Assembly: GCF_001570965.1 (NCBI RefSeq)
Contig: NZ_BCSR01000030.1
Location: 1 to 37,158, forward strand
Reading direction: 5' to 3'
Source: Janibacter corallicola NBRC 107790
GTDB taxonomy: Bacteria; Actinomycetota; Actinomycetes; Actinomycetales; Dermatophilaceae
DNA: 37,158 nucleotides
Shown piece after piece: positions 1 to 37,158 of the stretch; position 1 is the stretch's first letter, and the number at the start of each line of letters is the position of its first letter. The notes below the pieces were generated by a model. That model searched no databases. It saw only the letters and a list, made by a program, of their open reading frames with translations, and had not been told where the DNA came from. The translations under genes were made by a program, and so were the position numbers.

Positions 1-441
1 ACTGACGAGCCGCACTCCGAGGGTGACCGGCGGGTCCCAGGAGGTGTCGACGACCCAGTCCAGGTCGGTGCCGGACGTCAGGCCACCGACCCACGAGACG
101 GTCTGGGCGTGGACCTCCTCGACGTAGCGGGCGAGCAGGTCCGCCGGTGCGCGCACCTTGGCCACCTGGGCGGAGGTGTGCCCGAAGCCGGTGTCGTCCT
201 CGTCCAGGTCGAGGTCGAAGTGCTCGATGAAGCCCCGCGCGGCCCAGACCTGCTGCAGCCCGGCGGCGTCGGCGATGTGGTCGTCCTGGACGCGGTAGGC
301 GTGCCAGACCAGCCACGCGATGGAGTTGGCGTCGGGCGCGATGCGGTGGGCCAGCTGCTCCTCGGTCAGCCCGTCCAGCACGGCGTAGGCGCCGTCCCGC
401 ACCCGGTCGAAGGCGTCGATGAAGAGGTCTGCAGGTGTCAT
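1..441 (-). CDS. DinB/DUF664-family protein, C-terminus cut by window edge
   Basis: The visible 147 residues start at an ATG and run off the left edge. The sequence WHAYRVQDDH places His47 and His55 in the helix where DinB/DUF664 four-helix-bundle proteins carry metal-binding histidines. The third histidine, normally near the C-terminus, would lie outside the window. Family members include mycothiol- or bacillithiol-dependent transferases and many proteins of unknown function, so the substrate cannot be named. A TAGCGT box six bases before the ATG suggests a leaderless transcript. A second DUF664-type gene lies at 3352-3939 but is only distantly similar. Confidence 0.75.
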   Translation of the reverse strand, partial: MTPADLFIDAFDRVRDGAYAVLDGLTEEQLAHRIAPDANSIAWLVWHAYRVQDDHIADAAGLQQVWAARGFIEHFDLDLDEDDTGFGHTSAQVAKVRAPADLLARYVEEVHAQTVSWVGGLTSGTDLDWVVDTSWDPPVTLGVRLVS

Positions 442-447
442 GCCCCG

Positions 448-453
448 ACGCTA
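448..453 (-). promoter_or_regulatory. -10 box of a leaderless promoter
   Basis: On the minus strand TAGCGT is followed by six bases and then the ATG of the DinB-like gene. That would put the transcription start at the start codon. No convincing -35 box was found. Confidence 0.4.
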
Positions 454-522
454 CGCCCGGGCGCTCGGGGACGGAATGCCCTCAGGGCCGGGCAGCCCGC
501 CCCTCCCGATACGAGGAGGGGA

Positions 523-1227
523 TCAGACCGCGCAGCCGTCGGGGCCGCAGGCGTCGCCGCCCGATCCGTCGCCGACGACCTGGATCGCGGGGGTCTGCTC
601 GGCCCAGGCCTTCTGGAGCACCTCGCGGAAGACCTCCGGGGGCTGGGCGCCGGAGACGGCGTACTTCATGTCGACCACGACGAAGGGGACTCCCGTCACC
701 CCGATGTGGCGTGCCGCGGAGACGTCGGCCTCGACCGATGGGCGGTAGCGGCCGTCCTCGAGGGCGGCGCGGATCTCCGCCTCGTCCAGGCCGGCGTCGA
801 CACCGACCCGCACCAGGGTGTCGACGTCGCCGATGTCGGCCCCGTGCTCGAAGTGCCCCGAGAGCAGTGCTTCCTTGACCGCACCGGCCACGCCGCGCTC
901 CTTGGCCAGGTGCAGCAGCTCGTGGGCCCGGGCCGAGTTGGCCACGACGAGCGCGTCGAAGTCGTAGGCCAGACCCTCACCGGCGGCCTGCTCGGCGACG
1001 TGCCCGAACATCTGCCGCACCTGCTCCTCCGGCATGCCCTTGCGGGAGGCGAGGTACTCGGTCTCGGTCCCGTCGTAGTGCTCCGGGAGCGACGGGTCGA
1101 GCTGGTAGCTGTGCCACGTGACCTCGACCTCGTCGCGGTGCTCGAAGTCCTCCAGGGCGCTCTCCAGACGGCGCTTGCCGATGAAGCACCACGGGCACGC
1201 GATGTCGGACCAGATGTCGATCTGCAT
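523..1227 (-). CDS. DsbA-family oxidoreductase, FrnE-like
   Basis: A 234-residue thioredoxin-fold protein of the DsbA/FrnE (2-hydroxychromene-2-carboxylate isomerase-like) family. The active-site CPWC is at residues 11-14, directly after the first strand, so there is no signal peptide and the protein should be cytoplasmic. A large helical insert follows, and the cis-proline loop GVPF is at 179-182 (Pro181). The tail carries a second Cys pair, Cys227-x4-Cys232 (CGPDGC). Deinococcus FrnE is known to use a CXXC plus a C-terminal CX4C pair, so this one may relay disulfides the same way. The ATG at 1227 directly precedes the conserved QIDIWSD start. The gene sits about 60 bases downstream of the MFS gene on the same strand. 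Confidence 0.88.
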   Translation of the reverse strand: MQIDIWSDIACPWCFIGKRRLESALEDFEHRDEVEVTWHSYQLDPSLPEHYDGTETEYLASRKGMPEEQVRQMFGHVAEQAAGEGLAYDFDALVVANSARAHELLHLAKERGVAGAVKEALLSGHFEHGADIGDVDTLVRVGVDAGLDEAEIRAALEDGRYRPSVEADVSAARHIGVTGVPFVVVDMKYAVSGAQPPEVFREVLQKAWAEQTPAIQVVGDGSGGDACGPDGCAV

Positions 1228-1287
1228 GCCCGGGGAACTGTCGCGGTCCAGGTTTGATTCCCCTCGCGGGAACCGGACGCAGCCGGC

Positions 1288-2496
1288 TCAGACCCGGTGG
1301 TGGGTGCCCACGGTCTCGCGGGCCAGCAGCCACGGGATCGTCGCGAGCGCGGAGACGGCACCGCACACCGCGAAGGCCAACTCCCACCCGGCGGCGTCCG
1401 CCACCCAGCCGACGAGCACCGGCCCCCCGATCGCACCCGCGTCCTGGCACATCTGGAAGCCCGCGAGCACCTTGCCGCCCGACCGGTCGTTGCCGACCAC
1501 GTCGGCGACGCTCGCCTGCTGCGCCGGGTTGAGCATCGCCGCCCCGACCCCGAGCACGCAGGTCAGCGCGATGATCACGGCGAGGTTGCCGGCGAGCCCC
1601 ATCGTGCCCATGCCGATCGCGCTGAGCCCGAGCCCGGCGAGCACGAGCGGTCGCCGCCCGAGCCGGTCGGCACCCCGACCGGAGACCTGCAGGGTGAGTG
1701 CGGTGGCGAGCGCGCCGGCCGCCAGCACGACACCCGCCGCCCACGTCTCGTCGACCACGGCGACGGCGAAGAGCGGCAGCACCGCGACCCGCGCCCCGAA
1801 GTTGGTCCAGCCGTTCGAGAAGGCCGAGACCATCGCCGCCCGGTAGGCACTGTCCTTGAAGGCCTCCGCGACCAGCATCGGCGGCAGCACGTCGCCCTCC
1901 TCCGGGGAGCGCAGCGAGGCCCCCTTGAGGAAGACGGCGACCACGGAGGCGGCGATGAGCAGCGCCACCCCGTAGACGACGAAGGGGACCCGCATCCCGA
2001 ACTCACCGAGCGCACCGCCGATGACGGGGCCGATGACACCACCGATGAGGAAGGCGCTCCCGTAGAGCGAGGAGACGTGCCCCCGGATCCGGGGCGGGGC
2101 GAGGCGCACGAGCAGCGCCATGGCGGAGACGGTGAACATCGTCGAGCCGATGCCGCCGAGGCCGCGGAAGACGAGCAGCTGCCAGTAGTTCTGCGCGAAG
2201 GCCGAGGCGCCGGTCGAGACCGCGACGATGATCAACCCGGTGAGGTAGACCGGTCGCTCCCCCAGCCGGGTGACCAGGAAGCCGCCGCCGGGGGCGAAGA
2301 CGAGCCGGAAGAAGGCGAAGGCCGAGACGATGACGCTCGCCGCGGCGATGCTCACGTCGAAGCTGCGCGCGAACTGCGGCAGCACCGGCGAGATCAGCCC
2401 GTAGCCGACCGCGATGACGAAGGCCGCGGCGACGAGGACCCAGATCTCGGTGGGGACCGGTGGCCGCCGGGCCGAGGTCGCGGCGGGAGTCGTCAC
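1288..2496 (-). CDS. MFS transporter
   Basis: About 402 residues with the hydrophobic pattern of a 12-helix major facilitator protein. Near residue 60 the loop VTRLGERP fits the A-motif region between helices 2 and 3, and a related loop GRGADRLGRRP occurs in the second half. This suggests a DHA1-type drug or metabolite exporter; the substrate is unknown. I chose the GTG at 2496 because the frame stays open further upstream only by overlapping the end of the DUF1361 gene. That gene stops at 2519, leaving a 22-base gap containing a GAGAGAGG stretch that could act as ribosome-binding site. The two genes are probably co-transcribed. Confidence 0.85.
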   Translation of the reverse strand: MTTPAATSARRPPVPTEIWVLVAAAFVIAVGYGLISPVLPQFARSFDVSIAAASVIVSAFAFFRLVFAPGGGFLVTRLGERPVYLTGLIIVAVSTGASAFAQNYWQLLVFRGLGGIGSTMFTVSAMALLVRLAPPRIRGHVSSLYGSAFLIGGVIGPVIGGALGEFGMRVPFVVYGVALLIAASVVAVFLKGASLRSPEEGDVLPPMLVAEAFKDSAYRAAMVSAFSNGWTNFGARVAVLPLFAVAVVDETWAAGVVLAAGALATALTLQVSGRGADRLGRRPLVLAGLGLSAIGMGTMGLAGNLAVIIALTCVLGVGAAMLNPAQQASVADVVGNDRSGGKVLAGFQMCQDAGAIGGPVLVGWVADAAGWELAFAVCGAVSALATIPWLLARETVGTHHRV

Positions 2497-2518
2497 CCCC
2501 CGTACTGTGCCACCTCTC

Positions 2519-3193
2519 TCAGGCGGCTCTGACCACGCCCCGACCGACGTACCACGTCGCAAGGTAGGCGAGGGTGAGCGTGGCCGTCATCGCCCCTGCG
2601 AAGGCGAGCAGGAACTCGTTGCCGAGCGGGTCCGCGAGGCGCCCGAGGACGGTGGCGAGCAGGCCCTCGTGGTCGGTCAGCACGTCCCAGGAGTTGAAAC
2701 GCGGGAAGCGCCCGAGGTAGATCCCGATCGAGGAGAGCCCGAGCGAGGCGATCGCCATGACCCAGCCGGCGAAGGACCCGAGGCGCGCCGCGACGATCTG
2801 GTGCACGAGCAGCAGCGAGGCGAGGCCGAGCGCGAGCCCCGTCACCGCGAAGGCACTGATCATCACCAGGTCGAACCACAGCGGCACCCCACCGATCGCC
2901 CCGACGTGGATGAGGTCGGTGAGGATGTACGGCGCGTTGGGCAGGAAGAGCAGCCACACCACGCCGAAGGGGGCCAGCACCCACCACCGCGCCCGCGCGG
3001 CGTGCATGGTCACGAGGAGCAGCGAGACGAGGTAGGGGATCCACGCGAGGAAGAGGTTCCACCACAGGAACCCGAAGGAGGCCTCGCCGGTGTGGTGCGC
3101 GCGCAGCAGCTGCAGCCCGCAGGCGAGGCCGGAGGCCGCCACGAGCAACAGGGTCAGCCCTGCCAGTCGGAGGGCGGTCGTCGCGGATGACAT
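2519..3193 (-). CDS. DUF1361 integral membrane protein
   Basis: A 224-residue protein with about six or seven predicted membrane helices. The conserved stretch FLPNAPYILTDLIH, followed by LWFD, is typical of the DUF1361 family, whose function is unknown. The start is supported by the box TAACGT six bases upstream of the ATG, which suggests a leaderless transcript. It is the first gene of a likely two-gene operon with the MFS transporter. Confidence 0.82.
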   Translation of the reverse strand: MSSATTALRLAGLTLLLVAASGLACGLQLLRAHHTGEASFGFLWWNLFLAWIPYLVSLLLVTMHAARARWWVLAPFGVVWLLFLPNAPYILTDLIHVGAIGGVPLWFDLVMISAFAVTGLALGLASLLLVHQIVAARLGSFAGWVMAIASLGLSSIGIYLGRFPRFNSWDVLTDHEGLLATVLGRLADPLGNEFLLAFAGAMTATLTLAYLATWYVGRGVVRAA

Positions 3194-3199
3194 GCGGTC

Positions 3200-3205
3200 A
3201 CGTTA
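3200..3205 (-). promoter_or_regulatory. -10 box of a leaderless promoter
   Basis: TAACGT on the minus strand is followed by six bases and the ATG of the DUF1361 gene. No clear -35 box was seen. Confidence 0.4.
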
Positions 3206-3279
3206 ACGAGCGCGGCTGACAACGCGCTGGGTCCATTCTCCGCTCCCGAAGGTGCGCAGGCCCTCCGCGATCCTTCGCT

Positions 3280-3321
3280 TCCTGAGGCGCGGAGGCCGTC
3301 CGCGGCCGTAGCCTCGAAGGA
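3280..3321 (+). repeat. REP-like palindrome, copy A
   Basis: A 42-base imperfect palindrome. The outer arms are TCCTGAGG and CCTCGAAGGA, paired with a GA bulge, and the inner stem is GGCCG/CGGCC around a TCCG loop. Its interior is nearly identical to copy C at 15014-15055 read on the other strand. A further inverted pair, ATCCTTCG (3270-3277) and CGAAGGAT (3322-3329), flanks it. It sits between the divergent DUF1361 and DinB genes, just upstream of the DinB ribosome-binding site, so it may fold in that mRNA leader. Confidence 0.75.
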
Positions 3322-3351
3322 CGAAGGATGACGGACGAAGGAGCCCGACGG

Positions 3352-3939
3352 ATGAGCACCGACCTCAAGACCCAGCTGCACGAGCAGCTGCGCACCCAGC
3401 GGCAGGCGATCCGCACCAATGTGCAGGGCCTGTCCGAGTACGACGCGCGCCTCCCCCGCACGCCGACCGGCACGAACCTGCTCGGACTGCTCAAGCACGT
3501 CGCCTGCTGCGAGCTGGGCTACTTCGGGGTGACCTTCGGGCGCCCGGCGCCGCACCTGCCCTTCCCGTGGGACACGCCGGGCGTGGACCCCGAGGACGAC
3601 ACCGACCTCTTCGCGACCGAGGACGAGTCCATGTCCGAGGTGCTCGAGTGGGTCCGAGGCTGCTTCGCCCACGCCGACGAGACGATCGGGGCGCTGCCGA
3701 TCGACGCGGAGGGTTCCGTGCCGTGGTGGCGCGATGGCAATGTCGTCACGCTCGGGCAGGTCCTCGGCCACATGCTGCAGGAGGAGGCCCGGCACGCGGG
3801 CCACGCCGACATCCTCCGGGAGCAGGTCGACGGGCTGACCGGGTACCGCGGCGTCGGCGACAACCTGCCGGAGTGGCACGAGGGGAGGTGGCGCGAGCAC
3901 CACGCCCGCCTCGTGCGGATCGCCGAGGCACATCGCTGA
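3352..3939 (+). CDS. DUF664/DinB-family protein
   Basis: A 195-residue protein of the DUF664 branch of the DinB superfamily. LLGLLKHVACCELGYFG (His49 with a following Glu) and the later LGHMLQEEARHAGHADILRE supply the histidines expected to bind a metal in the four-helix bundle. Some relatives are thiol-dependent transferases; the reaction here is unknown. I chose the ATG at 3352 over the one at 3328 because AAGGAG at 3338-3343 lies eight bases ahead of it, while the earlier ATG falls inside the REP-associated inverted repeat. The next gene starts 16 bases downstream. Confidence 0.85.
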   Translation: MSTDLKTQLHEQLRTQRQAIRTNVQGLSEYDARLPRTPTGTNLLGLLKHVACCELGYFGVTFGRPAPHLPFPWDTPGVDPEDDTDLFATEDESMSEVLEWVRGCFAHADETIGALPIDAEGSVPWWRDGNVVTLGQVLGHMLQEEARHAGHADILREQVDGLTGYRGVGDNLPEWHEGRWREHHARLVRIAEAHR

Positions 3940-3955
3940 CTGACAGGATCGGGGG

Positions 3956-4708
3956 ATGGACCTCTCCGAGGCGGCCGAGACGCTCTACGCCGCGCCCCCG
4001 GCCGACTTCGTCACCACCCGCACCCGGCTGGCCACCGCGGCGAAGAAGGCCGCCGACCCGCGCCTCGCCGAGGACATCCGTGCCCTGCGCAAGCCGACGA
4101 CCGTCGCGTGGCTGCTCAACCTCGTGGCCCGGACCGAGCCCGCGGTCATCGCCGACCTGCGCGACCTCGGCGAGCGGATGCGCACCGCCCAGGCGAAGGG
4201 GGACGGCACCGCCCTGGCCGAGGCCCGACCGGAGCGCCACGAGCGCATCGAGGCGCTGGTCGCGACCGTCCGCGGGCTGGCCGAGGAGCGGGGCCGACGG
4301 TTCGGGCCCGCCGCCCGGGACCAGGTCGCCGACACCGCGGTCGCCGCCCTCGCCGACGAGGCGAGCGGCCGGGCACTGGCCTCCGGGCAGCTGCTGCGGG
4401 CCCTGCGCTACGCGGGCTTCGGGGAGGTGGAGCTCGATGACGCGGTGGCCACGCCCCTTCGCCTCGTGCCACCGGTACCGGCCGGCGAGGAGCCGGAGGA
4501 GGAGCTCGACGAGGCCGCCGCCCGCCGCGCCGCGGAGCTCGAGGAGGCGCGGGACCGGCTCCGCGAGACCGAGCGCGAGCTGAGCGCAGCGCGGTTGGCC
4601 CGGTCCGAGGCAGAGCAGGCGCTGGCGGACGCGACCGCCCGGGTGGAGGAGCTCGAGGGCGAGGTCGCCCGCGCCGGCGAACGGGTCGAGGTCCTGGCGC
4701 GCGGATAG
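3956..4708 (+). CDS. Conserved hypothetical protein with C-terminal coiled coil
   Basis: A 250-residue protein I recognise only as a conserved actinobacterial hypothetical. The N-terminal part has LYAAPPADFVTTRTRLA and then ADIRALRKPTTVAWLLNLVAR, a helical region typical of this group. From about residue 165 to the end it is very rich in Glu, Ala and Arg with a heptad-like pattern, which predicts a long coiled coil. There are no membrane segments or signal peptide and no catalytic motif. It probably follows the DinB gene in one transcript. Its 3' end converges on the flavodoxin-like gene. Confidence 0.75.
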   Translation: MDLSEAAETLYAAPPADFVTTRTRLATAAKKAADPRLAEDIRALRKPTTVAWLLNLVARTEPAVIADLRDLGERMRTAQAKGDGTALAEARPERHERIEALVATVRGLAEERGRRFGPAARDQVADTAVAALADEASGRALASGQLLRALRYAGFGEVELDDAVATPLRLVPPVPAGEEPEEELDEAAARRAAELEEARDRLRETERELSAARLARSEAEQALADATARVEELEGEVARAGERVEVLARG

Positions 4709-4749
4709 GCGGGCGGTTCCACCTCGACCCGCGGCGGGGTGGGTGGTGG

Positions 4750-5247
4750 TCAGCTGCTGAGCAGGGCCGCCAGGGTGCCGCCGAGCTCGGTGGCCCGCTC
4801 CTTCGCCGCGTCGTCGACGTCCCCGAGGACCTCGACGATGTCGTAGGCCTGCCGCCAGTCCAGCGCCTGCACGATCGAGGTGACCGCGCGCACCGCTCCG
4901 GTGAGGTCGTAGCGTCCGTGCACCCACAGGCCGAAGGGGCGCTTGGCGGTCGGGCCGGCGCCGGGGCCGTCACCGGCACCGCCGGAATCGTCCAGCGCGC
5001 CACCGACCTGCAGGAAGGTCGAGTCGAAGAAGTGCTTCAGCGCCCCCGACATGTACCCGAAGTTCGCCGGGGTCCCGAGCAGGTACCCGTCCGCGGCGAG
5101 GACGTCATCGGCGGTCGCCTCCAGCGCGGGGACGACCTGGACCTCGACCCCCTCGATGTCGGGGTGCCGCGCGCCCTCGAGCGCCGCGTCGAGCAGCGCC
5201 CGGGTCGAGCGGGTGGGACTGTGGTGGACGACGAGCAGACGTGCCAT
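4750..5247 (-). CDS. Flavodoxin-like NAD(P)H-dependent oxidoreductase
   Basis: About 165 residues with a flavodoxin fold. The N-terminal strand LLVVHHSPTRSTRAL is the FMN phosphate-binding loop, and LLGTPANFGYMSGALKHFFDST is the second FMN-contacting segment, similar to WrbA/NADPH-dependent FMN reductase-like proteins. A Gly/Asp/Pro-rich insert near residues 105-118 is unusual but looks like a surface loop. I used the ATG at 5247, which directly precedes the first strand, instead of an ATG 12 codons upstream. It is a single gene between the coiled-coil gene and the ECF operon. Its electron acceptor is unknown. Confidence 0.82.
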   Translation of the reverse strand: MARLLVVHHSPTRSTRALLDAALEGARHPDIEGVEVQVVPALEATADDVLAADGYLLGTPANFGYMSGALKHFFDSTFLQVGGALDDSGGAGDGPGAGPTAKRPFGLWVHGRYDLTGAVRAVTSIVQALDWRQAYDIVEVLGDVDDAAKERATELGGTLAALLSS

Positions 5248-5305
5248 GTCCCCATCGTGCCTGTCACTGGCCTCCCCGGCCACACCCCGGACCTGCGGCT
5301 CTCGA

Positions 5306-7585
5306 TCACACCAGGTGTGCGAGAGCGACGAGGCCGAGCGGGAGGAGCGCGACCAGGACGATCACGGTGTCCGGCCACCGCCACGGTGCGGGTGCGGCCC
5401 AGGAGCGCCGACCGGCGACCGCGAACCCCCGGGCGTCCATCGCGACCGCGAGGGTGGCGGCCGACCCGAGGGAGCGCAGCAGCATCCCGAAGGTGGACTG
5501 CCACAGGTGCGCGACCACGGTCCGCGGTCGGCGCCAGCTCATCCCGAAACCCCGCAACCGTCGAGCCCAGCCGACCTCGCGCCAGGCCGCCCCGAAGGAC
5601 TGGATGCGCTGCAGCGCGGCACCGAGCGCGACCACCGGACGCGGCGGCAGGTGCAGCCGCTGACCGAGGTGGTCGGCGAGGTCGTCCGGGTCGATGAAGG
5701 CCAGGACGATGGCCGACGGGACCACGATGTTCAGCATCCGCAGCGCAGCGGAGACGGCCGTCCCGATGTCGTGGGAGCCGAGCAGCCACGTGGACCAGCC
5801 GACGCTCAGGCCCCCGACGAGCGCGGGCAGCAGCCGCAGCGCCAGCCCGCGCCACCGCCCGGCGTCGGTCCAGCCGGGCCCGGACCCCGGGACGTTCGCC
5901 AGGCCGAGGACCGCGCCGATGGCTGCGAGGGCGAGGACCAGCGAGGAGACCTGCCACCCCGGGGAGAGCACCGCGGCGATCATCGGCAGGCCGGCGGCGG
6001 CGAAGAGCGAGAGCGGCCCGCATGCGGAGAGCACCGCCCGCGCCCGGGGAGAGTCGGACTCGCCGGCTCCCGCGGGGGCCGGCACCTCCCGCACCGCGTC
6101 GGTCAGCGCGACGAGGTCGGGGTCGTGCGTCGCGACGACCACGGCCCCGCCCCGGGCCCGGTGGGCCGCGAGCAGTCCCGCGACCGCAGCCCAGGTCCCC
6201 CGGTCCTGGCCGACGGTCGGCTCGTCGGCGAGCACCACGGAAGGGCCGTGGGCCAGGGCCGCGGCGACGGCCAGGCGCCGCTGCTCGCCACCGGAGAGCG
6301 TCTGCGGGTCGGCGCTTTCGAGGTGGGCCAGGCCGAGGGTGTCGAGGAGGTGACGGGCAGCGGTCCGCGAGCTTCCTCCGCCGAGGTTGCGGCCGGCGAG
6401 CAGCACCTCGTCGAGCACGGTCCGTGCGAGCAGCGAGCTGGAGCTCCACTGCGGCACCCAGCCGACCAGTCGCGCGACCTCCTCCGCGGGCAACGTCTCG
6501 ACCGCACGGCCGTCGGGCCCGGTGACCCGACCCGAGGTCGGCGTCAACAGCCCCGCGAGCGTCGCCAGCCAGCTGCTCTTGCCCCCGCCGCTCGGCCCGA
6601 CGAGCGCGGTGGTCTCCCCCGGCGTGACCACCAGCGGCTGCTCGGTCGCCAGGACGGTGGCGCTCTCGCTGCTCCCGTCGAGGCGGTGCCGGGTGCGTTC
6701 CACCCGCAACGGCTCGGCGGTGAGCAGCGTCCCGGAGTCCACACCGAGCTCGGGCAGGTCGATGGCCAGCGGCTCGGGTGCGGGCAGTCCCGGCACCCAC
6801 ACCCCGTCGGCGGCCAGCTCCTCGCCGTGCCCCGCGAGCACCTCCCGGGGCCGGCCGTCGAGGCGCACCCGTCCCTCCCGGTCGAGCACGATGACCCGGT
6901 CCACGTGATCGACCCACGGCGTGATCCGGTGCTCGACGAGCACGGTGGTCAGGCCCCGGCCGCCGGTGAGCACCGCCTCCCGCACCTCCGCCGCCGTCGG
7001 CCCGTCGAGCATCGCGGTCGGCTCGTCGAGCAACAGCAGCGAGGGGCGCAGCGCGAGCGCACCGGCGAGTGCCAGGCGCTGGGTCTGCCCGCCGGAGAGG
7101 GTGTGGGTGGGCGTGTCCAGCGGCAGCTCCCCGAGGCCGACCGCGGCGAGCGCGGCCGCGACCCGCGGGGGCATCTCCTCCCGTGGCACGCCGACGTTCT
7201 CCAGCCCGAAGGCGACGTCACGCCCGACCGTGGCCGCGACCGTGCCGGACCCCGGCTCCTGGAGGACGAGCCCCACGGCGCCGGGCCGCTCCCCCGGCGC
7301 GCGCCCGTCGAGCTCGACGGCGCCGGAGAGGTCCCCGGAGTCGACCGTCAGCAGGAGCCCGGCCAGGGCCCGCAGCAGGGTCGACTTGCCGGAGCCGCTC
7401 GGACCGACGAGCAGCACCCGCTGCCCGGCGGGCACCTCGAGGTCGAGGTCGCGCAGCACCGGTTCCCGGCGCCCGGCAGGGCGCCACGTCAGGCCGCGGA
7501 CGGAGAGCCGACCGCCTCCCCCTTCGTCGGCGTCGACGTGGCCCCGGACGAAGGGGGCCTGCCCCACCGCACCCACGGGGCTCAC
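5306..7585 (-). CDS. ECF transporter: fused ATPase-ATPase-EcfT protein (YkoD-YkoC type)
   Basis: A 759-residue polypeptide that fuses the whole energy-coupling module of an ECF vitamin transporter. The first ATPase has Walker A GPSGSGKST at 61-69, LSGGQ at 163-167, Walker B LLLLDEP near 183-189 and an H-loop His at about 219. The second has Walker A GPSGGGKSS at 330-338, LSGGE at 430-434, VLADEP near 451-456 and the switch motif ATHDP near 485-489. Residues from about 515 on form the EcfT membrane part, ending with the coupling-helix motif AMDARGF. The GTG start at 7585 overlaps the ykoE stop by four bases (GTGA), which implies translational coupling. The upstream TPP riboswitch indicates a thiamine-precursor substrate. 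Confidence 0.88.
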   Translation of the reverse strand: MSPVGAVGQAPFVRGHVDADEGGGGRLSVRGLTWRPAGRREPVLRDLDLEVPAGQRVLLVGPSGSGKSTLLRALAGLLLTVDSGDLSGAVELDGRAPGERPGAVGLVLQEPGSGTVAATVGRDVAFGLENVGVPREEMPPRVAAALAAVGLGELPLDTPTHTLSGGQTQRLALAGALALRPSLLLLDEPTAMLDGPTAAEVREAVLTGGRGLTTVLVEHRITPWVDHVDRVIVLDREGRVRLDGRPREVLAGHGEELAADGVWVPGLPAPEPLAIDLPELGVDSGTLLTAEPLRVERTRHRLDGSSESATVLATEQPLVVTPGETTALVGPSGGGKSSWLATLAGLLTPTSGRVTGPDGRAVETLPAEEVARLVGWVPQWSSSSLLARTVLDEVLLAGRNLGGGSSRTAARHLLDTLGLAHLESADPQTLSGGEQRRLAVAAALAHGPSVVLADEPTVGQDRGTWAAVAGLLAAHRARGGAVVVATHDPDLVALTDAVREVPAPAGAGESDSPRARAVLSACGPLSLFAAAGLPMIAAVLSPGWQVSSLVLALAAIGAVLGLANVPGSGPGWTDAGRWRGLALRLLPALVGGLSVGWSTWLLGSHDIGTAVSAALRMLNIVVPSAIVLAFIDPDDLADHLGQRLHLPPRPVVALGAALQRIQSFGAAWREVGWARRLRGFGMSWRRPRTVVAHLWQSTFGMLLRSLGSAATLAVAMDARGFAVAGRRSWAAPAPWRWPDTVIVLVALLPLGLVALAHLV

Positions 7586-8223
7586 ACGGCCCGCTGCTCG
7601 AGCAGCTCCTGCCCGGGCGGGAAGGGACCGAGCGCGCCCGCGCGTGCCAGTGCCCCGGTGAGCACCCAACCGAAGAGGCCGGCCACGATCGCCCCGGAGA
7701 CGACCATGAGCGGGAGGTAGGCGAGCTTCCACGTCCAGGACCAGTCGGGGAAGTAGCTGACGATCTCGTAGACCCACTCCAGGGGCGCGGAGAGCATGCC
7801 GGCGAGGACGGCCACGACCGGGCCGAAGGCCTTGTAGGCGAAGACCGCGAAGGCCAACTCGGCGCCGAGGCCCTGCGCGAGCCCGGAGACGACCGTCGTG
7901 AGGCCCCACTGGGTGCCGAAGAGCGCCGAGACCATCGCGGCGATGAGCTCGCAGGCCACGGCGGCCCCGGGGCGGCGGATGACGAGACCACCGACGACGC
8001 CGGCGAGGAACCAGAAGCCGACGAAGAGCCCGAACATCGGCTGGAAGAGGAAGCCGAGCGCGGAGATCGGCCCGTTGTAGAGCAGGCCGTAGCCCCAGTA
8101 GGCCACGCCGAAGGCGACCCCGAGGAAGGCGACGGTCAGCAGGTCGACGGTGCGCCAGCCGGTGAGCGGGCGGGTCGCCAGGACGGTCCGCGAGCGGGGC
8201 TTGCGGGTCTGTGTGGTGGTCAT
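7582..8223 (-). CDS. ykoE: ECF transporter substrate-binding component, YkoE family
   Basis: A 213-residue membrane protein with about five or six helices, of the YkoE family of ECF S components. This family is linked to uptake of thiamine or its pyrimidine precursor HMP. After a short cytoplasmic N-terminus, WRTVDLLTVAFLGVAFGVAYWGYG begins the first helix. The ATG at 8223 is preceded by AGGAG seven bases upstream. A GTG at 8247 in the same frame lacks a ribosome-binding site. The gene lies directly downstream of a TPP riboswitch and overlaps the fused ATPase/EcfT gene, so the two form one thiamine-regulated operon. Confidence 0.88.
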   Translation of the reverse strand: MTTTQTRKPRSRTVLATRPLTGWRTVDLLTVAFLGVAFGVAYWGYGLLYNGPISALGFLFQPMFGLFVGFWFLAGVVGGLVIRRPGAAVACELIAAMVSALFGTQWGLTTVVSGLAQGLGAELAFAVFAYKAFGPVVAVLAGMLSAPLEWVYEIVSYFPDWSWTWKLAYLPLMVVSGAIVAGLFGWVLTGALARAGALGPFPPGQELLEQRAV

Positions 8224-8257
8224 TGCGATCTCCTGTGTGGTGTTCACAGGGAGGACG

Positions 8258-8295
8258 CGCCACCGTCCGCGGACCCGTGCCCGCGGACGACGGCG
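8258..8295 (-). promoter_or_regulatory. Strong hairpin between TPP riboswitch and ykoE
   Basis: Arms of 15 bases at 8258-8272 and 8281-8295 are complementary apart from two adjacent mismatched positions, around an 8-base loop. The hairpin lies after the riboswitch aptamer and before the ykoE ribosome-binding site. It has no following U-run. It is a candidate expression platform, acting as a factor-dependent terminator or by occluding translation. Confidence 0.5.
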
Positions 8296-8310
8296 GGTCC
8301 TGAGAACTCG

Positions 8311-8391
8311 ACTCCCTACGCCGGTGCTGACCGGATCAGGTACGAGGGTCTGCGGTGGGCCGCACTCTCAGCGCTCGTCGGCGCTCCCCTG
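8311..8391 (-). promoter_or_regulatory. TPP (thi-box) riboswitch
   Basis: On the minus strand the conserved aptamer parts occur in the right order: GGGGAGC (8383-8389), GCTGAGA (8366-8372), GACCC, ACCTGATCCGG (8331-8341) and CGTAGGGA (8313-8320). This is a canonical thiamine-pyrophosphate riboswitch. It sits about 90 bases upstream of the ykoE start and should repress the ECF operon when thiamine pyrophosphate is abundant. Confidence 0.95.
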
Positions 8392-8403
8392 TCGTGCCCG
8401 TCC

Positions 8404-8409
8404 ACCATA
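8404..8409 (-). promoter_or_regulatory. Putative -10 box for the riboswitch transcript
   Basis: TATGGT on the minus strand lies about 15 bases upstream of the first riboswitch stem, which would start the RNA near 8397. The -35 region is not recognisable. Confidence 0.35.
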
Positions 8410-8521
8410 TCCCCCTGCCCCGCCACGGGGACAGCCCCGGGGCTGCGTGTGACACTGTTGGGTAGGTATCCGAGGCGGCCGGCCGATGCCGTGCCGTCGC
8501 GCTCGACGAAGGGAAAAGCAC

Positions 8522-8827
8522 GTGGGCAACTTTGTCTGGAAGGTCCTCGGCACCGGCTCCGCCGTCGTCGCGGGCATCGCCGCCAAGAAGGTCATCGCCG
8601 CGATCTGGGAGAAGGCCGGCAAGGACCTCGACATCGACCCGAACAACCCCGACAGCCCCATCGTCGAGGCCGTCCTCTACGCCACCGTCGCGGGCGTCGC
8701 CGTGGGCCTGGCCCGCACGATGGCCACCCGCAAGGCGGCGCAGTTCTACCAGCGCTCCGCCGGGCACCTTCCCGTCGGCATGGACGACTCCGGCAAGGGC
8801 GGCCTGCCCCCGAAGCCCGCCAAGTGA
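8522..8827 (+). CDS. DUF4235 small membrane-associated protein
   Basis: A 101-residue protein of the DUF4235 family, common in Actinobacteria and of unknown function. It has two hydrophobic segments, at about residues 5-27 (GTGSAVVAGIAAKKVIAAIW) and 47-65 (VEAVLYATVAGVAVGLART), and a Gly/Pro/Lys tail. The GTG start at 8522 is supported by AAGGGA seven bases upstream. Its stop overlaps the ATG of the quinone oxidoreductase (TGATG), so the two genes are likely translated together. Confidence 0.82.
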   Translation: MGNFVWKVLGTGSAVVAGIAAKKVIAAIWEKAGKDLDIDPNNPDSPIVEAVLYATVAGVAVGLARTMATRKAAQFYQRSAGHLPVGMDDSGKGGLPPKPAK

Positions 8828-9804
8828 TGCGCGCCGTCTCGATCAGCGAGCCCGGCGAGGCCGACGTCCTCACCCTGACCGAGGTCGAGGCCCCCTCCGC
8901 CGGCCCGGGGCAGGTCGTCGTGCAGACCGCGGCGATCGGCGTCAACCGCGCCGACATCATGCAGCGCAGGGGCTTCTACCCACCGCCGAAGGGGGCCTCC
9001 CCGCTGCCGGGTCTCGAGGTCTCCGGGACGATCAGCGAGGTCGGCGAGGGCGTCGAGGACTGGTCCGTCGGTGACGAGGTCTGCGGCCTCGTCGACGGCG
9101 GCGGCTACGCCGAGCAGGTCCTCGTGCCCGCCGCCCAGCTGCTGCCGGTGCCGACGGGGGTCTCCCTCACCGATGCCGCCGGCCTGCCCGAGGTCGTCTG
9201 CACCGTGTGGTCCAACGTCTTCATGACGGCCGGGCTGCAGCCCGAGGAGACCTTCCTCGTGCACGGCGGCTCCTCCGGCATCGGCACCATGGCGATCCAG
9301 CTCGCCGTCGCGATGGGCGCGAAGGTCGCCGTGACCGCCGGCTCCCGGGCCAAGCTCGACCGCTGCGCCGAGCTCGGCGCCGGGATCCTCGTGGACTACA
9401 AGAACGAGGACTTCGTCGAGAAGGTCCGCCAGGAGACCGACGGGCACGGCGCGAACGTCATCCTCGACGTCGTCGGCGCGAAGTACCTCGCGGCCAACGT
9501 CGACCTGCTGGCCACCTCCGGGCGGCTGGTCGTCATCGGCCTGCTCGGCGGCCGCAAGGGTGAGCTCGACCTGGGCAAGATGCTCGGCAAGCGGGCCGCG
9601 GTGATCGCGACCGGGCTGCGCTCCCGTCCTCCGGAGGAGAAGGCCTCGATCGTCGCCGCCGTGCGCGAGCACGTCTGGCCACTCTTCGAGGACGGGACCG
9701 TCCGCCCGATCATCCAGGGCAGCCACCCGATGGCGCGTGCGGCGGACGCCCACCGCGAGATGGAGGCCAGCGACCACGTCGGCAAGATCCTGCTCACGCC
9801 CTGA
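8827..9804 (+). CDS. NAD(P)H:quinone oxidoreductase, PIG3-type zinc-free MDR protein
   Basis: A 325-residue medium-chain dehydrogenase/reductase of the quinone oxidoreductase (TP53I3/PIG3-like) family. It is expected to reduce quinones or enones with NADPH. The N-terminal GroES-like domain includes GVNRADIMQRRGFYPPP, a hallmark of this branch. The Rossmann domain has GGSSGIGTMAIQLA at about residues 148-161 for the dinucleotide. The zinc-binding Cys/His residues of alcohol dehydrogenases are absent. The ATG overlaps the DUF4235 stop by one base. A REP-like hairpin follows the stop and probably ends transcription. Confidence 0.9.
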   Translation: MRAVSISEPGEADVLTLTEVEAPSAGPGQVVVQTAAIGVNRADIMQRRGFYPPPKGASPLPGLEVSGTISEVGEGVEDWSVGDEVCGLVDGGGYAEQVLVPAAQLLPVPTGVSLTDAAGLPEVVCTVWSNVFMTAGLQPEETFLVHGGSSGIGTMAIQLAVAMGAKVAVTAGSRAKLDRCAELGAGILVDYKNEDFVEKVRQETDGHGANVILDVVGAKYLAANVDLLATSGRLVVIGLLGGRKGELDLGKMLGKRAAVIATGLRSRPPEEKASIVAAVREHVWPLFEDGTVRPIIQGSHPMARAADAHREMEASDHVGKILLTP

Positions 9805-9810
9805 CCCTGC

Positions 9811-9852
9811 TCGTTGAGGTGCGAGGGCCCCCGGGCCCGAGCCTCGAAACGA
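9811..9852 (+). repeat. REP-like palindrome, copy B
   Basis: The outer arms are TCGTTGAGG and CCTCGAAACGA with the same GA bulge as copy A. The inner stem is GGGCCC repeated around a two-base centre. It lies in the 54-base gap between two convergent genes, so it could terminate transcription from both sides. The arm change from TCCT/AGGA to TCGTT/AACGA is compensatory, which supports selection on the fold or descent from a hairpin-forming element. Confidence 0.75.
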
Positions 9853-9858
9853 GGCCCC

Positions 9859-10590
9859 TCACCCCAAACTCCCGTCGTCCAGGTGCACGCCGGCGTCGGC
9901 GGTCTCGGCGACCTCGGGGTCGTGGGTGCTCATCAGCACCACCGCGCCCCTGCGGGCCATGGCGTGCAGCAGCGCGACGACCCGCTCGCGGGTGTCGTGG
10001 TCCAACTCGGACGTGGGCTCGTCCGCGAGCAGCACCGCGGCGCCACCGCGCTCCAGGTGCTGCTCGGCGAGCGCGAGCCCGCGCGCGACGGCGACGCGCT
10101 GGCGCTGCCCGCCGGAGAGCTCCTCGGCGAGGTGGCTGGTGTGGTCCTCGAGGCCGACCGAGGTCAGCGCGCTGTGGCTGCGGGCGAGTGCCTCGTCCCC
10201 GGAGGCCCCCGCCGCGACGAGCGGCACGGCGACGTTGTCCTCGGCGGAGAGGATCGCCGCGAGGGCACTGCCCTGCGGGATGAGCACCGAGCCCACCGCG
10301 CGGGCGTCCGCCTCGGAGTCGATCGCGTGCCCGCCCACGGTGACGGTCCCGGTGCGTTGCCCGTGGGCGAGCAACCCGCCGACCGCCCAGAGCAGGCTGG
10401 TCTTGCCGGCCCCGGAGTGGCCGGTGACAGCGGTGACCTCACCGGGCTGCGCGGTGCACGCGATGTCGCTCAGCGCGACCACGTCGTCGTAGGTCACGCC
10501 CAGCCCGGACGCGACGAGCGGCCCCGACGGCGCCTGCTGCAGCGGCGCGCTCCGCCCCCGACGGCCCCCACCGCCATGACGTCGGCTCAT
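9859..10590 (-). CDS. ABC transporter ATP-binding protein (LolD/MacB-like), second ATPase of operon
   Basis: A 243-residue ATPase of the FtsX-permease-associated class. Walker A GHSGAGKTS is at 57-65, a canonical LSGGQ signature follows, then Walker B VLLADEPTSELD and switch STHDPEVAE. The first 25 residues are an Arg/Gly-rich, low-complexity extension, so the true start could be slightly downstream. The ATG at 10590 overlaps the stop of the preceding ATPase gene by four bases (ATGA). It is the last gene of a permease-ATPase-ATPase operon. It probably powers export or extraction of a lipid, peptide or drug through the upstream permease; the substrate is unknown. Confidence 0.85.
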   Translation of the reverse strand: MSRRHGGGGRRGRSAPLQQAPSGPLVASGLGVTYDDVVALSDIACTAQPGEVTAVTGHSGAGKTSLLWAVGGLLAHGQRTGTVTVGGHAIDSEADARAVGSVLIPQGSALAAILSAEDNVAVPLVAAGASGDEALARSHSALTSVGLEDHTSHLAEELSGGQRQRVAVARGLALAEQHLERGGAAVLLADEPTSELDHDTRERVVALLHAMARRGAVVLMSTHDPEVAETADAGVHLDDGSLG

Positions 10591-11423
10591 CCCGCTCCCT
10601 CCTCGGCGGTCAGCCGCCACTGGCCGCCCTCGTCCTCGTGGACGCGCACCAGGGTGCCGGGAGGGAAGGCCTCCATCGCCGGCGGCGGCAGCGGCAGCGA
10701 GCCGTCGGCGGCGACGACGGCGTACTCCTCACCGCTGCGTCCCTCGCCCCCGACGCGTCCGTCCCGGATCGTCACGGTGCGGGGGAAGGCGGCGGCGACC
10801 TCCGGGTCGTGCGTGACGACGATGATCGTCGTCCCGAGGGTGTCCCCGACGTGCGCGAGGGTGGCCAGGACCCGGTCGCGGGCCTCGTGGTCCAGCTGGC
10901 TCGTCGGCTCGTCACCGAGGAGCAGGCCCGGACCGCTGGCCAGCGCGACCGCGAGCGCCGCGAGCTGCAGCTGGCCGGGGGCCAGGTGCCCGAGCGGCTC
11001 GTGGGCGACCTCGGCGAGCCCGACGAGGTCGAGCACCTCGTCGGCGTCCGGGACCTCCCGTCCGCCCCGGCGGGCGGCCCGCTGGGCGAAGTCGACATTG
11101 CCGTGGGCGCTGAGCCAGGGCATGTGGTTGCGCGCCGCTCCCTGCAGCACGATGCCTACCTCGCCCGCCCGGAAGCCGTCGATCTCGGCCTCGCTCATCG
11201 CCGAGAGCTCGTGCTCGCCGACGTGGATCCGCCCGGCGCTCGGCTGCAGCAGCCCGCCGAAGAGCGAGAGCAGTGTCGACTTGCCCGCACCGCTCGGGCC
11301 GAGCAGGGCGATGCGCTCTCCTGCGGCGACGGTCAGGTCGACCCCGGAGAGCGCCGCGACGTCGTGGCCCTCCGCCCGGTAGATGTGCACCAGCCCCTGG
11401 GTGCGCACCGGCACGCCGGTCAC
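10587..11423 (-). CDS. ABC transporter ATP-binding protein with degenerate signature, first ATPase of operon
   Basis: A 278-residue ATPase with Walker A GPSGAGKST at 42-50, Walker B LLLGDEPTSQLD and switch VVTHDPEVA. The ABC signature reads LAPGQ instead of LSGGQ, so one composite ATP site formed with a partner would be degenerate. After the nucleotide-binding domain, about 70 residues form an extra acidic tail (EEYAVVAADG..., VRVHEDEGGQW). The GTG start at 11423 overlaps the permease stop by four bases (GTGA), and its own stop overlaps the next ATPase start. Tight coupling and unequal signatures suggest a heterodimer with the downstream ATPase. Confidence 0.83.
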   Translation of the reverse strand: MTGVPVRTQGLVHIYRAEGHDVAALSGVDLTVAAGERIALLGPSGAGKSTLLSLFGGLLQPSAGRIHVGEHELSAMSEAEIDGFRAGEVGIVLQGAARNHMPWLSAHGNVDFAQRAARRGGREVPDADEVLDLVGLAEVAHEPLGHLAPGQLQLAALAVALASGPGLLLGDEPTSQLDHEARDRVLATLAHVGDTLGTTIIVVTHDPEVAAAFPRTVTIRDGRVGGEGRSGEEYAVVAADGSLPLPPPAMEAFPPGTLVRVHEDEGGQWRLTAEEGAG

Positions 11424-14400
11424 ATCGACTCCCCTCTCGCTGCGGCCAGGCGCACCCGGCCCAGCACCCACCGGGCGAGCAGCAGCGCGATCGCGAGCAG
11501 CAGGACCGCCGTGACGAGGGCGGCGAGGCCGACGGCCCACCAAGCCGTGGAGAAGTCGGGCACGGGTACCGCGGCGGGCTCGGTGAAGAGCGGCACCGAC
11601 GGCATCGCGACCGCCGCCCCGATGACCGCGCAGACCACCCCGAGGACGATCCCGACGGCGACGGTGAGGAGGTTCTCGGTGCGCGCGGCCCTCGCCGCGT
11701 CCGCCCGTGCCACCCCACTGACGCGAAGGGCGGCGACGTCGGCGACGACGGCCCGCCACCCGGTCACCGCGAGGACGAGCAGGACGAGGGCGCCCAGCAG
11801 GACGGCGAGCACGCCGGCCAGCAGTGCCAGCTGCAGCCCCCACGCCGAGGCCGACCGGTCGTAGGCCTGCTTGGCACTGCTCGTCGTCTCGACCGAGCGC
11901 ACACCGAGACCCTCCTCGACGGCGACGTCGCGGGCCCGGTCCACCGAGGAGGGCGAGGCGTCGGCCAGCCACAGCTGGGCCCGGCCGCGCTCGGGATCGA
12001 TGGCCCGGCTGAGGCGGGAGAGCGCGGGCAGCGAGACGAGCACGCCCTGGTCGGTCACCGCCGGCAGCGCGGCGACGGTCTGCTCCGGGTGCACCGTCGT
12101 CTGCCCCCCGGCGATGGTGATGATGTCCCGGTCGGCGGCTCCCTTCGTGCCGCTCACGAGGGCGGGCAGCGGTCTCGGCACGTCGGCGACCACGGCGGTG
12201 ACGTCGGTACCGTTACGGGAGCGGGCGTTCAGCTCGAGGGTGTCTCCCTTCGTGGTCACGGTCAGCCCGGGCCCACCGGCGCCCTCCCCCGGCTCACGCC
12301 ACGTGCCCTCGCCGTCGACGGGCAGAGCCCGTCCGTCGACACCGAGGTCCTTGATCTTCACGTCGGCCGTCATCCGCGAGCCGGTGGATCCGGTGGAGGC
12401 GACCCGCAGCCCGTCCAGTCGGCAGGTGCTCGGGCAGAGCAGGTCGGCGTGGATCCGGTCGCTGCCGTGGTCCTTCGGCCCGAGCACGTGCAGGTCCCGG
12501 GTGAGCTCGTCACCACTGGCGGTGGTGATGTCGACCTTGAGCGAGGGGCGACCCTCGATGCCCCTGGTCCGGGTGAGATCCCAGCTGACCTCACCGGTGA
12601 GGTGCTTGCCCTTGAGCATGATCGGGTCCTGCTCGGGCAGCCGGAGTGCCTTCAGGTCCAGGCCGTCGGTCAGGTCGTCGTTGGTCACGCCGGCGAAGGT
12701 CTGCGGGTCGACCGCGATCGTCTTGTCCGCGCCGGGGTCGGAGGGCTTGATGGTCACCACCGGGCTGGTCTCGACGCCCTTCTCCTGCAGTCGCTGTGCC
12801 ACCTTCATCAGCTCCGTGGTCGAGGTCGCCGAGACGGTGACCACGGCCGGTGCGCCGGTCTCCAGGTCCGCCCGATCCTGCCGGTTGGCGTCCGCGACGA
12901 CGACGGCATTGGCACCGAAGACCGCCACCGCCGTCGCCACGGTGGTCACGACGAGGGCCCGGCGGGCCGAGGAGTGTCGCGCGATGCCGTGGGCGGCGAT
13001 GACCGCCGCGATGCGGCCGCGTCGCATCGCCCGCGCCGCTCGACGGGTGGCCAGCGGCGGCAGCAGGCGGGCGGCGACGAGACCGACCGCGATGGCGAGC
13101 AGCGTGGGGGCCGCGAGCGCCGCGGGCCCGGAGATCGTCCCGCTCGCCAGCCCGCCGACCGACACGAGGGCGAGGACGACGATGATCGCCTCAACGATGT
13201 GCGGGCCCCCGGTCGGTGCCGGGGGGACCTCGCGCAGCAGCGTCGAGACCGGTTCGCGCAGCACCGGGCGCGCGGCGACCGCCACCGCGGCGAGCGAGAC
13301 GAGCAGGGCCGCCAGCAACCACACCAGGACCACGAGGGGGACCTCGTAGGGGATGTCCGGCGGCAGCACGAGGCGGCGCACCACGACCGCCAGCCCCATG
13401 GCCGCGAGCAGCCCGACGGGAACCCCGAGCAGCACCGGGACCGCGAGCTCGGAGAGCAGCAGCCGGCGTGCCCCGGCGCGGGAGCGTCCGCGCAGCCGGG
13501 CCAGGGCGACGTCGTGGCGGCGCTGCTCGACGGCGGCCTGCGCGACGAGGAAGAGCACGACCACCGCGAGCAGCCCCAGCTGGAGGGCGACGAAGGGGAC
13601 GATGATCGCGGTCTGCGAGCGCGCCACGGACACCTCGTCGACGAGCTCGCCCACCGACTGGCTCACCGAGACTGCCGGGTCGTCCTTCGCCATCCGGTCG
13701 CTGGCGGCGGCCGCCCGGGGCAGCGAGTCGAGGGTGGCCCTGCTCGGGTCGAGCGGCAGCTGCACCGAGACGACCGCGCCGGGGAAGTACTTCTCGAAGG
13801 TCGCCGGGGTGGTGAGGAAGTCGTCGATGCCGGGCACGCTGTCCAGGCCCGGCTGCGGAACACCGGACTTCCCGTCGGGGCGGTTCTCCAACCAGTAGCC
13901 GGGGGCGGCCTTGGTGACCTGGTAGACCCCGACGACCGTCAGCTCCACGTCCGGTGGCTGCGGGGCGAAGGGGGAGGGCCGCTCCTGGCCGATGGCGAAG
14001 GTGCGGCCCTGCTCCCACCCCCACGCCCGGACGTCCGCGCGGGAGACGAGGATCTCACCGGGGGCGTCCGGGCAGGACCCCTTGGTGATCGTCACGTGCC
14101 CGCACACATCGTCGGGGGCGCGCACGACGAGCGGCGAGGGCTGCTTGCCGGGGACGGGTGGGATCTGCGTGGCCGTCGACACGTCGCCGATCGGGTCCTT
14201 CGAGATCGCCGTGAGGGCCGCCGGCACCTTGGCCTCGATGTCCCGCGGCATCTGCTTGTCCTTGCGGCCGGGATCCCGCGTGTACGTCAGGCCGGTCGCG
14301 ACCTCGTTGGGGTCGGCCTGCTCGACGTGGGTGCGCAGCACCGCCTGGTCGACGCTGCGCGCGAAGATCGGCGCGAAGGCGGCACACGTCGCCACGAGTG

Positions 14401-14458
14401 CGGAGACGAGGAGGAGGACCAGTACCTGGCCGCGCCGGTGGCGCAGGGCAGACCACAT
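11420..14458 (-). CDS. FtsX-like (ABC3) permease, large
   Basis: A 1012-residue membrane protein. The N-terminal helix (VLVLLLVSALVATCAAFAPIFA) is followed by a large extracytoplasmic domain of about 240 residues. A block of helices comes next (about 270-470), then a second large extracytoplasmic domain (about 500-810) containing a CPSTC Cys pair and a third pair of positions, Cys118 and Cys127, in the first domain. Three or four helices close the protein. This is the double-FtsX layout of ABC3 permeases in which one chain supplies all membrane segments. A GGGGGGAG stretch before the ATG serves as ribosome-binding site. It is the first gene of the operon with two ATPases. Confidence 0.85.
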   Translation of the reverse strand: MWSALRHRRGQVLVLLLVSALVATCAAFAPIFARSVDQAVLRTHVEQADPNEVATGLTYTRDPGRKDKQMPRDIEAKVPAALTAISKDPIGDVSTATQIPPVPGKQPSPLVVRAPDDVCGHVTITKGSCPDAPGEILVSRADVRAWGWEQGRTFAIGQERPSPFAPQPPDVELTVVGVYQVTKAAPGYWLENRPDGKSGVPQPGLDSVPGIDDFLTTPATFEKYFPGAVVSVQLPLDPSRATLDSLPRAAAASDRMAKDDPAVSVSQSVGELVDEVSVARSQTAIIVPFVALQLGLLAVVVLFLVAQAAVEQRRHDVALARLRGRSRAGARRLLLSELAVPVLLGVPVGLLAAMGLAVVVRRLVLPPDIPYEVPLVVLVWLLAALLVSLAAVAVAARPVLREPVSTLLREVPPAPTGGPHIVEAIIVVLALVSVGGLASGTISGPAALAAPTLLAIAVGLVAARLLPPLATRRAARAMRRGRIAAVIAAHGIARHSSARRALVVTTVATAVAVFGANAVVVADANRQDRADLETGAPAVVTVSATSTTELMKVAQRLQEKGVETSPVVTIKPSDPGADKTIAVDPQTFAGVTNDDLTDGLDLKALRLPEQDPIMLKGKHLTGEVSWDLTRTRGIEGRPSLKVDITTASGDELTRDLHVLGPKDHGSDRIHADLLCPSTCRLDGLRVASTGSTGSRMTADVKIKDLGVDGRALPVDGEGTWREPGEGAGGPGLTVTTKGDTLELNARSRNGTDVTAVVADVPRPLPALVSGTKGAADRDIITIAGGQTTVHPEQTVAALPAVTDQGVLVSLPALSRLSRAIDPERGRAQLWLADASPSSVDRARDVAVEEGLGVRSVETTSSAKQAYDRSASAWGLQLALLAGVLAVLLGALVLLVLAVTGWRAVVADVAALRVSGVARADAARAARTENLLTVAVGIVLGVVCAVIGAAVAMPSVPLFTEPAAVPVPDFSTAWWAVGLAALVTAVLLLAIALLLARWVLGRVRLAAARGESM

Positions 14459-14523
14459 GCGGTCGCACTCCCCCCCTTCGATGGAATGACGTGGGTCACA
14501 CCATAAGGGCCGGATGGGCCACC

Positions 14524-15009
14524 ATGGGGCTTATGACCTCATCCCATCCGAACCCCCCTGCCCGGTCCTCAGCGGACGCTCCCGCGCCCCAGGGCCCGAT
14601 GGTCGACCAGCCGGCGAAGGTCATGCGCATCGGCACGATGATCCGTCAGCTGCTCGAGGAGGTGCGCAGCGCCCCGCTGGACGACGCGGGGCGCACGCGC
14701 CTGGCCGAGATCCACGAGCGCTCGATCGCCGAGCTGAAGGACGGCCTCTCCCCCGAGCTCGTCGCGGAGCTGGACCGGATCGCACTGCCCTTCGGGGAGA
14801 GCGACCCCAGCGATGCCGAGCTGCGCATCGCCCAGGCCCAGCTCGTCGGCTGGCTCGAGGGGCTCTTCCACGGGATCCAGACCGCGCTGGTCGCCCAGCA
14901 GGTCAGCGCGCAGTCCCAGCTGCACGAGATGCGCACGCTGCCGCAGAGCGCCGGCCCGGCGAAGCACTCCGACGGCGGTCCACCCGAGGGCACCGGCCAG
15001 TACCTCTGA
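14524..15009 (+). CDS. bpa: Bacterial proteasome activator Bpa/PafE
   Basis: A 161-residue protein matching the mycobacterial Bpa (PafE) family. That family forms a ring on the 20S proteasome and opens its gate without ATP. The conserved core VDQPAKVMRIGTMIRQLLEE and the helix AELRIAQAQLVGWLEGLFHGIQTAL are clear. The C-terminal GQYL tail is the motif that docks in the proteasome alpha-ring pockets. The first 25 residues are Ser/Pro-rich and probably disordered. ATGs at 14524 and 14533 are both possible starts; I used the longer. A REP-like hairpin follows the stop. Presence of this gene implies a 20S proteasome elsewhere in the genome. Confidence 0.95.
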   Translation: MGLMTSSHPNPPARSSADAPAPQGPMVDQPAKVMRIGTMIRQLLEEVRSAPLDDAGRTRLAEIHERSIAELKDGLSPELVAELDRIALPFGESDPSDAELRIAQAQLVGWLEGLFHGIQTALVAQQVSAQSQLHEMRTLPQSAGPAKHSDGGPPEGTGQYL

Positions 15010-15013
15010 GGCA

Positions 15014-15055
15014 CCCTTCGAGGCTCCGGCCGCGGGCGGCCTCCACACCTCAGGG
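15014..15055 (-). repeat. REP-like palindrome, copy C
   Basis: Read on the minus strand it has the same plan as copy A: CCCTGAGG, then an inner stem GGCCGC/GCGGCC around GG, then CCTCGAAGGG with the GA bulge. Copies A and C differ at only a few positions over 42 bases, and two of these changes are compensatory in the arm ends. It fills the gap between the convergent bpa and FAD-dehydrogenase genes and could act as a two-way terminator. Confidence 0.78.
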
Positions 15056-15064
15056 ACCGGGGGG

Positions 15065-16729
15065 TCAGTCCCCGAGCTCGGCGCCCATCGCCCGTCCGGC
15101 CACCCGCCCGGAGAAGATGCACCCGCCGAGGAAGGTTCCCTCCAGCGACCGGTAGCCGTGCACGCCGCCGCCGCCGAAGCCGGCGGCCTCCCCGGCCGCG
15201 TACAGCCCCGGCACCGGCTGCCCGTCCTGGCCCAGCACGCGCGCGGACAGGTCGGTCTCGAAGCCGCCGAGGGTCTTGCGGGAGAGGACGTGCAGCTTGA
15301 CCCCGACGAGCGGGCCCTTCTTCTTCTCCTGCAACCGGTGCGTGGCATAGGCCCGCTTGGAGATCTTGTCCCCGCGGTAGCGCTGGGCGACCGTCATCGC
15401 CGCGAGCTGGGCGTCCTTGGAGTAGGGGTTCTCGGTCTGGGCGTCCCGCTCGTCGAGCTGCCGGCGCACGTGGGTGACGTCCAGCTGCGGCTCGCCCTCC
15501 TCGAGCAGCCCGTTCATCTTCGCGACGAGTTCCTCGACCGTCTCGGCCATGACGAAGTCGGCGCCCTTGTCCAGGAAGGCCTGCATCGACGGGGTCACCG
15601 CCGACAGCGAGCGCTTCCGGACCACCTGGCCGAAGTCCTTGCCGGTCAGGTCGGCGTTCTGCTCCGACCCCGAGAGCGCGAACTCCTTGCCCGCCACCGA
15701 CCGGTTGGTGATGAACCAGCTGTGGTCGTGGCCGGTGCTCCGCAGGTGGGCGAGGGTCCCGAGGGTGTCGTACCCGGGGAAGTAGGGGGCGGGCAGGCGA
15801 TCGCCCGTCGCGTCGAGCCACAGCGAGCTCGGGCCGGGCAGGATCCGGATGCCGTGGCCGGCCCAGATCGAGTCCCAGTTGCGGATGCCCTCGACGTAGT
15901 GCCACATCCGGTCGCGGTTGATGACCCGGCCGCCGGCGGCCTCGGTGATCGCGATCATCCGGCCGTCGACGTGGGCCGGGACCCCGGTGAGCATGCGCTC
16001 CGGCGGGGTGCCGAGACGCTCCGGCCAGTTCTGCCGGACGAGGTCGTGGTTGGCACCGATCCCCCCGGAGGCGACGAGGACGACGGGCGCCCGCAGCTCG
16101 AAGTCCCCGACGACGTCACGGTTGGTGGCCACACCCCGGTCGGCGTCGTCCGGCGCCAGCCGGGCACCGCGGACGCCGACGACCGTGCCCCCTTCGACCA
16201 GGACCTCGTCGACCCGGTGCCGGTGGGCGTAGGTGATCAGGCCACGGTCGCGGGCCTCCTCGACCCGGCGGACGAAGGGGGCGGCCACCCCCGGCCCCGT
16301 GCCCCACGTGATGTGGAAGCGGGGCACCGAGTTGCCGTGGCCGTGCGCGGAGCCGTCGCCGCGCTCGGCCCACCCGACGATGGGGAACCAGCGCATGCCC
16401 TGCGCGTGCAGCCAGGCCCGCTTCTCCCCGGCGGCGAAGTCGAGGTAGGCCTTCGCCCACTCCCGGGGCCAGTGGTCCTCGGGCCGGTCGAAGCCCGCGG
16501 TGTTCATCCAGTCGGCGTACGCGAGCTCGCTCGTGTCCTTGATGCCCATGAGGCGCTGCTCGGGTGAGTCGACGAAGAACAGGCCGCCGAAGGACCAGTG
16601 CGCCTGCCCCCCGAGGTTGGCCTCGCTCTCCTGGTCCACGAGCACGACCGTGCGGCCGGCATCGGCGAGCTCGGCGGCGGCCACGAGACCGGCGAGACCA
16701 TGACCCACGACGAGGGCATCAGCATCCAT
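15065..16729 (-). CDS. FAD-binding dehydrogenase, KstD/fumarate reductase-like
   Basis: A 554-residue flavoprotein. The N-terminal ADALVVGHGLAGLVAAAELADAG is the FAD dinucleotide-binding motif, followed by VVLVDQE, the ribose-binding acidic end. The C-terminal GLYAAGEAAGFGGGGVHGYRSLEGTFLGGCIFSGRVAG is the second FAD-contacting segment. The family resembles 3-ketosteroid dehydrogenase and fumarate reductase flavoproteins, and a mycobacterial homologue (Rv0785) has no firmly assigned substrate. The ATG at 16729 is preceded by TAATGT at seven bases and TTGCTA 18 bases further upstream, a good leaderless promoter. It diverges from the phosphoesterase gene. Confidence 0.87.
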   Translation of the reverse strand: MDADALVVGHGLAGLVAAAELADAGRTVVLVDQESEANLGGQAHWSFGGLFFVDSPEQRLMGIKDTSELAYADWMNTAGFDRPEDHWPREWAKAYLDFAAGEKRAWLHAQGMRWFPIVGWAERGDGSAHGHGNSVPRFHITWGTGPGVAAPFVRRVEEARDRGLITYAHRHRVDEVLVEGGTVVGVRGARLAPDDADRGVATNRDVVGDFELRAPVVLVASGGIGANHDLVRQNWPERLGTPPERMLTGVPAHVDGRMIAITEAAGGRVINRDRMWHYVEGIRNWDSIWAGHGIRILPGPSSLWLDATGDRLPAPYFPGYDTLGTLAHLRSTGHDHSWFITNRSVAGKEFALSGSEQNADLTGKDFGQVVRKRSLSAVTPSMQAFLDKGADFVMAETVEELVAKMNGLLEEGEPQLDVTHVRRQLDERDAQTENPYSKDAQLAAMTVAQRYRGDKISKRAYATHRLQEKKKGPLVGVKLHVLSRKTLGGFETDLSARVLGQDGQPVPGLYAAGEAAGFGGGGVHGYRSLEGTFLGGCIFSGRVAGRAMGAELGD

Positions 16730-16736
16730 GCACCGG

Positions 16737-16766
16737 ACATTACCGAAGGTTACTCACCGGTAGCAA
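16737..16766 (-). promoter_or_regulatory. Promoter of the FAD dehydrogenase gene
   Basis: On the minus strand TTGCTA (16761-16766) and TAATGT (16737-16742) are spaced by 18 bases. The start codon follows the -10 box after seven bases, so the transcript is probably leaderless. Confidence 0.5.
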
Positions 16767-16799
16767 CGCGGGTCCGGGCCCCGGTCACCCCGGCACACC

Positions 16800-16805
16800 T
16801 ACGCT
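16800..16805 (+). promoter_or_regulatory. -10 box of a leaderless promoter
   Basis: TACGCT ends six bases before the ATG at 16812. The GTG at 16806 in the same frame would lie upstream of the predicted transcript start, which favours the ATG. Confidence 0.4.
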
Positions 16806-16811
16806 GTGGCC

Positions 16812-18344
16812 ATGCGTTGGCTGCGGGTGCGGGACGCCGGGCTGGCGGCGCTCTTCACGGTCGCCGCCCTGGGCGGTGGGCTCACCGGCGCCGCGTTGTG
16901 GCCGGTGACGGTGGAGACCACCTACTACGCCGCCGACGTGAGCCTCTCACCGCACTGGTCGCAGCGCAGCAGCATCGGGTCCGACACCGTCGTGGGCAGC
17001 GCCTCGGCGCACTTCTCCGGACTCGCCCCCGGGATACGGGTCGAGCCCCGGGTCAAGGAGGAGATCACCGAGCTCGTCGAGTCCGGGGACGTCACCCGCG
17101 CCTCGCTCGCCGTCGGGGACGAGGAGCGCGCCCGGGTCATCCGCGAGGCGGCGACCGGCCTCGCGCTGCGGATGGCCGGCGGCAGCGTGGCCGGCCTCGG
17201 CCTGGTGCTGCTCGGCATCGGCCTGTACCGCCGGGGGCTGCCGACGAAGAAGACCGCCGCCGGCGGCGTCGTCGTCACCCTCCTCGTCGTCGGCGCGGCC
17301 GGCGCGAGCGCGCGCCACTCCTACCACCCGGACCGGCTCGAGACCCTCAGCAGCACCGGCCTGCTCGAGCTGGCCGTGGCCAACCGCAACCTGCTCGGCG
17401 ACATCTCCACGCGCGCCGACCAGGCCACCCCCTACCTGCGCAACCTGCTCGCACTCTCCACGGCGCTGCAGCAGGAGTACGCCCCGGAGCAGATCCCGAG
17501 CGGGAGCGCGGTGAGCGTGCTGCTCGTCTCGGACATCCACTCGGCCGACGAGTACGCGCTCATGTCGACGATCATCGCCGAGCAGGACATCGACGTCGTC
17601 ATCGACTCCGGGGACCTCATCACGTGGGGGCGGGTCGAGGCGGGCCTGTCCCGGCTGCACGACACCATCGCCACGCTCGGGGTGCCGTACGTCTTCGTCC
17701 GCGGCAACCACGACGCCGGGTCGCCGGAGGACACCCACCTGCTGCGCCGGCTCGCTGACACGAAGGGGGTCCGCCTGCTCGAGCCGACCCCCGGCGACTA
17801 CCGGGAGGTCACGGTCGGGGGCGTGCGGATCGCCGGCTTCAACGACCCGCGGTACTTCCGGGACCCGGACAAGGACGACCCCGACAAGCAGCACGAGGCC
17901 CGGGACCGGTGGCTGGCGGCGTGGGGCGACCGGCCCCCGCCCGACCTGACGGTCTCCCACGAGCCGGCCGCCGTGGAGGGGGTTCCCGGCCAGCTACGGA
18001 TCAACGGGCACAAGCACGTGCCGGGCCTGGAGGGCAACCGGATCCAGGTCGGGACCTTCACCGGGGCAGGGACGTTGCGCCACTTCGTCGCCGGCGCCGA
18101 CGGAGAGCTCGTGGACCAGCCGAACTCCTTCGACGTGCTGACCTTCGGCACGGACTGCCGCCCGCAGACCCTCACCCGCTACCAGTTCCGCTCGGTCATC
18201 TCCGGGCAGCCGACCTACGACTCGCTCTCGATCGTCAATGCTGAGCGCATCGCCGAGGAGACCGACGCCACGACGCAGGAGCGCAGCTGCGGCGGTGGTG
18301 GTGACGTGCAGGTGGAGACGGTCACGCCCCCTTCGCCGGAGTGA
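16812..18344 (+). CDS. Membrane-anchored metallophosphoesterase
   Basis: About 510 residues. An N-terminal helix (GLAALFTVAALGGGLTGAALW) is followed by an extracytoplasmic-type segment and then two further helices near residues 120-165. The catalytic calcineurin-like domain runs from about residue 230 to 420. All motifs are present: SDIH, DSGDL, GNHDA, SHEPA and NGHKH, supplying the two-metal ligands. The tail has Cys residues (near the TDCRP and RSCGGG motifs) that could pair outside the membrane. Substrate unknown; relatives act on nucleotides or phosphodiesters. It is a single gene ending in a perfect hairpin shared with the convergent GAPDH gene. Confidence 0.85.
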   Translation: MRWLRVRDAGLAALFTVAALGGGLTGAALWPVTVETTYYAADVSLSPHWSQRSSIGSDTVVGSASAHFSGLAPGIRVEPRVKEEITELVESGDVTRASLAVGDEERARVIREAATGLALRMAGGSVAGLGLVLLGIGLYRRGLPTKKTAAGGVVVTLLVVGAAGASARHSYHPDRLETLSSTGLLELAVANRNLLGDISTRADQATPYLRNLLALSTALQQEYAPEQIPSGSAVSVLLVSDIHSADEYALMSTIIAEQDIDVVIDSGDLITWGRVEAGLSRLHDTIATLGVPYVFVRGNHDAGSPEDTHLLRRLADTKGVRLLEPTPGDYREVTVGGVRIAGFNDPRYFRDPDKDDPDKQHEARDRWLAAWGDRPPPDLTVSHEPAAVEGVPGQLRINGHKHVPGLEGNRIQVGTFTGAGTLRHFVAGADGELVDQPNSFDVLTFGTDCRPQTLTRYQFRSVISGQPTYDSLSIVNAERIAEETDATTQERSCGGGGDVQVETVTPPSPE

Positions 18345-18357
18345 CGAAGGGGGCGTG
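18323..18357. terminator. Bidirectional hairpin terminator with stop codon in loop
   Basis: A perfect 13-base inverted repeat, CACGCCCCCTTCG (18323-18335) and its complement (18345-18357), encloses a nine-base loop that ends with the phosphoesterase TGA. It lies between convergent genes, 23 bases from the GAPDH stop. There is no U-run on either side. Confidence 0.65.
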
Positions 18358-18380
18358 CCGAGGGGCGGTTGGGGCCCTCC

Positions 18381-19838
18381 TCAGACCTGCGGGAAGGACG
18401 GCGGGTGGACCTTCGCCATCTCCTCGAGGACGCGCACGACCTGGCAGGAGTAGCCGAACTCGTTGTCGTACCAGACGTAGAGGATGCACCGGTCGCCCGT
18501 GGTGACGGTGGCGCGGCCGTCGACGATGCCCGCGTGACGGTTCCCGACGAAGTCGGTGGAGACGACCTCCGGGCTGTCGACGAAGTCCAGCTGCTTGTGC
18601 ATGTCGCCGTACAGCGAGGTCTGGCGCAGGAAGTCGTTGAGGGAGTCGCGCTCGGCGGGCGTGTCCAGGGTGAGGTTGAGGATCGCCATGGAGACGTTCG
18701 GCGTGGGGACGCGGATCGCGTTCCCGGTGAGCTTGCCCTCGAGCTCCGGCAGCGCCTTGGCGACGGCCTTGGCGGCGCCGGTCTCGGTGAGGACCATGTT
18801 CAGCGCGGCGGAACGGCCGCGACGCTCACCCTTGTGGAAGTTGTCGGTGAGGTTCTGGTCGTTGGTGAAGGCGTGCACCGTCTCGATGTGCCCGCCGACG
18901 ATGCCGTACTCGTCGCCCACCGCCTTCAGCGCCGGGACGATCGCGTTCGTCGTGCACGACGCGGCGGAGACGATGTCCTGCGCGTCGCCGATCATGTCGT
19001 CGTTGATGCCGCTGACGATGTTCGGCACCCCACCCTTGCCCGGGGCGGTGAGCAGCACGCGGTCGACGCCGGGGCACTTCAGGTGCTGGGAGAGGCCCTC
19101 GCGGTCGCGCCAACGGCCGGTGTTGTCCACGACGATCGCGTGCTCGATGCCGTACTGGGTGTAGTCGACGCTCGCCGGGTCGTCGGAGTAGATGACCTGG
19201 ATGAGGGTGCCGTTGGCGAGGATGGTGTTGTTGCGCTCGTCGACGGTGATGGTCCCGTCGAAGGAGCCGTGGACGGAGTCGCGCCGCAGCAGGCTGGCCC
19301 GCTTGATGAGGTCGTTGTCGGCGCCCCTGCGCACGACGACCGCGCGCAGCCGCAGCCCGTGCCCGGTGCCGGCGTGCTCGATGAGGATGCGCGCGAGCAG
19401 GCGCCCGATCCGGCCGAAACCGTAGAGGACGACGTCGGTGCAGGACTGCTCGCCGTCGCCGGAGCCGCCGACGACGTCACCGAGCTCGCTGCGCAGGAAG
19501 TCCTCGAGCGAGACGTCGCCACCGACCTCGAGGCGACGACGGTGCAGCCGGGCGATGTCGATGGAGGCGGGGCCCAGGTCGAGGCGGGCGAGCGCCTCGA
19601 GCACCGGGAGGGTGTCGCTGACGTCGAGCTCGACGTCGACGCGGCGGGTGAAGCGGTGTGCCTTGAGGATGTCGGTCGAGGACTGGCCCAGGAGGGAGCG
19701 GCCGTGGATCGAGGTGACCACACCGTTCTCCCGATACAGGCGCCCCACGAGGGGGATCATGGCCTCGGCCTTGGCCTGGCGCTCGGCCCACTCGGCCAAG
19801 TGCTCGTCTGCTGCGGTGGTGCTCTGCTGCGTCGTCAT
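18381..19838 (-). CDS. gap: Glyceraldehyde-3-phosphate dehydrogenase, GapB-like with N-terminal extension
   Basis: A 485-residue enzyme. The core GAPDH begins near residue 136 with the NAD(P)-binding GFGRIG at 140-145. The catalytic Cys is at 295 in SAASCTTNAIVP, and the partner His lies in ETVHAFTNDQ near 325. The first ~130 residues are a helical extension absent from ordinary 330-residue GAPDH. The same long form is found in actinobacterial GapB proteins, which in Corynebacterium serve gluconeogenesis with NADP; the direction here is inferred from that. The ATG at 19838 is preceded by TATCCT at eight bases. No pgk or tpi neighbours are present. Confidence 0.9.
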   Translation of the reverse strand: MTTQQSTTAADEHLAEWAERQAKAEAMIPLVGRLYRENGVVTSIHGRSLLGQSSTDILKAHRFTRRVDVELDVSDTLPVLEALARLDLGPASIDIARLHRRRLEVGGDVSLEDFLRSELGDVVGGSGDGEQSCTDVVLYGFGRIGRLLARILIEHAGTGHGLRLRAVVVRRGADNDLIKRASLLRRDSVHGSFDGTITVDERNNTILANGTLIQVIYSDDPASVDYTQYGIEHAIVVDNTGRWRDREGLSQHLKCPGVDRVLLTAPGKGGVPNIVSGINDDMIGDAQDIVSAASCTTNAIVPALKAVGDEYGIVGGHIETVHAFTNDQNLTDNFHKGERRGRSAALNMVLTETGAAKAVAKALPELEGKLTGNAIRVPTPNVSMAILNLTLDTPAERDSLNDFLRQTSLYGDMHKQLDFVDSPEVVSTDFVGNRHAGIVDGRATVTTGDRCILYVWYDNEFGYSCQVVRVLEEMAKVHPPSFPQV

Positions 19839-19846
19839 GAGGCCAG

Positions 19847-19852
19847 AGGATA
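19847..19852 (-). promoter_or_regulatory. -10 box upstream of GAPDH
   Basis: TATCCT on the minus strand lies eight bases before the GAPDH ATG, so the RNA should start at or next to the start codon. Confidence 0.4.
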
Positions 19853-19908
19853 GCCCCGAACAGGGCGTGCACCGGCACCGGCCGCAGCCCGGGCCGCGAC
19901 CGGGGCGC

Positions 19909-21093
19909 TCAGTCCTCCACGCGCACGACGAGGGCCATGCCGGAGTCCCCTGCGGCACAGCCGGTGAAGAGCCCGGTACCGCCGCCGCGCAGCCGCAGCT
20001 CCTCGACGAGCTCGGCGATCGAGCGCAGCCCGGTCGGGCCCTGCGGGTGACCGAAGACCAACGAGGACCCACGCACGTTCATCCGCTCCAGCGGGTAGCC
20101 GGTCTCCCGGGAGAAGTACAGGTCGTTGACGGCGAAGGGGTTGTGCGTCGTGACGAGGTCGACGTCCTCCATCGTCAGCCCGGCATCAGCCAGCGCCTCC
20201 CGCGCCGCGGGCACCGGCGCCTCCGGCATCCGCGACCGCCCCACCCGGGCGGTGCCGGTCGCGAGGAGACGGACGACCCCTTCGCCACCGGAGAGCTCCC
20301 GGGCGGCCTCGGTGGTGGCCACCACGGCACCTGCGCAGCCGTCGGCGGGGTGGGTCTGGGTGGCGAAGGTGTGGATGCCCTCCGGGTCCACGGTGCGCAG
20401 TCCGGCGATCGACTCCGGGTCGACCGGCCGGATCCCCTCGTCGGCCTCGAGGGTGACCGCGCGGCGGCCGGAGCCGACCTCGACCGGCACCATGTAGCGG
20501 CGCTGGAAGGCCCGGCCCTCGGCGAGCGCGCTCGTGTACTGCTCGTGGCGCAGCACCTTCAGCTCGTCGGCCTGCTGCCGGGTGAAGCCCCCTTCGCGCC
20601 CGACGAGGTCGCCGGCGGCGATCATGCTGGAGCCGGCCCACGGGTCCCGGGAGAAGCTGTCCAGGACCCAGTGGGTGCTGGTCGGGGCGCCGCCCTGGCC
20701 GTTCGGGTCCGGGTAGACGAGCGTCGGCCCGTTGCTCGTGCGGTCGGTCGCGACGACGAGCCGCACGTCCCCGTCCGCGGTCGTGGTGGCCGCCGCCTGC
20801 AGCGCGGCGACCGAGGTCGCGCAGGCCTGGCTGACCATCGGCCCGGTCAGGCCCTCCGCGCCGATGCGCGCGGCGAGCAGCGGCGTGCCGTAGAAGATCT
20901 CCGGCTGCGGGACCGACCATCCGAGCACCAGCCCGGTGAGCCGCTCGGGGGCGAGGCCCCGGTCGGCGAGGGCCCGGCTGGTCACCGCGGCGGCCACGTC
21001 GAGGCTGGAGACCCCGCCGAGGCTGCCCTGCCACTTGGCGAAGGGGGAGCTCCACACCATCCCCGCCGGGACGGCGACGTCGGGCAGCTTCAT
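19909..21093 (-). CDS. Thiolase-family acyl-CoA acetyltransferase
   Basis: A 394-residue thiolase. The nucleophilic Cys91 lies in SQACATSVAAL. FGHPQGPTGLR near residue 345 gives the catalytic His, and Cys379 in TGCAAGDSGMA gives the second catalytic Cys. It should cleave a 3-ketoacyl-CoA with CoA to release acetyl-CoA, or run the reverse reaction. The ATG at 21093 overlaps the stop of the upstream ligase gene by four bases (ATGA). That pairs it with a feruloyl-CoA synthase-like ligase and suggests side-chain shortening of an aromatic acid. The ligase is frameshifted, so translational coupling into this gene may be lost. Confidence 0.87.
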   Translation of the reverse strand: MKLPDVAVPAGMVWSSPFAKWQGSLGGVSSLDVAAAVTSRALADRGLAPERLTGLVLGWSVPQPEIFYGTPLLAARIGAEGLTGPMVSQACATSVAALQAAATTTADGDVRLVVATDRTSNGPTLVYPDPNGQGGAPTSTHWVLDSFSRDPWAGSSMIAAGDLVGREGGFTRQQADELKVLRHEQYTSALAEGRAFQRRYMVPVEVGSGRRAVTLEADEGIRPVDPESIAGLRTVDPEGIHTFATQTHPADGCAGAVVATTEAARELSGGEGVVRLLATGTARVGRSRMPEAPVPAAREALADAGLTMEDVDLVTTHNPFAVNDLYFSRETGYPLERMNVRGSSLVFGHPQGPTGLRSIAELVEELRLRGGGTGLFTGCAAGDSGMALVVRVED

Positions 21094-22902
21094 GAGGCGC
21101 TCCTTGCGGTGATGACGGCGGGGCTCTCGCTCCCGTCGTGGAGGATCTCGACGAGGTCGGCGCGCAGCTGACGCACCTTGCGCTGGTTGACGTAGCCCTT
21201 GTCGGTGATCTCCCCGCTGTCGAGGCCGGCGGGGCGGGCAAGCAGGAGCACGCGGACGACGCGGCCGGCCGAGCCGACGGTGGCGTTGTACTCGGCCAGG
21301 GCCCGCGCCACGTGCTCGGCCAGCTCGGGGTCGTGCACGACCTCCCCGTCCACGGTGGCCACGCGCCCCAGCAGGTGGGCGACCTCGCCCGCGTGGGGCC
21401 AGGCGAGCGCGCAGACCTCGTCGGCGTTCTCGCCCGTGATGACGGCGTCGGAGAGCATCGGGCAGGCGGAGAGCAGCGCGGTGCGCACCGCACCGACGCG
21501 CACGAAGGTCCCCGTCGCCAGCTTGAAGTCCTCCGCGATGCGGCCGCGGAAGAGCAGGCCGCGGTCGGGGTCCTCGGGGTCGGTGAGGGTGACCGCGTCA
21601 CCGGTGCGGTAGAAGCCCTCGTCGTCGAAGGCGGCCTCCGTCAGGTCCTCGCGGTGGAGGTACCCGGGGGTGACCATCGGCCCGCGGGCGCGGATCTCGT
21701 AGGCGTCGCCCGAGGGCACGAGCAGCACGTCGGCGCCCGGCAGCGGCACCCCGATGTTGCCCGACTCCTCGAAGTCGTAGTGGGCATTCGTCACTGCCGG
21801 CGCCGTCTCGGTCAGGCCCCACGAGCCGGTGATCGGCACCGGGTGGCCGGTCGTCCGCTCCGCGACCGCCCGCATCCGGGTGCGCAGCGCCGACGGCAGC
21901 GCAGCAGCCGCGTTGAAGACCAGCCGGAGTCGGGAGAAAGAAGACCTTCGCCAGGTCGGGGTCGTCCTCGAGGGCGGGAACGAGCTGGGCGAAACCGGCC
22001 GGGACGTTGAAGTAGATCGTCGGCGGGCGGCTCGCGATGTTGCGCAGGGTCACGTCGAAGAGGTCCGGGGCGGGCCGGCCACCGTCGACGTAGAGCGAGC
22101 CGCCGTTGACCAGGACCATCCCGACGTTGTGGTTGCCGCCGAAGGTGTGGCTCCAGGGCAGCCAGTCGAGGATCACCGGGCGCTCCTGCTCCAGGAAGGG
22201 CCAGACCTCACGCATCATCTGCTGGTTCGCCGACCACATGCCGTGGGTGACGATGACCCCCTTCGGGGAGCCGGTGGAGCCGGAGGTGAACTGGATCTTG
22301 GCGACCGAGTCGGCGGTGACGGCTCCGTAGGCCTCCTCCACCGCGGCGGTCGCCGTCGTGGCCCGCAGCTGCTCGAGGGTGTGGTCCCCCTCGCCCCGGG
22401 CGACGATGCGGGGCAGGTCGCCGAGGGCGTCGATGGCGGCGGAGAAGGCACTGCCGTCCTCGGCGAAGACCGCGCCGGGCGTGAGTAGCCGGCCGATCTC
22501 CCGGATCCGCGCGTGGTCCTCGGACAGCAGCGAGTAGGCGACGCTCGTCGGGGCGATGGGGATGCCCACACCGAGCGCCCCCATCGCCATGAGGAAGTGG
22601 TCGACGCCGTTGCCGGAGAGCATGAGCAGTGGTCGCTCCGGGCCGAGCCCCAGGTCCAGCAGCGCCTGCCCGATCGCGCGGATCGCGGTGTCGGCCTGCC
22701 CGTAGGTGACCTCGCGCCAGCCGTCCTCGCCGTCCCGCTCCGCGATCAGGACGTGCTCCGGGTCGCGGTCGACCCACTCGCGGAAGGACTGCACGACGGT
22801 CGGCGGGTAGTCCGAGAGGGGTCGCGTCGAGCGCAGCAGCAGGGAGCCGTCGGGCCGCTCCTGTGCGGTGATGCTCGGCTCGGCGAAGAGTGCGCTGGCC
22901 AT
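21090..22902 (-). pseudogene. Feruloyl-CoA synthase-like AMP-dependent ligase, one-base frameshift
   Basis: An acyl-adenylate-forming ligase that would be about 603 residues if intact. The N-terminal half has the AMP-binding P-loop FTSGSTGSPKG and DWLPWSHTFGGNHN. The C-terminal half has GSWGLTETAP, YRTGDAV and GRIAEDFKLATGTFVRVG, the last being typical of feruloyl-CoA synthases. The frame breaks at LAKVFF: a run of three A at 21937-21939 on the plus strand should be two. The shifted frame then stops at 21598. Either the base is a sequencing error or the gene is dead. The leaderless ATG at 22902 follows a good promoter, and the thiolase gene overlaps its 3' end. Confidence 0.8.
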
Positions 22903-22905
22903 GAC

Positions 22906-22918
22906 GATGTTCTACATC
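22906..22918 (-). promoter_or_regulatory. Palindromic operator over the ligase -10 box
   Basis: GATGT-AGA-ACATC (minus strand) is a perfect 5-base inverted repeat covering the TAGAAC -10 box. It is placed to block RNA polymerase. Feruloyl-CoA-type operons are often controlled by MarR-family repressors, but no regulator gene is present here. Confidence 0.45.
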
Positions 22919-22937
22919 ATGACCTTCGTCACATCAA
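22909..22937 (-). promoter_or_regulatory. Promoter of the ligase-thiolase operon
   Basis: TTGATG (22932-22937) and TAGAAC (22909-22914) on the minus strand are exactly 17 bases apart, and the ATG follows after six more. This predicts a leaderless transcript. The -35 box overlaps the stop codon of the upstream sucrase/ferredoxin-like gene. Confidence 0.6.
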
Positions 22938-23845
22938 GGGGTTGTAGTGTTTTCCTGCTCCCGCTCGATGGCGAAGAGCGCCTGCGCCTTCGGCCCGCCG
23001 GTGCAGGAGAGGACGTGCGGCTCGCTCATCGTGCGCCTCACCACCCGGACGAAGGGGCCCTGCGGCGCCTGGACGGTCACCCGGAAGACGTCGTCCGCGA
23101 GGACCTCCACGTGCGGATCGGGCAGGTCGGCCAGCCGCACCCGCGGGTCCTCGCCGAGCAGGCGGTGCACGACCACCTGCGCCGCGGGGTGCCAGGACGA
23201 GCGGCCCCGCCAGCGATCCAAGTCGACGCGTCCGTCGAGGTGGTCGAGGACGACTCGTGGGGCGGTGTCGCCGTCCACACGTCCGTACATCGACCCCTCC
23301 GGCAGCAGCGCGACGTTGCCGGCGAAGCGGTCTCCCCCGAGGTGGCTGGTCTCCCACACCGCCCCGGGCAGCACGTCGTCGAGCACCGCGGCGACGACTC
23401 GGCCGCTGATCGCGCAGCAGACGTCCTTGCGCCCGTGGGTGCAGACGAGGAAGAGCGGCTCCTCGCTCGGGTTCGGCAGGTCCTCGAAGCGACCCGCGAG
23501 CTCCACGAGGTCCTCCGGGCTGTGCCAGGTGGAGCGGCCGACCAGGCCGCGGCGCACGTCGACGAGGAAGACCGGCAGCGGGGTACGCCCCTCGCGGACG
23601 GCCTCCTCCACCCGGCCGTGCGGGCGGACCAGCTGCAGCCGGGCGCCGACGCGTCCCAGCTGCTTGGACAGTGGCCCGGCCACCTCCGTGAGCGGCTCGG
23701 CGTCGATGGGCTTGCGGGGCCATGGCCCCGGGTGGCCGACGAGCAGCCAGTACGGCGCCGGCACAGCCGTACCCACCGGGATGTCGCCACGGTCACGCGC
23801 CGCGAGCGAACACCGGAATCCGCGAGGGGCAGCACTGGTGCTCAC
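22934..23845 (-). CDS. Sucrase/ferredoxin-like protein (Suc_Fer family)
   Basis: A 303-residue protein of the sucrase/ferredoxin-like family, which has a thioredoxin-like ferredoxin fold. Cys12 in RCSLAARD, and Cys135, Cys143 and Cys144 in VCTHGRKDVCCAISGR, are the candidates for a [2Fe-2S] cluster. ETSHLGGDRFAGNVALLPEG at 165-184 is the other family motif. The role is unproven; electron transfer is likely. The GTG at 23845 begins ten bases after the stop of the JmjC-oxygenase gene, so it is probably the third gene of that operon. A TAGGGT box seven bases upstream could also give it its own leaderless start. It may supply electrons to the oxygenase or act independently. Confidence 0.83.
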   Translation of the reverse strand: MSTSAAPRGFRCSLAARDRGDIPVGTAVPAPYWLLVGHPGPWPRKPIDAEPLTEVAGPLSKQLGRVGARLQLVRPHGRVEEAVREGRTPLPVFLVDVRRGLVGRSTWHSPEDLVELAGRFEDLPNPSEEPLFLVCTHGRKDVCCAISGRVVAAVLDDVLPGAVWETSHLGGDRFAGNVALLPEGSMYGRVDGDTAPRVVLDHLDGRVDLDRWRGRSSWHPAAQVVVHRLLGEDPRVRLADLPDPHVEVLADDVFRVTVQAPQGPFVRVVRRTMSEPHVLSCTGGPKAQALFAIEREQENTTTP

Positions 23846-23855
23846 GGGATCGACC

Positions 23856-25091
23856 CTAGGCCCTCGTCGTCGGGCCGGGCACCCCGACCCCTGCCAGCAG
23901 GAGCCGACGGGCGAGGTCCTCACCCAGGTCGGCGACGTCGGACTCGCCGCCGGCCAACCACGCCCTCACGGCCGGGGCCTCTCCTTCGTCCAGCGGCAGG
24001 CGACCCGCCCGGCTGCGCAGCGTCGTGCCGGAGTCGTCGGACTCGAGCGTCGCCGCGAGGTGGTCGCGTACCCGCAGGGTGCCCGCCGGGGACGCCGCCG
24101 CCCCCGTCGTGGCGACCGGCGCCACCGGAGCGGGGCGCTGGGCCGACCGCTGGCGGCCGGCGAGGAACTCCGCGATCGCGCCGGCGTCGACGTCCGCGAG
24201 GGCTTCCACGAGCGCCTCGCGCACCGCTGCGACGTCGGCCACGAGCTCCCGGGGCTCGGTGACGTCGACCCCGGCACGGAGAGGAGCCCGCAGCCCCTCC
24301 TGCCCGGCCACGGCGCGTCCGGCGACGTCGAGCAGACCCTCGGCGAGGTGGTGCCGGTTCCACACGTGCACGCCCAGGGTCAGGTGGGTGCTGACCCCGC
24401 CCAGCGCGGTGGCGGCGTGCAGCCATCCGCGGGGCACGTAGAGGGCGTCGCCGGGGCGGAGGGTGACCTCGAGGTCGGGGGGTCCGGCGGCGGCCGCTGC
24501 CACCTCGGCTGCCCGGTCCTGCCAGGGCTGGTCGCGCAACGGCCACGGGTGGACGGGGCGGTGCAGCCGCCAGGTCTTCTCCCCTGCCGTCTGCAGGACG
24601 AAGACGTCGTGCACGTCGTAGTGGGCGGCGAAGCCGCGGCTGCTCGGCGGGGTCACGTAGGCGTTGGCCTGCACCGGGTGGCCGAGGTCGGCGGCGAGCG
24701 CCTGCGCGAGGTCGATCACCGGGGGGTGCGTGCGGTGCAGGCCCTGGAGGACGAGGGTGTGCCCCTCGCCGAAGAGGCGCAGCAGGGCGGTGTCATCGAC
24801 CTGGTCCCGGATCGCCGCCCCGACTCCGCCACCGAGGGTGAACTCCGAGCCGTCGAGCGTGCGTCCGTCGCGGGCCACCCGCAGGAAGGGAGTGCGCAGG
24901 CCGCGCCGCGAGAGCAGGTCGTCCACGTCGGCCGTCGTGAGTCGGTGGGCGAAGGGGGCAGGCACCCGGCCGGCGGGCACGTGCCGGGGCGCCCTGCCCC
25001 AGATCTCCTCGAGACGGTCCAGGTCCAGGTCCGTCACGTGGGCGAGGCCGGCGCCCCGGGCTGGGGCGCCGGCCTCGGAGGACGGCGTCAT
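23856..25091 (-). CDS. JmjC/cupin 2-oxoglutarate oxygenase, ROXA/MINA-like
   Basis: A 411-residue member of the JmjC-type cupin family related to ribosomal oxygenases (YcfD/ROXA, MINA53, NO66). The stretch NAYVTPP followed by GFAAHYDVHDVFVLQ supplies His157 and Asp159 of the iron-binding HxD. GDALYVPRGWLHAA at 214-227 supplies the distal His225. The motif EKTWRLH after the HxD strand is where these enzymes bind 2-oxoglutarate through Lys/Arg. The C-terminal 160 residues form a helical, winged-helix-like part. The ATG directly follows the stop of the repeat-peptide gene (TGA then ATG, no gap), so the peptide is the prime candidate substrate. Ribosomal proteins remain an alternative. Confidence 0.85.
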   Translation of the reverse strand: MTPSSEAGAPARGAGLAHVTDLDLDRLEEIWGRAPRHVPAGRVPAPFAHRLTTADVDDLLSRRGLRTPFLRVARDGRTLDGSEFTLGGGVGAAIRDQVDDTALLRLFGEGHTLVLQGLHRTHPPVIDLAQALAADLGHPVQANAYVTPPSSRGFAAHYDVHDVFVLQTAGEKTWRLHRPVHPWPLRDQPWQDRAAEVAAAAAGPPDLEVTLRPGDALYVPRGWLHAATALGGVSTHLTLGVHVWNRHHLAEGLLDVAGRAVAGQEGLRAPLRAGVDVTEPRELVADVAAVREALVEALADVDAGAIAEFLAGRQRSAQRPAPVAPVATTGAAASPAGTLRVRDHLAATLESDDSGTTLRSRAGRLPLDEGEAPAVRAWLAGGESDVADLGEDLARRLLLAGVGVPGPTTRA

Positions 25092-25340
25092 TCAGGCGCC
25101 GCCGTCCGCACCACCGTCACCAGCGCCGCCATCGGCGCCACCGTCACCAGCGCCGCCGTCCGCACCACCGTCACCAGCGCCGCCATCGGCGCCACCGTCA
25201 CCAGCGCCGCCATCGGCGCCACCGTCACCGGCACCGCCATCGGCGCCACCGTCCGCGCCACCGTCACCCGCGCCCGTGGGCACGCCGCCGATCGCGCTCT
25301 CCTCGGGGATGTCCGGAGGATCGTTCGGAATCTGCGTCAT
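25092..25340 (-). CDS. Precursor-like peptide with Gly/Ala/Asp 9-residue repeats
   Basis: An 82-residue protein. Residues 1-22 (MTQIPNDPPDIPEESAIGGVPT) look like a leader or recognition segment. Residues 23-82 contain only Gly, Ala and Asp: a short degenerate part and then five copies of GGAGDGGAD, giving 13 Asp in 60 residues. There is no Cys, Ser, Thr, His or Lys in that part, so Asp is the only reactive side chain. A perfect AAGGAG (25347-25352) six bases before the ATG shows it is a real, well-translated gene. It abuts the JmjC oxygenase gene. I infer a hydroxylated repeat peptide (RiPP-like) or an acidic metal-binding peptide; no known family was recognised. Confidence 0.8.
   Translation of the reverse strand: MTQIPNDPPDIPEESAIGGVPTGAGDGGADGGADGGAGDGGADGGAGDGGADGGAGDGGADGGAGDGGADGGAGDGGADGGA
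25095..25274 (-). repeat. 27-bp in-frame tandem repeat
   Basis: At least five full 27-base units and degenerate flanking ones code the Gly/Ala/Asp repeats. Two unit versions occur, one with GTCCGCACCA and one with ATCGGCGCCA at the same position (plus strand). They run in the order A, B, A, B, B and then a degenerate B-like unit. Near-identity at DNA level points to recent duplication and possible copy-number variation. Confidence 0.9.
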
Positions 25341-25476
25341 GAGCCACTCCTTGCCTCGGGCCGCGGTGCTCTGCGACCACGGCGTACTCCCTTCCTACCG
25401 AAGCAGCGTGCTGAGCGAAAGACCCTGCTCGCCGTCGACCCGCACGCTGCGACATTTGGATTGCGGGGCAACGGGT

Positions 25477-25482
25477 TAGTGT
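25477..25482 (+). promoter_or_regulatory. -10 box of a leaderless promoter
   Basis: TAGTGT lies six bases before the ATG at 25489. A TTTGGA at 25455-25460 is a possible -35 box at 16 bases spacing. Confidence 0.45.
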
Positions 25483-25488
25483 CGACTC

Positions 25489-26751
25489 ATGGCACATTCA
25501 ACTGACGAGCGCGACATCGACATCGTGCTCGTGGGCAGCACCGGCTTCGTCGGCCGTCTCGTCGCCGGGCACCTGCGTGACCACGCACCCGAGAGCCTGC
25601 GCATCGCCGTCGCCGGCCGTTCCCGGGCGAAGCTGGACCAGATCGCCGCCGAGCTCGGTGGGGCGGCCGCATCGTGGCCGCGGCTGCTCGTCGACGTCGA
25701 GGACCCCGCGGCCTGCGCCGACCTGGCCACGCGCAGCCGGGTCGTCGTGACGACGGTCGGCCCCTACGCGCTCCACGGACGCGAGCTGGTGAAGGCCTGT
25801 GCCGTCGCCGGGACCCACTACGCCGACCTCACCGGCGAGGTGCTCTTCGTCCGGGACAGCGCCGACGCCTTCCACGAGGTCGCCCAGCGGACCGGCGCGC
25901 GCATCGTCCACTCCTGCGGCTTCGACTCCATCCCCTCCGACCTGGGGGTCTTCGAGACCGCACGCCGGGCCCACGAGGACGGCTCCGGCGAGCTGACCCG
26001 CACCCAGCTCTTCGTGCGGCAGCTCAAGGGCGGCCTCTCCGGCGGCACCATCGCCTCGATGCGCCAGCAGGCCGTCGCGGCCAAGGGCTCGCTCGAGGAC
26101 AAGCGGGCCATCAACGACCCCTACGGGCTGAGCCCGAACCGCAGCCTGGAGCCCACCCGCGAGGAGCAGTCGGTCAGCAAGGACTCGCGCGGGGGCTCCC
26201 GACTGCCGGTGCGCCGTGGTGAGGACGGGCACTGGCTCGGCCCCTTCCTCATGGCCTCCTACAACACCCGCGTGGTGCGCCGCACGAATGCACTGCTCGG
26301 TCACTCCTACGGCCGCGGTTTCCGGTACTCCGAGGTCTCGGACTACGGCACCGACCGCAGGGCAGCGGTCCGGGCGGCGAGCACGACCGCGGGGCTGCTC
26401 GCGGTGGCCGGCGGGATGTCCACCGCACCGACCCGAGCGGTCCTGGACCGGCTGCTGCCGAAGCCGGGCAGCGGGCCCAGCGCCGAGGCCCGGGCGAAGG
26501 GCCGCTTCCGCATGGAGGTCCTCGCCGAGACGACGAGCGGGGCCCGCTACTCGACGACGGTCGCCGCCACGGCCGATCCCGGGTACAACGGCACCGCGAT
26601 CATGCTCGGCCAGTCCGCCCTGAGCCTGGCCACCGACGACCTCAGTGCCGAAGGGGGCGTGCTGACCCCCGCCGTCGCGATGGACGGCTTCCTCGCCGAA
26701 CGGCTGCGGGCGCAGGGCTTCACGATCGAGACGACCCGCCTCGAGGACTGA
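25489..26751 (+). CDS. Saccharopine dehydrogenase-like / trans-acting enoyl reductase family protein
   Basis: A 420-residue NAD(P)-binding protein. The Rossmann motif is VLVGSTGFVGRLVAGHL at about residues 13-29, and HSCGFDSIPSDLGVF near 143-157 is a hallmark of this group. The family includes the trans-acting enoyl reductases of mycobacterial lipid synthesis and many uncharacterised oxidoreductases named after saccharopine dehydrogenase. No polyketide synthase is nearby, so a lipid-related role is a guess. The start is supported by a TAGTGT box six bases before the ATG. It stands alone, divergent from the repeat-peptide operon and convergent with the GNAT gene. Confidence 0.85.
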   Translation: MAHSTDERDIDIVLVGSTGFVGRLVAGHLRDHAPESLRIAVAGRSRAKLDQIAAELGGAAASWPRLLVDVEDPAACADLATRSRVVVTTVGPYALHGRELVKACAVAGTHYADLTGEVLFVRDSADAFHEVAQRTGARIVHSCGFDSIPSDLGVFETARRAHEDGSGELTRTQLFVRQLKGGLSGGTIASMRQQAVAAKGSLEDKRAINDPYGLSPNRSLEPTREEQSVSKDSRGGSRLPVRRGEDGHWLGPFLMASYNTRVVRRTNALLGHSYGRGFRYSEVSDYGTDRRAAVRAASTTAGLLAVAGGMSTAPTRAVLDRLLPKPGSGPSAEARAKGRFRMEVLAETTSGARYSTTVAATADPGYNGTAIMLGQSALSLATDDLSAEGGVLTPAVAMDGFLAERLRAQGFTIETTRLED

Positions 26752-26760
26752 GCGTCCCGG

Positions 26761-27852
26761 TCAGGCGGGGTCATCCCCCTTCGCCCGGGGGATCGGGTCG
26801 GTGGTGTCGTCGGCCTGGACGTCGCGGTGCCAGGACTCGGTGCGGTAGCGGGTGACCCACCCCATCGAGGTGTAGATCCCGTCCGCACCGGTCGGGCTGT
26901 CCGCGTCGACCTCGAGGGCGACCCTGTTCCGACCGCGGCGGGCGGTGTCGGCGACGACCGCGTGCAGCAGCGACTTCGCCACGCCCCGACCGCGCGCCAG
27001 CCGGTGGACCCCGATGTAGTCGATGTAGGTGCCCTGCTGTCCCTGGTCGTCCGGGGGCAGCACGGCGGCGACGACGGCACCCCCGGGGACCCACTGCTCG
27101 TCCTCGGTGATCTCGGCGATCCACCAGTGGTTCCACCGGTGCCCCGGGTCCTCCCGCAGCCGGGCGAGGAACTCCGGGAAGGACTCGCGGTAGGAGTTGA
27201 AGTGATCGACGAAGGACTCCTCGATCATCCGGTGCACAGTCTGCAGGTCGGCGGCGATCGGGGTGCCGTCGTCGCGGCGGGCGACCTGCCGCACGCGCAC
27301 GCCGTCCCGGGTCTCGAGCAGGTCCGCGTCGCCCTCCCGGGTGTCACGCTCCATCTGCAGCCAGGTGCGCGCCAGGTGGTAGCCGGCACTGGTGAGCATG
27401 GTCCGCATCCGGTCGTCGAGCTCGTGGACCGAGACGTCCAGTCGGGTGCCACCGAGCCCCCGGCCACGGGAGATGCGAAGGGCGTTCGCCTCCGCCCAGG
27501 CGAGGGCCGAGGAGGCGAGCGCCTCCTCGGTGTCCCCCGGCAGCTCCGGGTCGGAGGCCATGTCGACGTTCGTGCGGCCCGCGGCGCGGTCGTGCGCCCG
27601 GGCCCACATCCGGATGCGGCCCTGCGGATCGACGAGGACCACCTCGCGGCGGGTCCACGAGCCCTCGCCGACCGCCTCGCCGGCGATGACGTCGGGGTCG
27701 ACCGCGCCGGAGCCGGTCACGGCCCGCTTCTCCTTGGTGACGAGCGCGACGAGCTCGTCGACGTCGCTCTCGTCCGGCACTCGGGAGGTCCAGCCCTCCG
27801 GCAGGTCCTCGGGGACCAGCGGGAGGATGCCCTCCCCGTCTGCCGCGCTCAC
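26761..27852 (-). CDS. Double-GNAT acetyltransferase
   Basis: A 363-residue protein with two tandem GNAT folds, an arrangement also seen in mycothiol synthase and in many actinobacterial GNATs. The C-terminal domain is the intact one: DYIGVHRLARGRGVAKSLLHAVV carries the acetyl-CoA pyrophosphate-binding RGRGVA loop, and IYTSMGWVTRYRTESWHR closes the fold. The N-terminal half lacks a clear R/QxxGxG/A loop and is probably structural. Substrate unknown. The GTG at 27852 overlaps the stop of the crotonase gene by four bases (GTGA), so the two are translationally coupled. Confidence 0.82.
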   Translation of the reverse strand: MSAADGEGILPLVPEDLPEGWTSRVPDESDVDELVALVTKEKRAVTGSGAVDPDVIAGEAVGEGSWTRREVVLVDPQGRIRMWARAHDRAAGRTNVDMASDPELPGDTEEALASSALAWAEANALRISRGRGLGGTRLDVSVHELDDRMRTMLTSAGYHLARTWLQMERDTREGDADLLETRDGVRVRQVARRDDGTPIAADLQTVHRMIEESFVDHFNSYRESFPEFLARLREDPGHRWNHWWIAEITEDEQWVPGGAVVAAVLPPDDQGQQGTYIDYIGVHRLARGRGVAKSLLHAVVADTARRGRNRVALEVDADSPTGADGIYTSMGWVTRYRTESWHRDVQADDTTDPIPRAKGDDPA

Positions 27853-28658
27853 GGCACCAGCCGTCGCGAACGCTCTCGGTACTCCGGTGATCGCCTCGCC
27901 GCATTGGCCTCCCGGGCACGACGCGCGTTCTCCCCGAACAGCAGCGGCACCTGTTCGACCCGCTCCCTGGCGAAGGTCCGCCACGGGCCACGGCGCCAGG
28001 TGCCGTCGAAGAGGCGCTTGGCCGCGGCCACGGCGTCGGGCGAGCGCTGCGCGATCTCCTCGGACAGCGACGCGGCGGCGGTCAGCGGGTCCTCGGCCAC
28101 GTCGGTGACCAGGCCGAGTCGCTGCGCCTCGGTCCCGGAGATCTTCGCGGCCGTCATCGTCAGCTTCTTCGCGACGTCGATCCCGACGAGCTCGGAGAGG
28201 GTGTGCACGCCGGTCATGTCCGGGATGATCCCCCAGCGCCCCTCCAGCACGGACCAGGTCGACTCGGGGTGGGCGATCCGCACATCGGCGGCGAGCGCGA
28301 TCTGCAGGCCGCCTCCCAGGCAGTGCCCGTCGACCGCGGCGATGACCGGGACCGGCAGCCGGCGCAGCCCCCAGCAGGCCTCCTGGAAGCCATTCGTTCC
28401 GCGCCACGGTCGCGGCACGAAGTGGGAGACGATGCGACTCGGCCGCTTCATCGCCGTCCCGAAGTCCAGCCCGGCGCAGAAGGAGTCGCCCTCACCGGAG
28501 AGGATCACGCTGCGCAGACCGCGCTCCGAGCGCAGCCGCCGCGCCGCCTCGGCGAGATCGTCGAGCATCTCGAGCGTGAGGGCGTTCAGCTTCTCGGGAC
28601 GGGCGAGCCGCAGGTGGGCGACCCCGCCCTCGATGGTCGTCGTGACGTTGCGGGTCAT
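27849..28658 (-). CDS. Crotonase / enoyl-CoA hydratase-isomerase family protein
   Basis: A 269-residue crotonase. The oxyanion-hole segments are GDSFCAGLDF near residues 57-66 and DGHCLGGGLQIALAADVRIA near 111-130. The active-site region reads LEGRWGIIPDMTG, with Asp in the second acidic position, more like dienoyl-CoA isomerases than classical hydratases, whose pair is Glu/Glu. The exact reaction is therefore open. The ATG at 28658 follows TAGGGT by seven bases. It is the first gene of a two-gene operon with the GNAT enzyme. Confidence 0.83.
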   Translation of the reverse strand: MTRNVTTTIEGGVAHLRLARPEKLNALTLEMLDDLAEAARRLRSERGLRSVILSGEGDSFCAGLDFGTAMKRPSRIVSHFVPRPWRGTNGFQEACWGLRRLPVPVIAAVDGHCLGGGLQIALAADVRIAHPESTWSVLEGRWGIIPDMTGVHTLSELVGIDVAKKLTMTAAKISGTEAQRLGLVTDVAEDPLTAAASLSEEIAQRSPDAVAAAKRLFDGTWRRGPWRTFARERVEQVPLLFGENARRAREANAARRSPEYRERSRRLVP

Positions 28659-28665
28659 GGGCCCC

Positions 28666-28671
28666 ACCCTA
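28666..28671 (-). promoter_or_regulatory. -10 box of a leaderless promoter
   Basis: TAGGGT on the minus strand is followed by seven bases and the crotonase ATG. No convincing -35 box was found. Confidence 0.4.
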
Positions 28672-28692
28672 AGTCCGGGAGGACATGACGAA

Positions 28693-28720
28693 GGGCGGGA
28701 CCACTCCCCTGGTCCCGCCC
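28693..28720. terminator. Perfect 11-bp hairpin, probable terminator
   Basis: GGGCGGGACCA and its exact complement flank a six-base CTCCCC loop (plus strand). Read on the minus strand it is followed by TTCGTC and lies between the SRPBCC gene and the crotonase promoter, so it could end the SRPBCC transcript. It could also be the first hairpin of the neighbouring C-loop RNA. Confidence 0.55.
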
Positions 28721-28721
28721 T

Positions 28722-28786
28722 CCGCGGGTCCGTGACCCCCTGCAATCACGGACGCCGATCGGCTGATACCCCCCTGATAACTGCCG
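28722..28786 (+). ncRNA. Candidate C-rich-loop small RNA (6C-like)
   Basis: Two hairpins in tandem have almost the same C-rich loop. The first (28728-28753) has perfect 8-base arms GTCCGTGA/TCACGGAC and a loop starting CCCCCTG. The second (28760-28786) has 9-base arms with two mismatches and a loop with six C followed by TG. The actinobacterial 6C RNA is defined by two hairpins with C-runs in their loops, so this is a reasonable match, though the first loop has only five C. A weak promoter TTGCGG-16-TAAGTC (28648-28675) points into it on the plus strand. No terminator is visible downstream. It sits in a 199-base gap with no coding frame. Confidence 0.45.
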
Positions 28787-28857
28787 ACATCCATGAACCT
28801 ATGAGCCGTGCGTCACAAGGGCATGGGGAGAAATACCCAAACCCTCGCGCGAAGTGC

Positions 28858-29331
28858 TCAGCGGCCCTCGACGACGGCCTTCAGTCGGCCCAGCGTCACG
28901 TCCATGCCGCGGGCCATCTCCTTGTCGAAGTCCTCGACCCCGCCGAGGACCCGGCGCTGCAGGAAGACCGACACATCGCTCGTGCCGTTCGGCGCCTCGC
29001 GGCGGTGCACCACCCGGGTCCCGGTCTCGGTCGGGGCCAGCTCGTAGGACCAGATCGCGCCGTTGTCCTTGATCCGGAAGGCGAAGTCCGAGAAGGGCTC
29101 GAAGCGCACGACCTTCGAGCGGGTGGGCCACACGAGCGGGCCGCGCCGGTTGATGTTGACCGCGCGGGTGCCTCTCCCCACCGGGGCGTTCCCCCGGATG
29201 TGGGTGCGTACCACCTGGTCGCTCAGCCCGCCGAGTGCACGCAGATCGGTCACGACCGCCCACACCGCCTCGGGCGGGGCGGCGATGTCGATCTCGGTCT
29301 CGAGCAGCGGTGCGTTCGCGGTGTCCGTCAT
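28858..29331 (-). CDS. SRPBCC-family (START/polyketide cyclase-like) protein
   Basis: A 157-residue protein with the SRPBCC lipid-binding fold. LETEIDIAAPPEAVWAVVTDL opens the fold, a curved-sheet region with VVRFEPFSDFAFRI follows, and the C-terminal helix is GVEDFDKEMARGMDVTLGRLKAVVEG. The ligand is unknown. A related but different SRPBCC protein occurs at 33816-34361. The ATG at 29331 is preceded by TAGAGT at seven bases, so it probably has its own leaderless promoter even though the MMPL gene ends only 10 bases upstream on the same strand. Confidence 0.82.
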   Translation of the reverse strand: MTDTANAPLLETEIDIAAPPEAVWAVVTDLRALGGLSDQVVRTHIRGNAPVGRGTRAVNINRRGPLVWPTRSKVVRFEPFSDFAFRIKDNGAIWSYELAPTETGTRVVHRREAPNGTSDVSVFLQRRVLGGVEDFDKEMARGMDVTLGRLKAVVEGR

Positions 29332-29338
29332 GGCGGCG

Positions 29339-29344
29339 ACTCTA
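29339..29344 (-). promoter_or_regulatory. -10 box of a leaderless promoter
   Basis: TAGAGT on the minus strand is followed by seven bases and the ATG of the SRPBCC gene. It overlaps the stop codon of the MMPL gene. Confidence 0.4.
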
Positions 29345-31933
29345 GGCCCCGGAGGACGCCGACGACGCCGTACCGTGCGGATCATCACCCTCGGCCGGAG
29401 CCTCGGCCCGCTCCTCGTCCACGGCGGCCGCCCGCCGCTCGGTCAGCTTGGTCCCCTCGACGTCCAGGTTCGGCAGGATCCGGTCCAGCCACCGCGGCAT
29501 CCACCAGGCGGCCTCGCCGAGGAGGTGCATCAGCGCCGGCGTCAGGGTCATCCGGATGACGAGGGCGTCCACCGCCACACCGACGGCCATGCCGAAGCCG
29601 ATCGAGCGGATCATCGTCAGGTCCGCGAAGATGAACCCGGCGAAGACCGCGGTCATGATCAGCGCGGCGGCGAGGACGACCTTGGCACCGTGGGTGAAGC
29701 CGGTGCGCACCGCCTCTCGCGCGGCGGCGCCGTGGGCGTGGGCCTCACGCATCCCGGAGACGAGGAACATCTGGTAGTCCATCGCCAGGCCGAAGAGGAC
29801 GCCGATGAGCATGATCGGCATGAAGCTCAGGACGGGCCCGGGGGTGTCCACACCGAAGACCGAGGAGAGCCAGCCCCACTGGTAGACCGCGACGGTCGCG
29901 CCGAAGGACGCGGCGACGGACAGCAGGAAGCCCGCCGTGGCCACGACCGGCACGAGGAGGCTGCGGAAGACGATCATCAGCAGCACGAGCGAGAGCCCGA
30001 TGACGATGGCCAGGTAGAGCGGGAGGGTCGCCGAGAGCTCCTCGGAGACCTCGATGTTGGCCACCGTCTGACCCGTGATGCCGATGTCGGACTTGGTCTC
30101 CGAGCCGATGGCTGCCGTCGAGGCGCTCAGCGCCCGGACGGTCTCCACGGTCTCGGCGTCGGCCGGGCCTCCCTTCGGCACCACCTGGAAGGCGAGGGTC
30201 TCCTTGTCCTTGGACACGCCGAAGGGGATCACGGCCTCGACCCCCTCGACCGCATGGAGGCGCTGGGCGACGTCGGCCTGCTTGCGCAGCACCGCACCGT
30301 CCTTGGACGCCGGCTGGTCCAGCTCCGCCACGGCGATGATCGGACCGTTGGTCCCGGCACCGAAGTGCTCCGCCGCCTGGACGTAGGCCGTGTGCGCGGT
30401 CGTGCCCGCCGGCTCGCTGGAGCCGTCCGGCAGCCCGAGGCGAAGGGAGAGCGCCGGCACCGCGATGACCGCGCAGAGGAGCACGCAGCCGAGCGCCACG
30501 AGCTTCGGGTGCCGGGTGACGGCGTCGACGTAGCCGCCGCCGTGGACGTCGGAGTCCTCGTCCGGGTGATCGCCCTCGCGCAGGACACCGGGCTCGGTGA
30601 AGCCGGCCCGGCGCCAGGCACGGCGGGAGAGTGCGCGGTTGCCGACGAAGTGCAGCAGCGCCGGCGTGAGGGTGAGGGCCACGAGAACTGCGACGGCCAC
30701 GGTGCCCGCCGCGACCAGACCCATCTGGCCCAGCAGCGGCACGGGCGCCACGACGAGCGCGATGAGCGAGATCGCGACGGTCGTGCCGGCGACGACGACC
30801 GCGCTGCCCGCCGTCCCGACGGCGAGCGCGACCGACTCGTGCAGCGAGCGCCCGGCGAGCAGCTCGTTGCGGTGCCGGTTGACGATGAAGAGCGCGTAGT
30901 CGATGCCGACCGCCAGGCCGAGCATGAGGGCCAGGGCCGGCGTCATCGAGTGCATCGTGAAGAAGTGCGTCAGGGTCATCGCCCCACCGAGGCCCACTCC
31001 GACGCCGAGCAGCGCGCCGGCGATCGGCAGGCCCGCGGCGACGATGGTCCCGAGGGCGATGAGCAGGACGATCGCCGCGACGATCAGGCCGATGACCTCG
31101 CCGGGGCCGACGAGCGTGTTCTCCTGCGTGATGTCGACGCTGTACTCGGCGGTGACCCCCGCGTCCTCCAGCTGCTCACCGATCTTCGGGATGGACTCCT
31201 TGACCTCGGGGTCGACCGACTGGGTGTTGCGGTCGAACTGGACCTGCGCGAGGGCGTACCCGTCGGAGATGAACGTGGTGTCGCCGGAGGCCCGCTGCAC
31301 GGCGCGGCCCGCCTCGTACTGGCGCCTGCTGTCGGCGAGCTCCCGCTTGCCCTTGCGGTACTCCTTCTTGGCCTCGGGCAGCTTCTCCTTGCCCTGGCTC
31401 ACCTGCTCCTTGATCTTCGCCAGCCGCGGATTGTCCGGGTCCTCCTTCTCGAGGAGCCTGACCCACGCCTTGCCGGTCTCGAGGTCCCCCTGGCTCTTGG
31501 AGATCTTGTCCGAGGCCCGCCGGAGCTTCTTGTCGCCCCTCTTCAGCTGGCCGGAGGCCTTGTCCAGCTTCTCGTCCGCGCGATCCAGGCTGCGCTGGCT
31601 CTCGAAGGGGCTGACGACGCCCTTGACCTGGTCCTGCTTCTTCCACTTCGCGAAGACCTCCCGGATGGCCTTGCGCTGCTCCGGGGTGAACTTCTCCTTG
31701 TCGGTGTGCAGGATGACGGTGCCAAAGCCCCCCGAGGCCTCGGGCACCTCGTCCCCCAAGCGGTCCAGCACCTTCTCGAAGTCACTGCCCGGGATGCTGA
31801 TCTCGTTGCTGAGTGGCTCCCCCAGCGTCGCGGTACCCGTCCCCACACCGACGAGGACGACGAGCCAGAGCGCCAGCACGCTCCAGGCGTGCGTGGCGCA
31901 CCAGCGTCCGAGACGGTAGAGGAACGAGGCCAT
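29342..31933 (-). CDS. MMPL/RND-family exporter
   Basis: An 863-residue RND-type transporter of the MMPL family. After the first helix (VLALWLVVLVGVGTGTATL) comes a large extracytoplasmic domain whose residues ~105-210 are Lys/Glu/Arg-rich and predicted to form a coiled coil. Two blocks of helices follow; GLAVGIDYALFIVNRHR and GLAMDYQMFLVSGMREA are the paired proton-relay motifs with Asp and Tyr. The Glu/Ala/Asp-rich C-terminal tail is cytoplasmic. Relatives export lipids or confer drug tolerance. GGAAGG before the ATG is the ribosome-binding site. It diverges from an MFS exporter with a shared palindromic promoter region. Confidence 0.9.
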   Translation of the reverse strand: MASFLYRLGRWCATHAWSVLALWLVVLVGVGTGTATLGEPLSNEISIPGSDFEKVLDRLGDEVPEASGGFGTVILHTDKEKFTPEQRKAIREVFAKWKKQDQVKGVVSPFESQRSLDRADEKLDKASGQLKRGDKKLRRASDKISKSQGDLETGKAWVRLLEKEDPDNPRLAKIKEQVSQGKEKLPEAKKEYRKGKRELADSRRQYEAGRAVQRASGDTTFISDGYALAQVQFDRNTQSVDPEVKESIPKIGEQLEDAGVTAEYSVDITQENTLVGPGEVIGLIVAAIVLLIALGTIVAAGLPIAGALLGVGVGLGGAMTLTHFFTMHSMTPALALMLGLAVGIDYALFIVNRHRNELLAGRSLHESVALAVGTAGSAVVVAGTTVAISLIALVVAPVPLLGQMGLVAAGTVAVAVLVALTLTPALLHFVGNRALSRRAWRRAGFTEPGVLREGDHPDEDSDVHGGGYVDAVTRHPKLVALGCVLLCAVIAVPALSLRLGLPDGSSEPAGTTAHTAYVQAAEHFGAGTNGPIIAVAELDQPASKDGAVLRKQADVAQRLHAVEGVEAVIPFGVSKDKETLAFQVVPKGGPADAETVETVRALSASTAAIGSETKSDIGITGQTVANIEVSEELSATLPLYLAIVIGLSLVLLMIVFRSLLVPVVATAGFLLSVAASFGATVAVYQWGWLSSVFGVDTPGPVLSFMPIMLIGVLFGLAMDYQMFLVSGMREAHAHGAAAREAVRTGFTHGAKVVLAAALIMTAVFAGFIFADLTMIRSIGFGMAVGVAVDALVIRMTLTPALMHLLGEAAWWMPRWLDRILPNLDVEGTKLTERRAAAVDEERAEAPAEGDDPHGTASSASSGA

Positions 31934-31975
31934 GGGTGGGTGCCTTCCGGGGGTTGCAGCTGAGGAGACAGAGGT

Positions 31976-31993
31976 GTTCTACTTTCGTAGAAT
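31976..31993. promoter_or_regulatory. Divergent overlapping promoters with palindromic operator
   Basis: TTCTAC-TTTC-GTAGAA (31977-31992) is a perfect 6-base inverted repeat. Its right arm contains TAGAAT (plus strand, 31988-31993), with GAGACA 17 bases upstream, reading toward the MFS gene. Its left arm contains TAGAAC (minus strand, 31976-31981), with TTGGAC or CTTGGA 15-16 bases upstream, reading toward the MMPL gene. One repressor dimer, of TetR type by its size, could silence both exporters. No regulator gene lies in the window. Confidence 0.6.
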
Positions 31994-32050
31994 CGTGTCC
32001 AAGATACGGCCATTGGGTACATCGGTCAACCGTGGGGGAGGATAAGGTGC

Positions 32051-33238
32051 GTGCCTCCCCCTTCGCCCTCGAGGCCACGTCTGGCCGCCGCCATCAGCGC
32101 ACTCGTCCTCGGCGGTGTCGGAATCGGGACCACCGAGTTCGTCACGATGGGGCTGCTCCCCGAGATCGCCGAGGGCATCGGCGTGACCATCCCCACGGCC
32201 GGTCACACCATCTCCGCCTACGCGCTCGGGGTGGTCATCGGGGCACCGACCATCGCGGTGCTCGGCTCGAAGCTGCCCCGCCGCGGGCTGCTCATCGCTC
32301 TCATGGCGGTCTTCGCCGTGGCGAACGCCGCCAGCGGCCTGTCCGGGAGCTACCTGCCGCTGATGCTCGCCCGCTTCGCCGCCGGCATCCCGCACGGCGC
32401 CTTCTTCGGCGTCGCCTCGATCGTCGCCTTCGACATGGCGCAGCAGGGCCGGGGTGGCCGGGCGGTCGGCCACATCATGCTCGGCATCCCGATCGCCAAC
32501 GTCGCGGGCGTACCGCTCGCCACCTGGCTGGGGCAGCTCGCCGGCTGGCGGTGGGCCTACTTCCTCGTCGCCGCGATCGGGGTGCTCACCACGGTCCTGG
32601 TCCATCTGGCGGTGCCGCACCAGCCTCGGGACACCACCGCGAGCGTGCGGCACGAGGTCGCCGCCTTCCGCGAGAAGCAGGTGTGGCTGACCCTGCTCGT
32701 CGGCGCGGTCGGCTTCGGCGGGGTCTTCGCGATGTACTCCTACATCAGCCCGATCCTGCGCAACCAGACCGACCTGCCGCCGGACGCGGTGCCGGTCTAC
32801 CTCTTCATCTACGGCATCGGGGGCGTCCTCGGCACGATGATCGCCGGCCGGCTCGTCGACATGTCGGTCCTGCGCACCCTCTTCGGGGCGACCATCGCGA
32901 GCGGGCTGGCGCTGGCGCTCTTCGCGTGGGCCGCGGACTGGGCAGTCCCCGCGGGCGTCGTGCTGCTCGCGATCTCGGTGGCCGTCTCCGCCTTCGTCCT
33001 GGCCCTCCAGCTGCGCCTCATGGAGGTCGCCGGCCGGGCACGCACCCTCGGCGCGGCCGGCAACCACGCCGCGCTGAACCTGGCCAATGCCCTCGGCGCC
33101 TGGCTCGGCGGGGTGGTCCTCACGGCCGGCTGGGGATGGCGGGCGCCCTCGCTCGTCGGGGCGGGGCTGGCCGTGGGCGGACTGGTCCTGCTCCTCCTCT
33201 CCCTGCGGGTGCACCGACTGCGCGGCACCCTCGACTGA
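32051..33238 (+). CDS. MFS transporter, DHA1 drug:H+ antiporter type
   Basis: A 395-residue major facilitator protein of the AraJ/Cmr-like DHA1 branch. LGGVGIGTTEFVTMGLLPEIA is a signature of this group near the first helix, LGSKLPRRGLL follows helix 2 and RFAAGIPHGAFFG is in helix 4. Relatives export chloramphenicol, sugars or arabinose-type compounds; the substrate is unknown. The GTG start at 32051 is set by GGGGGAGG (32034-32041) nine bases upstream, and this gene is therefore not leaderless. It is transcribed divergently from the MMPL exporter. The GNAT gene begins five bases after its stop. Confidence 0.87.
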   Translation: MPPPSPSRPRLAAAISALVLGGVGIGTTEFVTMGLLPEIAEGIGVTIPTAGHTISAYALGVVIGAPTIAVLGSKLPRRGLLIALMAVFAVANAASGLSGSYLPLMLARFAAGIPHGAFFGVASIVAFDMAQQGRGGRAVGHIMLGIPIANVAGVPLATWLGQLAGWRWAYFLVAAIGVLTTVLVHLAVPHQPRDTTASVRHEVAAFREKQVWLTLLVGAVGFGGVFAMYSYISPILRNQTDLPPDAVPVYLFIYGIGGVLGTMIAGRLVDMSVLRTLFGATIASGLALALFAWAADWAVPAGVVLLAISVAVSAFVLALQLRLMEVAGRARTLGAAGNHAALNLANALGAWLGGVVLTAGWGWRAPSLVGAGLAVGGLVLLLLSLRVHRLRGTLD

Positions 33239-33243
33239 GCACA

Positions 33244-33819
33244 ATGGTGCCCGTGCACCCCGACATCCGACCTGCCACGCCCGCAGACCTCCCCGAGATC
33301 CTCCGGCTCGTCCACGAGCTCGCGGCCTACGAACGCGAGCCCGACGCCGTCGAGGCCACCGAGGCCGACTTCGCGGCGGCCCTCTTCCCCGCCGAGCGTC
33401 GTCCTGAGGTGCGAGGGACGAGCCTCGAAGGAGGTGATCCGACGGCCTTCTGCCACGTCGTCGAGGCGGACGAGGGCAACGGGACCCCGGCGGGTGGACG
33501 ACGCGTCGTCGGTATGGCGCTGTGGTTCCTCACCTTCTCCACCTGGACCGGTCAGCAGGGGATCCACCTCGAGGACCTCTACGTCGAACCGGAGCACCGC
33601 GGGTCCGGCCTCGGCAAGGCGCTGCTCGTCACCCTTGCGCAGATCGCCACCGAGCGCGGGTACCGGCGGCTGGAGTGGACCGTGCTGCGCTGGAACGAGC
33701 CGGCCATCGCCTTCTACGAGTCACTCGCCGCGCTGCCGCAGGTCGAGTGGGAGACCTATCGGCTCGACGGGGACGCGTTGACGGCGGTCGGCGCACCGAC
33801 CTCTGCCGTGGCCCGATGA
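33244..33819 (+). CDS. GNAT acetyltransferase (diamine acetyltransferase-like) with REP insertion
   Basis: A 191-residue GNAT protein. IRPATPADLPEILRLVHELAAYE is the usual start of diamine (SSAT-like) acetyltransferases. HLEDLYVEPEHRGSGLGKALLVTLA carries the acetyl-CoA loop RGSGLG, and WNEPAIAFYESL holds the C-terminal Tyr helix. It is about 25-30 residues longer than typical 160-residue relatives. Residues about 54-63 (PEVRGTSLEG) are encoded by a REP-like palindrome, inserted in frame between the FAAALFP helix and the AFCHVVE strand. The position is a loop, so the enzyme may still work. The stop overlaps the next gene by four bases (ATGA). Confidence 0.85.
   Translation: MVPVHPDIRPATPADLPEILRLVHELAAYEREPDAVEATEADFAAALFPAERRPEVRGTSLEGGDPTAFCHVVEADEGNGTPAGGRRVVGMALWFLTFSTWTGQQGIHLEDLYVEPEHRGSGLGKALLVTLAQIATERGYRRLEWTVLRWNEPAIAFYESLAALPQVEWETYRLDGDALTAVGAPTSAVAR
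33402..33432 (+). repeat. REP-like palindrome, copy D, inside a coding sequence
   Basis: A 31-base short version of the family: TCCTGAGG, TGCGAGGGACGAG, then CCTCGAAGGA with the same GA bulge. The arm ends match copy A exactly, and the inner stem is reduced. It lies fully inside the GNAT gene and is translated. Confidence 0.78.
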
Positions 33820-34361
33820 GCCGACGGAGGACCGTCTCCGGCAGCGTCGTCATCGACGTCGACCCGCAGGTGGCCTACGCGGCCGTCAGCGACGTCACCC
33901 AGATGGGCCGGTGGAGTCCGGAGAACCTCGGCGGCACCATCCGCGACGGGTCGGACCCCGGTCAGGTCGCGGTCGGCACGCCCTTCGTCGGCGCCAACCG
34001 GCGCGGCCGGGCCGAGTGGGTCACCGGGTGCGTCGTCACGGCAGCCGACCCGGGCCGACGGTTCGCCTTCCGCGTGCACCGCATCGGGCTGCGCACCCCC
34101 ACGGTCCGGGCCGGGATCGCGACCTGGGACTACCGCTTCGAGCCGGCGGAGGACGCCGCCCGGAGGGACGGGGGAACCGCCACCGGTGGCACGCTCGTCA
34201 CCGAGACGTGGACCGACGACCGCCCGTGGCCGGACTTCGTGGCGACCGTCTTCGACAAGGTCGTCACCGGCGGCCGCACCTTCGAGCAGTTCCAACGCAC
34301 CAACATCCGGCGCACCCTCGACCGCCTCAAGAGCGAGCTCGAGGCGGGCCGAACCTCCTGA
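33816..34361 (+). CDS. SRPBCC-family protein
   Basis: A 181-residue protein of the SRPBCC/polyketide cyclase-dehydrase fold. It opens with VSGSVVIDVDPQVAYAAVSDVTQMGRWSPEN, the usual ligand-cavity start, and has the later strands FAFRVHRIG and TLVTETWTDDR. The end is a helix, FEQFQRTNIRRTLDRLKSEL. The ligand is unknown. The ATG overlaps the GNAT stop (ATGA), so MFS, GNAT and SRPBCC genes may form one transcript behind the regulated divergent promoter. Confidence 0.82.
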   Translation: MSRRRTVSGSVVIDVDPQVAYAAVSDVTQMGRWSPENLGGTIRDGSDPGQVAVGTPFVGANRRGRAEWVTGCVVTAADPGRRFAFRVHRIGLRTPTVRAGIATWDYRFEPAEDAARRDGGTATGGTLVTETWTDDRPWPDFVATVFDKVVTGGRTFEQFQRTNIRRTLDRLKSELEAGRTS

Positions 34362-34442
34362 TCACGGTGCGGAACCGCTTCGGACACGGGCCGCCCTCGG
34401 TGCCATGATGGGCCGACCGTTACCGCACCTAGGAGGACCCCG

Positions 34443-37158
<2,716 letters not shown>

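Follow-up and report, generated by a model that had tools for sequence, protein, structure and literature searches.

A conserved actinobacterial cassette joins an Asp-repeat peptide to a JmjC_2 oxygenase and a Suc_Fer protein and suggests RiPP-like aspartyl hydroxylation

What does a JmjC-type oxygenase act upon when the gene directly in front of it encodes a short peptide built largely of Gly, Ala and Asp? The question is raised by three consecutive genes in Janibacter corallicola NBRC 107790 (contig NZ_BCSR01000030.1), and the whole 37,158-nt stretch analysed is referred to here as the window. A preliminary description of this locus had proposed that the peptide is a RiPP-like precursor hydroxylated by the oxygenase at its Asp residues. 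Its account of the genes was borne out on re-examination (Table 1): the 82-residue peptide consists of 22 N-terminal residues followed by 60 that are exclusively Gly (33), Ala (14) or Asp (13), 6 bases separate the end of its AAGGAG ribosome-binding site from the ATG, its stop codon, ending at 25092, touches the ATG of a JmjC-type cupin with an intact HxD...H triad, and a Suc_Fer protein with conserved Cys follows 10 bases after the oxygenase. The further claim that the 13 Asp residues are regularly spaced stood for their number and needed a small correction for their spacing, as the intervals in the window are 4 or 5 residues. The role of Lys172 is presumably the binding of 2-oxoglutarate.

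Table 1. Coordinates of the cassette and its functional positions in the window
Feature	Position	Strand	Evidence
Precursor peptide gene, 82 aa	25092..25340	-	ORF with AAGGAG ribosome-binding site; Asp-rich peptide upstream of oxygenase in 153/155 judged relatives
Presumed leader, non-repetitive N-terminus, residues 1-22	25275..25340	-	Start alike in 12 other loci of the genus; not conserved outside the genus
Repeat core, residues 23-82, Gly/Ala/Asp only, 13 Asp	25095..25274	-	Composition; six exact copies differing at third codon positions only
Shine-Dalgarno AAGGAG of peptide gene	25347..25352	-	Read from sequence
JmjC_2/cupin Fe(II) 2-oxoglutarate oxygenase, 411 aa	23856..25091	-	PF08007 E 3.6e-25; AlphaFold pLDDT 93.7; Foldseek NO66 E 1.3e-23
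Codons of His157-x-Asp159, Fe ligands	24615..24623	-	Invariant in alignments A1 and A2; aligned with HYD of NO66
Codon of Lys172, position of 2-oxoglutarate-binding Lys (presumed)	24576..24578	-	Invariant; aligned with Lys of NO66
Codon of His225, third Fe ligand	24417..24419	-	Invariant in alignments A1 and A2
Suc_Fer-like thioredoxin-like ferredoxin protein, 303 aa, GTG start	22934..23845	-	PF06999 E 9.1e-20
Suc_Fer cluster motif C135-X8-C144 ... H168-x-G-G-D172	23330..23443	-	C135, C144, H168 in 56/57 sequences; D172 in at least 90%

Relatives of the oxygenase were gathered at 200 loci, giving 189 distinct enzymes once duplicates were removed. The branch was defined as the 156 enzymes scoring above 300 bits with profile A1, a line drawn after the gap between its lowest member (331) and the highest of the rest (277) had been seen. 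Near relatives are over-represented in the sample because the relatives used were the best 80 of 550; 60 further regions were hand-chosen from the listed oxygenase matches in genomes sampled from the class, where at least 67 of 394 genomes held a match above 300 bits, and the cassette extends to other classes. Peptides were recognised by an Asp content above 9%, few Arg and low entropy, with no demand on Gly or Ala. The script called 150 of them among the 156 loci, after which L025 was dropped as a false call and L069 was added. Peptide tails at the contig start were counted by eye for L009, L091 and L093 (L010, with an enzyme identical to that of L009, has the whole peptide), the repeat is still visible at L015, which is broken at the contig start, and L090, with 43 bases upstream, was set aside.

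Counted in this way, 153 of the 155 judged oxygenases are preceded by an Asp-rich peptide or, at a contig edge, by its remaining tail, and the pairing is therefore not due to chance. The peptide is repetitive in 151 cases and a non-repetitive acidic one in two (L077 and L184), leaving L016 and L025 without any. This is the opposite of oxygenases consistently standing without a repeat peptide, the outcome that the preliminary description had set against its own proposal. Among 20 loci from other classes of the phylum, L223 duplicates L028, and an Asp-rich peptide with a rebuilt core (DGTDGD, DADADA, DTTD) was present at 16 of the remaining 19, while L222 and L228 are cut off by the end of a contig and no peptide at L226 passes the filter; enzymes from other classes score lower with profile A2 yet still carry peptides. 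A ribosomally encoded precursor adjoining a modifying enzyme, the arrangement expected of a RiPP system, thus occurs both within the branch and beyond it. Peptide type also tracks the enzyme tree: 18 changes were counted where shuffles gave 48.1, a comparison that covers 97 of 189 enzymes and in which near-copies favour such clustering. The three-gene neighbourhood, which the preliminary description had suggested looking for in other Actinobacteria, is a conserved cassette of peptide, JmjC_2 oxygenase and Suc_Fer protein.

Tandem repeats in GC-rich DNA often yield open frames, and the peptide gene could on that ground be read as a low-complexity artefact. With a stricter filter, 71 of 75 upstream zones held such a peptide, as against only 5 of 1761 control windows taken elsewhere in the same loci, and a chance ORF was rejected on this comparison; together with the codon-position pattern it leaves the artefact reading next to no probability. 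Differences at the three codon positions numbered 149/10/321 among 11 same-genus leaders (that of the window excluded) and 0/0/39 among the six exact repeat copies of the window, the latter partly by construction because the copies were chosen for near-identical amino acids. On these substitution patterns, the peptide is under selection at the protein level. Its 22 N-terminal residues, a presumed leader, are conserved within the genus, where 12 other loci have a similar start (of the form MTQ..N-.PD[ILVM][PS]-..-IGG[VM]P), and not across the branch: a motif of the form acidic-[IMLV]-x-[TS] lies in the N-terminus of only 54 of 149 main-clade peptides, though in 13 of 16 from other classes. The short ORF might instead be a translated leader that regulates the oxygenase by attenuation or translational coupling, with no modified product, and the peptide stop does lie within 4 bases of the oxygenase start in 72 of 150 loci (starts script-chosen). 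However, gaps of up to ~150 bases also occur, the ORFs span ~50 to 200 codons, their core sequences have been rebuilt and selection acts on the amino acids, and we regard a purely regulatory role as very improbable.

If the peptide is the substrate, its composition may indicate the residue that is oxidised. Core statistics were drawn from 149 peptides, with L069 included and L015 and L025 left out. Asp never fell below 11.9% in these and 13.5% in the 16 from other classes, a floor that is partly built in because the filter itself demanded more than 9% Asp, though only 2 of 155 enzymes fell out. Gly, with a median of 39% in the 149, dropped to 2.5% there and 2.9% in the 16, and Ala to 3.8%; neither was ever absent, while Ser, Thr, Pro, Glu and His are each missing from some cores. 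The number of Asp residues per core ranged from 5 to 40, with a median of 13. Since Asp alone stays abundant in every core, the proposal that Asp is the target gains support. No Cys was found beyond residue 20 in any of 148 peptides (a set that included the false call L025 and lacked L015 and L200), and a lanthipeptide- or thiopeptide-type core was rejected, only Suc_Fer recurring widely besides the oxygenase. The label 'BatC protein', considered for such Asp-repeat peptides, found no support in the literature search.

The oxygenase itself belongs, on its domain, predicted fold and active-site residues, with the JmjC_2/ribosomal-oxygenase (ROX) family. JmjC_2 (PF08007) was matched by 46 of 46 sequences, and His157, Asp159, His225 and Lys172 did not vary in either of two alignments, one of 16 and one of 46 sequences, both with that of the window. 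The AlphaFold model has the NO66/MINA/YcfD fold (TMq 0.63 against NO66) with an intact HxD...H...Lys site, and NO66 (RIOX1), MINA53 (RIOX2) and YcfD/ROXA are its closest folds over most of the chain, with the same site. Those enzymes modify His or Arg of ribosomal proteins, according to their entry titles, and not Asp, whereas the linked partner here is the adjacent Asp-repeat peptide. Arg66, Arg120 and Arg186 are invariant among the aligned oxygenases and have no counterpart in the NO66 alignment. FIH, a JmjC hydroxylase that accepts Asn and Asp in repeat proteins among its substrates, is distant from the window oxygenase by fold comparison (E ~1e-9, TMq 0.35).

Beyond the branch, 17 of 33 outer relatives have a different small peptide, also containing Asp, at the equivalent position and 16 are without a peptide; the script had flagged 7, and the 17 (branches B to F) come from visual selection among short ORFs preceded by a ribosome-binding site. 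All 8 loci of branch B have an S9 peptidase adjoining the peptide, and an ABC transporter accompanies a short Asp-containing peptide in two single outer loci. A plasmid locus of Streptomyces clavuligerus combines peptide (WP_009999493), cupin, S9 peptidase and ABC transporter, and is the most promising candidate for a processed product. By analogy, a peptidase beside a small peptide resembles RiPP clusters, and these outer loci lend weight to the RiPP-like nature claimed in the preliminary description. In two annotated outer relatives the enzyme is named only 'cupin domain-containing protein'.

These data bear on a further possibility, that the Asp-rich peptide is a functional small protein, such as a buffer for Ca2+ or another metal or a disordered acidic chaperone, while the oxygenase acts on, for example, a ribosomal protein, as do ROXA, NO66 and MINA, the genes being merely co-regulated. 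The nearest solved relatives are indeed ribosomal oxygenases, and Gly/Asp-rich repeats of the RTX type can bind Ca2+. RTX repeats are GGxGxDx[hydrophobic] nonapeptides, Gly- and Asp-rich like the window core, which lacks their hydrophobic position. RTX-type repeats were rejected here, as the nonapeptide signature occurs in 1 of 148 peptides and the window peptide and four relatives matched no Pfam or NCBIfam model. Moreover, the pairing persists throughout the branch and across classes despite rebuilt peptide sequences, and a ribosomal target leaves the small peptides of the outer branches unexplained. We thus consider an independent small protein improbable; the gene neighbourhood points to the adjacent peptide, rather than a ribosomal protein, as the oxygenase target.

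The third gene was sought by tblastn with the window protein at loci with at least 700 bases downstream, and at least 124 of 153 relatives have Suc_Fer downstream of the oxygenase in the same orientation, while it went undetected in 29; the count is a lower bound because a single query and one strand were used. The window protein is the sole PF06999-family match in its genome, with a weak match to the thioredoxin-like ferredoxin fold, and the one sequence of 57 without C135, C144 and H168 (L060) is truncated. In PMC11138216, Apd1/Aim32 proteins are described as bis-histidinyl [2Fe-2S] proteins with a C-X8-C ... HxGGH ligand motif. The window Suc_Fer has the C-X8-C and H-x-G-G frame in common with these and other Suc_Fer thioredoxin-like ferredoxins treated there; in contrast, Asp replaces the second His (HxGGD), so that it departs from the bis-histidinyl motif as that text gives it.

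Neither a protease nor an exporter is a recurrent neighbour of the core cassette in 75 named loci. Apart from the oxygenase and Suc_Fer, the largest groups of ORFs of at least 90 aa covered 20, 9, 9 and 8 loci. The group of 20 consists of antisense ORFs, judged spurious by eye, and one group of 8 resembles an ABC transporter ATPase, at scattered positions and on both strands.

2-Oxoglutarate oxygenases also desaturate and cyclise, and the oxygenase could accordingly modify the peptide in another way, by oxidation of the Gly/Ala backbone, desaturation, cross-linking, epimerisation or a two-step route (e.g. Asp to aminomalonate) with Suc_Fer as second enzyme. The frequency of Suc_Fer and the fact that Gly and Ala, though variable, are absent from no core would agree with this, and a RiPP pathway from Asp through hydroxy-Asp to aminomalonate is described for SmaO/SmaX, as cited in PMC13097080. 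Against this, Gly and Ala contents vary far more than that of Asp, both the fold and the active site match plain hydroxylases, and no additional enzyme recurs in the 75 loci; we consider such chemistry unlikely, though it is the least improbable of the alternatives to Asp hydroxylation. SmaO/SmaX carry out Asp beta-hydroxylation of a ribosomal peptide, like the chemistry proposed here; from the same source, they differ in acting at the peptide N-terminus and within a graspetide cluster. BipG of the biphenomycin-type RiPPs is a proven JmjC-type peptide hydroxylase of a RiPP pathway, dependent on Fe(II) and 2-oxoglutarate (PMC12707348). With PbsQ (PMC12257519) it represents JmjC- or cupin-type side-chain hydroxylases acting on a ribosomal precursor, as in the proposed cassette; their target is Orn, in a pathway of many enzymes (MNIO, radical SAM, arginase, protease), whereas the window cassette pairs a long Asp-repeat core with a single obvious modifying enzyme, the oxygenase.

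Taken as a whole, the cassette is probably a RiPP-like system making poly-hydroxyaspartyl peptides. The 82-aa precursor would be synthesised and passed to the JmjC_2 oxygenase, which with Fe(II), O2 and 2-oxoglutarate would add hydroxyl groups to the repeated Asp side chains, the beta carbon being the likeliest site, to give a poly-hydroxyaspartyl peptide. Suc_Fer may carry a [2Fe-2S] cluster and would probably donate electrons that keep the iron reduced, or act on the product, a helpful contribution that not every locus would have. Being hydroxylated and densely acidic, the product would probably bind metal ions, to whatever use, and it may remain inside the cell, given the lack of a recurrent exporter next to the core cassette. 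A bolder version, which we put forward tentatively and rate at somewhat under even chances, is a new RiPP class across Actinomycetota with the JmjC enzyme as its founding member. Iterative Asp hydroxylation of a tandem-repeat core would give poly-beta-hydroxyaspartate as an encoded multidentate chelator of Fe(III) or Ca(II), the ferredoxin with its unusual Cys/His/Asp cluster would be a dedicated redox partner, and branches B to F would be sister classes in which the Asp cores are short and, in some, an S9 peptidase is dedicated to the system.

Searches of the open-access literature found neither an account of the Asp-repeat peptides nor one connecting them with JmjC enzymes; most subscription papers lie outside that coverage, so a publication could have been missed. 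If the reading of Asp hydroxylation is right, a widespread actinobacterial peptide-modification cassette has escaped notice. Polyhydroxylated aspartyl polymers would then have a genetically encoded source of minimal size, and the reach of JmjC chemistry would extend past histones and ribosomes to small peptides dedicated to it. A large group of JmjC_2 enzymes in actinobacteria, together with Suc_Fer proteins, would gain a function that is simple and open to testing.

As to regulation, none of 11 consensus motifs of known regulators was clearly commoner in 147 upstream regions than in simple shuffles, the largest excess being ArgR-like (18 vs 9). A count of 8-mers upstream of the cassettes returned GC-rich words, some of them above shuffles, such as CCTCGTCG with 21 occurrences against 1.

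Reading of the sequence placed three genes on the minus strand of the window in the order peptide ORF, oxygenase and Suc_Fer gene, with the ATG of the oxygenase directly abutting the stop codon of the peptide and a gap of 10 bases separating the oxygenase from the Suc_Fer gene. This bore out the ribosome-binding site, touching stop codon and 10-base gap of the preliminary description, as well as its Gly/Ala/Asp-only C-terminus, the last 60 residues of the peptide consisting of 33 Gly, 14 Ala and 13 Asp and nothing else. Neither this peptide nor four of its relatives had a match in Pfam or NCBIfam.

Coordinates of the cassette genes and of the putative Suc_Fer cluster motif in the window
Feature	Position	Strand	Remarks
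Peptide ORF, 82 codons	25092-25340	minus	AAGGAG ends six bases before ATG
Oxygenase, 411 codons	23856-25091	minus	Pfam JmjC_2, E 3.6e-25
Suc_Fer gene, 303 codons	22934-23845	minus	Pfam Suc_Fer-like, E 9.1e-20
Suc_Fer cluster motif	23330-23443	minus	HxGGD not HxGGH in at least 90% of aligned copies

By eye, an AMP-forming acyl-CoA ligase-like frame at 21090-22902, also on the minus strand, appears to be split over two overlapping frames (ORFs of 434 and 261 aa), perhaps through a sequencing error or gene decay.

The oxygenase was present in 28 of 58 genomes of relatives (own genome counted), and an Asp-rich peptide lay upstream in 26 of the 30 loci from these genomes, one of these loci being cut by a contig edge. 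Of 550 relatives confirmed by scanning genome contigs, the best 80 were used, all from named records and including Terrabacter, Streptomyces, Arthrobacter, Blastococcus, Modestobacter, Actinokineospora, Nocardioides and other genera. Class-wide, the family with its outer branches was found in 131 of 394 genomes, and 60 more regions picked from these results were read. The pooled 200 loci gave 189 distinct oxygenases, which were split sharply by profile score into 156 at 331 bits or more (the main clade) and 33 at 277 bits or less (the outer relatives). A separate search of 296 genomes across the phylum detected the family in 42, of which 29 belong to other classes.

An Asp-rich peptide or peptide tail was found upstream of 153 of the 155 judgeable high scorers, so that the peptide does accompany the oxygenase elsewhere in Actinobacteria, a check named in the preliminary description. 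All but two of the 153 were repetitive, and the long repeat-type peptide was found at none of the 33 low scorers. Under a stricter filter, the upstream zone held a peptide ORF at 71 of the 75 named loci, compared with 5 of 1761 other 750-base strand windows from the same loci. Oxygenases L016 and L025 had no peptide upstream. Nucleotide differences among 11 genus leaders, counted by codon position (149/10/321), indicate selection at the protein level. At two loci, L077 (Arsenicicoccus cauae) and L184, a non-repetitive acidic peptide with a common C-terminal half (DDPEL.GADL.EDQ..G.GPT.EPGA) occupies the slot, the repeat perhaps having been lost.

Among the cores, DGGADGGA and EGPADGGAxGxPGxHDGGADGGA were frequent, with DGGADGG in 121 and GPAD[GS]GA in 90 of 148 peptides. 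Some Actinomycetes carried STDADAD (L028), DGTDGD-like (L029, L163-L166) or SDPAGSDPAG (L027) repeats, and 16 of 19 non-duplicate loci outside the class had cores such as DADGTDGDGTDGTDGD, DADAADADASDADA and DTDTTDSTDTDTT, usually preceded by a leader like LTDEDIETV (13/16). Asp was the lasting residue, with minimum core contents of 11.9% among 149 peptides and 13.5% among the 16 from outside the class. This floor is partly built in because the peptide filter required more than 9% Asp, but hardly any locus failed the filter. The corresponding minima were 2.5% and 2.9% for Gly and 3.8% and 8.8% for Ala, while Ser, Thr, Pro, Glu and His were each absent from some cores. Past residue 20, Asp residues numbered 5 to 40 (median 13). 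The N-terminus was not generally conserved, an acidic-hydrophobic-x-Thr/Ser motif occurring in 54 of 149.

The HxD...H triad described earlier as intact (His157, Asp159 and His225) proved invariant in 46 sequences, as did Lys172, which we take to hold 2-oxoglutarate. A PDB profile search returned NO66 (E 9.7e-33), MINA, YcfD-type and B. subtilis YxbC chains, the HxD and Lys of the oxygenase lining up with the HYD and Lys of NO66. The AlphaFold model (pLDDT 93.7) likewise matched NO66 best (E 1.3e-23, TM 0.63), then MINA, YcfD and YxbC, with FIH a far-off match behind them. On profile matches, predicted fold and invariant residues, the enzyme is a JmjC oxygenase of the ROX type, and its site is complete. 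Arg66, Arg120 and Arg186, invariant in cassette oxygenases, have no counterpart in NO66 in the profile alignment and are candidates for gripping the acidic peptide.

Of 153 loci with sufficient sequence, at least 124 had a Suc_Fer gene behind the oxygenase on the same strand, against 0 of 33 outer loci; at outer locus L159 one lies nearby, but on the opposite strand. The cassette copy is the sole match to its family in the window's genome. Its model (pLDDT 88.6) weakly matched a thioredoxin-like [2Fe-2S] ferredoxin (A. aeolicus, E 2.1e-3), and Cys135-X8-Cys144 and His168-x-G-G were conserved in 56 of 57 sequences, upholding the conserved Cys noted beforehand. According to PMC11138216, the Apd1/Aim32 motif is C-X8-C...HxGGH, whereas the cassette protein has Asp172 in place of the second His. 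The weak fold match, the retained Cys and His residues and this Asp therefore make it probably a [2Fe-2S] protein, though not of the standard bis-His kind; HxGGD may mark a [2Fe-2S] site with an Asp ligand.

The analysis directly supports the gene order, the co-conservation of the genes, the predicted fold, the intact site and the persistence of Asp in the cores. Beyond this, we consider it very likely that the peptide is the substrate of the oxygenase, which would hydroxylate the core Asp residues; that Asp is indeed hydroxylated is, overall, reasonably probable. The Suc_Fer protein would supply electrons or a second step, and the modified product would bind metal. No exporter or protease recurred beside the main cassette in the 75 named loci, and the product may therefore act inside the cell. 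Comparison of 147 upstream regions with 11 regulator consensus motifs brought out no clear candidate site.

JmjC and cupin enzymes hydroxylating Orn of RiPP precursors are described for BipG (PMC12707348) and PbsQ (PMC12257519), and PMC13097080 cites Asp beta-hydroxylation for a graspetide cluster. Searches of an open-access library turned up no description of Asp-repeat peptides paired with JmjC enzymes, and neither 'cupin' nor 'JmjC' occurs in the main text of the decRiPPter paper (PMC7794033) by term search. We regard the cassette as RiPP-like and see a fair likelihood that it merits a separate class.

In a tree of 97 enzymes, the peptide slot of the outer relatives was occupied by small Asp-containing peptides of other kinds, selected by eye and seen for all but 16 of the 33. 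Branch B peptides read MDP..EVEVEDL.EVTSRD.TAGGDSDGTDSSSDFI, with a prolyl oligopeptidase before the peptide in 8/8 loci (Pfam run on two); branch C peptides have GRSDGND or GRSDLND close to the end, and branch D peptides DPDGSDG or similar. The L141 peptide contains CDPDPSDDC and has an ABC transporter alongside. On a Streptomyces clavuligerus linear plasmid (L231, 4760-10927), a 48-aa peptide with DNDPSDP and DPDPFDP lies in a row with, and ahead of, a cupin/JmjC gene, an S9 peptidase on the opposite strand and an ABC transporter; the peptide is annotated as hypothetical and the enzyme as cupin. Since these outer loci have ordinary RiPP surroundings, the RiPP-like precursor originally suggested for the main cassette becomes more likely.

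Eight loci (L146, L147, L150-L154 and L175) share a conserved trio of S9 prolyl oligopeptidase, 35-38 aa peptide (EVEVEDL...TSRD.TAGG..DGTD.SSDFI) and JmjC_2 oxygenase, which from its sequence appears to be a second RiPP-type cluster. The GRSDGND/GRSDLND-ended peptides of L158 and L176 adjoin a protein resembling, by eye, an aminoglycoside-phosphotransferase-type kinase, with no Pfam match at 1e-5, and those of L157 and L232 adjoin an aldo/keto reductase.
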